DNA of 40,165 nt from Syntrophaceae bacterium (GTDB taxonomy: Bacteria > Desulfobacterota > Syntrophia > Syntrophales > UBA2185), in contig PMBI01000096.1 of NCBI GenBank assembly GCA_003153775.1, forward strand, positions 1 to 40,165, in the 5' to 3' direction. The position numbers and the translations under genes are program-made. This document shows, in pieces, positions 1 to 40,165 of the stretch. Within the stretch, counting starts at the first letter, position 1. Each line of letters begins with the position of its first letter. The notes under the pieces are model-generated. The model searched no databases and was not told the DNA's origin. It saw only the letters and a program-made list of their open reading frames with translations.

Positions 1-759
1 GTCAATTTTGCCCATGGCGAATACCTCATGGTTGCCATGTATTTCGCTTACTGGTTTTTTGTTCTCTTCGGCATGGATCCCCTCTTTTCCCTTCCCCTGG
101 TGACGGTCCTGCTGTTCTGCCTCGGGGTTATCACCTACTATATCTTCATCAGGCCGATCATCAGCGCCCCCATGCTTTCCCAGATTTTCGTGACCTTCGG
201 CATCCTGATTCTTTTGAGAGGCGTGGCCCAGTATTTGTGGAGCGGAGACTACCGCATGATCCCCCAGACCCTGACGAGCGGCAATGTCAGCATCTTCGGC
301 GTCTATACCGGTGTCTCGCAGCTCATCGCAGCAGCGGGCGCAGTAATCTGCAACGGCCTTATCTTCTGGTTTCTTAAATCCACCAAGCTGGGCATGGCCC
401 TCGAGGCGGTTTCCGAAGACAAGGAAGCTGCAAGACTCATGGGGATCAATAGTGACCGGATGTTTGCCCTTGCGTGGGGCATCGGCATCGCCACGGTCGG
501 CGTGGCCGGAGGCCTGCTTTCGAGTTTCTATTATGTGTTTCCGGAAGTAGGCTCCAATTTTTGTCTGATGGCTTTTGTTGTTGTCGCTCTCGGCGGCTTC
601 GGCAGCGTGCCGGGGGCGTTTATTGCGGGGATTATCGTTGGGCTGGTAGAGGTGCTCTCCGGCTATCTCATTGCGCCTTCTCTGAAGTTTATGTTCGTCC
701 TGTTCTTATACCTGGGCGTGGTCTTCATCAGGCCCCAGGGATTCATGGGAAGGAAATGA
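1..759 (+). CDS. livH: LIV-type ABC transporter permease LivH, 5' truncated by window edge
   Basis: Inner-membrane permease of a branched-chain amino acid type (HAAT) importer. The reading frame is open from base 1, and the residues before the first ATG at 28 read VNFAHGEYLM, the conserved LivH motif (usually NFAHG-F/Y-M). The gene therefore starts outside the window and the ATG at 28 is internal. The visible 252 residues hold about six hydrophobic segments, the EAVSEDKEAARLMGI loop that contacts the ATPase, and a C-terminal FIRPQGFMG signature. It is followed after 7 bases by livM in the same direction, in a livHMGF operon. The substrate cannot be told from the permease; HAAT systems carry leucine/isoleucine/valine, urea, amides or aromatic acids. 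The substrate-binding gene is not visible and may lie upstream. Confidence 0.93.
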   Translation, partial: VNFAHGEYLMVAMYFAYWFFVLFGMDPLFSLPLVTVLLFCLGVITYYIFIRPIISAPMLSQIFVTFGILILLRGVAQYLWSGDYRMIPQTLTSGNVSIFGVYTGVSQLIAAAGAVICNGLIFWFLKSTKLGMALEAVSEDKEAARLMGINSDRMFALAWGIGIATVGVAGGLLSSFYYVFPEVGSNFCLMAFVVVALGGFGSVPGAFIAGIIVGLVEVLSGYLIAPSLKFMFVLFLYLGVVFIRPQGFMGRK

Positions 760-766
760 TGCGGTC

Positions 767-1711
767 ATGAAAAAGGGTCTCTTCATATTCATATTGTTCA
801 TGTGCGCACTCGCAGCGGTCCCGCTGTTTGTGGGCGACCCTTTTGTATGCCACATACTCATCATGATCATGATGTACGCAACAATGAGCATCGGCTGGAA
901 CGTCATAGGCGGATATGCGGGCCAGGTCTCATTCGGCAATGCCGCATTTTTTGGCGTAGGGGCTTATACGACGGCCATCCTCCTGGTGAACTTTAGCGTC
1001 AACCCCTGGCTGGGGATGCTTGCCGGCTGCGTCCTTTCCGTAGGTCTCGCCGTCATCGTCGGATACCCGTGTTTCCGTTTGCGGGGGCATTACTTTGCCA
1101 TCGCCACGATTGCGGTGGGCGAAATCATGGTCGTGATCTTTACAAACTGGGACTATGTCGGCGCCGCAGTGGGCATCTACATGCCCATCCTCGAGGAGTC
1201 GTTTACGAACTTTGAATTCCACTCTTCGAAGATCCCGTACTACTACATAATCCTCTGCATGCTGCTCTTTGCCATCGCCGTTTCCTATTTCATAGAGAAA
1301 GGCAGGCTGGGTTATTATCTCCGGGCAATCAAGGATGATCCTGACGGGGCGCGGAGTCTCGGGATCGATATCCAGAAATATAAAATGATCGCCTTCTCCA
1401 TTTCCGCAGTATTGACCTCGATCTGCGGGACGTTCTACGGCCAGTATGTGTTATACATCCATCCGTCGAGTACGATGGACCTCATGATGTCGATCCATCT
1501 GTGCATCATCGCGCTGATCGGCGGTATCGGAAAACTCTTCGGGCCCGTTATCGGGGCCTTCGTGTTCATCCCGCTCATGGAGTTGACCAGGGTGTATCTC
1601 GGAAGTGAAGGGCAGGGAATCGATATGATCATCTACTCCCTGCTCGTCATCATGATCGCCATCTGGCGGCCGCAGGGGCTCTGGGCATTGTTCTCAAGAG
1701 GTGACAAATGA
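767..1711 (+). CDS. livM: LIV-type ABC transporter permease LivM
   Basis: Second inner-membrane permease, 314 residues, with an N-terminal hydrophobic segment and 8-9 predicted membrane spans. The family motif GGYAGQVSFGNAAFFGVGAY is near residues 47-66, the coupling loop LRAIKDDPDGARSLGID near 187-203, and the WRPQGLW ending is typical of LivM. The ATG at 767 follows an AGGAA element and lies 7 bases after the livH stop. The stop codon overlaps the livG start (ATGA), so translation is probably coupled. It pairs with LivH as the transmembrane heterodimer. Nothing looks degenerate. The family is certain; the substrate is not known. Confidence 0.95.
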   Translation: MKKGLFIFILFMCALAAVPLFVGDPFVCHILIMIMMYATMSIGWNVIGGYAGQVSFGNAAFFGVGAYTTAILLVNFSVNPWLGMLAGCVLSVGLAVIVGYPCFRLRGHYFAIATIAVGEIMVVIFTNWDYVGAAVGIYMPILEESFTNFEFHSSKIPYYYIILCMLLFAIAVSYFIEKGRLGYYLRAIKDDPDGARSLGIDIQKYKMIAFSISAVLTSICGTFYGQYVLYIHPSSTMDLMMSIHLCIIALIGGIGKLFGPVIGAFVFIPLMELTRVYLGSEGQGIDMIIYSLLVIMIAIWRPQGLWALFSRGDK

Positions 1712-2463
1712 GTTCTGATATCCTCGTAGTCGACAATGTGACCAAACGTTTCGGCGGGCTTACGGCCAATGCGGATATTTCCTTCTCTATGAAGGAAGGG
1801 GAAATCATCGGTCTCATCGGACCTAACGGGGCGGGGAAATCCACGCTCTTCAATTGCATATCCTGCTTTTACAACGCCGACGGCGGGAGAATCGTCTTCA
1901 AAGGACAGGAGATCACGCGCAAAGACCCGGAATCGATCTGCAGGATGGGCATCGGCAGGACATTTCAGATCGTCCGGACATTTAAGGACATGAACGTGTT
2001 GGAAAATATCATGATCGGGGCCTTCCTGAGAAATCCAAAACGAAAAGATGCCCAAGCCCGGTCGGAGGAAGTGGCGAATGTATTTCGTTTTACGGATAAA
2101 TTATATTTGAAAGCCACGTCTCTCACTATTTCTGAACAGAAAAGACTGGAGGTGGCCAGGGTCTTCGCAACAGGGCCGAAAGTCATGCTGCTCGACGAAA
2201 TGATGGCGGGCTTGAATATACATGAGATCAAAGAATCGGTTGAGCTTGTCCTGCGGCTCCGGGAGATGGGCATAACGCTTGTCCTTGTCGAACATGTGAT
2301 GGAAGGCATCATGCCGATTGCAAATCGCATCGTGGTTCTGGACTACGGGGAGAAGATAGCAGAGGGAACCCCCGATGAGGTCGTAAACAACGAGAAGGTG
2401 ATTGAGGCCTATTTCGGAAAAAAATATGCTAAGCGTAGAGAAAATAAAACTCGGATACAATAA
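1708..2463 (+). CDS. livG: LIV-type ABC transporter ATP-binding protein LivG, atypical signature motif
   Basis: Cytoplasmic ATPase subunit, 251 residues. Walker A GPNGAGKST is near residues 38-46 and the long LivG-type insertion follows it. The ABC signature is unusual: where most LivG proteins have L-S/P-Y-G-x-Q-R/K-R-L-E, this one reads LTISEQKRLEVAR, without the signature glycine. The Walker B region reads MLLDEMMAGLN, with Met in place of the usual Pro after DE. A variant signature region occurs in some HAAT ATPases, so the protein is probably functional. The start overlaps the livM stop. The 3' end overlaps livF by about 38 bases, in line with coupled translation in one operon. Confidence 0.93.
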   Translation: MSSDILVVDNVTKRFGGLTANADISFSMKEGEIIGLIGPNGAGKSTLFNCISCFYNADGGRIVFKGQEITRKDPESICRMGIGRTFQIVRTFKDMNVLENIMIGAFLRNPKRKDAQARSEEVANVFRFTDKLYLKATSLTISEQKRLEVARVFATGPKVMLLDEMMAGLNIHEIKESVELVLRLREMGITLVLVEHVMEGIMPIANRIVVLDYGEKIAEGTPDEVVNNEKVIEAYFGKKYAKRRENKTRIQ

Positions 2464-3130
2464 TATCCCCGTGATTCACGACGTTTCATTCCGCGTAGAA
2501 AAGGGTGAAATAGTATCTCTCATCGGCGGCAATGGAAACGGAAAATCAACTATACTGAAGGGTCTCAGCGGCATCATGCATCCTTCATCGGGAAGTATTG
2601 TCTTTAACGGCCGGGATATCACCACGGCTGAGGCCCACAAGGTCGTGGCTATGGGCATGTCGCATGTGCCGGAGGGCAGGCGGCTTTTTCCCAGCCTCAG
2701 CGTATACAAGAATCTGCTCCTCGGCGCCTATCTTACGGATGATAAAAATGTAATTCACGATCGGCTGGAATACGTCTACAGCATCTTCCCGATCCTGAAG
2801 GACAGGGGACAGCAGAAGGCGAGCACGCTCTCCGGCGGTGAGCAGCAGATGGTGGCAATCGGCCGGGGCCTGATGAGCAAGCCCAAACTCCTGATGCTTG
2901 ATGAACCGTCCTGGGGCATCGCGCCCAAGCTTGTCGAAAAGATATTTGAGGTGATACAGGAAATCCGGCAGGACGGTGTAACCATCCTCCTTGTCGAGCA
3001 GGACGTCCAGGAAGCCCTTGATATCTCGGACCGGGCCTATGTGATACAGACGGGCAGGGTAGCCCTTGAGGGGACGGGCAAAGAACTGCTGTCATCAGAG
3101 CTCATACAGAAGTCCTTCCTCGGCCTGTAA
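2426..3130 (+). CDS. livF: LIV-type ABC transporter ATP-binding protein LivF
   Basis: Second ATPase subunit, 234 residues from the ATG at 2426, where the sequence begins MLSVEKIKLGYNN as LivF proteins do. A TTG 24 bases upstream would add eight unsupported residues. Walker A is GGNGNGKST (usually GANGAGKT/S), the signature is LSGGEQQMVAIGRGL and Walker B is LLMLDEPSWGIAP; the H-loop region reads VEQDVQ, with Asp where His is often seen. The start lies inside the livG reading frame, so the two are probably translationally coupled. The gene ends 18 bases from the convergent histidine kinase gene, and no clear terminator hairpin separates them. Confidence 0.94.
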   Translation: MLSVEKIKLGYNNIPVIHDVSFRVEKGEIVSLIGGNGNGKSTILKGLSGIMHPSSGSIVFNGRDITTAEAHKVVAMGMSHVPEGRRLFPSLSVYKNLLLGAYLTDDKNVIHDRLEYVYSIFPILKDRGQQKASTLSGGEQQMVAIGRGLMSKPKLLMLDEPSWGIAPKLVEKIFEVIQEIRQDGVTILLVEQDVQEALDISDRAYVIQTGRVALEGTGKELLSSELIQKSFLGL

Positions 3131-3147
3131 GAGGGATGACGTTTCTG

Positions 3148-5799
3148 TTACTGATTAAGGTCTTTAGCCGTTTTTCCCAGCACGCTCCTGACTCTTTGCG
3201 ACAGTTCGGCAATCCGAGCCGGCTTTTGAATAAAACCCATACAGCCTCGCGCCATGATCCCGGACGCCTCACCGTTCAGGCTGTACCCGCTTGAGAGAAT
3301 CACCTTGATCTCCGGGTTAATCTCTTTGAGGCGGTCGAAGGTCTCTCCTCCGCCCATCTCCGGCATGATCATGTCTAATATCACGAGATCGATCTTGACC
3401 TTGTTATCCTCATAGACCTTCACTGCCTCCCTGCCGCCCGCAGCAGTGAGGACCTGATATCCCAGTGCTTCGAGCATCTCTTTCACGACGCCGATGATCG
3501 CCTCCTCGTCATCAACCAGAAGAATGGTTTCCCTGCCCGTGACGATTGCCTCTTCTGTTCTCGCCTCTTTCAGGGCCTCTCTTTCCGAAGCGGGGAGATA
3601 GATATTAAAGGTCGTCCCTCTGTCCATCTCGCTGTATACGTCGATGTAACCATTATGGCCCTTGACTATTCCATAGACCATGGCGAGCCCCAGTCCCGTA
3701 CCGCGTCCCATCTCCTTTGTGGTGAAGAACGGCTCGAAGATCCTTGCCTTTGTCTTCTCGTCCATGCCCACCCCTGTGTCAGTGAGTGAGATCTTCACAT
3801 ACTTGCCGGGTTTCATGTAAGAGCCCTTTTCATCTTTCGCAGTGATAATCAGGTTGGCGGTTTCCAGATAGACGTGTCCCCCTCCCGGCATGGCCTGCCA
3901 GGCATTGACATACAGGTTCATGAAGACCTGCTCCATCTGCGAGACATCCGCTTCTACGGCCCAAAGGGCTTTTTCATATTTCTTGTGAACGGAAATCTCC
4001 TTCTTTGTCCTGCCGAACATGATCGAGCTCTTTTCCACGACATCGCTGATGTCTATGGGGTTCATCTCATACTTGCCGACACGGGCAAAACCGAGGAGCT
4101 GTTTTGTAAGGTCTGACCCCGCTACCACCTGCTTCTCTATGGCCTTCAGCTTCTCATGACGGGGATCGTTCGCATCGGTTCTCATCAGCATCAAAGAGGT
4201 GTTTCCCTGGATCGCCATGAGCAGGTTGTTGAAGTCATGCGCGATACCTCCCGCGAGTGTCCCGATCGCTTCCATCTTCTGGGCCTGCTGGAGCTGGGCT
4301 TCGAGCTTCTTCCGCTCCGTGTTATTGCGGATACACTCGATGGCGGCAATAATTTCGCCGCCGGAATCCCGCAATACCGAAGCCATCGCAGAAAGATGCA
4401 CATCGCCGGGAGGCAAATTCGGCGTGTAGGATTCTCCAAAGATGATGTCCCCCGTCCTGCGAATGGCGGTGTATTCTTTTTCCCTCTGCGGATCGGGATT
4501 AAGGGCGAGATCGATGAGGATGGGTCTTCTGTCTCCGTAGAAGGGGAGAGCGTATTCGCGATCGCCCTTGCCTAACATATCTCCCGCCTTTGTTCCCGTC
4601 ATAATCTCTATGGCCTTGTTCCACGCAATGACTTTTCCGTTCAGATCGATTGCAAAAGTGGCGTCCGGCAGGAAATCAATGATCTCGGATAATTTCTTTT
4701 CCGTATCCTGCAAGACAGTCTCCACTCTTCTGCGCTCTGCAATTTCCGCCTCCAATTCCTGGTGCTTCTTTTGAAGCTCGGCTTCCCGCAGCATTGCCTC
4801 ATGGAGTTGTGTCTGAAGAATGAGACGCTTCATGCTCAGCGCAATGATAAACACGACAATGCCGATAACGAATAACGCGAGAAGAGCCATCCTCGTGACA
4901 AGCTGCCACGGATCAGAGCGCCCAATGATTTCCGGGTCTGAAGCGAATACAACGAGAGAAAACGGGGTACCCTGCACCGGCAGACGCAGTGCGATCATTT
5001 TCTTATTGCCGCCCTGGTAATTATTTGCCTCAAACTCCAGGGGCCGGCCGATTTCAATCTTTCCAAAATCCGGGAAACCCGATGCAAAGGTGGGTGGCTG
5101 CATGAACACCGGCAAGCTGCCGCTCTTTTCGTCCGTGACAAGGAAAGTCATACGGTTCGCGGTACCTTCTTCCATGAGCAGATGTTTGTAGAGAGTCTCA
5201 GGTTCTACCCAGGCGATGATTTGACCCGCATACTTTTCTTTGTGAAAATAGGATATGGAAATCCTCAATTCCCGGCCGTCTGTCGAACTGGCGACTACCG
5301 CTTCCTCGTGGTCTTGCGTGAGATACTTGCTCCATTCGTCTCTCATTCTTATGGGAGAACGGGGAGCTGCGGCATCTACCAACAGGCTGCCGCCCTTTTC
5401 AATCAAGACAATGCGCGAGTATATCGCATCTACTCCGATCTTTTTACGGCGAATGAGATCCTGGAACCGGTCGCTTATGGGGCTCAAACTCTGCCGCAGC
5501 CCATATTCCATGCTCATGCCCAACGCCTTGTTTTCAAAAAAAACGGACACCTCTCTCGATAAGGCGAGGTTAACAAGGTCATCCTTCCTTTCAGAAAAAA
5601 AGTACGCCACCGCAGTGGCATGCCGCTCCGTGTCGCGCTTCAATTGTTCCAAGAGGGTTCTTTGCAGATTGGCGGCCGACAGGTAATTTGTGACAAGCAG
5701 GAAAGACACGTATGCAATGAGCATAATCCCGGCCAGAAAAACCGCCAGGTTCCGCTTCTTCGCATGCCACTTAATCTGTCCGTTGTTAGCGTTCTGCAT
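3148..5799 (-). CDS. Membrane hybrid histidine kinase (Cache-like sensor, PAS, HisKA, HATPase, receiver)
   Basis: An 883-residue sensor kinase. Membrane segment 1 is at about residues 17-38 and segment 2 at 302-324. They enclose a roughly 260-residue periplasmic region of dCache character. A short coiled coil (330-370) leads to a PAS domain (about 368-490). The HisKA motif GGIAHDFNN places the phosphoacceptor at His521. The ATPase domain has the N box around N632, G1 DTGVGMD (674-680), F box FEPFFTTK (688-695) and G2 GRGTGLGL (698-705). The C-terminal receiver has D763/D764, phosphoacceptor D809 and K859. No DNA-binding output domain is present, so it probably passes phosphate to another protein. 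It lies 36 bases downstream of the solute-binding protein gene on the same strand, and the pair probably senses one ligand. Confidence 0.92.
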   Translation of the reverse strand: MQNANNGQIKWHAKKRNLAVFLAGIMLIAYVSFLLVTNYLSAANLQRTLLEQLKRDTERHATAVAYFFSERKDDLVNLALSREVSVFFENKALGMSMEYGLRQSLSPISDRFQDLIRRKKIGVDAIYSRIVLIEKGGSLLVDAAAPRSPIRMRDEWSKYLTQDHEEAVVASSTDGRELRISISYFHKEKYAGQIIAWVEPETLYKHLLMEEGTANRMTFLVTDEKSGSLPVFMQPPTFASGFPDFGKIEIGRPLEFEANNYQGGNKKMIALRLPVQGTPFSLVVFASDPEIIGRSDPWQLVTRMALLALFVIGIVVFIIALSMKRLILQTQLHEAMLREAELQKKHQELEAEIAERRRVETVLQDTEKKLSEIIDFLPDATFAIDLNGKVIAWNKAIEIMTGTKAGDMLGKGDREYALPFYGDRRPILIDLALNPDPQREKEYTAIRRTGDIIFGESYTPNLPPGDVHLSAMASVLRDSGGEIIAAIECIRNNTERKKLEAQLQQAQKMEAIGTLAGGIAHDFNNLLMAIQGNTSLMLMRTDANDPRHEKLKAIEKQVVAGSDLTKQLLGFARVGKYEMNPIDISDVVEKSSIMFGRTKKEISVHKKYEKALWAVEADVSQMEQVFMNLYVNAWQAMPGGGHVYLETANLIITAKDEKGSYMKPGKYVKISLTDTGVGMDEKTKARIFEPFFTTKEMGRGTGLGLAMVYGIVKGHNGYIDVYSEMDRGTTFNIYLPASEREALKEARTEEAIVTGRETILLVDDEEAIIGVVKEMLEALGYQVLTAAGGREAVKVYEDNKVKIDLVILDMIMPEMGGGETFDRLKEINPEIKVILSSGYSLNGEASGIMARGCMGFIQKPARIAELSQRVRSVLGKTAKDLNQ

Positions 5800-5835
5800 A
5801 AGCGTTTGATACGTTCATGGGTGCATCATTCTATT

Positions 5836-6753
5836 TCAACTTTTCTTCCTGAAAAATTCCGGGTAGTAGTTAGGCACGAAGGGGTAGTATTTTTTTACAA
5901 TCCTAAAATAGGAGCCGTCTTTCTTACTCTTGTTCAAAAACTTATTGAATTCCTTCCTGAGCTCCGGCGAATCCTGGCTGAAGGCGACGGCCATATCCTG
6001 CATTTCACTCACCGGTCCGATAATCTTGATCTTGCCGGGCCATTTCTGGAGAGCGACCAGTGCATCGGGGACGTCAAGGAGCGTCAGACCCGACTTTCCA
6101 TTGATGATTGCAGGGGCCATCTCATTCAAGGAGCCTTCGAAAAGGCTTATCTTATCGGTTATTTTTTCCAGTCCATAGAGAGACGGTTCCAGGCAGGTTG
6201 AGGCCTTTCCCAAAAGGGGCTGACCGGCGATGATCTTCTTAACTGACGCAATATCCTTGTTGATGTTATTGGACGACTTGATAGGTTTGACGGGGGAGTT
6301 AGCCCGCGCAACCAGCCAGACCTGATTGGGGAAGGTGGGAAGAGAAAAATCGACTATCTTCTGACGCCATGGCAAGACGGTGATGCCACTTGCGGCAACA
6401 TCGCCCGCGATGGGAACACTTCTTATAATCTCTATATTGTCACCTTTCGGTCTCACGGTCTTCCCCGTCAGGTCGCCGAAAATTTCACTCCAATCAGTCT
6501 TGACGAATTCGTACTTTACGCCAAGGTGCTTGGCAAAGAGCTTCATTAACTCGACGTCCATGCCGTCACCGCTTCCGGTAATAAAGTTGGCATAGGGGAT
6601 GCCAAGGTGCCGCAGGACGCCATCTTGTTTAACATCGTCAAGGTCCCTGCCCAGCAATGTCCCCGGCACTATAGCAAAAGCCATGATAGCCATACTCAAT
6701 AGAACGATTGTCTTCACGCAAAGATCTTTTGTGTAAACCATTTTCCCTTTCAT
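5836..6753 (-). CDS. Periplasmic solute-binding protein, family 3 (sensory context)
   Basis: A 305-residue exported binding protein of the amino-acid/polar-compound type (SBP_bac_3). The start is the ATG at 6753, preceded by an AAGGGGAA ribosome site; an ATG further up lacks one. Residues 1 to about 37 form a long signal peptide. The mature part has the family pattern: LRHLGIPYANF early, GMDVELMKLFAKHLGVKYEFV, then GDVAASGITVLPWRQKIVDFSLP, the segment in which amino-acid binding proteins read 'D..I.G.-T-..R...-FS-P'. No permease or ATPase gene accompanies it; the next gene is a membrane sensor kinase 36 bases away. I infer that it presents a ligand to that kinase, or is an orphan binder. The ligand is unknown. 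Confidence 0.85.
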   Translation of the reverse strand: MKGKMVYTKDLCVKTIVLLSMAIMAFAIVPGTLLGRDLDDVKQDGVLRHLGIPYANFITGSGDGMDVELMKLFAKHLGVKYEFVKTDWSEIFGDLTGKTVRPKGDNIEIIRSVPIAGDVAASGITVLPWRQKIVDFSLPTFPNQVWLVARANSPVKPIKSSNNINKDIASVKKIIAGQPLLGKASTCLEPSLYGLEKITDKISLFEGSLNEMAPAIINGKSGLTLLDVPDALVALQKWPGKIKIIGPVSEMQDMAVAFSQDSPELRKEFNKFLNKSKKDGSYFRIVKKYYPFVPNYYPEFFRKKS

Positions 6754-6964
6754 CGTAAAATTTCCCCTTATTAAAATTACTTCAAACAATTAATTGCTAC
6801 ATGGATTTTATGAATTACGACAATTCGTCTATAGTAGGTTTTGCAGTGCGCGTCGCTCCCGCAGTTCTGTCCAGTCTTCTGACCAGAACCATATAATAGT
6901 GCAAATTAAGTGCCAATCAAGATCAGCTCCGTCAGTATCCGTCGCCTTGGGAACCCGGAAGCCG

Positions 6965-6979
6965 GCCTGCGCGGGAATG
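6965..6979. repeat. Half copy of ATTCCC-N8-GGGAAT repeat
   Basis: The bases GCCTGCGCGGGAATG are identical to the inner and right half of the complete copy at 11781-11800. The left ATTCCC arm is absent, so this is a decayed or partial copy. Confidence 0.5.
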
Positions 6980-7187
6980 CTCCTGACCTGATTGATATTA
7001 TATGGAAATTTCGTATGGGATAGCGCGATCTGACTAACGTCTAAGGGTTGTCTGTCTCACAGGAATTCTCTTGAAGCGTGTTGCGAATAAGGGTTGCGGC
7101 GTTTTTATGTCAAAAAACTGTCCCAAGAAGGCAGTGATTACACGTCCTCAGTTTATACAAGGCTTTTTAGCAGAACTCGGAAAATTG

Positions 7188-7217
7188 TTGCTCCTAATTG
7201 AAAAAATACCTTATATT
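7188..7217 (+). promoter_or_regulatory. Possible sigma70 promoter of the PAP2-like gene
   Basis: TTGCTC (7188-7193), an 18-base spacer and TATATT (7212-7217), about 40 bases before the ATG. The -10 element is good and the -35 weak, so this is only a candidate. Confidence 0.3.
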
Positions 7218-7257
7218 AATACAACGATACAAAACAGAAATACGGAAGTGAGCCGCC

Positions 7258-7854
7258 ATGAGACGGAAAGAAATTATCTGGATTGCTTTATTTATTTCGG
7301 CCATTCTGCTCGTTCTGGCGGAAAAGCAATTACCCTATCTGCCAGGGGATATCGCAGCAATGAAGTTTGCGCAATCCCATCTTCCGGAATCGAAAGAATG
7401 GGCGAAATGGCTCTCTTCTACAGCGGAGATGTCACGGGTACTCATTCTGGCTGTGATGGTTTCTTTCCTTTGCTGGACGATCGCCGGATGGCGGGCTGCA
7501 CTGTTCTCGGTGTTCAGCGTCATCGGGGTATCGTTGCTCGGAGTGTGGCTTGGGCCGATTGTCGCTCAACCTCGTCCCTCTCCCCTGCTCATTCAGGTAT
7601 CGGGTTCGTATTCCGGTTCTGCTTTTCCCTCCATCTTTGCGCTTCGGTATGCGTCCACAGTCGGTTTTCTTGCTGCCCTCGCAATTGTCAAAACGCGAGG
7701 AAGTATGCGCTGGATATTGGTGCTTGCCTGCGGCTGTCTTCTCTTTGCCGGACTGCTGGCTCGACTTACCCTCGGGGCGCACTGGCCGAGTGACATATGT
7801 CTGTCCTATCTCGTCGGTTTCTTATGGGTTGCTCTGATGATCCGCTTCGTTTAA
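7258..7854 (+). CDS. PAP2-superfamily membrane protein with degenerate active site
   Basis: A 198-residue integral membrane protein with about five or six hydrophobic spans. GGAAGTGAG precedes the ATG by 7 bases. The C-terminal half resembles PAP2/PgpB-type lipid phosphatases. Motif 3 is largely present as ARLTLGAHWPSD (R169, nucleophile H175, D179). In motif 1 only the RP is visible (R106-P107), and the expected Lys is Gly99. In motif 2 the usual PSGH reads PSIF (124-127), so the catalytic acid His is lost. I infer an inactive or altered phosphatase, or a binding or scaffold role. It is monocistronic as far as can be seen and convergent with the MFS gene 80 bases downstream. Confidence 0.7.
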   Translation: MRRKEIIWIALFISAILLVLAEKQLPYLPGDIAAMKFAQSHLPESKEWAKWLSSTAEMSRVLILAVMVSFLCWTIAGWRAALFSVFSVIGVSLLGVWLGPIVAQPRPSPLLIQVSGSYSGSAFPSIFALRYASTVGFLAALAIVKTRGSMRWILVLACGCLLFAGLLARLTLGAHWPSDICLSYLVGFLWVALMIRFV

Positions 7855-7934
7855 CCGATTGCCCGCCTGAAAGCCATTTCACCGGGTTTACAAATCAAGA
7901 AATATGGTTGGGGCGGAAGGTGATAATTGCCGAT

Positions 7935-9122
7935 TCAGCCTTTCAGATCCTTCCCGAAGATCCAGAAATAGATCGTACCGATCAGCCCGCATACCGTAGC
8001 CGTGAGGAGGTTTACTTCGGGGGAAATCTGCCACAGGAAGGCGCCTGCAAAGGCGGCAGCGGATACGGTCACATCCCGGATGAGGTAGTACAGTCCAAAC
8101 ATTCCCGCCTTTTTATCTTCCGGAGCAAGGTCCATGATCAGAGCCTTGCGCGTTGGTTCTCCGAACTCCTTCATTCCCCGGATGATGAATGCGATGACCA
8201 TGGCCCGGAAGGAATGCGAAAACAAAAGGACCAGAGGGAAAATGGTGAAGTTAAAAAATGTGATGACCACAAAGGGCTTCTTTGTCGTCCGATCCGCCAT
8301 ATAGGCCACAGGTATGTATATCAGGACGGCAGTGGCCATCTCGATGGCAGTGAGAATTCCGAATTGCACCGGCGTAATGGCGTTATCCTTGATGCACCAC
8401 ACGACAACAAATGCGTAAGGAATCTGCTCTGCAAAGCGGATCAGGATATCGGACGTAAGCAGATGTTTAAGTCCGGGTGCCATGGATCGCCAAAGCCGGG
8501 AAGGCGTCGCCGCCGTCTTTTTCCGCTTGCCATCGTCCTCGATCATCACCTGCTGGAAGACAAGGGAAATCAGGCCGAGCAAAAGGGCGCCGGCAAAGGC
8601 TATTCGCACGCCTTCTTTCTCGCCGTACAGTTCTATGAGCACGCCGCCGATGATCGGACCCAATGCCATGGGAATCCGCCGGACAAGGGAGTGCATGGTC
8701 ACCCCCATCGTCCGTTTATTCTCCGGCAGGACCACTGATACGAGGCTCATAGTGGCAGGAAGCGAGATTGCCGACCAGGATAGAAAGAACAGCGACCCGA
8801 TAATAACCGCCTGCCAGTATGGGAACAGGATAACGATGAGGTAGCCAAACATGGCGATGAGGTTGAAGACAATCAGCGCTTTTTTGTAACCAAGGCGGTC
8901 GCTCAGATAGCCGCCGGGAAAGGAATAAAGCGCAGACAGCAGATTCTGCATGCCATTGAGAAGACCAATGGACAGGACTCCACCGCCCAGGGCCAATAGG
9001 TAGATGGGCAGGAAGCGCTCAGCTAATCGTTCACCAAGCCCGACGAAGATCACCATGGCCATCAGGGCCACTATGCTTCTCTTCAGACCGAGGAAATCGA
9101 TGATGCGGGTTTGCCGGATCAT
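7935..9122 (-). CDS. Major facilitator superfamily transporter
   Basis: A 395-residue inner-membrane carrier with about 12 hydrophobic segments in two halves. The loop between segments 2 and 3 reads GGYLSDRLGYKKALI, the MFS signature (G-x-L-x-D-R-x-G-x-K/R-x). The equivalent loop in the second half reads VAYMADRTTKKPFV, and the central cytoplasmic loop contains MIEDDGKRKKTAATPSR. The start at 9122 follows a GGGAGG ribosome site at about 14 bases. Such proteins export drugs or metabolites or import small solutes, and no residue reveals the substrate. It stands alone: the VWA gene begins upstream on the same strand, across a gap of 138 bases. Confidence 0.88.
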   Translation of the reverse strand: MIRQTRIIDFLGLKRSIVALMAMVIFVGLGERLAERFLPIYLLALGGGVLSIGLLNGMQNLLSALYSFPGGYLSDRLGYKKALIVFNLIAMFGYLIVILFPYWQAVIIGSLFFLSWSAISLPATMSLVSVVLPENKRTMGVTMHSLVRRIPMALGPIIGGVLIELYGEKEGVRIAFAGALLLGLISLVFQQVMIEDDGKRKKTAATPSRLWRSMAPGLKHLLTSDILIRFAEQIPYAFVVVWCIKDNAITPVQFGILTAIEMATAVLIYIPVAYMADRTTKKPFVVITFFNFTIFPLVLLFSHSFRAMVIAFIIRGMKEFGEPTRKALIMDLAPEDKKAGMFGLYYLIRDVTVSAAAFAGAFLWQISPEVNLLTATVCGLIGTIYFWIFGKDLKG

Positions 9123-9193
9123 TCGTTGGATAATTTACCTCCCTTGCAGGCGGGATGAGACGAGGACGCTACTGACGACGGAAGCGCTCAACA

Positions 9194-9214
9194 GCGCGCC
9201 AAGTTGCGGCGCGC
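9194..9214. terminator. GC-rich inverted repeat after the VWA gene
   Basis: Perfect 7-base arms GCGCGCC/GGCGCGC with a 7-base loop, between the VWA gene end and the MFS start. No T-run follows on either strand, so it is a hairpin of uncertain role (transcript 3' end or operator). Confidence 0.3.
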
Positions 9215-9260
9215 GAAGAGACTCAGTTCAAAACGGAACCGTATGGTTACGCAGCCTGCA

Positions 9261-10454
9261 TCAATGCCGGACTCTAAGGTGCTGAACCGCCTTTTCCAGG
9301 CCGTCCAATGTAAGTTCGAACATGGGAAAGACGCGCCAGATCATGCCCACGGTAAAGGTGTGGTGCCACTCATCCTCGCGCTGGGGATTGAGCCATACGG
9401 AATGACGGAAGGTCTTGGCGAGGAACTTGAGACGCTCGATGCCAGTTCCAAGCTCGACCTCATCGATGTAGATCGACCCGTTCGTATGCATCAGTTCATA
9501 GGGGGCCATGCTGGCGTCACCGACGATGATGAGCCTCGTCTCCGGGTCCTTGCGAATGAAGTCGTCGATCGGCTCCGGTTTGTACCGGCGCTCTGCATCC
9601 TGCCAGACGCGGCTGTAAATGGTATTGTGGAAGTAGTAGATTTTCAAGTCCTTGAACTGGCTCCGGGCATAATGAAACAGGGTCTGGACGACTTCTACAT
9701 AGGGGTCCATGGACCAGCCGCCGTTGTCGATCATGAGGATGATTTTGAGACGGTCCGATAACCGGCGGTCGAAGATGATCTCGATCTCTCCGGCGTTCCG
9801 CATTGTCTCATAGATGGTCTTATCCACGTTTACAATATCTTTCGGTCCGGAAGGAATCATCCGGCGCAGCCGCTTCAGGGCCTCTCCCATCTGTACCTCT
9901 GTCAGAGGGCCTTCCTGGGAATAATCCTTGTATCTCCGCTCCATTGCCACTTTGACGGCCGATTTGTTTCGGGACTGCCCGCCCACGCGCATTCCGCCTG
10001 GATGATAGCCCGAACGTCCGACCGGCGAGGTGCCGCCCGTGCCGATCCAGCGGTTTCCTCCGTGATGGGCCTCCGTCTGATCCTTTAGCCGGTCGAGAAA
10101 ATACTGGATGAGCTCTTCGGGCGTCATCTTCTTCAGTTCTGATGCATCGAGACCAAGGGCCTCGGCGATTTGCTCCGGGTTCTTCAGCCATTCTTCAAGA
10201 AGCGCCCTCACGATCTCCGTGAGCTCGATTTCGTCCGGCGCCTTGAGGGCAACGCCGCGGAAGAAATGCGCGAACACCTGATCGTACATATCGAAATAAC
10301 GCTCGCTCTTTACAAGAATTGCACGGGCGGTTGTGTAGAAATCATCGACGGACTGGATCATGCCAAGGCTCAGCGCCTTCTGCAGCCGCAGGAAAGAAGT
10401 GGGCGAAACGGAAAGCCCGCGCTCACGGAGCGCATAAAAGAATTCAATAAACAA
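9261..10454 (-). CDS. VWA domain protein, CoxE-like, partner of MoxR ATPase
   Basis: A 397-residue cytoplasmic protein. The N-terminal third is helical and shows the CoxE-family opening (FFYALRERGLSVSPTSFLRLQKAL). A Gly-rich linker covers about residues 130-165. The C-terminal VWA domain starts near residue 236 with ILMIDNGGWSMDPY. The metal-site motif is altered from D-x-S-x-S to D243-N-G-G-W-S. The gene starts 14 bases downstream of the MoxR-type ATPase gene. MoxR/VWA pairs act as chaperones that insert cofactors or activate enzyme complexes (established for CoxD/CoxE and NorQ/NorD). The client enzyme is not in view, so the role here is by analogy. Confidence 0.87.
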   Translation of the reverse strand: MFIEFFYALRERGLSVSPTSFLRLQKALSLGMIQSVDDFYTTARAILVKSERYFDMYDQVFAHFFRGVALKAPDEIELTEIVRALLEEWLKNPEQIAEALGLDASELKKMTPEELIQYFLDRLKDQTEAHHGGNRWIGTGGTSPVGRSGYHPGGMRVGGQSRNKSAVKVAMERRYKDYSQEGPLTEVQMGEALKRLRRMIPSGPKDIVNVDKTIYETMRNAGEIEIIFDRRLSDRLKIILMIDNGGWSMDPYVEVVQTLFHYARSQFKDLKIYYFHNTIYSRVWQDAERRYKPEPIDDFIRKDPETRLIIVGDASMAPYELMHTNGSIYIDEVELGTGIERLKFLAKTFRHSVWLNPQREDEWHHTFTVGMIWRVFPMFELTLDGLEKAVQHLRVRH

Positions 10455-10467
10455 ATACGGCTCCTCT

Positions 10468-11310
10468 TTAGCGCAGCCTTGCCGACTGCTGGGTGGCGGC
10501 AGCGAGATCAGCGCTCTTCTTGAAAAGGATGCCCAGATAGGGCGCGTTTCCCCGGGAAAGCGATTTTATGTGCATATCAGGGTCCGTCTTCAGGGCGCGA
10601 ATCCAGTTGATCAATTCCCGCGTCGCCGGTTTCTTTTCGATTCCCTTGAAATCACGCAGGCGGTAGAAGGCCTCGATGCAGGCCTCGGAGAGGTCTCTGC
10701 TGAGATTGGGGAAATGAACACCGACAATGAGCCGCATCGTCCCGGTATCGGGGAAGGCGATGTGATGAAAATTGCAGCGGCCCAGAAATGGATCGGAGAG
10801 GTCCTTCTTCGCGTTGGAAGTAATGATGATCACCGGCCGGTTGCGCGCCGTAATGGTTTTGTCAACTTCTATGATATCGAACTGCATCTGGTCGAGGACA
10901 TCGAGCATGTCGTCCTGGAAATCGCTGTCGGCCTTGTCGATCTCGTCGATCAAGAGCACCGTCCGTAGGTCCGATACGAAGGCCTGGCCGATTTTTCCCA
11001 TCCGGATGTATTCCTCGATATTGCTGACGTCCCGCTTGGAATCCCCGAAGCGGCTGTCGTTCAAGCGCGTGAGGGTATCATACTGATACAGCGCATCCAC
11101 AAGCTTCATGCTGGACTTCACATTCAGCACGATAAGCGGCATCTTCAGGCTTTCGGCAATGGCATGCGCGAGCATCGTCTTTCCCGTGCCCGGCTCCCCC
11201 TTGAGCAGGAGAGGCATTTCCAGGGCTATGGAAACATTCACCACCTTTGCCAGCTCATCATCGAGAATGTATTTGGACCCGCCGCGAAAAGAATTGTTGT
11301 CTTTGGTCAT
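10468..11310 (-). CDS. MoxR-family AAA+ ATPase
   Basis: A 280-residue ATPase. The start is the ATG at 11310 with AAAAGGAG 8 bases upstream; an in-frame ATG 36 bases earlier has no such site. Walker A is GEPGTGKT (38-45), Walker B LLIDEID (119-125), and sensor 1 IIITSNAKKDL. The C-terminal lid contains KPATRELINWIRAL, as in MoxR proteins of the CoxD/APE2220 branch. It forms hexameric rings that remodel client proteins together with the VWA protein encoded directly downstream (14-base gap, same operon). The family is certain; the client is unknown. Confidence 0.92.
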   Translation of the reverse strand: MTKDNNSFRGGSKYILDDELAKVVNVSIALEMPLLLKGEPGTGKTMLAHAIAESLKMPLIVLNVKSSMKLVDALYQYDTLTRLNDSRFGDSKRDVSNIEEYIRMGKIGQAFVSDLRTVLLIDEIDKADSDFQDDMLDVLDQMQFDIIEVDKTITARNRPVIIITSNAKKDLSDPFLGRCNFHHIAFPDTGTMRLIVGVHFPNLSRDLSEACIEAFYRLRDFKGIEKKPATRELINWIRALKTDPDMHIKSLSRGNAPYLGILFKKSADLAAATQQSARLR

Positions 11311-11426
11311 GTATGAACTCCTTTTATCACCATGGTGCTGAAACACCGGATATTTTATTAGACAGGACTTCCTATTTCATCTGTCGAAAAATTGCCAGCT
11401 TTTTTTGCGCACGCCGCCCTTTCCAT

Positions 11427-11473
11427 GTCATTCCCGCCCCTCTCCTGTCATTCCCGCGGAGGCGGGAATCCAG
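11427..11473. repeat. ATTCCC-N8-GGGAAT palindromic repeat with an extra half-site
   Basis: ATTCCC (11450-11455), eight bases GCGGAGGC, GGGAAT (11464-11469), flanked by TGTC on the left and CCAG on the right. A direct partial copy, TGTCATTCCCGC, starts at 11427. The layout is the same as the dRS3 repeat of Neisseria. It lies just beyond the 3' end of the GIY-YIG gene, in inverted orientation to the copy at 11781. Confidence 0.85.
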
Positions 11474-11476
11474 ATA

Positions 11477-11767
11477 TCATTCACAAATATCTTCGTATAA
11501 ATCATTCCATTCCGGATTGTCTCTTTCTACAAGGTTTAACTTCCAGCGCCTGTCCCACTTCTTTATCTGTTTCTCTCTGATGATTGCCTTCTCTGCCGTT
11601 GCGTGGGATTCATACCAGACCAGGCGATGGACAGCGTACTTTTTCGAGAAGCCATCCACCAGATTGTTCTTATGTTCGTAGATACGCTTTACAAGATCAG
11701 ATGTTACACCGGTATACATAGTGCCATTCCTCTTGCTACAGATTATGCAGACGTAATAGTTGTTCAT
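11477..11767 (-). CDS. GIY-YIG nuclease family protein bracketed by inverted repeats
   Basis: A 96-residue single-domain GIY-YIG protein of the UPF0213/YhbQ kind. The pattern is YYVCIICSKRNGTMYTGVTSD (residues 4-24), then R28 in DLVKRIYEHK, and the putative catalytic E65 in AIIREKQIKKW. The start is set at the ATG at 11767; an upstream extension would translate the palindromic repeat into VIPAQAGIP, a common annotation artefact. The ribosome site is weak. The gene sits between two oppositely oriented copies of the palindromic repeat (11450-11469 and 11781-11800), a placement that may reflect joint mobility. Its GC content appears lower than that of its neighbours. Function is unproven; such small proteins are often called endonucleases without assay. 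Confidence 0.82.
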   Translation of the reverse strand: MNNYYVCIICSKRNGTMYTGVTSDLVKRIYEHKNNLVDGFSKKYAVHRLVWYESHATAEKAIIREKQIKKWDRRWKLNLVERDNPEWNDLYEDICE

Positions 11768-11776
11768 ATCTGGAAC

Positions 11777-11804
11777 CGGGATTCCCGCCTGCGCGGGAAT
11801 GACG
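11777..11804. repeat. ATTCCC-N8-GGGAAT palindromic repeat, inverted copy
   Basis: A perfect copy: ATTCCC (11781-11786), GCCTGCGC, GGGAAT (11795-11800), followed by GAC. Read on the minus strand it begins GTCATTCCCGCGCAGG, so it is inverted relative to the copy at 11450. It lies 10-20 bases upstream of the GIY-YIG start. Confidence 0.85.
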
Positions 11805-11858
11805 AGGAAGAATAACTCCTGTCTCGGTGAGGATGACTGCAAGAGAGCCTGAATGTAA

Positions 11859-12599
11859 TCACCTGAGAGAACTGAGGATTGCATTCTTTGTCTTTGCCAT
11901 ATCGGCAGGTTTGACCTCCATAGTCATCGTTGACTCGTAGCCTTTCTCCGTGAGGAGCGTAAGTATCCGCCGGTACTCGACGATACCGTCTCCGAGAGGC
12001 AGATGGATGTCATCCTTTGGAGATTTTCCGCCCCGGTTGTCATGTACATGCACGTGCGCTATACGGGAGAAACAGTTCTCGATAAAACTGAAAGATGTGT
12101 TCTCCCTCGAGAGGAGTTGGGCGTGCCCCATGTCCAGGGTCATTCTCAAGTCGGGAACTTTATCAAACATGGGTGCGAAATGATAATATCGTTCACTCAG
12201 GTTCTCAATGCATAAGACTATGCCTGCGTTTCTCGCAGATGCGGCCATCTCGGACGCCAGCTCGATCTTGCGTGAGGCCGTTTCATGCGAGACATACCTT
12301 TCGTCCATCCAGAAATGAAATGTTCCCTTCGTGATGCCGAGCGCTCCCGACAGGTCGAAGAGTCTCTTCATGCGGGGAACGAATCGCTCCTCAAGAATCT
12401 TTGCATCAAAGGTGTTATCTTCGTTGGGATAGTGGGCAAGATAGGCGATACCGTAAATGGTCTTCAGTCTTAGAAGCTCGTCAAGATCACGCTCGACGTC
12501 TTCCGGGGCATAAAGCGAAATCTCGGCAAAAGGATATCCGAGTTTTCCGACTTCGTGAATCTCTTCTATCGAGTGGGCTCTCCCGCCGATGATGAACAT
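11859..12599 (-). CDS. Sugar phosphate isomerase/epimerase-like TIM barrel protein
   Basis: A 246-residue xylose-isomerase-like (AP endonuclease family 2) TIM barrel. Candidate divalent-metal ligands sit in the conserved strand-end positions: E132 (VLCIENLS), D156 and H159 (TLDMGHA), H186/D187 (HVHVHDN) and E228 (TMEVK). The start at 12599 has GGGGA 6 bases upstream. Relatives include hydroxypyruvate isomerase, inosose isomerases and endonuclease IV; the length and the HVHVHDN motif favour a sugar isomerase/epimerase role over DNA repair. It stands alone on the minus strand, with the GIY-YIG gene downstream. The substrate cannot be assigned. Confidence 0.82.
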   Translation of the reverse strand: MFIIGGRAHSIEEIHEVGKLGYPFAEISLYAPEDVERDLDELLRLKTIYGIAYLAHYPNEDNTFDAKILEERFVPRMKRLFDLSGALGITKGTFHFWMDERYVSHETASRKIELASEMAASARNAGIVLCIENLSERYYHFAPMFDKVPDLRMTLDMGHAQLLSRENTSFSFIENCFSRIAHVHVHDNRGGKSPKDDIHLPLGDGIVEYRRILTLLTEKGYESTMTMEVKPADMAKTKNAILSSLR

Positions 12600-12835
12600 C
12601 CTGTATCCCCTGACTTTTTCGTTTAGGATTTAGGTATAGACCGGTCTGACCTGCGTGGCAGGGTAAGGCTTGTCCCCCCCGTCCATTCATGGCCATATAT
12701 ATCAAACCTGATGAGAAAACGCATGTCAAATATTGTCGACGGCGACGGGCAAAGCGCCTCATTGGCCAGCATCAATTGTTTAAGCATAGAGTATTTGGAG
12801 GATTTCAGGGCGTACAGCTCATAGGATGAATTAGC

Positions 12836-12863
12836 TTGACTTCCCCCTGATTTAGAGTATCCT
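12836..12863 (+). promoter_or_regulatory. Sigma70-like promoter of a short terminated transcript
   Basis: TTGACT (12836-12841), a 16-base spacer and TATCCT (12858-12863). The expected start is near 12870. A strong intrinsic terminator follows about 75 bases later with no gene between. Confidence 0.6.
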
Positions 12864-12869
12864 AAATAT

Positions 12870-12980
12870 AAGACCATGTAATAGACATCACTGACAAAGT
12901 TGATGAGCTCTCGTCCCGCAAAAGGGAAACAACGGAACTATTGAAGCCCTGTCCATTACAATGAGACAGGGCTTTTTGTT
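12870..12980 (+). ncRNA. Putative small RNA or attenuating leader, about 110 nt
   Basis: The segment lies between a good promoter and a strong terminator and has no supportable reading frame. Possible inner stems are CATCA/TGATG (12885-12904 region) and CCC/GGG around 12915-12926. There are single-stranded A-rich and GGA stretches (GGGAAAC, CGGAAC). A short-lived resemblance to a hammerhead core (TTGATGAG...GAAAC) does not hold up, because the spacing and stem II do not fit. I do not recognise an Rfam class. It ends about 65 bases before a GTG-started gene, so it could be either an independent RNA or a leader that controls that gene by termination. Confidence 0.45.
12944..12978 (+). terminator. 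Intrinsic terminator
   Basis: A stem of AAGCCCTGTC (12944-12953) with GACAGGGCTT (12965-12974), extended into the loop by CATT/AATG, then a run of T to 12977. A canonical rho-independent terminator on the plus strand. Confidence 0.85.
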
Positions 12981-13046
12981 TCTTAGAATGGAAAAGAATC
13001 CGGGGCATTAAATGCAGATGATATTTATGGCGAGGAGGTTGCAAAA

Positions 13047-13355
13047 GTGAATATACACCTGATCGAACATTTAAATAATTTTGCCAAGCTGTCGGATAAT
13101 GTATGGGAAAGCGGCTGGTGGACGTTGGATGAAAATAAAGCTCAAAAGCTCGTCGGGGGCGAGATTTTTTTTCATAAGAAGAAGCAAGAGCCTTCCTTTT
13201 ACGGCGGGACTATACTGGGGTATAGAGTAGAGCCGGATGGCGAGTATCAGGGGAAGATTATTTTCAAGCTCCAGCATAAGAAATCATGCAGGGATGTCAG
13301 GACGGATAAATCCGGATGGTCCAAGGAAATGAAGATAATAGGAATGGAACAGTGA
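13047..13355 (+). CDS. Conserved hypothetical protein, 102 residues
   Basis: A small soluble protein. The GTG start at 13047 is supported by GAGGAGGT 7-8 bases upstream. There is no signal peptide or membrane segment. It is rich in aromatic residues and charge, with a central FYGGTILGYRVEPDGEYQGKI stretch and a C-terminal KSCRDVRTDKSGWS segment. I have a sense that this is a family of short proteins of unknown function but can give no role. It follows the putative small RNA/terminator unit and precedes another small unknown gene by 19 bases on the same strand, so the two probably share a message. Regulation by the upstream terminator is possible. Confidence 0.65.
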   Translation: MNIHLIEHLNNFAKLSDNVWESGWWTLDENKAQKLVGGEIFFHKKKQEPSFYGGTILGYRVEPDGEYQGKIIFKLQHKKSCRDVRTDKSGWSKEMKIIGMEQ

Positions 13356-13374
13356 TTGGAAAAGGATAAAGACC

Positions 13375-13755
13375 GTGACTGAAGACTTGATGGACTATTG
13401 GGTGAGGCTTATAAAGCCGATTTTCCCGACGAATGCCTGGATTGTTCCGCATTTCGCTGACAACGATCATATTATACAAATTGACTGGAACATCGACAAG
13501 AATACAAAGCAGTCAAACAAGCGCTCCAAGAAAATTGAGATAATAATCAAAGAGGACGCAATTGACCTGTATCTCGATAAGAACAAGCAGGATCGTGAAT
13601 TATACGGCGACGCACTAAAGCTGTTTATCAGCGAGCGGTATAACCATTTTAATCCTGATAACGATGCCCTCACGAACAGATCTGTACGCACAGAGAAATG
13701 GCTGATCTCCAAGGCCATCCTTAGTACATTGACCCCCTCACATAGCTTGATGTAG
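13375..13755 (+). CDS. Hypothetical protein, 126 residues
   Basis: A soluble, charged protein with no recognised domain. The GTG at 13375 has AAAGGA 9-14 bases upstream; the internal ATG at 13390 is an alternative start. The middle (residues 40-65) alternates Lys/Arg with Ile in a likely beta pattern (KKIEIIIKEDAIDLYLD). The C-terminal half is helical and carries ERYNHFNPDNDA. It follows the previous small gene by 19 bases and is probably cotranscribed with it. The two may act together, but nothing in either sequence states how. No export signal is visible. Confidence 0.6.
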   Translation: MTEDLMDYWVRLIKPIFPTNAWIVPHFADNDHIIQIDWNIDKNTKQSNKRSKKIEIIIKEDAIDLYLDKNKQDRELYGDALKLFISERYNHFNPDNDALTNRSVRTEKWLISKAILSTLTPSHSLM

Positions 13756-13843
13756 CCGTTCAAGATATTTTATAGGCAACCCACCTATCTATTTACCAAT
13801 TTTCACCTGTCATAGAGGTTTATTAAAATCCCGCAAGCGCCAA

Positions 13844-14596
13844 TTAAGAATGTATGTTTTTCCCCTGCAGGTTTTTCCAGGTGCTTTCCGAATACCAGAT
13901 ATCGACGAATTCGAGAATAGCCTCTCTTTCTCTTTTCATGATCTCTTCTGCAACGGTACCTCTGAGAAGTTTCTTGATGCTTTTGAACGCGGCCGCATCT
14001 TTTTCGGCGTATTGACTGGCGATCTTTTTCGCTTCCCCCTCCAGATCGACTTCTGACGAGATCTGGTCAATCAGTCCGATCCGGTATGCTTCCTCCGCCG
14101 AATACATTGTCCCGGTATATAAAGCCCTTTCCGCCGTCCTCTGTCCGAGGAGCAGTTTCATCATCGCAACACTTCCCCAAAATAGTGACGAGCCGAAATT
14201 GATTTCATTGAGGGAAATCTTCGCCTTTCCCGGAACCATGATCCTGTAATCGCAGGCAATGGCGAGCATGCAGCCTCCGGCTATTGTGTGGCCGTTCAGC
14301 GCCGCAACGACTGGTTTAGGATACAGAAAGAGGTAAGTACATAGATCAGTGAACTTGGTGAGATAACGGATAAACGATTCCTTCGGGTAGCCCAGAAACT
14401 CCGGGATATCAAAACCGAAAGTAAAAAATTTCCCTGTCCCTGTGATGATGACGGCCTTTGCTCCGGCATCGCCGGCAAGCTCCTTCAAACAACCGGCCAT
14501 TTCATCAATCACTGTTTCATTAAGGGCATTCACTTTCCCCCTGCTTAGTCGGACTGTAACGATTCCCTGATCGTTGATGCTATTTACATACTGCAT
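13844..14596 (-). CDS. Enoyl-CoA hydratase/isomerase (crotonase) family protein
   Basis: A 250-residue crotonase-fold enzyme acting on acyl-CoA thioesters. The start is the ATG at 14596, preceded by GGGAAGGTGAG; longer forms would need starts without a site. The CoA-binding/oxyanion segment GKFFTFGFDIPEFLGY lies at about 55-70 and NGHTIAGGCMLAIACDYRIM at 101-120. E131 in LNEINFG occupies the first catalytic-acid position and the Glu in TAERALYTG the second, so hydratase activity is possible. The reaction in this organism is not determined; crotonases also isomerise, dehalogenate or cleave rings. The M24 peptidase gene lies 78 bases upstream on the same strand and may be cotranscribed. Confidence 0.87.
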   Translation of the reverse strand: MQYVNSINDQGIVTVRLSRGKVNALNETVIDEMAGCLKELAGDAGAKAVIITGTGKFFTFGFDIPEFLGYPKESFIRYLTKFTDLCTYLFLYPKPVVAALNGHTIAGGCMLAIACDYRIMVPGKAKISLNEINFGSSLFWGSVAMMKLLLGQRTAERALYTGTMYSAEEAYRIGLIDQISSEVDLEGEAKKIASQYAEKDAAAFKSIKKLLRGTVAEEIMKREREAILEFVDIWYSESTWKNLQGKNIHS

Positions 14597-14674
14597 AATC
14601 TCACCTTCCCTCCTATATTCTTTTTGCTCGTTCATCGTTCCCGCACCCGACGCCGCCAAAAAGAAAATACACGC

Positions 14675-15853
14675 TTACGTTATCTCGAAGAGCCGGCGGG
14701 GGCTCTTTGTCATGATTTCATTCCCCCTCTCCTTAATGAGAATCATGTCCTCCAGCTTGACAACCCCAACAGCCTCATTCATCATGTGCATGTCCAACGC
14801 CACGACGTAATTGTCGCCAACCGGGGAGTGGTCATACTCTGACGGGACGGGAGGCTCGTTCAGCTCCAGGCCGATCCCGTGACCGATAAGCCGGGACTTT
14901 TTTCCCTTGCCGAAATTTTGAAAGTGCTCCGATCTTCCGAGTTCTTTCGCCTTCTCAATTGCAGCGCCGTAAATTTCACTGCACTTCATCCCCGGCTTGA
15001 TGATGCTGATGAGGTGGTCCGCTATGGTTACAAGATCGCCGTGCATGGATTTGATCTCATCAGGGGCCTTTCCCAAACAGTACGTCCTTGTCTGATCCGC
15101 ATGGTACCCGTCGACAAGCAGCGGTATATCGACAATGACGGGCTCGCCTTTTGCTATTTTTCGCAGTGAGGGTCCGGCAGGCACTGAGGAGCTCAATCCC
15201 ACGCCGGTGATGGTATACACGACGCCGCTGATCTTGAAGAGGTTCGATCCGGATGAGATGGGTCCCCTGCTCATGAAGAAATCGGGCTGCCGGATGAAGA
15301 AAATCCCTTCATGTCCTGCCAGCCGATGGGCATTTTCTACGGCGGCGGCAAGTTCAAGCTCCGTAACGCCTTCTTTCATAGTGGAGAGGACCGCTTCATG
15401 TCCACGGTGAATCGCATCACAGGCCTTTTTGATTTTCTCGATCTCGGAGGGATCCTTCGTCTTTCTCTGCTCCAGGACGAAGGGAGATACATTCACGAAT
15501 TCATAGCCGGCAAATATCTTCTCCATATCCTTGAATTGTTCTGCCGTTAAAATGTCGAGCTCCGTACCGATCCTTTTGCCCCCCGAGTCCCGCACCGCGA
15601 AAATTTCTTTGAATATGTTTGCCAGGCGGCGCTCCTCCCGCACTTTTTCTTTGCCGATAAGAACATCGTCCAAAGCGAATTCGATGCCGCTTCTGACAAA
15701 CAAAACGTAATCATCAGGCAGAACTACCAGGTATGAAGGCTGTGCCGTGCCTGTATAGTACAATATGTCGCGGGAATAGCAGAGCAGGGCGCCGCACAAC
15801 CCAAGTTCCCTGATTTTATTTTGCAGGATTTTGATTCGGTCTTCCCGGTTCAT
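14675..15853 (-). CDS. M24-family metallopeptidase (Xaa-Pro aminopeptidase-like)
   Basis: A 392-residue protein with a creatinase-like N-terminal domain (about 1-130) and a pita-bread M24 domain (about 135-385). The start is the ATG at 15853 behind AAAAGGAGG. An open frame continues 59 codons upstream only because it runs into a palindromic repeat, which gives the artefact sequence WIPACAGMTGGG. Metal ligands are D242 and D253 (VDIPLLVDGYHADQTRT), H325 (GHGIG) and E368 (KLEDM). The usual Glu of the 'EPG' motif is Asp354 (VALDMHM), so metal binding may be altered. Possible roles are dipeptide hydrolysis or a creatinase-like reaction. It lies upstream of the enoyl-CoA hydratase. Confidence 0.87.
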   Translation of the reverse strand: MNREDRIKILQNKIRELGLCGALLCYSRDILYYTGTAQPSYLVVLPDDYVLFVRSGIEFALDDVLIGKEKVREERRLANIFKEIFAVRDSGGKRIGTELDILTAEQFKDMEKIFAGYEFVNVSPFVLEQRKTKDPSEIEKIKKACDAIHRGHEAVLSTMKEGVTELELAAAVENAHRLAGHEGIFFIRQPDFFMSRGPISSGSNLFKISGVVYTITGVGLSSSVPAGPSLRKIAKGEPVIVDIPLLVDGYHADQTRTYCLGKAPDEIKSMHGDLVTIADHLISIIKPGMKCSEIYGAAIEKAKELGRSEHFQNFGKGKKSRLIGHGIGLELNEPPVPSEYDHSPVGDNYVVALDMHMMNEAVGVVKLEDMILIKERGNEIMTKSPRRLFEIT

Positions 15854-15991
15854 AAGAGATGCCTCCTTTTCGTTAAGAGCCCAAGTACGCCTGCCCTTGT
15901 TTTCGAGAGAACCGTTTAGATCGCCGAAAGCGATTACTGACATATACAGGATTCGGACGATTTTAGGAAGTGTAACTTGCAGGCCACCCCC

Positions 15992-16019
15992 TGTCATTCC
16001 CGCGCAGGCAGGAATCCAG
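15992..16019. repeat. ATTCCC-N8-GGGAAT type repeat, one mismatch
   Basis: TGTC-ATTCCC (15996-16001), GCGCAGGC, AGGAAT (16010-16015), CCAG. One arm base differs (A for G). It has the same orientation as the 11450 copy and lies upstream of the M24 peptidase gene. Confidence 0.75.
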
Positions 16020-16141
16020 AGTTTTTCCAATCATCGCACAAGATGTGATAGTCTTTTCCAAAGTTACAAGATATAATGTGATCAAGACAGGCAATCATTA
16101 ATGAGTGCTCACCATATCTAAATCATCCGGAGGAGAGGGAG

Positions 16142-16810
16142 ATGAAAATACTGGGTATAAACGCGAGCCCAAAAGGTTCTAAGAGCGAGACCCTCAAGCT
16201 GGTCAAGGCTGTCCTGAACGGGGCGCAGTCCAAAGGCTTCAAGGTAGAACTTGTGGACCTCTGCAAGCTGCACATAGAATACTGCAGCGCCTGCGGGGTA
16301 TGTTACAAAAAAGGGAAATGCGTGAAGAAGGACGACTTTCAGTTCCTCTTCAAGAAGATGATGGCCGCCGACGGCCTGGTTATGGGCTCCCCGAACTATT
16401 TCAGGTCGGTCGCCGCCCAGATGAAGACCATGATAGATCGCATGGCCGACGCTGTCCACTGCCAATTGCTAACCGGTAAGTACAGCGTCAACGTGGCCAC
16501 CTCCGGAGGTCCCAGTCAGTATCTGCAGGTCACGGATTACTTGAATGAGATCATGGTCAACTTTGGTTCCTTCGTTACCGGGAGCATAGGCGTATCCATG
16601 AGATCGGGCCCGAGGGCTTTGGAGAGCGCACAGAAGAAGGCCTTCCGTCTCGGTTGCACACTGGCTCGCGATATCAGGGCCGGGAAGGTTTACAAAAAGC
16701 AGAGAAGGCGGCATGAGGAGAACAGAAAGTATTTTCAAACTTTGGTGACGATGTTCAAGGACGAGTGGCTCCACGAATACAAATATTGGGACAAGAAAAA
16801 CTGGCGGTAA
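16142..16810 (+). CDS. Iron-sulfur flavoprotein / NAD(P)H-dependent FMN reductase family
   Basis: A 222-residue flavodoxin-fold protein. The N terminus MKILGINASPKGSKSET binds FMN phosphate. A compact cysteine motif follows: C48-x2-C51-x2-C54-x5-C60 (YCSACGVCYKKGKC), the arrangement of the [4Fe-4S] site in archaeal and clostridial iron-sulfur flavoproteins. GSPNYFRSVAAQMKTMIDR (about 83-101) is the second flavin segment and residues 114-122 (NVATSGGPS) the third. The C-terminal tail is basic. The start has GGAGGAGAGGGAG directly upstream. It is a likely electron carrier or small-molecule reductase in anaerobic metabolism. It stands alone; a mosaic repeat follows its stop. Confidence 0.85.
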   Translation: MKILGINASPKGSKSETLKLVKAVLNGAQSKGFKVELVDLCKLHIEYCSACGVCYKKGKCVKKDDFQFLFKKMMAADGLVMGSPNYFRSVAAQMKTMIDRMADAVHCQLLTGKYSVNVATSGGPSQYLQVTDYLNEIMVNFGSFVTGSIGVSMRSGPRALESAQKKAFRLGCTLARDIRAGKVYKKQRRRHEENRKYFQTLVTMFKDEWLHEYKYWDKKNWR

Positions 16811-16830
16811 TGTAATGACGAAGTTCTGAC

Positions 16831-16931
16831 TGTCATTCCCGTCCCCGATAAGGGCATTGAAGCTCTCCGCAGCAAGCTAGGGGGCCTGCACTCGCTGCCG
16901 AATTCGAGGGCAGGCTCCGGCTGGAATCCAG
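16831..16931. repeat. Mosaic repeat: split ATTCCC palindrome with a second hairpin element inside
   Basis: The left end TGTCATTCCCG (16831-16841) and right end GGAATCCAG (16923-16931) match the ends of the 20-base palindrome. About 80 bases separate them, including an imperfect hairpin around AGCTCTCCGCAGCAAGCTAGGGGG (about 16860-16883). It looks like one repeat family inserted in, or fused with, another. Confidence 0.55.
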
Positions 16932-17216
16932 AATCTCTTACTTGTCCCTCGTCTTTCGATTTTTGTATTATAAATAATTGCCATTGTATTTGTAATAGAA
17001 GTGATCTAACCTGCAATTTATAAAACATTTCCTACACGCATACACCTCAATCTCTATTCTTTCCTCAATTCACATATAGCGTTACTGCTACCCTCGTTAA
17101 CCTCTCTGATCCTGGCATCTCTCATGATATTGTTCAATCCGAAACTGTAGTCGGAGGCAGCCACCAGGGAACCTTGGAAGCGGATCCTCATGAGGTCTTT
17201 GATATAGGAGATAGGA
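16932..17216. other. Intergenic region, no credible gene
   Basis: AT-rich between 16935 and 17060. A 99-codon minus-strand frame (17054-17353) crosses the start of the YkgJ-type gene; it lacks a ribosome site and any recognisable domain and is not called. No terminator with a T-run was seen after the flavoprotein gene. Confidence 0.5.
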
Positions 17217-17834
17217 TTGACGCAGATGTTCTTGAAACGATTCTTGAAGAGAGATGTAAACAGCACAAGCGGTGTGCTCTTTACGAAAATCGAGCTGCCC
17301 GGATATGACATCGCAGTTCCCTTCATTTGCCGGAAATGCGGAACCTGCTGCATGACTTACATCCCGAGGTTTAAGGCGGAAGATTTAATGACCATCTCAC
17401 GGTATTTGAAATGGCCACCGGCAGATTTGATTTACCGTCACACGGAGGGTTACCTGAAAAGAATACGAGGCAAGCCGGAGCCCTGCATATTCCTGAAGGA
17501 TCAAAAGCTCTGCAGAATTTATAATCACCCCCTCCGTCCTTCTGATTGCCGGCTCTATCCCTTCTCCTATGGCGGTACAGATGCCGATTGCGCAGCGTAT
17601 CTTGAGCATGCCAGAGTTGTTGAAGCTCTCCTGACGAATGAAAAGGCTTTTGAGATTTATGATGCGAGTTTCTGTCCCAACCCGGACGTCCGACTAATCC
17701 CCGCTGCGAAATGGCCGGAAATCTGTAGAACACTGAGGCTATCAAATGCATCAAGAAAGATGATCAGAGCGCTTTTGATTCTGAACGATGTGCCTCTCAG
17801 GTCCGTGCTAACGTGCATTCGGCTGAACAGATGA
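17217..17834 (+). CDS. YkgJ-type cysteine-cluster protein
   Basis: A 205-residue protein of the 'zinc- or iron-chelating' YkgJ family. The defining motif is C38-x2-C41-x2-C44-C45 (FICRKCGTCC). It is followed by further conserved cysteines in PCIFLKDQKLCRIYNHPLRPSDCRLYPF (about residues 88-115) and by a late CPNP. The start is probably the TTG at 17217, with GGAG 6 bases upstream; the ATG at 17226 is an alternative. The family is thought to bind a metal or Fe-S cluster, with no settled activity. The gene is convergent with the second liv operon, and a small C-rich/G-rich hairpin lies between them. Confidence 0.82.
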   Translation: MTQMFLKRFLKRDVNSTSGVLFTKIELPGYDIAVPFICRKCGTCCMTYIPRFKAEDLMTISRYLKWPPADLIYRHTEGYLKRIRGKPEPCIFLKDQKLCRIYNHPLRPSDCRLYPFSYGGTDADCAAYLEHARVVEALLTNEKAFEIYDASFCPNPDVRLIPAAKWPEICRTLRLSNASRKMIRALLILNDVPLRSVLTCIRLNR

Positions 17835-17860
17835 AGTCGTAAAAGAAAAATACTCCTCAT

Positions 17861-17878
17861 CCCCTTCATAAAGGGGGG
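17861..17878. repeat. CCCCTT/AAGGGG hairpin repeat at a convergent gene junction
   Basis: CCCCTT (17861-17866), loop CATA, AAGGGG (17871-17876). It belongs by appearance to the CCCCCTTT/AAAGGGGG family seen at 20412-20497. It could end transcription from either side, though no long T-run follows. Confidence 0.5.
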
Positions 17879-17889
17879 CAACGGACAAG

Positions 17890-18615
17890 TTATGCATCGA
17901 CACCGAGATAGGCTTCGCGGACGCGGGAGTCGCCGAGGAGTTCCTTGCCGGGGCCGGAAAGGATGATCCTTCCCGTTTCGAGCACATAAGCGCGCGCAGC
18001 GATGGAGAGCGCCATGTGGGCGTTCTGTTCGACAAGGAGGATGGTGGTGCCCGCCCTGTTTATATCGCAGAGCACCTGGAAGATGTCGCGCACCAGCATG
18101 GGCGCAAGCCCCATGGAAGGTTCGTCGAGAAGCATCATGCTGCTCCTGCTCATGAGCGCTCGTGCCACGGCCAGCATCTGCTGCTCTCCACCGGAGAGCG
18201 TGCCTCCCAACTGATCCCTTCGTTTCTGAAGCTGTGGAAAGATACCGAAGGCCCTCTCATAGTCCTTCGGGATATCTCCCTTATCTTTTCTCTGCCAGGT
18301 TGCAAGCTTGAGGTTTTCCATGACTGTCAGGTTTCCAAAGATGCCGCGTCCTTCCGGCACCTGCGCCATGCCCATGGCGACTATCCGGTGGGCGGCCACG
18401 CCGCGCAAGTCCTCTTGTCTGTATCTTATCCGGCCGCTGTAAGGCACTATGCCCGATATGGCGCGGAGCGTGGACGATTTGCCTGCGCCGTTCGCGCCTA
18501 TCAAGGTCACGATCTCGCCCTCATTAACCTCCAGGGAAATATTATCCACGGCCTTGATGTTGCCATAGGCGATGGTGAGATTCTCAATCGAAAGCATGAT
18601 TCCGTTCGCGCCCAT
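17890..18615 (-). CDS. livF: LIV-type ABC transporter ATP-binding protein LivF (second system)
   Basis: An ATPase subunit of 241 residues from the ATG at 18615, which overlaps the livG stop (TGATG); the ATG at 18597 (MLSIENLTIAYG) is an equally family-like start. Walker A is GANGAGKSS, the signature LSGGEQQMLAVARAL, Walker B MMLLDEPSMGLAP, and the H-loop region reads VEQNAHMAL. All motifs are canonical. Last gene of the livKHMGF operon. A C-rich hairpin follows before the convergent YkgJ-type gene. Confidence 0.94.
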   Translation of the reverse strand: MGANGIMLSIENLTIAYGNIKAVDNISLEVNEGEIVTLIGANGAGKSSTLRAISGIVPYSGRIRYRQEDLRGVAAHRIVAMGMAQVPEGRGIFGNLTVMENLKLATWQRKDKGDIPKDYERAFGIFPQLQKRRDQLGGTLSGGEQQMLAVARALMSRSSMMLLDEPSMGLAPMLVRDIFQVLCDINRAGTTILLVEQNAHMALSIAARAYVLETGRIILSGPGKELLGDSRVREAYLGVDA

Positions 18616-19382
18616 CAGCACTTTACCTCTCCGAGATAGACTTCCAGAACGCGTGGGTTCTTCTGAATATCGCGCGGCAGTCCCTCGGCAATCGTCTCAC
18701 CGAAATCAAGGACAAGAAGCCTTTCGCAGATATTCATTACCAGGTGCATCTGATGCTCGATGAGGAGAATGGTCAGGTCGAACTCCTTCCTGATCCATTT
18801 GATAAATTCCATGAGCTGTGAAACCTCATTGGGATTCATGCCGGCTGCAGGTTCATCGAGAAGAAGGAGCTGCGGCCTTGTCGCCAGTGCTCTGGCTATC
18901 TCCAGTCTTCTCTGCAAGCCGTAGGGAAGGTTCTTCGAGACTTCATCGGCGTAGGCGTCCAGTTTCAGGAAGGCAAGGAGGTCCATGGAATGGCCGATGA
19001 TCTCCTCCTCTTCTTTTTGGAAGCGGCCCATGTGGAGCAGGGCCTCGACGGGGCTATACCTCACCCGCGCGTAATGGGCGATGCGGACATTATCGAGCAC
19101 CGAGAGCTCCTTGAAGAGGCGGATGTTCTGGAACGTGCGCGCGATGCCAAGGGCCGTGATCGCGGACGGTGTCCTGCCGACGATCTCCGTGCCCGCGAAT
19201 GAGATGCTCCCGTGCGTCGCTTTGTAGACGCCGGTAATCAGGTTGAAGATGGTTGTCTTCCCCGCGCCGTTAGGGCCGATGATGCCGACGAGCTCATACG
19301 GTTCGAGGTTCAGGTTGAATCCGGAAACCGCGGCGAGCCCATCGAAGTAGTGCGTAACATTCTCTGCTTTCAAGACGGACAT
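18615..19382 (-). CDS. livG: LIV-type ABC transporter ATP-binding protein LivG (second system)
   Basis: A 255-residue ATPase. Walker A is GPNGAGKTT, followed by the typical LivG insertion (RFQKEEEEIIGHSMDLL). The signature LPYGLQRRLEIARAL and Walker B LLLLDEPAAGMNP are canonical, unlike those of the LivG at the start of the window. The start at 19382 shares a base with the livM stop, and its own stop overlaps livF, so translation of the three genes is probably coupled. Confidence 0.95.
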   Translation of the reverse strand: MSVLKAENVTHYFDGLAAVSGFNLNLEPYELVGIIGPNGAGKTTIFNLITGVYKATHGSISFAGTEIVGRTPSAITALGIARTFQNIRLFKELSVLDNVRIAHYARVRYSPVEALLHMGRFQKEEEEIIGHSMDLLAFLKLDAYADEVSKNLPYGLQRRLEIARALATRPQLLLLDEPAAGMNPNEVSQLMEFIKWIRKEFDLTILLIEHQMHLVMNICERLLVLDFGETIAEGLPRDIQKNPRVLEVYLGEVKC

Positions 19383-20401
19383 CAGGTACCTGCCTTCTTT
19401 TCACGCCACAGCCTGCTGGCTAACATGTCGCGCACAGGCACGAACCAGCGAAATTCGCGGAGCCCCATAATACCCCTCGGCCGGAAGATCATCAGCAAAA
19501 CCAGCACGAGCGGCATGAAGACCATGCGCCAGATGCCCATGGGACGCAGGACCTCCAGCAATACCGTGTACACCGTGGCGCCGATTACGGAGCCTGCAAT
19601 GGACCCTATGCCGCCGAGGTACACCATGATCAGAATGTCCGTTGACTTGATTATGTCAAAGGCACGGGGGTTGATGAACTGGAGGAGGTGCGCAAAGAGC
19701 CCGCCTGCAATACCCGCGAAGAAAGAAGAAACTGTGAAGGCGAGGACCTTCACGTGGTTTGTATTGACGCTCATCAGGTCGCTCGCTATTTCATCCTCCC
19801 TGATCGAAAGGACGCCCCTGCCGAAATTCGAGTATATCAGATTGCGTATGACCCACACGGAAATGAGAACCCAGAAGAATACCCAGGGGAGGGTGGAGAG
19901 CTTCTCCATGCCGAGAAAGCCGCGCGGCCCGCCGAGGGCATCTATATTTTCAATGACGGATTTGACAATCATGCCGAAGGCGAGTGTAACGATGGCAAGA
20001 TAGTCGCCCCGTGTCTTGAATGATGGAAAGGCGACGACGAGGCCGACAACGCCCGCGACCATTCCGCCCGCGATGACGGCCAGAGGAAAGAGCCATGCCG
20101 CCATATCAGTGGGAAAAACCTTTACGGTAAGAAAGGAAGCGACATATGCGCCGATCGCCATGAATCCCGCATGCCCCACGGAAAACTCTCCCATGTAGCC
20201 GTTAATAAGGTTGAGACTCAATGTCAGGATGATATTGATGCCGACGTACATGATGATAAGCTGGACGTAGGGATCGAGAAGCTCGAACTGTTGAATGACG
20301 AGGGAGAGCGCAAAGACGAAGACCAGGAGTGCCGGCAGCAGCCAGCGCTTCGTCTCCAGATTCTCCTTGAATTGTTTAATGCGTGATGTGTTTATCATCA
20401 T
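19382..20401 (-). CDS. livM: LIV-type ABC transporter permease LivM (second system)
   Basis: A 339-residue inner-membrane permease with about nine hydrophobic spans. It has the LivM motif NLINGYMGEFSVGHAGFMAIGAYV (about residues 64-87), the coupling loop LSIREDEIASDLMSVN and the ending FRPRGIMGLREF. The start is set at 20401 (the adjacent ATG at 20398 is possible), with GGGTGAG and AGGAG just upstream. A longer form from a GTG at 20452 would translate the inserted repeat into KIPPAPFKKGGE, a known kind of repeat artefact. It is separated from livH by about 100 bases filled by that repeat, an unusual break in a liv operon. Confidence 0.92.
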   Translation of the reverse strand: MMINTSRIKQFKENLETKRWLLPALLVFVFALSLVIQQFELLDPYVQLIIMYVGINIILTLSLNLINGYMGEFSVGHAGFMAIGAYVASFLTVKVFPTDMAAWLFPLAVIAGGMVAGVVGLVVAFPSFKTRGDYLAIVTLAFGMIVKSVIENIDALGGPRGFLGMEKLSTLPWVFFWVLISVWVIRNLIYSNFGRGVLSIREDEIASDLMSVNTNHVKVLAFTVSSFFAGIAGGLFAHLLQFINPRAFDIIKSTDILIMVYLGGIGSIAGSVIGATVYTVLLEVLRPMGIWRMVFMPLVLVLLMIFRPRGIMGLREFRWFVPVRDMLASRLWREKKAGT

Positions 20402-20411
20402 CTCCTGCTCA

Positions 20412-20497
20412 CCCCCTTTTTTAAAGGGGGCCGGGGGGATTTTAATTTGCACGCCTGAAAAATCCCTCTTAATCTCCCTTTACAAAAGGGAGAAATA
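20412..20497. repeat. Composite inverted CCCCCTTT/AAAGGGGG repeat within the liv operon
   Basis: Hairpin 1 is CCCCCTTT (20412-20419), loop TTT, AAAGGGGG (20423-20430), followed by GGGGGGATTTT. Hairpin 2 is TCTCCCTT (20473-20480), a 5-base loop, AAGGGAGA (20486-20493), preceded by AAAAATCCCTC. The two modules face each other with about 25 bases between, like a small inverted-repeat element. Confidence 0.7.
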
Positions 20498-20502
20498 TAA
20501 TA

Positions 20503-21378
20503 CTACACCTTCTGCGGGTGCGGTTTGCCGAGTATGCCGTAGGGCCTGAATATCAGCAATACCAGTAAGAGTACAAATGCTATGAAGTCGCGATACGTGG
20601 AAGGCATGAAGGCAACCACCATGATTTCCACTGCACCGAGGATGTAGCCGCCGATCATCGCGCCGCGTATATTGCCGATGCCGCCCACCACGGCCGCTAT
20701 GAATGCCTTCCATCCCACCATAATCCCCATGTAGGGATCGATTACCGGATATGCAAGAGCGTACATTACACCGGCAGCGCCACCGAGACTCGTGCCGATG
20801 GCAAAGGTGACGGAGATGATCATGTTCACCGGCACGCCGAGAAGAGGCGCGACCGTCTTGTCCCAGGATATGGCGCGCATTGCCATGCCCACCATGGTTC
20901 TTCTTACTATGAGATCCAGAATCCACATGAGGACCAGCGAAAGAATGATAACAAAAACCTGCAAAGATGAGACGGATAGACCGGAGAATGTCCATGTCGT
21001 GTTCTCGAGGAGTTGGGGAATCTGCTTCGGATACGGGTTTAAGGCGAGGGTAAAATTCTCCAGAAACAAGCCGACGCCGAGGGCCGTGATGATAGCGGAG
21101 ACGCGCGGCGCCTGACGGAGCGGCTTATAGGCGAAGCGTTCGATCACCACTCCTAAGAAGGCCACACCGATCATGGAAAGGAGAAGCACGGGAACAAACG
21201 GGAGATTAAATGTTACAGCGGCAACAAAGCAGAGGAATGCGCCGACCATAAAGAGATCGCCGTGGGCGAAGTTTATCATGGTGAGGATGCCGTACACCAT
21301 GGTGTAGCCCAGGGCAATCAATGCGTAGATGCTGCCGACCTGAAGCGCGTTCAGTAGCTGCTGAAGGACGTATGTCAT
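20503..21378 (-). CDS. livH: LIV-type ABC transporter permease LivH (second system)
   Basis: A 291-residue inner-membrane permease. Its N terminus MTYVLQQLLNALQVGSIYALIALGY and the NFAHGDLFMVGAF motif (about residues 36-48) are diagnostic of LivH. The coupling loop contains MRAISWDKTVAPLLGV, and the C terminus ends FRPYGILGKP. The start at 21378 follows AAGGTGTAACGGA. It lies 49 bases after the binding-protein gene, with a short CTCTC/GAGAG hairpin between them that may lower readthrough so that the binding protein is made in excess. Confidence 0.94.
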   Translation of the reverse strand: MTYVLQQLLNALQVGSIYALIALGYTMVYGILTMINFAHGDLFMVGAFLCFVAAVTFNLPFVPVLLLSMIGVAFLGVVIERFAYKPLRQAPRVSAIITALGVGLFLENFTLALNPYPKQIPQLLENTTWTFSGLSVSSLQVFVIILSLVLMWILDLIVRRTMVGMAMRAISWDKTVAPLLGVPVNMIISVTFAIGTSLGGAAGVMYALAYPVIDPYMGIMVGWKAFIAAVVGGIGNIRGAMIGGYILGAVEIMVVAFMPSTYRDFIAFVLLLVLLIFRPYGILGKPHPQKV

Positions 21379-21427
21379 TCCGTTACACCTTGCTCTCCCA
21401 TCGAGAGAGAGGAAAGGTTCTTAATCA

Positions 21428-22591
21428 TCACGGGTTCGCAGTTGCGAAATATACGAATTTTCCGCCCTTGATCTGCACGATCACGGCGCTCTTTGTGGGA
21501 TCGCCGGAGCCTTCCTTAAACTGCATATTCCCCGTCACGCCCTCGTACTTCGGGATTTTGGCGAGGGCATCCCGGATTGCATCCCTGTCAAGCTTGGCGG
21601 CGGATTTGAGCGCCTGGAAGAGGAGGCCGAATGAATCATAAGTCAGGGCCGCGACGTCGTCAGGCAAGGTTCCGTACTTCGCCTTGAATCCCTCGATGAA
21701 CTTCGTCGCCACGGGTGTCGCCGCGTCGGCGGCATAGTGGGTGCTGAAATAATATCCCTCGCAGTCGTTCCCGCAGAGTTTGTGCAGCTCCTGGGAGCCC
21801 CATGAATCGCTGCCCACAAAGGGAACATTGATGCCCAGCCTTTTTGCCTGTTGGATCTGGAGCGGTATCTCGCTATAGTAGTTCGGCAGGAACATCATGT
21901 CGGGCTGCGCCTTTTTGATCTTGGTAAGCTGTCCGGAGAAATCCTTGTCGTTCGTCGTATACGTTTCGAAGGCCACGACCTTGCCGCCCGACTGCTCGAA
22001 GGTGTCCTTGAATATCTCTGCGATGCCCTTGTTGTATTCAGACGCCACGTCATAGAGGACGGCGGCCTTCTTTGCCTTGAGGGTCTCGAGCGCGAATTTC
22101 GCTACCACGCGCCCCTGAAAAGGATCGATGAAGCAGGCGCGGAATACATACTTTTTCGGCGCATTCGTCTTCGCATCGAGGGTAGTCTTCGGATTTGTCG
22201 ACCAGGGCGTTATCATGACGACTTTAGAACTCTCCGCGATCTCCGAGGCGGGAAGCGCATAGCGCGTGGCATTCGGACCGACGATCGCGTGCACCTTCTG
22301 CTGCGTGATCAGCTTCTGGGCGGCAGAAGCAGACTGGTCGGGCTTCCCGGCATTGTCTTCGACAAAAAGCTCCACCTTGTATTTCTGTCCGGCTACATCT
22401 ATTCCACCCGCGTCATTGATTTCCTTGACGGCCATCTCCGCGGCCTTCTTACATGACTCACCGACGGCAGGCATGTCGCCGGTCATCTCCGCATTGACCC
22501 CGATTCGGACGGTATTGCCTTTCTCGCTGCAGGCCGCAACGAACGCAATCATGACAACGCATAGAACAAACAAGAGGCCGAATTTTTTCAT
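21428..22591 (-). CDS. livK: LIV-type substrate-binding lipoprotein (LivK-like)
   Basis: A 387-residue periplasmic binding protein, first gene of the operon. The signal peptide ends in lipobox FVAAC (C21), so it is tethered to a membrane by lipid. The mature protein has the type I fold of amino-acid binding proteins: VRIGVNAEMTGDMPAVGES, then MAVKEINDAGGIDVAGQKYKVELFVEDNAGKPDQSASAAQKLI, and HAIVGPNATRYALPASEIAESSKVVMITPWSTNP, the strand-loop region around the ligand. It has a strong GGAGGGTGG ribosome site and a sigma70-like promoter about 80 bases upstream. A branched-chain amino acid or related acid is the likely ligand, by family only. Confidence 0.94.
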   Translation of the reverse strand: MKKFGLLFVLCVVMIAFVAACSEKGNTVRIGVNAEMTGDMPAVGESCKKAAEMAVKEINDAGGIDVAGQKYKVELFVEDNAGKPDQSASAAQKLITQQKVHAIVGPNATRYALPASEIAESSKVVMITPWSTNPKTTLDAKTNAPKKYVFRACFIDPFQGRVVAKFALETLKAKKAAVLYDVASEYNKGIAEIFKDTFEQSGGKVVAFETYTTNDKDFSGQLTKIKKAQPDMMFLPNYYSEIPLQIQQAKRLGINVPFVGSDSWGSQELHKLCGNDCEGYYFSTHYAADAATPVATKFIEGFKAKYGTLPDDVAALTYDSFGLLFQALKSAAKLDRDAIRDALAKIPKYEGVTGNMQFKEGSGDPTKSAVIVQIKGGKFVYFATANP

Positions 22592-22675
22592 ACCACCCTC
22601 CGTACAATAAAATTACTTAAAAAAGCGATGCTCAGCAGAATTTGGATATAATGGAATTCCCCGTCAGGCGCGGGA

Positions 22676-22704
22676 AGTATAGGAGATGAGGTCGTGTAAG
22701 TCAA
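22676..22704 (-). promoter_or_regulatory. Sigma70-like promoter of the livKHMGF operon
   Basis: On the minus strand, TTGACT (22704-22699), a 17-base spacer and TATACT (22681-22676). Each hexamer matches five of six consensus bases at ideal spacing. The predicted start near 22669 leaves a leader of about 78 bases. Confidence 0.7.
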
Positions 22705-22778
22705 TATAATTTGGCGGCAGGATATTACCGGCGCTACCGCGTAATTTCCGAAACTGCAGGAGGATTTTGCACGCACAC

Positions 22779-23396
22779 TCACGGCCGGGATTTGACAGCC
22801 TGATAGACATCGCTGATAATCTGCCCGGAGAGGCGCTCCACAGATTCGCTCAATCCCGCGGCCAGACCCTCGGCGCTGTTCTCCTTGCACGGCGCTGCAC
22901 AGGAGTAATTTTTCTGGAAGACGACTTTCTTCGTGCTGTCCGTCTGATTCAGATCCAGCAGCGTCACGTAGACGGTAAGCAAAGCCTTGCGGCCGTCCTT
23001 TTGCTCAACGGCGAGGAATTCGGTGATGCTTCCTTCGAGGAGGAAGCGGACCACTTCAGTATCCTGGTATGAAAATATGCCCCGGAAGAGATTGGTCTGT
23101 CTGAAATCGCGGATCAGGTAGTCGGCAACCATGTATCCCGGGTTTGCGCCCCAGCGGTCGTAGGGAAACTTGTCGAGGCCGATTGAACCGGTCCTGAATA
23201 TCATGGAGTTGCTGTTGTAGAACTGGGCCACGGAAAATCGTTCCACCTTGAGGGGCTCATCGAGACGTACCGTGTCATTAATGGCCGGTGACGTGTAGTC
23301 CAGCATGTAGTATTGTGTCCTGCTTGGCTGCTGTGCGCCCGTGCAGCCCGCCATAATGAGAATCAGTATAGGAATAAATAGACCGTTGCTTCTCAT
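22779..23396 (-). CDS. ABC-type transport auxiliary lipoprotein (PqiC-like) of the Mla/MCE operon
   Basis: A 205-residue lipoprotein with a signal peptide and lipobox LIMAGC (C18). The mature N terminus (QYYMLDYTSP) matches the start of the PqiC/YmbA-type auxiliary component that accompanies MCE transporters. It is expected on the inner face of the outer membrane, where it helps form the exit of the lipid path. It follows mlaD by 62 bases and is the last gene of the operon. The GY-x-V-A-D-Y-L-I-R-DF segment (about 86-98) is the most conserved-looking part. An MlaC-type periplasmic shuttle is not encoded nearby. Confidence 0.78.
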   Translation of the reverse strand: MRSNGLFIPILILIMAGCTGAQQPSRTQYYMLDYTSPAINDTVRLDEPLKVERFSVAQFYNSNSMIFRTGSIGLDKFPYDRWGANPGYMVADYLIRDFRQTNLFRGIFSYQDTEVVRFLLEGSITEFLAVEQKDGRKALLTVYVTLLDLNQTDSTKKVVFQKNYSCAAPCKENSAEGLAAGLSESVERLSGQIISDVYQAVKSRP

Positions 23397-23458
23397 TCTG
23401 TCCTCCCATTCTAAGTGTAATCTGCCGGTTCAATGCATTAAATTAGCTGTGCGACTAT

Positions 23459-24382
23459 TCACTGCCGTGGTGGAGCGGGCTTGCTGAAAAAGAGATCAGA
23501 CGGATTGGCCTCGATCCTCTCCAGAAGCCTGTCCAGAGTCTCTGATGCCCGTCTCAGGTTCTCCGTGGTGGTCTGTATGTCAACCGCCGATGTTCGGGCA
23601 GTCCTGCCCAAGGCATCCATCACCTGATTTGCCTTTACCGCCGTGTCTTTGAGCCTCATGTCCTTGACTTCGCTGTTCAGTTTAGCAAGGAGGGAATGCG
23701 CCTCAGCCAGCGCCTGTCTCGCTTCCGCGATGGCTTCTCCGAGGTTGCCCTCGGCCATGATTTTGTCAAGTCTCTTCATGGATTTGTCGAGGGCCGCTGT
23801 CGATGATTCGAGGTTTGACATGACTCGCTTCATTTGGCCGCCGGCAAAGAACTCATCTGCAGACTGGGCCGTCGTTTTGATTTTTTCCGAGATTCCACGA
23901 AAGTCGACATGGTTTATTTTTTCAATAACCTCATAGATGCCGGAAAGGATCTGCTTCGTTTCGGAAGGCCTGGAGGGGATGACGTGATATTCAGCGGGGA
24001 AGCTGATCTGGGGCGAGAGCTTGAGTGCATCGGGTTGCTGCTGATCCAACTCCACAAAAACGATGCCGGTGATTCCCACTGCCTTAAGCTGCGCCACGGT
24101 ATTCCTTGCCAGGTCGTCCCTCAAGTTGATCTTCATGACTACCTCGATGAGCTTATTGTCGGGGGCCACGCCGATCTTCACTATCCTGCCGACTTCCACT
24201 CCACGATACTTCACACTGGAATCTCTCTGGAGACCTTGGACGGATTCGTCAAAATAAGTCACGTACATCGTCCCTTTTTCTAAATATTGCGAGGCGCCGA
24301 TCCACACGATAATGCTTACCCCGATGACGATACCTATGGTGACAAAAAGACCGATCGCAAAAGTTGATGCCCGTCTGGCCAT
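23459..24382 (-). CDS. mlaD: MCE-domain lipid transport protein MlaD
   Basis: A 307-residue periplasmic protein anchored by one N-terminal membrane helix (about residues 8-30). The start is the ATG at 24382, with GGGAGG 9 bases upstream. The frame stays open a further 90 codons, but only as antiphase translation of mlaF. The MCE domain covers about 38-120 and contains YFDESVQGLQRDSSVKYRGVEVGRI and the LKAVGITGIVFVEL segment. The C-terminal half is a long helical region rich in Glu, Ala and Leu (about 160-300), which in related proteins forms a tube or needle toward the outer membrane. It is the substrate-binding ring of the MlaEFD-type complex encoded by the neighbouring genes. Confidence 0.9.
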   Translation of the reverse strand: MARRASTFAIGLFVTIGIVIGVSIIVWIGASQYLEKGTMYVTYFDESVQGLQRDSSVKYRGVEVGRIVKIGVAPDNKLIEVVMKINLRDDLARNTVAQLKAVGITGIVFVELDQQQPDALKLSPQISFPAEYHVIPSRPSETKQILSGIYEVIEKINHVDFRGISEKIKTTAQSADEFFAGGQMKRVMSNLESSTAALDKSMKRLDKIMAEGNLGEAIAEARQALAEAHSLLAKLNSEVKDMRLKDTAVKANQVMDALGRTARTSAVDIQTTTENLRRASETLDRLLERIEANPSDLFFSKPAPPRQ

Positions 24383-24396
24383 TGCTGCAATCCTCC

Positions 24397-25158
24397 CTAA
24401 TCTCCACCTGTTGCTTTTCTGTTGAAGTAATTGATGACCTTGAGGTCTTGAGAATGTTCCTTGAGTTCTGTCGGGTCTCCCTGGGCTATGATGCCCCGGA
24501 CGCTCTTGTCCAGCATGATGACCCTCTGGGCAAGACCAAATATGGACGCAAGTTCCTGAGTCACAATAACCATGGTCGTTCCCATGGCGGTGTTGATACT
24601 CCTGATGAGGATGTCCAGTTCTGCTGCCGTGACCGGATCGAGCCCCGCCCAAGGCTCGTCGAAGAAGAGGAGCAGCGGGTCAAGAGCCATGGCCCTGGCG
24701 AGGGCAGCCCTTTTCCTCATACCGCCGGAGAGTTCAGAGGGCATATGGTTTTCATACCCGGGCAGGTTAACGAGGGCGAGTTTCATTTTCACAATTCTAT
24801 CGATCATGCCCGGCGTCAGATCCGTGTATTCATACAAGGGCAGGGCAATGTTCTCGAAGATTGTCATGGAGCTGAACAGTGCGTCCGCCTGGAACAGGAC
24901 ACCGATCGTCTTCTGAACCTCCCGCATGGTGTCTTCATCGGCTGCAGTTATGTCCGTCCCGTTGACGATGATCCTTCCCGAAGATGGTCTTAGCAGACCA
25001 TTGAGATGCTTGAGCAGGGTGGACTTGCCGCATCCGCTCGCTCCGAGGAGCATGAATATCTCGCCCCGGCTGACCCGGAAGCTGACGTTTTCCAGAATAG
25101 TGGTATCGCCGTAACGGGTGGTGAGATTTTCCACTTCGATGATGGGTTCCTTATTCAT
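24397..25158 (-). CDS. mlaF: MlaF-type ATP-binding protein of the phospholipid/MCE transporter
   Basis: A 253-residue ATPase. Walker A is GASGCGKST, the signature LSGGMRKRAALARAM and Walker B LLLFFDEPWAGLDP. The SGGMRKR signature and the AGLDPVTAAELD stretch are typical of MlaF. The switch region reads IVTQEL, with Gln in place of His, a substitution also common among MCE ATPases. It starts 40 bases after mlaE and ends 14 bases before mlaD, so it is in one operon with them. It energises lipid movement between the membranes; direction and lipid are not shown by the sequence. Confidence 0.92.
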   Translation of the reverse strand: MNKEPIIEVENLTTRYGDTTILENVSFRVSRGEIFMLLGASGCGKSTLLKHLNGLLRPSSGRIIVNGTDITAADEDTMREVQKTIGVLFQADALFSSMTIFENIALPLYEYTDLTPGMIDRIVKMKLALVNLPGYENHMPSELSGGMRKRAALARAMALDPLLLFFDEPWAGLDPVTAAELDILIRSINTAMGTTMVIVTQELASIFGLAQRVIMLDKSVRGIIAQGDPTELKEHSQDLKVINYFNRKATGGD

Positions 25159-25198
25159 GCGGTTTTTCTCGTTATTCGTTATTATACCCTCTTCATTA

Positions 25199-26347
25199 TT
25201 ATCTCACGTAATTAAGGATGATGGCAAACGCCGAGTCTGCGATGATAATGAGGAAAATTGCCGATACGACAGCCGATGTAGTAAATGTGCCCACTGATTC
25301 TGCGCCTTCGTGCACTTGGAATCCCCTCTGGCAGCCGATTCCGGCAATCAGTCCGGCAAAGACGCCGGATTTAACCAGACTCGCTACGATATCGAAGACG
25401 GCGATACCTTCCCGGGTCTCCTGGATGTACGAGTAGGCAGTCAGATCGAGCCCCACGACACCGACCACGAGGCCGCCCAGTATGGCGAAAAGATCGGCAT
25501 ACAAGGTCAAGAGGGGCACGACGATGATGGTTGCCAATAATTTAGGTACAGCGAGGAACTGAATCGGCTCAAACCCCATGGCCTTCAGCGCATTGACTTC
25601 ATCATTCACGATCATCGTACCGATCTCAGCCGCAAATGCCGAACCTGAACGCCCCGCCACCAGGATGGCGGTCATGATGGGCCCCAGCTCCTTCACCATG
25701 GCAATTGCCACGAGGGATGCCACATATATGTTAGCGCCGAACTGCTTGAGCTGCAATGAGGACATGAAGGCCATGATAAGTCCCATGAGAATGCTGATAA
25801 GGCCGACGATTGGAAGGCCGTCGACGCCCGCCCTTTTCATATAGTAAAGGACGTCATTCCACCGCATTGAGCGGGGCCTGCGAAGGCTGCTAATGAGGGC
25901 GAGTATAAGCTCGCCCACGAAACTCAAAACCTCGAAGAAATCATTAAGAAGCAGCCGCGTGGCTTCTCCCATCTGCTCCAGAATATTCGGGGGTTTCCGC
26001 TCCGGGACAAGGGGCGGGATATGATGCGCTTTCTTATCAAGCAGATTGAGGATGCCTTTAGCTTCATCGGTGACGCCATGAAATGTGACGGAAGCTGACC
26101 GGGCTGTCTGTTCCTCTTCCAGTTGGAACAGGGCGAGTGTCCCTGCGCTGTCCAGGTAATTGACTCCGGCGATATCCACCATCAATTTCTTCAACGGCTT
26201 ATTCTGCAGTATGCTCCTGGCGTCAGATGTGAAGTCATTCAGATCGTCAAGGGCGATGCGGCCTGAGACAAAGAGAATCACATCCCCCGGCTCGCGATCT
26301 TCGACACGGAGGCTGTACTCTTTTTTTTTGACAGGAGGTGCTTTCAT
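25199..26347 (-). CDS. mlaE: MlaE-type permease with N-terminal STAS domain
   Basis: A 382-residue protein that fuses two parts usually encoded apart in E. coli: a STAS (MlaB-like) domain at about residues 10-110 (LMVDIAGVNYLDSAGTLALFQLEE) and an MlaE permease at about 145-382. The permease contains KELGPIMTAILVAGRSGSAFAAEIGTMIVNDEVNALKAMG, the family hallmark. The ATG at 26347 follows GGGGAGATT. First gene of the operon, behind a near-consensus promoter. STAS-MlaE fusions are known in many bacteria; here the fusion explains the absence of a separate mlaB. Confidence 0.92.
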   Translation of the reverse strand: MKAPPVKKKEYSLRVEDREPGDVILFVSGRIALDDLNDFTSDARSILQNKPLKKLMVDIAGVNYLDSAGTLALFQLEEEQTARSASVTFHGVTDEAKGILNLLDKKAHHIPPLVPERKPPNILEQMGEATRLLLNDFFEVLSFVGELILALISSLRRPRSMRWNDVLYYMKRAGVDGLPIVGLISILMGLIMAFMSSLQLKQFGANIYVASLVAIAMVKELGPIMTAILVAGRSGSAFAAEIGTMIVNDEVNALKAMGFEPIQFLAVPKLLATIIVVPLLTLYADLFAILGGLVVGVVGLDLTAYSYIQETREGIAVFDIVASLVKSGVFAGLIAGIGCQRGFQVHEGAESVGTFTTSAVVSAIFLIIIADSAFAIILNYVR

Positions 26348-26389
26348 AATCTCCCCGAAGAGTGATGGTGTCTGCGGCTTATAATATAA

Positions 26390-26419
26390 AATATAGATTA
26401 AGCTTAGTCCGTGTGTCAA
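26390..26419 (-). promoter_or_regulatory. Sigma70-like promoter of the Mla/MCE operon
   Basis: On the minus strand, a perfect TTGACA (26419-26414), an 18-base spacer and TATATT (26395-26390). The predicted start near 26383 gives a leader of about 36 bases before the permease ATG. Confidence 0.7.
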
Positions 26420-26546
26420 GAACAAGTCCTTGAATCTTGTGGAATTATATTGTATCGGGGAAGCACGACCATTGAGGCCCATGGCCTGATAAATAATTGG
26501 CGACGTTTTTTGAGAAGCAATCGAGAACCGAAGAGAATGCTCTGAA

Positions 26547-26984
26547 ATGGCGATGATGAAAACGCAGTTCAAGAAATTATATTCCTGTCTGCTGCTAATA
26601 CTCTTCTTCGCCCTGATATCAGCCTGCGCCGCCCCCAAGCATCACATCCTGCAAACGGAAAAGGATTATCAAGAAGCCTTTAACCGCGTTTATTTCCAGG
26701 GCCATGCCCAGATGGAAGTGCCTGTCAGCTACGGCAGGATAGATCTGTTGACAGGAGACTATGCCATTGAAGTGGAGCGGATTGACAAATTCCACGAAGG
26801 CATAGGCCAGGCGCTGCACTATGTCAAGGAGACGGGCAGAAAGCCGGGCCTCGCCGTCTTTATCACAGATCCCACAGAACACGAGCTGGAGAAATTAAAG
26901 TACGTGAGAAAGCTCTGTCAGTCCCTCGGCATCAAGGTCTGGTATATCAACGAGGAACTGGAAAAGGCCCGCAAAAAAAAGTGA
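26547..26984 (+). CDS. Small lipoprotein with PD-(D/E)XK-like core
   Basis: A 145-residue exported lipoprotein. The signal peptide ends in LISAC (C27). The start at 26547 could instead be the ATG at 26553 or 26556. The mature part reads YGRIDLLTGDYAIEVERIDKFHEGIGQALHYVKETGRKPGLAVFI (about residues 61-105). This has the order of a PD-(D/E)XK nuclease fold (D, then E-V-E, then K, then GQALHY), where the Gln-containing helix is typical. I infer a nuclease-like or DNA/RNA-binding fold outside the cytoplasm; activity is not proven. It is divergent from the Mla operon and monocistronic. Confidence 0.7.
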   Translation: MAMMKTQFKKLYSCLLLILFFALISACAAPKHHILQTEKDYQEAFNRVYFQGHAQMEVPVSYGRIDLLTGDYAIEVERIDKFHEGIGQALHYVKETGRKPGLAVFITDPTEHELEKLKYVRKLCQSLGIKVWYINEELEKARKKK

Positions 26985-27325
26985 CCGCCTTTTGTGAAGA
27001 TGTCCATCCATACCGGCTCTCCAGTAAAGATGAAGATGGGCAATCGAGGGAAGAGTTAATTTTGTACTGAAGTCAATTACTGTTTACACCTACAAACAAA
27101 TGACTTTAAAAATTCTTGAAGCTGTGTATTTCATATTGAAAGAGAGTATCCGCATCCTGAATGGACGCACAATTATACAAAAAATCTCTCCTGGATTGAT
27201 TCTCGTGGTCATGTCAAAAAAACTCCATTGAAACTGAGGCCTGTTGATACTCCAAGCATAATGCCTAACGCCGCTTCCGATTGTTTATTTTTTTGCTATG
27301 CCAGCCTTAGCTTTTCCCGCAGCTC
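26985..27325. other. Intergenic region, decayed DNA
   Basis: About 340 AT-rich bases. A 43-codon plus-strand frame starting near 27103 has no ribosome site and no recognisable content. On the minus strand a few stretches (for example around 27250-27320) could be out-of-frame continuation of the kinase remnant. No functional element is evident. Confidence 0.4.
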
Positions 27326-27612
27326 CTACATATTTTTCTTGAGAGCTTTTTCAACCGGTGTTAGTCGCGATGCAATACTTCTGGAAAAGATTATGCCCAG
27401 AAGAAATGAAGGAAGGACGATGATGAATGCACTAAGCAACACCACGTGATGTTGCTGATCAAGCGATGCCTTGACTTCTATAAGCGGACGAGCCAACCGG
27501 ATATACCCCTTTATTACTTCGTTGTCTTTAAGGGGGAGCCAATTTGAACAGTAAAGCCCTTTGGCTATTAAGTCAAAGGGCTTTCTGTATAGAGCCTCGC
27601 AATGTCTCATTA
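27326..27612 (-). pseudogene. Remnant of a PhoR-like membrane sensor kinase N-terminal region
   Basis: A minus-strand frame ending at 27326. Its last 90 or so residues look like the end of a periplasmic sensor domain (LPLKDNEVIKGYIRLARPLIEV), a membrane helix (VVLLSAFIIVLPSFLLGIIFS) and the start of a HAMP-like linker (RSIASRLTPVEKALKKN). PhoR-type kinases have this pattern. No HisKA or ATPase domain follows; stops interrupt all frames downstream. The upstream side meets the 3' end of the TPR-CHAT gene at about 27630. There is no start codon or ribosome site of its own. I take it as a gene fragment left after insertion or deletion. Confidence 0.45.
27553..27584. repeat. Perfect 11-base inverted repeat inside the kinase remnant
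   Basis: AAAGCCCTTTG (27553-27563) and CAAAGGGCTTT (27574-27584) with a 10-base loop. The stem is strong but only three T or fewer follow on each strand. It could be a weak bidirectional terminator downstream of the TPR-CHAT gene. Confidence 0.45.
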
Positions 27613-27633
27613 CGCATTTGGAGAGGTGAGTAA

Positions 27634-30600
27634 CTACTCGGGGTCCCCCAGGAACACGAAGGCGCCCCAGTAGAAGGGATCCGGGCTGCCATAGCGCTTC
27701 TGGACACGGGCAAGTTGTTCCAGGGCCGCCTGGCGCAGGGCCTTGTGGCGGGGCTTGCCAGCGGCGAGGTTGGTATAGAACGCAGTCATGAGCTCCTGGG
27801 TTTCCTTGTCCGGCACAGCCCAGAGGCTCATCACCTGGCTGCGGGCTCCCGCCTGTGCGAAGGCGCGACGCAATCCGAACACACCTTCCCCTGCACGCAC
27901 CTCTCCCAAGCCCGTCTCGCAACCGGAGAGCACCACCATGGCGGTACCCTTGAGGTCGAGGTTGAGGATCTTTTCCGCAGTGAGAAGACCATCCGGACGC
28001 CTCTCAGGGCCCAGGGCCCGGTTGGCTCCCGCCAGGGCAAGACCCGTGCGCAGAAGGGGATTCTCATAGCGCGAAGCGGGTTGTGCCGCTTGTCCCGTGA
28101 TCCCTGCGATCGTGATGCCGCGCACGTCTTTCCATGGTCCCGGCTCCTGGTCTCGCAGGAAAAAGCCGTGGGTGGCGAGATGCAGTACCTTCGGGCCGTG
28201 GACGTGGGTGAGCCGGGCCTCCAGAGCTTGATTTCCCAAGAGAAGATCCGCCTCGGCTTCTCCAAGCAGATGGTGGACTCTCTGGGCCTCGACGCGGGTG
28301 CCTGGAAGGGGCTCGAAGTGCAGGCCAGAGATATCCCGCGAGCGGTCTTCAGCACCAGTCAACGGCATTCCGACCTCCGTCCTAAGGTCAAAGTCCGGGT
28401 CGCCCACCACCAGAGACTTGCCGCCCTTGGGGGCCTGCAGGGTGAAGTCCAGCAGGTCGCGTCCGGTGGCGAGATAGGCGAAGGTGAAGTCCTCCACCAG
28501 GAAGCGCCCGCTGGGTGCCTTCAGCACTTCGAAGGGCAGGAGACTGAGGGCTCCGTCGGGAGAGAGGAAGACCTCCCGGTTGGATCCGAGCGCGGCCAAG
28601 AGCGGTGTGAAGACCCGCGCGCAAAGGTCCCGAGAGAGAACCTCTGCCGAGTAATGGCGGGTCTTGTCCCGGCTCGAGACTGCCGCCCGGAAATCGCCAA
28701 TGGCCTTGTCCAGGCTTTCCGCGTTTCCGAGATCCACGATCTGCACATCCGCGGCCTTTTTCGCCGGAAGCACGAAGGCGAAGTAGCGCGGGGGGTTCCA
28801 GTGTTCCTCATTGATCTTGGCCTTGAACCGGAACTGTTCGAGGCGTGCGAATTCCACCAGGACAGAACCCGTGGGGAGCGCAGCTGCCACGGCCGCAGTA
28901 TCGGCCGAGGCCTTCTTCGTCTGGTGTGCGAAGGCCTGACTGAGGAGGTTCAACTGGCCCTCCAGATCCGCCTTGCGCTGGTCCAGTTCGACAAGCCGCT
29001 TCTGGTGCGCCTCCGCGCCATATGTTCCCGGACCCTTGAAGGTCAGTTCAGAAAGTTGGGCACGCACCTTGGCCAGACTATCAAAAGTATCCTGGACTTT
29101 GGATTCCTCTCCTCTCATTGCGATCTGCTGGAATCGCTTCTGGGATTCCAGAACCAGCCCCTTTCGTTGCAGCCAGGTATCCAGTGCCATGCGGCGCGCC
29201 TCCAGTGAAGTCGAGAGGTGCCGGATCAGGAGATCCATGTAAACGTGCAGGCTCCATTTTCGCGCGGCCAGATAATTCAATTGCTGTGCTTCGGACCCGA
29301 AGCCGAGCACCTGGTCGATCACGCGGTCATCGATCTTCTGGGCTTCAGTCAGGCCGAGCTTGGCCGTCTCCTCGTAGCCGTCCACGCCGCCCAGCATCAG
29401 CGCAACGTCGCGCCAGGCGGAGGCCACGTCTGGATGCTCGGGACCCAGGGCCTTGCGCTTGATGGAAATCGCCTTCAAGTACAGCTTCGCGGACTCATTA
29501 AAGTTTCCCAGCTCATTCTGGAGGCGCGCCTGCAGGAGCAATACATCCGCTACCAAGAAATGGTTTGGGCCATACTCCTTTTCCCGAATGGCCAGAGCGC
29601 GGGACAGGAGAGGTTCCGCCTTGTCGCAGTTCCCTTCTAAGAGTTGGTGGTCCGCGATAGTCACCAAGGTGTTGCCCACTTCAGGGTGCTCGGGGCCGAA
29701 TTTCTTCTCCTGGACGGAGAGGGCAATCATGTCCAAGTTCTGGAGAAGAGGGACCTGGGAGTAGGCGCCCCTGGCATAGATCTGGTGCGCCATCCCGGCC
29801 AGCAGCTCTTCGGCGGTCATCTTGTCCAGGACCTCGCGCGAGTTTTCCACCGCGAAGGATCGGTTCCAGAAGGCCTTAGCCCTGGTATCGTCTCCCATGG
29901 CCTTGTACAGAGTGGCGAGATGGTCGAGACAGCGGGCCAGCAACAAGTCGTGAGGCTTCTCCTTCTCGTAGATGGCCAGGGCATGCTTGAGGAGGGGCTC
30001 GGCCCTGCCGAAGTCCCCTCGCTGCTTGGCCAGCAGGCCCGCGCACTCTGTGGGATCCGCCACGTCCAGGTGATCTTTGCCGAAGACTTTCTCTCGAATT
30101 GCCGCCGCGCGGAGGTAATGGGCTTCCGCCTTGGTGAGATTGCCCGCGTTGTAGTAGAAGTTGGCTAGAGTGACCTGTTGGTCCGCGGCTGGCCCGGATT
30201 CTTCTCCGTAGAGCTTTTCCCGAATGCCTTGGGCTCTGAGATACATGGGTTCGGCTTTGACGAATGCTTTGGTCTTCGAGTACAGATAGCCCAAGTTGTT
30301 GCAGATCGTGGACACGAAGGGGGCATTCGGCCCGTGGGCCTTCTCCGTGATTGCCAGTGCCCGCAGATAGAGCGGTTCGGCCTGGACGTATTTGTCTTTA
30401 CCGTAGAGCGTGTCTGCCAAATGGTTCAGGGTCGTTGCCACCTCCGTGTGCTCTGGTCCGAGGACCTTCTCCTGGATGGTCAGGGTGCGGAGATACATGG
30501 GTTCGGCTTTGACAAAGGCCTTGGTATCCGTGTATAGATTGCCCAAGTTGTTGCAGATGGTGGCCACGAAGGGGGCATTCGGTCCGTGGGCCTTCTCCGT

Positions 30601-31665
30601 GATTGCCAGTGCCCGTAGGTAGAGCGGTTCGGCCTGAATGTAGTTCTTTCTACCATAGAGCGTGTTTGCCAAGTAGTTCAGGGTCGTTGCCACCTCCGTG
30701 TGCTCTGGTCCGAGGACCTTCTCCTGGATGACCAGCAGACGCTGATAAAGGGGCTCCGCTTCGGCATAGCGCTCTGTATTATAATAAAGATTTGCAAGAT
30801 TGTTCAGGCTAATAGCCACATCGGGGTGCTCTTTGCCTAACACTTTTTCCTTTATCGCAAGAACCCTTTTGTACAAAAGTTCCGCCTCGGCATATTGCTT
30901 CGTTGATTCATAAAGCCCTGCCAGGCTGTTCAGGACAGTCGCTACATCTAGATGTTCTTTTCCAAGCAATTTCTCACGAATCTGAAGAGACCTGTTGAAC
31001 AGCGATTCCGCCTCGGCATAGCGTTTCGTGTCGTAATAGAGCAATGCCAAATTGTTGAGCCCTCTTGCGACATATATATGCTCTTTACCCAATGTCTTTT
31101 CCCATATGGCAATCGCCCGCTTGTAAAGCGGCTCCGCCTCGGCATATCTCCCTGTCATATAATAAACCATCGCCAAACTGTGCAGATTTTCTCCAACATA
31201 CTTATGTTCCTTACCGAGCACCTTCTCCCTTATCTCCAGCACCCTCTTGTATAACGGCTCAGCCTCGGAATAACGAGCTGCATCGTCATAAAGACGTGCC
31301 AGACTGTTCAGGTCCGTCGCCACCTCCTTATGCTCTTTTCCGTACATCTTCTCATCTATTGCGATAGCTCTTTTATATAATGCCTCTGCTTCCACATACT
31401 TGCCTGTGGATTTGTAAAGCGATGCAAGCCAATTCAGTCTCACAGCCACATCGGGATGCTCTCTGCCCAGAGACTTCTCACATAGCTCGAGCGATTTCTT
31501 CGCATAAGGTATTGCCTCCTCGGATTTCCCTGCTTTCTTAAGTTCTGCAACTTTCTTGTCTTGAGCCTTTGCCTCTTGCAGAGGGTCTGCGGGCGCGTCT
31601 GCCCCGAATGCCGGCAAGGACATCAACAAAAAAATAGTTATCGAGATCGCGAGTATCCTTTTCAT
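27634..31665 (-). CDS. Exported TPR-CHAT protein (caspase-clan peptidase domain)
   Basis: A 1343-residue protein. The start is the ATG at 31665 with AGGAG 5 bases upstream. Residues 1-22 are a signal peptide ([21 protein letters not shown]). About 20 TPR units of 42 residues follow (roughly 35-800), most with the pattern '[37 protein letters not shown]'. Next is a helical linker with coiled-coil character (about 860-960), and a C-terminal CHAT domain (about 990-1343). The clan-CD dyad is present: H1166 in LHLATHGFF and C1249 in [11 protein letters not shown], so proteolytic activity is possible. A 252-base segment is duplicated in tandem, and the first 300 codons are more AT-rich than the rest. 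Signal peptides are not unusual in TPR-CHAT proteins, but targets are unknown. Confidence 0.9.
   Translation of the reverse strand: [1343 protein letters not shown]
30313..30816. repeat. Tandem 252-base duplication within the TPR region
   Basis: Bases from 30313 and from 30565 are nearly identical over about 190 bases and still alike beyond that. The shift of 252 bases equals 84 codons, two 42-residue TPR units. Both copies encode a unit pair with [10 protein letters not shown] and [10 protein letters not shown]. This is a protein repeat, not a CRISPR array. Confidence 0.85.
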
Positions 31666-31752
31666 GACTGCTCCTATCAAGACCTGTCACGTATCACTTC
31701 AAACTTTTCCCGAATCGGATGTCGTTTTTGCGCGCCCTGGGTAAATCCGTTG

Positions 31753-31936
31753 TTATGTACCGATGACCATCCAGACTAAAACGTTCTCAAGTGCAAGAAA
31801 CAAATAGACTGTTGCAACTGTTGGATAAATAATGCCTCTCCCCATTAAAACAAGTCGATCAAACTCTGTTAGCATGCAGAGAAACAACAATGGTCAATAA
31901 CGCTGTCGCCAGAAATACTAAGAAAAATCTCTTCAT
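31753..31936 (-). pseudogene. Small two-helix membrane ORF split by a frameshift
   Basis: The minus-strand ATG at 31936 has a near-perfect AAGGAGG ribosome site 4 bases upstream and encodes a 25-residue hydrophobic peptide (MKRFFLVFLATALLTIVVSL...) that stops at 31859. Removing one T of the GTTT near 31862 would join it to the next frame, which runs to 31753 and adds a second hydrophobic helix (YPTVATVYLFLALENVLVWMVI), for a total of about 60 residues. It is either a recently broken small membrane protein or two separate micro-ORFs (the second has its own ATG at 31845). It lies about 90 bases upstream of the TPR-CHAT start, on the same strand. Confidence 0.4.
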
Positions 31937-31999
31937 TTATCCTCCTTGTAATTCTTACAAGATCTCAGTTCGTTGCATCTTGGCCCAACGAGTCTGTAG

Positions 32000-32028
32000 A
32001 AAAAATCGCCTTGACGATATTTTCAAGG
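32000..32028 (-). terminator. Intrinsic terminator after the 32128-32649 gene
   Basis: Read on the minus strand: CCTTGA (32028-32023), loop of 8 bases, TCAAGG (32014-32009), then CGATTTTTT. A short stem with a good T-run, about 100 bases past the stop codon. Confidence 0.6.
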
Positions 32029-32127
32029 GGTCACCTTACTCTTCCCGATCATGAGATCGTCGATTGTGAAGACATTTACGAGAGCACTTTCCCTCCAGAT
32101 ATCCAGATATTTACCTAATATTCTCTC

Positions 32128-32649
32128 TCATAAACCTAAACTAACTTGCGGTAAATTGCGATATTGCAGTTTAAATCCAGAGCTCTTTTTTGGTACGGAG
32201 AAGAACACCTGATATATGAATCCTTCTTTTTCATATGCTTCCTTCAGATCTTTTCCATAAAGTATATATCTGAATACTACCTTATTAGATTCAGTCAGTG
32301 GTGCTGGAAATATACGACCACGTGCATCAATGATAGAAAGTTTAAGTATCTCCTCCTCTTCCTTGGCTTTGTCTTTCAATGGGTTTCCATTCTCGTAGAA
32401 CCTAACTTCTAACACGAGCAATTTATGGTTGGACTGGGATGGAGAAATCATGCCATGCAAATCTTTAAACTCTTTTTTTGTCTCAGCCTTTATTACATTA
32501 ATTCCATATATATCGCCACGAACTACTTCTCCTAGATGGAACACTCTTTCCTTTTGATCAGCAAATGCAATAGTAAAGAAGCCAATTACTGATAAATAGA
32601 CAATCGTAAGATACAGAAGATGCTTACGAAGCTTGCTCATTTTTCCCAT
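32128..32649 (-). CDS. Secreted hypothetical protein, 173 residues
   Basis: The start at 32649 has AGGAGAG 5 bases upstream. Residues 1-30 form a signal peptide (cleavage likely after AFA). The mature part is probably beta-rich: RVFHLGEVVRGDIYGINVIKAE, then HKLLVLEVRFYENGNPL, and KVVFRYILYGKDL. This layout, with a 'LVLEVRxxN' strand followed by further strands, resembles the DUF4352-like immunoglobulin-type extracellular domains, but I cannot assign it firmly. The gene is AT-rich compared with the liv and mla operons, which suggests transfer. It lies 68 bases downstream of a lipoprotein gene on the same strand and may be cotranscribed. Confidence 0.65.
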   Translation of the reverse strand: MGKMSKLRKHLLYLTIVYLSVIGFFTIAFADQKERVFHLGEVVRGDIYGINVIKAETKKEFKDLHGMISPSQSNHKLLVLEVRFYENGNPLKDKAKEEEEILKLSIIDARGRIFPAPLTESNKVVFRYILYGKDLKEAYEKEGFIYQVFFSVPKKSSGFKLQYRNLPQVSLGL

Positions 32650-32692
32650 TGTGCTCTCCTAACGTCGTTTATTATGTAGTCCAACATTTAAT

Positions 32693-32710
32693 ATACCAAT
32701 CTGGTATTTT
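32693..32710. terminator. Short hairpin between two secreted-protein genes
   Basis: ATACCA (32693-32698), loop ATC, TGGTAT (32702-32707), with T to 32710 on the plus strand. On the minus strand, the direction of the flanking genes, only a weak ATTAAA tail follows, so any termination would be partial. Confidence 0.3.
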
Positions 32711-32717
32711 AAGAATG

Positions 32718-33224
32718 CTATTCATTTCGATGTTTCCTGATGTACTCAACAATCTCTTGTTTGCGAGGGCTCTGTTCATTAGTTACATCTGCTATCACTG
32801 GGGTCCAATTCAAACCTGTTAATACTGCATCGGTCTCGTATATATGTCCTGGTAGTGCATTGAAACTAACAAGAACGCAGCCGTTGGAAGAGTACTTATA
32901 GGAGCCGTCATTGCGGAAGTAGGTTACGCAGACGTTATATTTGCCGGGAAGAAGCTCAATTGTTGCGAGCCTCTTTTTGTCTACGCCATTAATTTGTCGT
33001 ATGTCAATTATACTAAAGTCGTTGTGCTCTCTAACATGAGGACATTGTCCTAGTAATACGGCAATCTGGTCAAGCGGCAAAGGAGATCCTGAATAGAATT
33101 GATCATGATAGCCAGAGAAGTGACTTTTGAAATCATTGTATGCGCATGAAGCTAAAGTGCACGCTAACATGAGACATGTAATTAATTTTACCGCCAGTAA
33201 TTGTTTGGTCCCGGAACATCTCAT
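32718..33224 (-). CDS. Hypothetical lipoprotein, 168 residues
   Basis: The signal peptide ends in lipobox TLASC (C27). The start at 33224 has AGAAAGGAG 8 bases upstream. The mature protein shows a beta-type pattern in KKRLATIELLPGKYNVCVTYFRNDGSYKYSSNGCVLVSFNALPGHIYETDAVL (about residues 83-136). 'LLPGKYNVxVxY...SNGCVxVSFNALPGHIYE' is a pattern common in lipoproteins that hold a PEGA-like or transthyretin-like strand fold. The function is unknown. AT-rich. Upstream lies a 314-base region with two inverted repeats that may control it. Confidence 0.65.
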   Translation of the reverse strand: MRCSGTKQLLAVKLITCLMLACTLASCAYNDFKSHFSGYHDQFYSGSPLPLDQIAVLLGQCPHVREHNDFSIIDIRQINGVDKKRLATIELLPGKYNVCVTYFRNDGSYKYSSNGCVLVSFNALPGHIYETDAVLTGLNWTPVIADVTNEQSPRKQEIVEYIRKHRNE

Positions 33225-33279
33225 TCGTTAACTCCTTTCTAAAGGTGAGGTGATAATTAATCGCTTTTTCAGGAAGGCC

Positions 33280-33296
33280 TTAACCTCCGAGGTTAA
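33280..33296. promoter_or_regulatory. Operator-like palindrome upstream of a lipoprotein gene
   Basis: TTAACCTC-C-GAGGTTAA, perfect 8-base arms around one base, about 56 bases upstream of the 33224 start. It could be a repressor site or the end of the 33539-34807 transcript; no T-run adjoins it. Confidence 0.4.
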
Positions 33297-33380
33297 ACTA
33301 CCTTCTAATTACTTTTGTCTTTTTTTATTTCTCCGTCTAATGTGAAAGCTTTATTACTGTCAATACTAGAAAATTGCTGA

Positions 33381-33409
33381 CATTATACGAGTATAAACAT
33401 AGTATAATG
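33381..33409. promoter_or_regulatory. Spaced inverted repeat CATTATAC-N13-GTATAATG
   Basis: Perfect 8-base arms, each including a TATAAT-like hexamer. It could mark a divergent promoter pair or a regulator site; the spacing between the arm centres is about 21 bases, two helical turns. Confidence 0.35.
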
Positions 33410-33538
33410 AAGAAATTGATAATTCTTGCATGGGATGATTTCTGGATGAAACGGTGATAATTTTTGGTAAAGCATTTTTTATTGATAACAGGAAGTTAAT
33501 GTTTAGTCTTTCGGAAGATGTTTACTGTCCAGATTCAT

Positions 33539-34807
33539 TCATCTGACCAGAGTTTCCAAGTATCTCGACTTCAATTGGCGGTTTGCCATTGTTTGTTTAA
33601 CTGGAGGGAGCTTAAGGATGACACCCAGAATCGCCGCCATTGCCCTATGGCTGAGAAGAGCCTGATTATCGAAAATGAGATTCTGTAGTTTCCCTCTTTC
33701 AACGGCCATTACAACCGCGAGATGAACGGAACTAAGTGGTGTTATGACCCGCTGGGAACGTAATTTTAATGCAATGTGATTTCCCTGACAGACCCTTGCA
33801 CAAAGACCACAACCCAGGCATGTATCCTCACGCAATTGGGCCTTTTTATTTTTAGGATTGCGGGGATCGTTAGCCGAAACAAGGCTCATGGCTTCCACGG
33901 GGCAAACCTTCACACAATGACCGCAGCCTGTGCAATCTTCTTCCTGAATCTCAGGCAAAAAATTTGTGGTATGAACAGGATGCAGAAGGCCAAAACGTCT
34001 TGCGGCGATCATGGCCTCACAGCAGCAGCCACAGCAGTTACAGATGAAATTTACTTTTTCACGGACATTGGAACCGAACTGAACCAGCTTTTGATCATAA
34101 GCGACGTTGAGCAAATCCAGACATTCCTCCGTACTGACCGGCCGGGCATGACCGTGCTTGATCAAAGACTGTGCAGCCACGTTAAAGGTCATGCAGATCT
34201 CCTTCGGTGCATTACAATCGCGGTCGAGATGCTGCATTTTATGACGGCAATAACAGATGCTGATACCCCTGCATGATGCCGTTTTTATGACATCTGTGGC
34301 TCGTTCATATTCCAGAACGCACAGGCTGATTTCATGGGACAGGGCCGGTTCGTGAACGAACACTCGACCTAACTGTGTTTCTCCTTCCGTAAAAAGAGCT
34401 TTGATGAAGTCCTCTTCCACATTAAGATACTGATAGAAAAGTTCGCTTAGTGCCTTCTGATCAATATCTCCGCGGAGTCGCATGAGGGAAAACTCGAAAA
34501 ACCCGGCCATCGGCGGTGGCAGGACATAGGCTTGCTTTCCATTTTCCTCCATGTCGAGAAGAATTGCTCGATCTGCAAGGTCATCTAAAATTTTCTGAGC
34601 ATCCGATGTCTTCATCTTCCAAATACGGGCAGCTTTCTCCACCGTGAATGGCTTTATTGGAAGAAGAGATACAAGGGCAGCATCTTTTTCGCTGAAGAGA
34701 ACCTTCAGGATTTTATAGAGAGTATCAGATGGGGGTGCCCCCTGGGGAAAACGGTTAATACGGTCTACAAGAGCTGTATAGCCCGACTTTACCAAGTGAT
34801 GGGTCAT
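33539..34807 (-). CDS. Multi-cluster 4Fe-4S ferredoxin protein with N-terminal helical domain
   Basis: A 422-residue cytoplasmic protein. The start is set at the ATG 34807 (GAGG 6 bases upstream); a TTG at 34849 lacks a site. The N-terminal third resembles a winged-helix fold (FTVEKAARIWKMKTSDAQKILDDL). The middle has cysteines in SICYCRHKMQHLDRDCNAPKEIC and NFICNCCGCCCEA. Then come two ferredoxin clusters: CTGCGHCVKVCPVEA (complete CX2CX2CX3CP) and CLGCGLCARVCQGN (Gln for Pro). Proteins with this make-up occur in anaerobes and probably carry electrons to an unknown partner; the helical domain could bind DNA or protein. It stands alone. An FNR-like site lies about 300 bases upstream. Confidence 0.82.
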   Translation of the reverse strand: MTHHLVKSGYTALVDRINRFPQGAPPSDTLYKILKVLFSEKDAALVSLLPIKPFTVEKAARIWKMKTSDAQKILDDLADRAILLDMEENGKQAYVLPPPMAGFFEFSLMRLRGDIDQKALSELFYQYLNVEEDFIKALFTEGETQLGRVFVHEPALSHEISLCVLEYERATDVIKTASCRGISICYCRHKMQHLDRDCNAPKEICMTFNVAAQSLIKHGHARPVSTEECLDLLNVAYDQKLVQFGSNVREKVNFICNCCGCCCEAMIAARRFGLLHPVHTTNFLPEIQEEDCTGCGHCVKVCPVEAMSLVSANDPRNPKNKKAQLREDTCLGCGLCARVCQGNHIALKLRSQRVITPLSSVHLAVVMAVERGKLQNLIFDNQALLSHRAMAAILGVILKLPPVKQTMANRQLKSRYLETLVR

Positions 34808-35250
34808 GGCATCCTCGATTTTGTCAGCGTCCTGATTTATAAGATTCAATCAATGAAGATACGACTGTTATTAGCCCCGGAGCATGTATCACATTTTTAT
34901 CCAGAGTTCTGCGCTTTTTCGGCGATTTCCATTTGAAATGATGTATGGAGATGCTAAATCATCAAAGCAAGAGTATAGGAAACTACCCGCGGCCTGTATG
35001 CGCGGAAAATAGACCGTCAAGCAGTAGCATATTTCATCTCGCATTCAACAAGCTGTTTTTACAAAACCACGTGCGACCTTATATTTGTTATTAGTTAGGC
35101 TGATCTTGATCAGGTATAAATGAAACCTATCTTTTGTGCACCTTATCCTCAGTTCTCATTGCAGAAAATAATTGAGGTTAATCAGTTACAACGTTGACGC
35201 TGCAAGGTTTAACAATTCTTGTCAAAAGTAAGAAGGTAAAAATCCCCCAA
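34808..35250. other. Intergenic region upstream of the ferredoxin gene
   Basis: About 440 AT-rich bases with no gene. It holds the FNR-like palindrome at 35100-35113. Read on the minus strand, weak promoter-like stretches are seen (TTGACG near 35020, TATACT near 34977), but their spacing is wrong for a pair. Confidence 0.5.
35100..35113. promoter_or_regulatory. FNR/CRP-family box-like palindrome
   Basis: CTGATC-TT-GATCAG, read on the minus strand as CTGATCAAGATCAG. The core TGAT-N4-ATCA is that of the FNR consensus (TTGAT-N4-ATCAA) with outermost bases changed. It lies about 290 bases upstream of the ferredoxin gene start, far for direct activation unless the transcript has a long leader. 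Confidence 0.4.
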
Positions 35251-36204
35251 TTAAGGCGTGCTGACGAGGCGGAACCCTAAGTTGCTGCCTCTGATGTCTG
35301 GGGCGAAGAAGCGGCGAAAACCCGCGCGGCAGTAATGTGCGCCGTTGTATGAGCTGCCGCCACGAAGAACCCGTTGCGAGCCAGATGATGGTCCCGTAGG
35401 ATCCGTTACGCCTAAGAATAAAGAAAAGATGCCTGATTGGTAATCCCCATACCAATCTAAAACCCACTCCCAGACATTGCCCGACATGTCATACAAACCC
35501 AGGCCGTTTGGTATCTTCTGTCCCACAGGGTGTGTCTTACTGCCGGAGTTAGCGCTATGCCAGGCATAATTGCCAAGCTCGGCTTCGCTGCTCGTGCCTG
35601 CGTAGGTCTCCTCCTTCCCACCGCTCCGAGCCGCATACTCCCATTCCGCCTCCGTGGGCAATCTGTATTTATCCGTACCTTCCATACTATTGAGCTTCCT
35701 GATAAAATCCTGGACGTCATTCCAGGAGACCTGCTCCACGGGGCAGTCGTCGCCGCATTTCTTGAAATGCGACGGATTGCTCCCCATGACCTTTTGCCAC
35801 TGTACCTGCGTCACCTCCGTCGTCTGCATGTAAAAAGGCTTGCTGATCTTCACCTTATGCGCATCATTTGAACTCCCCATCGTAAACCTACCCGCAGGTA
35901 TCAACACAAACTCGGCCTCAATCGTCGGGCTGGTGAAAGTTGAAGATTCTTCCGGGGTCGGGGGCCGTTTCGTCATGGCAACTTCTGTCGCCTGCTTGTT
36001 AACAATGACTGTAAAGCCGGGCTTCTGGAGGGTAGCTGCAATATCCGTTGCATCATTGAGCGGGTTCTTGAGTGGCGAAGAGGTATAGTTGCCGTTTCCA
36101 ATTATAATGGCTATTCTCTGTTCAGTCGCCGCATGGGATGAAGATGAGATAACTAAGGCGAGCAATGAAGAAATAAGTGCGCTCTTTACGAAGACGGATT
36201 CCAT
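35251..36204 (-). CDS. Exported SUMF1 (FGE-sulfatase) domain protein with truncated caspase-like N terminus
   Basis: A 317-residue protein. A signal peptide (about 1-26) is followed by a short segment, RIAIIIGNGNYTSSPLKNPLNDATDIAATLQKPGFTVIVNKQAT (about 30-73), that matches only the first quarter of bacterial caspase-like (peptidase C14) domains. The catalytic His and Cys parts are missing. After a Pro/Thr/Ser linker, a SUMF1 domain runs from about 97 to 315: FVLIPAGRFTMGSSN, EVTQVQWQKVMGSNPS, RLPTEAEWEYAAR, GLYDMSGNVWEWVLDWYG, VLRGGSSYN, CRAGFRR. Only one of the two FGE cysteines is visible (HYCRAG), so it is probably a binding or structural homologue. AGGGG lies 10 bases before the ATG. Full-length caspase-SUMF1 fusions are known; this one looks internally deleted. 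Confidence 0.85.
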   Translation of the reverse strand: MESVFVKSALISSLLALVISSSSHAATEQRIAIIIGNGNYTSSPLKNPLNDATDIAATLQKPGFTVIVNKQATEVAMTKRPPTPEESSTFTSPTIEAEFVLIPAGRFTMGSSNDAHKVKISKPFYMQTTEVTQVQWQKVMGSNPSHFKKCGDDCPVEQVSWNDVQDFIRKLNSMEGTDKYRLPTEAEWEYAARSGGKEETYAGTSSEAELGNYAWHSANSGSKTHPVGQKIPNGLGLYDMSGNVWEWVLDWYGDYQSGIFSLFLGVTDPTGPSSGSQRVLRGGSSYNGAHYCRAGFRRFFAPDIRGSNLGFRLVSTP

Positions 36205-36299
36205 CGAAATCTTGCCCCTTGCAAATCGGTATTACTTTATACACCGATGATGAAAAAGCGACAAGATATTTTGATGATTCCTCCTTAACCAAAAAAATC

Positions 36300-36328
36300 T
36301 TGACAGTGTTCTTTAGCGCGTGTTATTT
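36300..36328 (+). promoter_or_regulatory. Candidate promoter of the TetR/TolC/HlyD/ABC operon
   Basis: TTGACA (36300-36305), a 17-base spacer and TTATTT (36323-36328). The -35 is perfect and the -10 poor, as expected for a regulated promoter. The predicted start lies close to or within the operator palindrome. Confidence 0.5.
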
Positions 36329-36340
36329 ACCAAGTGGTAT

Positions 36341-36356
36341 AACTAACTGGTTAGTT
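36341..36356. promoter_or_regulatory. TetR-type operator palindrome
   Basis: AACTAAC-TG-GTTAGTT, perfect 7-base arms, 30 bases upstream of the TetR-family start codon and just after the candidate -10. The placement suits autorepression of the export operon. Confidence 0.7.
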
Positions 36357-36385
36357 CATTATCGACTCTTTACGGAGGTGCAAGA

Positions 36386-37018
36386 ATGGACCTTCCATCA
36401 TCAGCCGGTAAAAAAAGCGTAACTGTCAAGCGTATCCTCAAGGCCGCGGCAAGCGTCTTTTCGGAGTCCGGCTTTTCCGGCGCGCGAGTAGATGAGATTG
36501 CGAAGCGCGCGGGCGTCAACAAAGCCACGATCTATTATCACATCGGCGACAAGGAAAAACTCTACGCGGAAGTTATCAGCAACGTTATCGGCAACACAGC
36601 GGAGATGATCGCCGGTAAGATCAAAGGCATACGGGACCCCGAAGAAAAGCTCCGCGTCTATGTACGCACCTTTGCCCGCAATATAGACGATAATCCTCAG
36701 GTCGCTCCGGTCATGATGCGCGAAGTAGCCTCCGGAGGAGAGCACCTGCCGGAAGTGGTGGCGCGGGATATTTTCCACATCGTAAATATGCTCAGGGGGA
36801 TCCTTAAAGAAGGTGTGGAAAAGGGAATCTTCATAGAAACGGTTCCCTTCCTGATACACATAATGGTTATGGGCGCCATGGTAACCTATAAGACCAGCGC
36901 GCCGATCAGGGCTAAGTATAACTGGCTCCCTGCGGGCATAAAGAAATTGGACGATAAAATATCCGGAACTATTGCCGGTGAAATCGAAAATCTCATCTTA
37001 AGAGCTGTTACGAAATGA
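36386..37018 (+). CDS. TetR/AcrR-family transcriptional regulator
   Basis: A 210-residue dimeric repressor. The N-terminal helix-turn-helix covers about residues 14-62: ILKAAASVFSESGFSGARVDEIAKRAGVNKATIYYHIGDKEKLYAEVI, a very typical TetR pattern. The C-terminal ligand-binding part is all helical. ACGGAGGTGCAAGA precedes the ATG. It is first in an operon with TolC-, HlyD- and ABC-type genes (13 bases to the next), as CecR (YbiH) is with ybhGFSR in E. coli. It is likely to release the operator when a toxic compound binds; the inducer is unknown. Confidence 0.93.
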   Translation: MDLPSSAGKKSVTVKRILKAAASVFSESGFSGARVDEIAKRAGVNKATIYYHIGDKEKLYAEVISNVIGNTAEMIAGKIKGIRDPEEKLRVYVRTFARNIDDNPQVAPVMMREVASGGEHLPEVVARDIFHIVNMLRGILKEGVEKGIFIETVPFLIHIMVMGAMVTYKTSAPIRAKYNWLPAGIKKLDDKISGTIAGEIENLILRAVTK

Positions 37019-37031
37019 AGGGAAGGGGAAT

Positions 37032-38372
37032 ATGCGGACGAAGAATATGCATGTGATTTTTTCTGTGTCGATATTGCTTTTCTGTATTACTCATGAGACA
37101 GCTCTATCTGCGGAAAAGCTGACCCTGCAGCAGAGTATCGATCTGGCCTTAAGGCAGAGTGTCCTTATCCAGTCGGCCCAGGAAGGCGTAAAAGGGGCGG
37201 AGGCCCAGAAGAAGGAGGCCTTCACGGGATTTCTGCCGAAGTTCAGCACCTATTACAGTTACTCGCGGCTGAATGTAGACCCGACACTGACTGCCACCCT
37301 TCCAGGCTCATCGGGTCCCGTCACACTGGTCACAGGGACAAAGGATAACTACTCCTGGGCTGTGGAAGTGAAACAACCCATATTTGCGGGCGGAGGAATA
37401 CTCGCAAATTATGAGGCGGGCCGTCTCGGCCATGAAATCGCGTCGCTGGATGAAACGGCTGTTGTTCAGGATATGGTCCAGGAGGTTAGAGTAGCCTATT
37501 TCAATATTCTGAAGGCGGAGAGGGGCCTCGACGTCGCAAAACAATCGGTGGAGCAGCTCGACGCGCACCGCAGCATGGCCCAGGATTTTTTTGATGTTGG
37601 AGTGATTCCGAAGAACGATCTCCTACGCGCCGAAGTGGAGCTCGCGAACAGCAGGCAAAATCTTGTCAAAGCGGAAAACGCTGTGGAGACAGCAAAAGCT
37701 AAATTCAATACTGTCGTCCGCAGGGAAATCGATACGCCGACGGAAGTGGAGGACATCCTCGCTCTCAGGCCCTATACCAAGACGTTCGATGAATGCCAGA
37801 AGATTGCCATGGAAAAAAGGCCGGAAGTTAAGTCCTACACCCGGAAAGTCGAACAGTCACAGAAACTGGTAAAATTAGCCAAGAGTGAATATTTGCCTTC
37901 TATAAATGTGGTCGGCCATTTTGAACGCTACGGCGACAACGCCAACGTTAACGGCAGCCCCTATAAGAATCAGGACAACACGTATGTCATGGGGATGGCC
38001 ACTTGGAATTTCTGGGAGTGGGGCCGAACAAAAAACCGGGTCGACGCCAGCCGCTCCCGGGAGAACCAGACAGCATACGCATTGGACAATATAAAGGATC
38101 AGGTCACTCTCGAGGTAAAGAACGCCTGGTTGGCGCTCCATGAGGCCGAAAAGCAGGTGGCGGTAACAAAAAAATCGATCGAGCAGGCGGACGAGAATTT
38201 CCGCGTCAGCACGGAAAGATACAGAGAGCACGTGGGAACGTCGACGGACGTCATCGATGCGCAGACCCTGCTTACGAAAGCGAAGACGGATTACTTCAAT
38301 GCCTTGAGCGACTATAACATAAGCATAGCCAGATTAGAGAGGGCGATGGGCGTGCGGGAGGTTTTACCATGA
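37032..38372 (+). CDS. TolC-family outer membrane efflux protein
   Basis: A 446-residue exported protein with a signal peptide (about 1-27, ending TALSA-E). Two repeats of the OEP type cover about 35-225 and 240-435: LTLQQSIDLALRQSVLIQSAQEGVKGAEAQKKEAFTGFLPKF, then ECQKIAMEKRPEVKSYTRKVEQSQKLVKLAKSEYLPSI. The long amphipathic helices form the trimeric periplasmic tunnel. AAGGGAAGGGGAAT precedes the ATG. Its stop overlaps the ATG of the HlyD-type gene (ATGA). It is the exit duct of the exporter encoded by this operon. Confidence 0.92.
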   Translation: MRTKNMHVIFSVSILLFCITHETALSAEKLTLQQSIDLALRQSVLIQSAQEGVKGAEAQKKEAFTGFLPKFSTYYSYSRLNVDPTLTATLPGSSGPVTLVTGTKDNYSWAVEVKQPIFAGGGILANYEAGRLGHEIASLDETAVVQDMVQEVRVAYFNILKAERGLDVAKQSVEQLDAHRSMAQDFFDVGVIPKNDLLRAEVELANSRQNLVKAENAVETAKAKFNTVVRREIDTPTEVEDILALRPYTKTFDECQKIAMEKRPEVKSYTRKVEQSQKLVKLAKSEYLPSINVVGHFERYGDNANVNGSPYKNQDNTYVMGMATWNFWEWGRTKNRVDASRSRENQTAYALDNIKDQVTLEVKNAWLALHEAEKQVAVTKKSIEQADENFRVSTERYREHVGTSTDVIDAQTLLTKAKTDYFNALSDYNISIARLERAMGVREVLP

Positions 38373-39379
38373 AGAAGAGGATAATCGTCATAGTATTTAT
38401 CGTTCTCCTTGTAGGTGTCGGCGCCCTGGTCTATTTCGGACAGTGGCAATCCCAGCGGGGTGAACTTTATTATTCAGGAACGATCGAGGCGACGAATTCC
38501 AATCTCGCCTTCCAGGCAAGCGGCCGCGTCATCAACATCGCTGTACGGGAAGGCTACGCCGTCAAAAAGGATCAGCTCCTTGCCGAGCTCGATCCCACGG
38601 AGTTTCAGTCAAAGAAAGAGCAGGCGCAGGCAAATCATACCCGGTCGATCCAGACACGTGATCAACTCACCACAACTCTTAACATATACAAGAGCACCCT
38701 TCCCGCCGACGTGGTGAGGGCGGGGACAAACGTTACAAGCGCCCGTGACGTCATGGATGACGCGCAGAAGAATTATCAGCGGTATGAGCAATTGTTCAAG
38801 CGCGGCGTAGTCACGGAAAAGGAAAGGGACTCCGTAAAGCTCGGCTATGATACGGCCAAGGCTAGACTTGACGACGCGGAAGCCGCCTTGAGACAGGCGA
38901 AGAGCAACCTGAAAAAGGTTGAACTAACGGAGCAGGAAATCGAAGCAGCCACCTCCCAGATCAAACAGGCCAAAGCTGCTTTCGAACAGTCCGACATTCA
39001 ATTGCAATATACCCGGCTGCTCGCGCCCTACAACGGGATCATCACGAGCCGCAACGTCGAACCCGGAGAAGTGGTCAGTCCCGGCCGCGAGGTTTTAACG
39101 ATGGCCGATCTCGAGACGGTGGACCTGAAAATATTTGTGGATGAGACGGAGATCGGAAAGGTGAAACCCGGGCAAGACGTGGACGTGAAAATAGATACCT
39201 TCCCCAATAAGGTTTACAAAGGGAAGGTGACATTCATCTCACCCGAGGGCGAATTCACCCCTAAGATAATCCAGACCAAGAAGGAGAGGGTGAAGCTGGT
39301 GTACCTCGTGAAGGTCTCCATTCCCAATCCTTCTTTCGAACTGAAGTCCGGCATGCCGGCCGACGCCTGGCTGCGGTAA
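38369..39379 (+). CDS. HlyD/YbhG-family membrane fusion protein
   Basis: A 336-residue periplasmic adaptor anchored by one N-terminal helix (about 3-24). The split lipoyl domain begins with YYSGTIEATNSNLAFQASGRVINIAVREGYAVKKDQLLAELD (about residues 32-73). It is followed by a coiled-coil hairpin (about 74-205), the lipoyl return QYTRLLAPYNGIITSRNVEPGEVVSPG, and a beta-barrel domain. The ATG overlaps the TolC-family stop, so translation is coupled. It links the inner-membrane ABC complex to the TolC-type tunnel. Confidence 0.93.
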   Translation: MKKRIIVIVFIVLLVGVGALVYFGQWQSQRGELYYSGTIEATNSNLAFQASGRVINIAVREGYAVKKDQLLAELDPTEFQSKKEQAQANHTRSIQTRDQLTTTLNIYKSTLPADVVRAGTNVTSARDVMDDAQKNYQRYEQLFKRGVVTEKERDSVKLGYDTAKARLDDAEAALRQAKSNLKKVELTEQEIEAATSQIKQAKAAFEQSDIQLQYTRLLAPYNGIITSRNVEPGEVVSPGREVLTMADLETVDLKIFVDETEIGKVKPGQDVDVKIDTFPNKVYKGKVTFISPEGEFTPKIIQTKKERVKLVYLVKVSIPNPSFELKSGMPADAWLR

Positions 39380-39404
39380 AAAAACTCCTGAGGCAGCGTG
39401 AGCA

Positions 39405-40165
39405 TTGTCTTCAAACGGCACATCTTTCATTTCCATAGAGAACGTTTCCATGCGCTTCGGCGACGTGGAAGCAGTGCATGATCTTTCCCTTTCCGTCGGG
39501 CAAGGAACCATCTTCGGTCTCGTGGGCTCCGATGGGGCGGGGAAATCAACGCTGCTGCGGATGGTGGCGACGATGATACGGCCGGCATCGGGGAACATTC
39601 TGATCGGCACCTTTGACGTGGTCAGGGACAAACAGCGGGTGAAGCCTCTTATCGGCTATATGCCGCAGCGTTTCGGTCTCTACCAGGACCTGACAGTCGA
39701 CGAAAACATGCAATTCTTCATGGACGTTTTTAATGTACCGAGGAAGGAACGTGCGCGGAGGAGGGAGAAGTACCTCGGGTTTTCAAACCTGCTTCCCTTT
39801 GTCAATCGTCCAGCGGGCAACCTCTCCGGTGGAATGAAACAGAAACTCGGACTGGCATGCGTTCTCGTCCATGAACCGAAGGTGCTGATCCTCGACGAAC
39901 CGACGAACGGCGTGGATCCTGTTTCACGGCAGGAGTTCTGGGAGATACTCGACCAGATGCGCGCGGACGGTATGACCATCATGGTTTCCACCGCTTATCT
40001 CGACGAGGGAGAGAAATGCAATCGTCTGGCATTGATGCATCGTTCCCGTGTTCTTGACATCGCCGCGCCGCAGGAAATACGCGGCTGTTACGCAAGCCTC
40101 GAAGAGGCCATGATCAAGCGCATCCAGGAAGTGGATGAGGAGATAGTTCATGATTCCTTCAAACG
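39405..40165 (+). CDS. ABC transporter ATP-binding protein (YbhF-like), 3' truncated by window end
   Basis: Open from 39402 after an in-frame TGA at 39399. The first start is the TTG at 39405 (GAGG about 11 bases upstream), and no later ATG keeps the conserved ISIENVSMRFGDVEAV strand. 253 residues are visible: Walker A GSDGAGKST (41-49), Q-loop YMPQRFGLYQDLTV, signature LSGGMKQKLGLA, Walker B VLILDEPTNGVDP, and a switch region STAYLDEGEKC with Ala-Tyr in place of the His. The frame continues at the window edge (HDSF..), so a second ATPase or linker, and then ABC-2 permeases as in YbhFSR, may follow. Confidence 0.9.
   Translation, partial: MSSNGTSFISIENVSMRFGDVEAVHDLSLSVGQGTIFGLVGSDGAGKSTLLRMVATMIRPASGNILIGTFDVVRDKQRVKPLIGYMPQRFGLYQDLTVDENMQFFMDVFNVPRKERARRREKYLGFSNLLPFVNRPAGNLSGGMKQKLGLACVLVHEPKVLILDEPTNGVDPVSRQEFWEILDQMRADGMTIMVSTAYLDEGEKCNRLALMHRSRVLDIAAPQEIRGCYASLEEAMIKRIQEVDEEIVHDSFK

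Follow-up and report, generated by a model that had tools for sequence, protein, structure and literature searches.

A conserved promoter-leader-terminator cassette of the Syntrophales as a probable transcription attenuator

A 447-base intergenic gap in a Syntrophaceae bacterium (contig PMBI01000096.1; the whole stretch analysed, 40,165 nucleotides, is referred to below as the window) carries a promoter-RNA unit that is real and conserved. The best explanation, to which we give a probability of roughly 0.72, is that this unit is the 5′ leader of two small genes, ORF1 and ORF2, that it acts by transcription attenuation, and that the same cassette controls a small regulon. Terminator-type attenuator leaders are a known kind of element; the family described here (R2) is one without an Rfam 15 match in the scans made.

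The cassette in the window

The gap (12600-13046) lies between a gene ending at 12599 and the start of ORF1 at 13047. It holds, just as the preliminary description had it, a promoter with a 16-base spacer, some 110 bases of sequence and a strong terminator, followed on the same strand by two small genes without a family match. The features, all on the plus strand, are as follows.

12836-12841, plus: -35 element TTGACT, sigma-70-type
12858-12863, plus: -10 element TATCCT, separated from the -35 by a 16-base spacer
12835-12863, plus: conserved promoter CTTGACTT, comprising the -35, an AWTnrG spacer motif and the -10 TATCCT (pattern scan and alignment)
12870-12980, plus: leader RNA of ~110 nt with predicted ends (R2 match 12872-12982)
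12876-12888, plus: 5′ motif AUGUAAUAGACAU, proposed as the antiterminator strand; in-register complement of the terminator 5′ arm and loop
12914-12927, plus: middle hairpin UCCC-GCAAAA-GGGA (fold, covariation)
12943-12977, plus: intrinsic terminator hairpin and T-run (fold, covariation)
12950-12960, plus: UGUCCAUUACA, part of the terminator (5′ arm and loop) proposed to pair with 5′ motif positions 12877-12887
12983-13046, plus: gap from terminator to ORF1, poorly conserved (mean identity 0.31, 17 loci)
13047-13355, plus: ORF1, 102 amino acids, predicted fold weakly PUA/EVE/YTH-like
13375-13755, plus: ORF2, 126 amino acids, found after ORF1 in 14 of 41 ORF1 loci

The plus strand of the gap has no ORF of 50 amino acids or more; the minus strand has two, of 84 and 60 amino acids, neither with a Pfam match. 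The nearest upstream gene (11859-12599) encodes a xylose-isomerase-like TIM barrel protein. Because this gene is on the minus strand, the terminator is not its end, which disposes of the idea, raised in the preliminary description, that the hairpin might belong to a longer upstream gene. Also in the window, a GIY-YIG-type endonuclease-like frame was noted by eye at 11477-11884, beside which short repeats translate as 'PAQAGI' and 'RRRES'; we take these to be typical of dispersed palindromic repeats.

The RNA (12869-12985) folds at -36.3 kcal/mol (z -4.6). In the terminator, 12943-12956 pairs with 12961-12975 and TTTTT follows; the hairpin has a predicted energy of -20.4 kcal/mol (z -6.1), and none of 200 shuffles was equally stable. 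The pattern scan missed it, presumably on account of the scan's loop limit of 3-8 nt. In relatives the middle hairpin is often CUUCCC-AUAUA-GGGAAG. An AUG-UAA start-stop codon in the 5′ motif was considered and rejected, being lost in several of 20 relatives, and inspection of the R2 leader family by eye found no consistent uORF.

Conservation, distribution and covariation

BLAST searches with the 801-base region gave matches in 25 of 60 related genomes, and in G007, G031, G050 and G055 these skip the stretch between terminator and ORF1. In the loci returned from relatives, ORF1 is present in 20 of 20 and the cassette lies upstream of it in 20 of 20, with promoter, 5′ motif, middle hairpin region and terminator visible every time. 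Conservation is therefore not limited to the stem, as the preliminary description had allowed it might be: promoter and 5′ motif are conserved too in all 20 relatives. Computed on 17 of the 20 ORF1 loci, mean pairwise identity is highest in the terminator (0.76), followed by the 5′ motif and the start of ORF1 (0.68 each) and the promoter (0.61); it is lowest in the middle (0.41) and the gap (0.31).

A covariance model without the promoter (R1) matched 71 of the 155 sampled genomes of the order, which we take to be Syntrophales, at E ≤ 0.1; its source was 20 of the 41 ORF1 loci described below, so that the recovery of these is not independent. Fifty-nine R1 matches with E ≤ 1.2e-4, together with two weaker ones added for their likeness by eye (G118:C24 and G133:C64, later scored by R2 at E 1.3e-6 and 4.2e-6), make up the 61 loci used throughout; weaker R1 matches, among them G009:C72, G066:C106 and those to a sister family, were left out. 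Alignment A6 holds 59 of the 61 (all except L131 and L152), and the refined model R2 was built from 52 sequences. With R2, a covariance search of orthologous regions, the check that the preliminary description had proposed, finds the RNA in 58 of the 155 genomes at E ≤ 0.01, and some genomes have two or three copies. R2 scores 96.8 bits on the window (E 7.5e-14), whose copy is itself among the 52 sequences. In a phylum sample of 395 genomes, ~16 of them from the order, R2 was found in five genomes of the order; the two matches among ~379 genomes outside it (E 0.004 and 0.007) are at chance level and were set aside, in a search that scored only 9 candidates per genome and could miss weak members.

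The promoter is part of the conserved cassette, though it is absent from the RNA covariance model. Its -35 was located in 60 of the 61 loci, the remaining locus having no upstream sequence. When the loci are aligned on the -35 (the search imposed its TTGA and left the other promoter positions free), the preceding base is C in 55 of 60, T stands at position 6 in 55 and at position 7 in 47, in the spacer motif position 16 is T in 46 and position 19 is G in 52, and the -10 keeps its A in 47 and its T in 46. Sigma-70-like sites, defined as matches at no fewer than 9 of 12 positions, are found in 50% of 60 stretches upstream of the RNA, where shuffles yield them in 6.7%. Over the first 60 nt 3′ of the RNA, by contrast, they occur in 4.9% of 61 loci and in 4.9% of shuffles, a scan restricted to sites of this type and to those 60 nt, with longer gaps at some loci. 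Since there is no excess of promoters behind the RNA, the downstream genes probably rely on read-through by polymerase that has passed the terminator.

The hairpins themselves covary. Across the 59 aligned sequences the R2 structure is paired in 88.7% of cells (36-62% for slid structures), with both-side changes in 11 of 16 pairs and a covariation score of 0.292 against 0.196 in shuffles, figures from an alignment that was fitted to the structure and is to that extent biased toward it. The middle hairpin is paired in 81.0% of cells with both-side changes in 6 of 6 pairs, and the terminator in 93.4% with both-side changes in 5 of 10.

The second pairing, between the 5′ end and the terminator, would be the alternative to the terminator hairpin. 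In the window AUGUAAUAGACAU is complementary in register to UGUCCAUUACA. The 5′ motif and terminator loop are paired in 81.1% of cells, against 14-66% for slid versions, the upper figure being reached by a slide of +3. Both sides change in 16 cells, and 1 of 500 shuffles has as many, although pair counts and shuffles overstate significance among related sequences such as these. The extended pairing with the terminator is present in 80.3% of cells. Further analyses of the pairing began with 62 rows (the 61 loci less G129:C64, plus G009:C72 and G066:C106). In one of them some terminator anchors were misplaced (cluster permutation p 0.024). In another, with three rows placed by hand and three re-placed, the Watson-Crick fraction over 51 distinct combinations is 0.61 against 0.56 when the partners are re-paired, and none of 2000 re-pairings was as high. 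The complementarity is plainest in the window (UGUAAU/AUUACA), in G011 and G030 (AAAUAA/UUAUUU) and in G050 (UUUCAAG/CUUGAAA). Of 59 transcripts cut before the terminator 3′ arm, 53 show more pairing between the 5′ end and the 5′ arm and loop than the control does, with 8.55 expected pairs on average where a shuffled 5′ end gives 3.61; six of the 59 do not beat the control, which itself averages at least 4 pairs in 26 of 59.

Other results speak against this helix. In 8 of the 51 combinations the terminator arm reads GCC and the 5′ motif still GAC, an A-C mismatch, and no compensating GGC was found in the 5′ motif among the 51 where the arm is GCC. Nor does mutual information peak clearly along the paired diagonal, its value there being 0.017 and two positions away 0.029. 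In the first 20 sequences the extended antiterminator pairing had no clear covariation, 56 of 500 shuffles reaching its score. Covariation of this pairing is thus moderate in the loop and extended versions above and weak in these last two analyses.

Searches for known families gave little. Rfam (release 15) returned nothing at gathering threshold for the whole 40-kb window, and so the check suggested in the preliminary description leaves the RNA unmatched. In 12580-13400 the sole match at E ≤ 5 is isrJ (RF01393), rejected because its 16.8 bits (E 2.4) fall far short of the gathering score, 37, its likeness to the window RNA lying mainly in the terminator. On 12 leader loci there was nothing at threshold on the RNA, the one hit being a tRNA elsewhere; at L121 the best match by E, anti-hemB, was rejected at 19.9 bits against a threshold of 49.5. 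The cspA thermoregulator, likewise a leader RNA of cold-shock genes, is an Rfam family that acts on translation and occurs in enterobacteria; it was not matched in the scans of the window or of the cold-shock-linked loci L121 and L123. Among the open-access titles listed, none names the leader element.

Downstream genes and a sister family

A recognisable same-strand gene follows the leader in 59 of the 61 loci: ORF1 in 41, and another gene in 18 of the 20 loci without ORF1. The leader RNA thus recurs away from ORF1, before unrelated genes and with the same promoter. Within 1.5 kb, 10 of the 20 non-ORF1 loci have a same-strand cold-shock-domain gene, making cold-shock genes the commonest assigned downstream genes apart from ORF1. 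Three of these ten follow directly, five come after a small membrane-type protein and two after a TPR protein; G000:C94, a second copy from the same genome as the window, is one of the two with TPR. Three further loci lead into a protein of 70-81 amino acids and one into a small membrane-type protein alone. KaiB directly follows the leader in one locus (G134:C81; L122:3055-3333, Pfam E 8.6e-27), and a KaiC-like frame was seen by eye behind it. Three more loci precede PAS-type proteins, one confirmed by Pfam and two by eye, and two loci have no assignable downstream gene.

ORF1 itself is found in 45 of the 155 genomes of the order. Neither it nor ORF2 has a match in Pfam, PHROG or NCBIfam. The structure model of ORF1 (pLDDT 87.7) has its best structural match in 9u7u (Z 7.9, rmsd 2.5, 90 aligned). 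YTH entries, and entries that we take to be EVE proteins, match at Z 5.4-6.4 with other entries interspersed. The predicted fold of ORF1 thus weakly resembles PUA/EVE/YTH-like folds, at values of Z below 8, which can mean only a common arrangement. For ORF2 (pLDDT 81.7; best match 2mpe, Z 7.3, rmsd 3.9, 108 aligned) comparison of the predicted model gave no clear relative. ORF1 profile matches in one genus include five with an in-frame TGA; selenocysteine was considered and rejected on reading two of the five (G111:C85 and G110:C76), where the frame ends after the conserved C-terminal KKIV and the TGA looks like a normal stop.

Weak R1 matches revealed a second leader type, R3, which has AUGGACUGAUUAUUGAAACCCCGUUUC before the terminator. 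At E ≤ 0.001 it is present in 87 of the 155 genomes of the order; the window's genome has 14 copies and one relative as many as 22. In the phylum sample R3 matched 21 of 395 genomes, of which four belong to the order. It resembles R2 in its middle hairpin plus UUAUUGAAACCCCG terminator and in the TTGACTT-type promoter of several copies; it differs in its conserved AUGGACUGAUUAUUGAAACC block, its greater number of copies per genome and its occurrence outside the order. Rfam scans of 10 and 12 R3 loci found nothing at the elements, the one hit (L203) being a group II intron elsewhere.

The R3 loci viewed include L155, L154, L136, L151, L156, L153, L146, L147 and L145, and the copies in the window's own genome include G000:C60:20580-20675, C56:19869-19958 and 12 more. 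Frames seen by eye after R3 are formamidase-like, PAS, WD40-like, DnaJ-like and lipoprotein-like. R3 leaders can be grouped in twos or threes on a contig within ~1 to 10 kb, as in G001:C191 (L197), G000:C56 (L188) and G036:C57 (L198). Many copies (L187-L204) have an AUG preceded by GAGGG or AAGGG just before the terminator, which by eye opens either the two-codon frame AUG GAC UGA or a short peptide, MKRLLKPRF; translation-coupled attenuation is a possible role for such short frames.

R3 matches at least two R2 members (G005:C181 and G005:C111), and R2 and R3 may for that reason be one superfamily. We would suggest, tentatively, a single promoter-attenuator superfamily with up to ~20 members per genome answering one global signal, which might be a second messenger, cold or the state of an RNA chaperone, in a lineage-wide stress and signalling regulon that would include cold-shock, KaiB/KaiC-type and PAS genes.

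Attenuation and the competing explanations

Under the attenuation model, RNA polymerase would start at ~12870 from the conserved promoter, and the first ~18 nt of the RNA could pair with the terminator's loop and ascending arm. After synthesis of the descending arm, the stronger terminator hairpin would displace the 5′ pairing and transcription would stop at ~12980, giving an RNA of ~110 nt. A signal acting on the leader would stabilise the 5′ pairing or weaken the hairpin, and polymerase would then read into the genes. The same cassette would control cold-shock-domain, KaiB, PAS, TPR and unknown small proteins in the order, and the terminated RNA could additionally act in trans. The complementarity, stems, promoter and conservation that this scheme draws upon are computational observations. 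The leader is probably OFF by default, with termination as the resting state and antitermination as the presumed response. As the terminator is predicted to be much stronger than the 5′ duplex (-20.4 against -10.2 kcal/mol), a factor would be needed.

What that factor might be is suggested by precedent. In E. coli, CspA, CspC and CspE are reported to act as antiterminators at intrinsic terminators (Bae 2000, Phadtare 2002, both cited in PMC4347634), and PMC4347634 also describes TRAP and Bgl/Sac as protein-controlled attenuators. The E. coli Csp system and the present one both have an intrinsic terminator before genes, and here cold-shock-domain genes lie behind the window-type leader; the system described here differs in that the leader is conserved and dedicated and has a promoter and a proposed antiterminator strand of its own, the link to Csp being one of analogy. 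With terminator-type riboswitches, TRAP and Bgl/Sac the leader shares a 5′ position, a terminator and a predicted alternative pairing expected to be mutually exclusive with it, whereas here one leader is common to unrelated downstream genes. Given the E. coli precedent, and since cold-shock genes are the commonest assigned targets, our first guess, a tentative one, is that the signal may be temperature itself or a factor that binds RNA, for example a cold-shock protein. The case for a cold-shock trigger is one of gene neighbourhood only, and autoregulation would be allowed.

The main alternative to a Csp or temperature trigger is a metabolite. The 5′ motif and middle hairpin would then be the aptamer of a small-molecule riboswitch, in which a metabolite or second messenger would choose between antiterminator and terminator; this falls under the attenuator reading, with a different signal, and we consider it doubtful. 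A terminator that competes with another pairing is a riboswitch-like arrangement and would suit it, as would the AUAUA loop of the middle hairpin in many members, the occurrence of one RNA before unrelated genes (PAS proteins included) and the sister family with up to 22 copies per genome. Few unpaired bases are invariant beyond the terminator and 5′ motif, however, the downstream genes have no obvious metabolite in common, and Rfam riboswitches stayed below threshold in the window, the 12 leader loci and the 10 and 12 R3 loci. The preliminary description had left the choice between an independent small RNA and a leader gating the two genes, and it is the leader that is well supported, by promoter placement, by the same-strand gene at 59 of 61 loci and by the antiterminator-like pairing. 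Promoter, ~110-nt RNA and terminator do form a complete unit, the conserved 5′ end could serve as a seed, and some genomes carry two or three copies, all of which would fit a trans-acting RNA whose downstream genes are mere neighbours or read by leakage. Yet in 18 of the 20 non-ORF1 loci a recognisable gene or gene pair follows on the same strand, the order promoter-RNA-terminator-ORF1 is kept in the ORF1 loci, and the promoter signal is absent from the stretch after the RNA; an independent small RNA is accordingly unlikely, and less likely than an attenuation leader.

Two further explanations carry almost no weight. In CsrA-sequestering small RNAs several GGA sites are conserved, most of them located in hairpin loops. 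The GGA stretches of the window RNA, put forward in the preliminary description as possible CsrA-type targets, are present but not conserved: ANGGA is missing from 25 of the 61 RNAs and occurs once in 23 and twice in 13, while one window GGA sits in the 3′ arm of the middle hairpin, not in a hairpin loop. A CsrA-titrating function is hence highly improbable. Equally hard to credit is a functionless chance juxtaposition of promoter-like and terminator-like sequence. Promoter-like matches are cheap here (12 sites in 2.5 kb, where shuffling predicts 3.4), but chance is contradicted by covariation, by the recurrence of the cassette with different genes and by its conservation in the order.

The attenuation leader would represent an orphan leader-RNA class in bacteria known here mostly from metagenome bins, and the family comes with a defined set of downstream genes and with alignments for finding its signal. 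Should the trigger be a cold-shock protein, the leader would be an RNA element devoted to Csp antitermination; a metabolite trigger would make it a new riboswitch candidate. ORF1 and ORF2 become testable members of a regulon.
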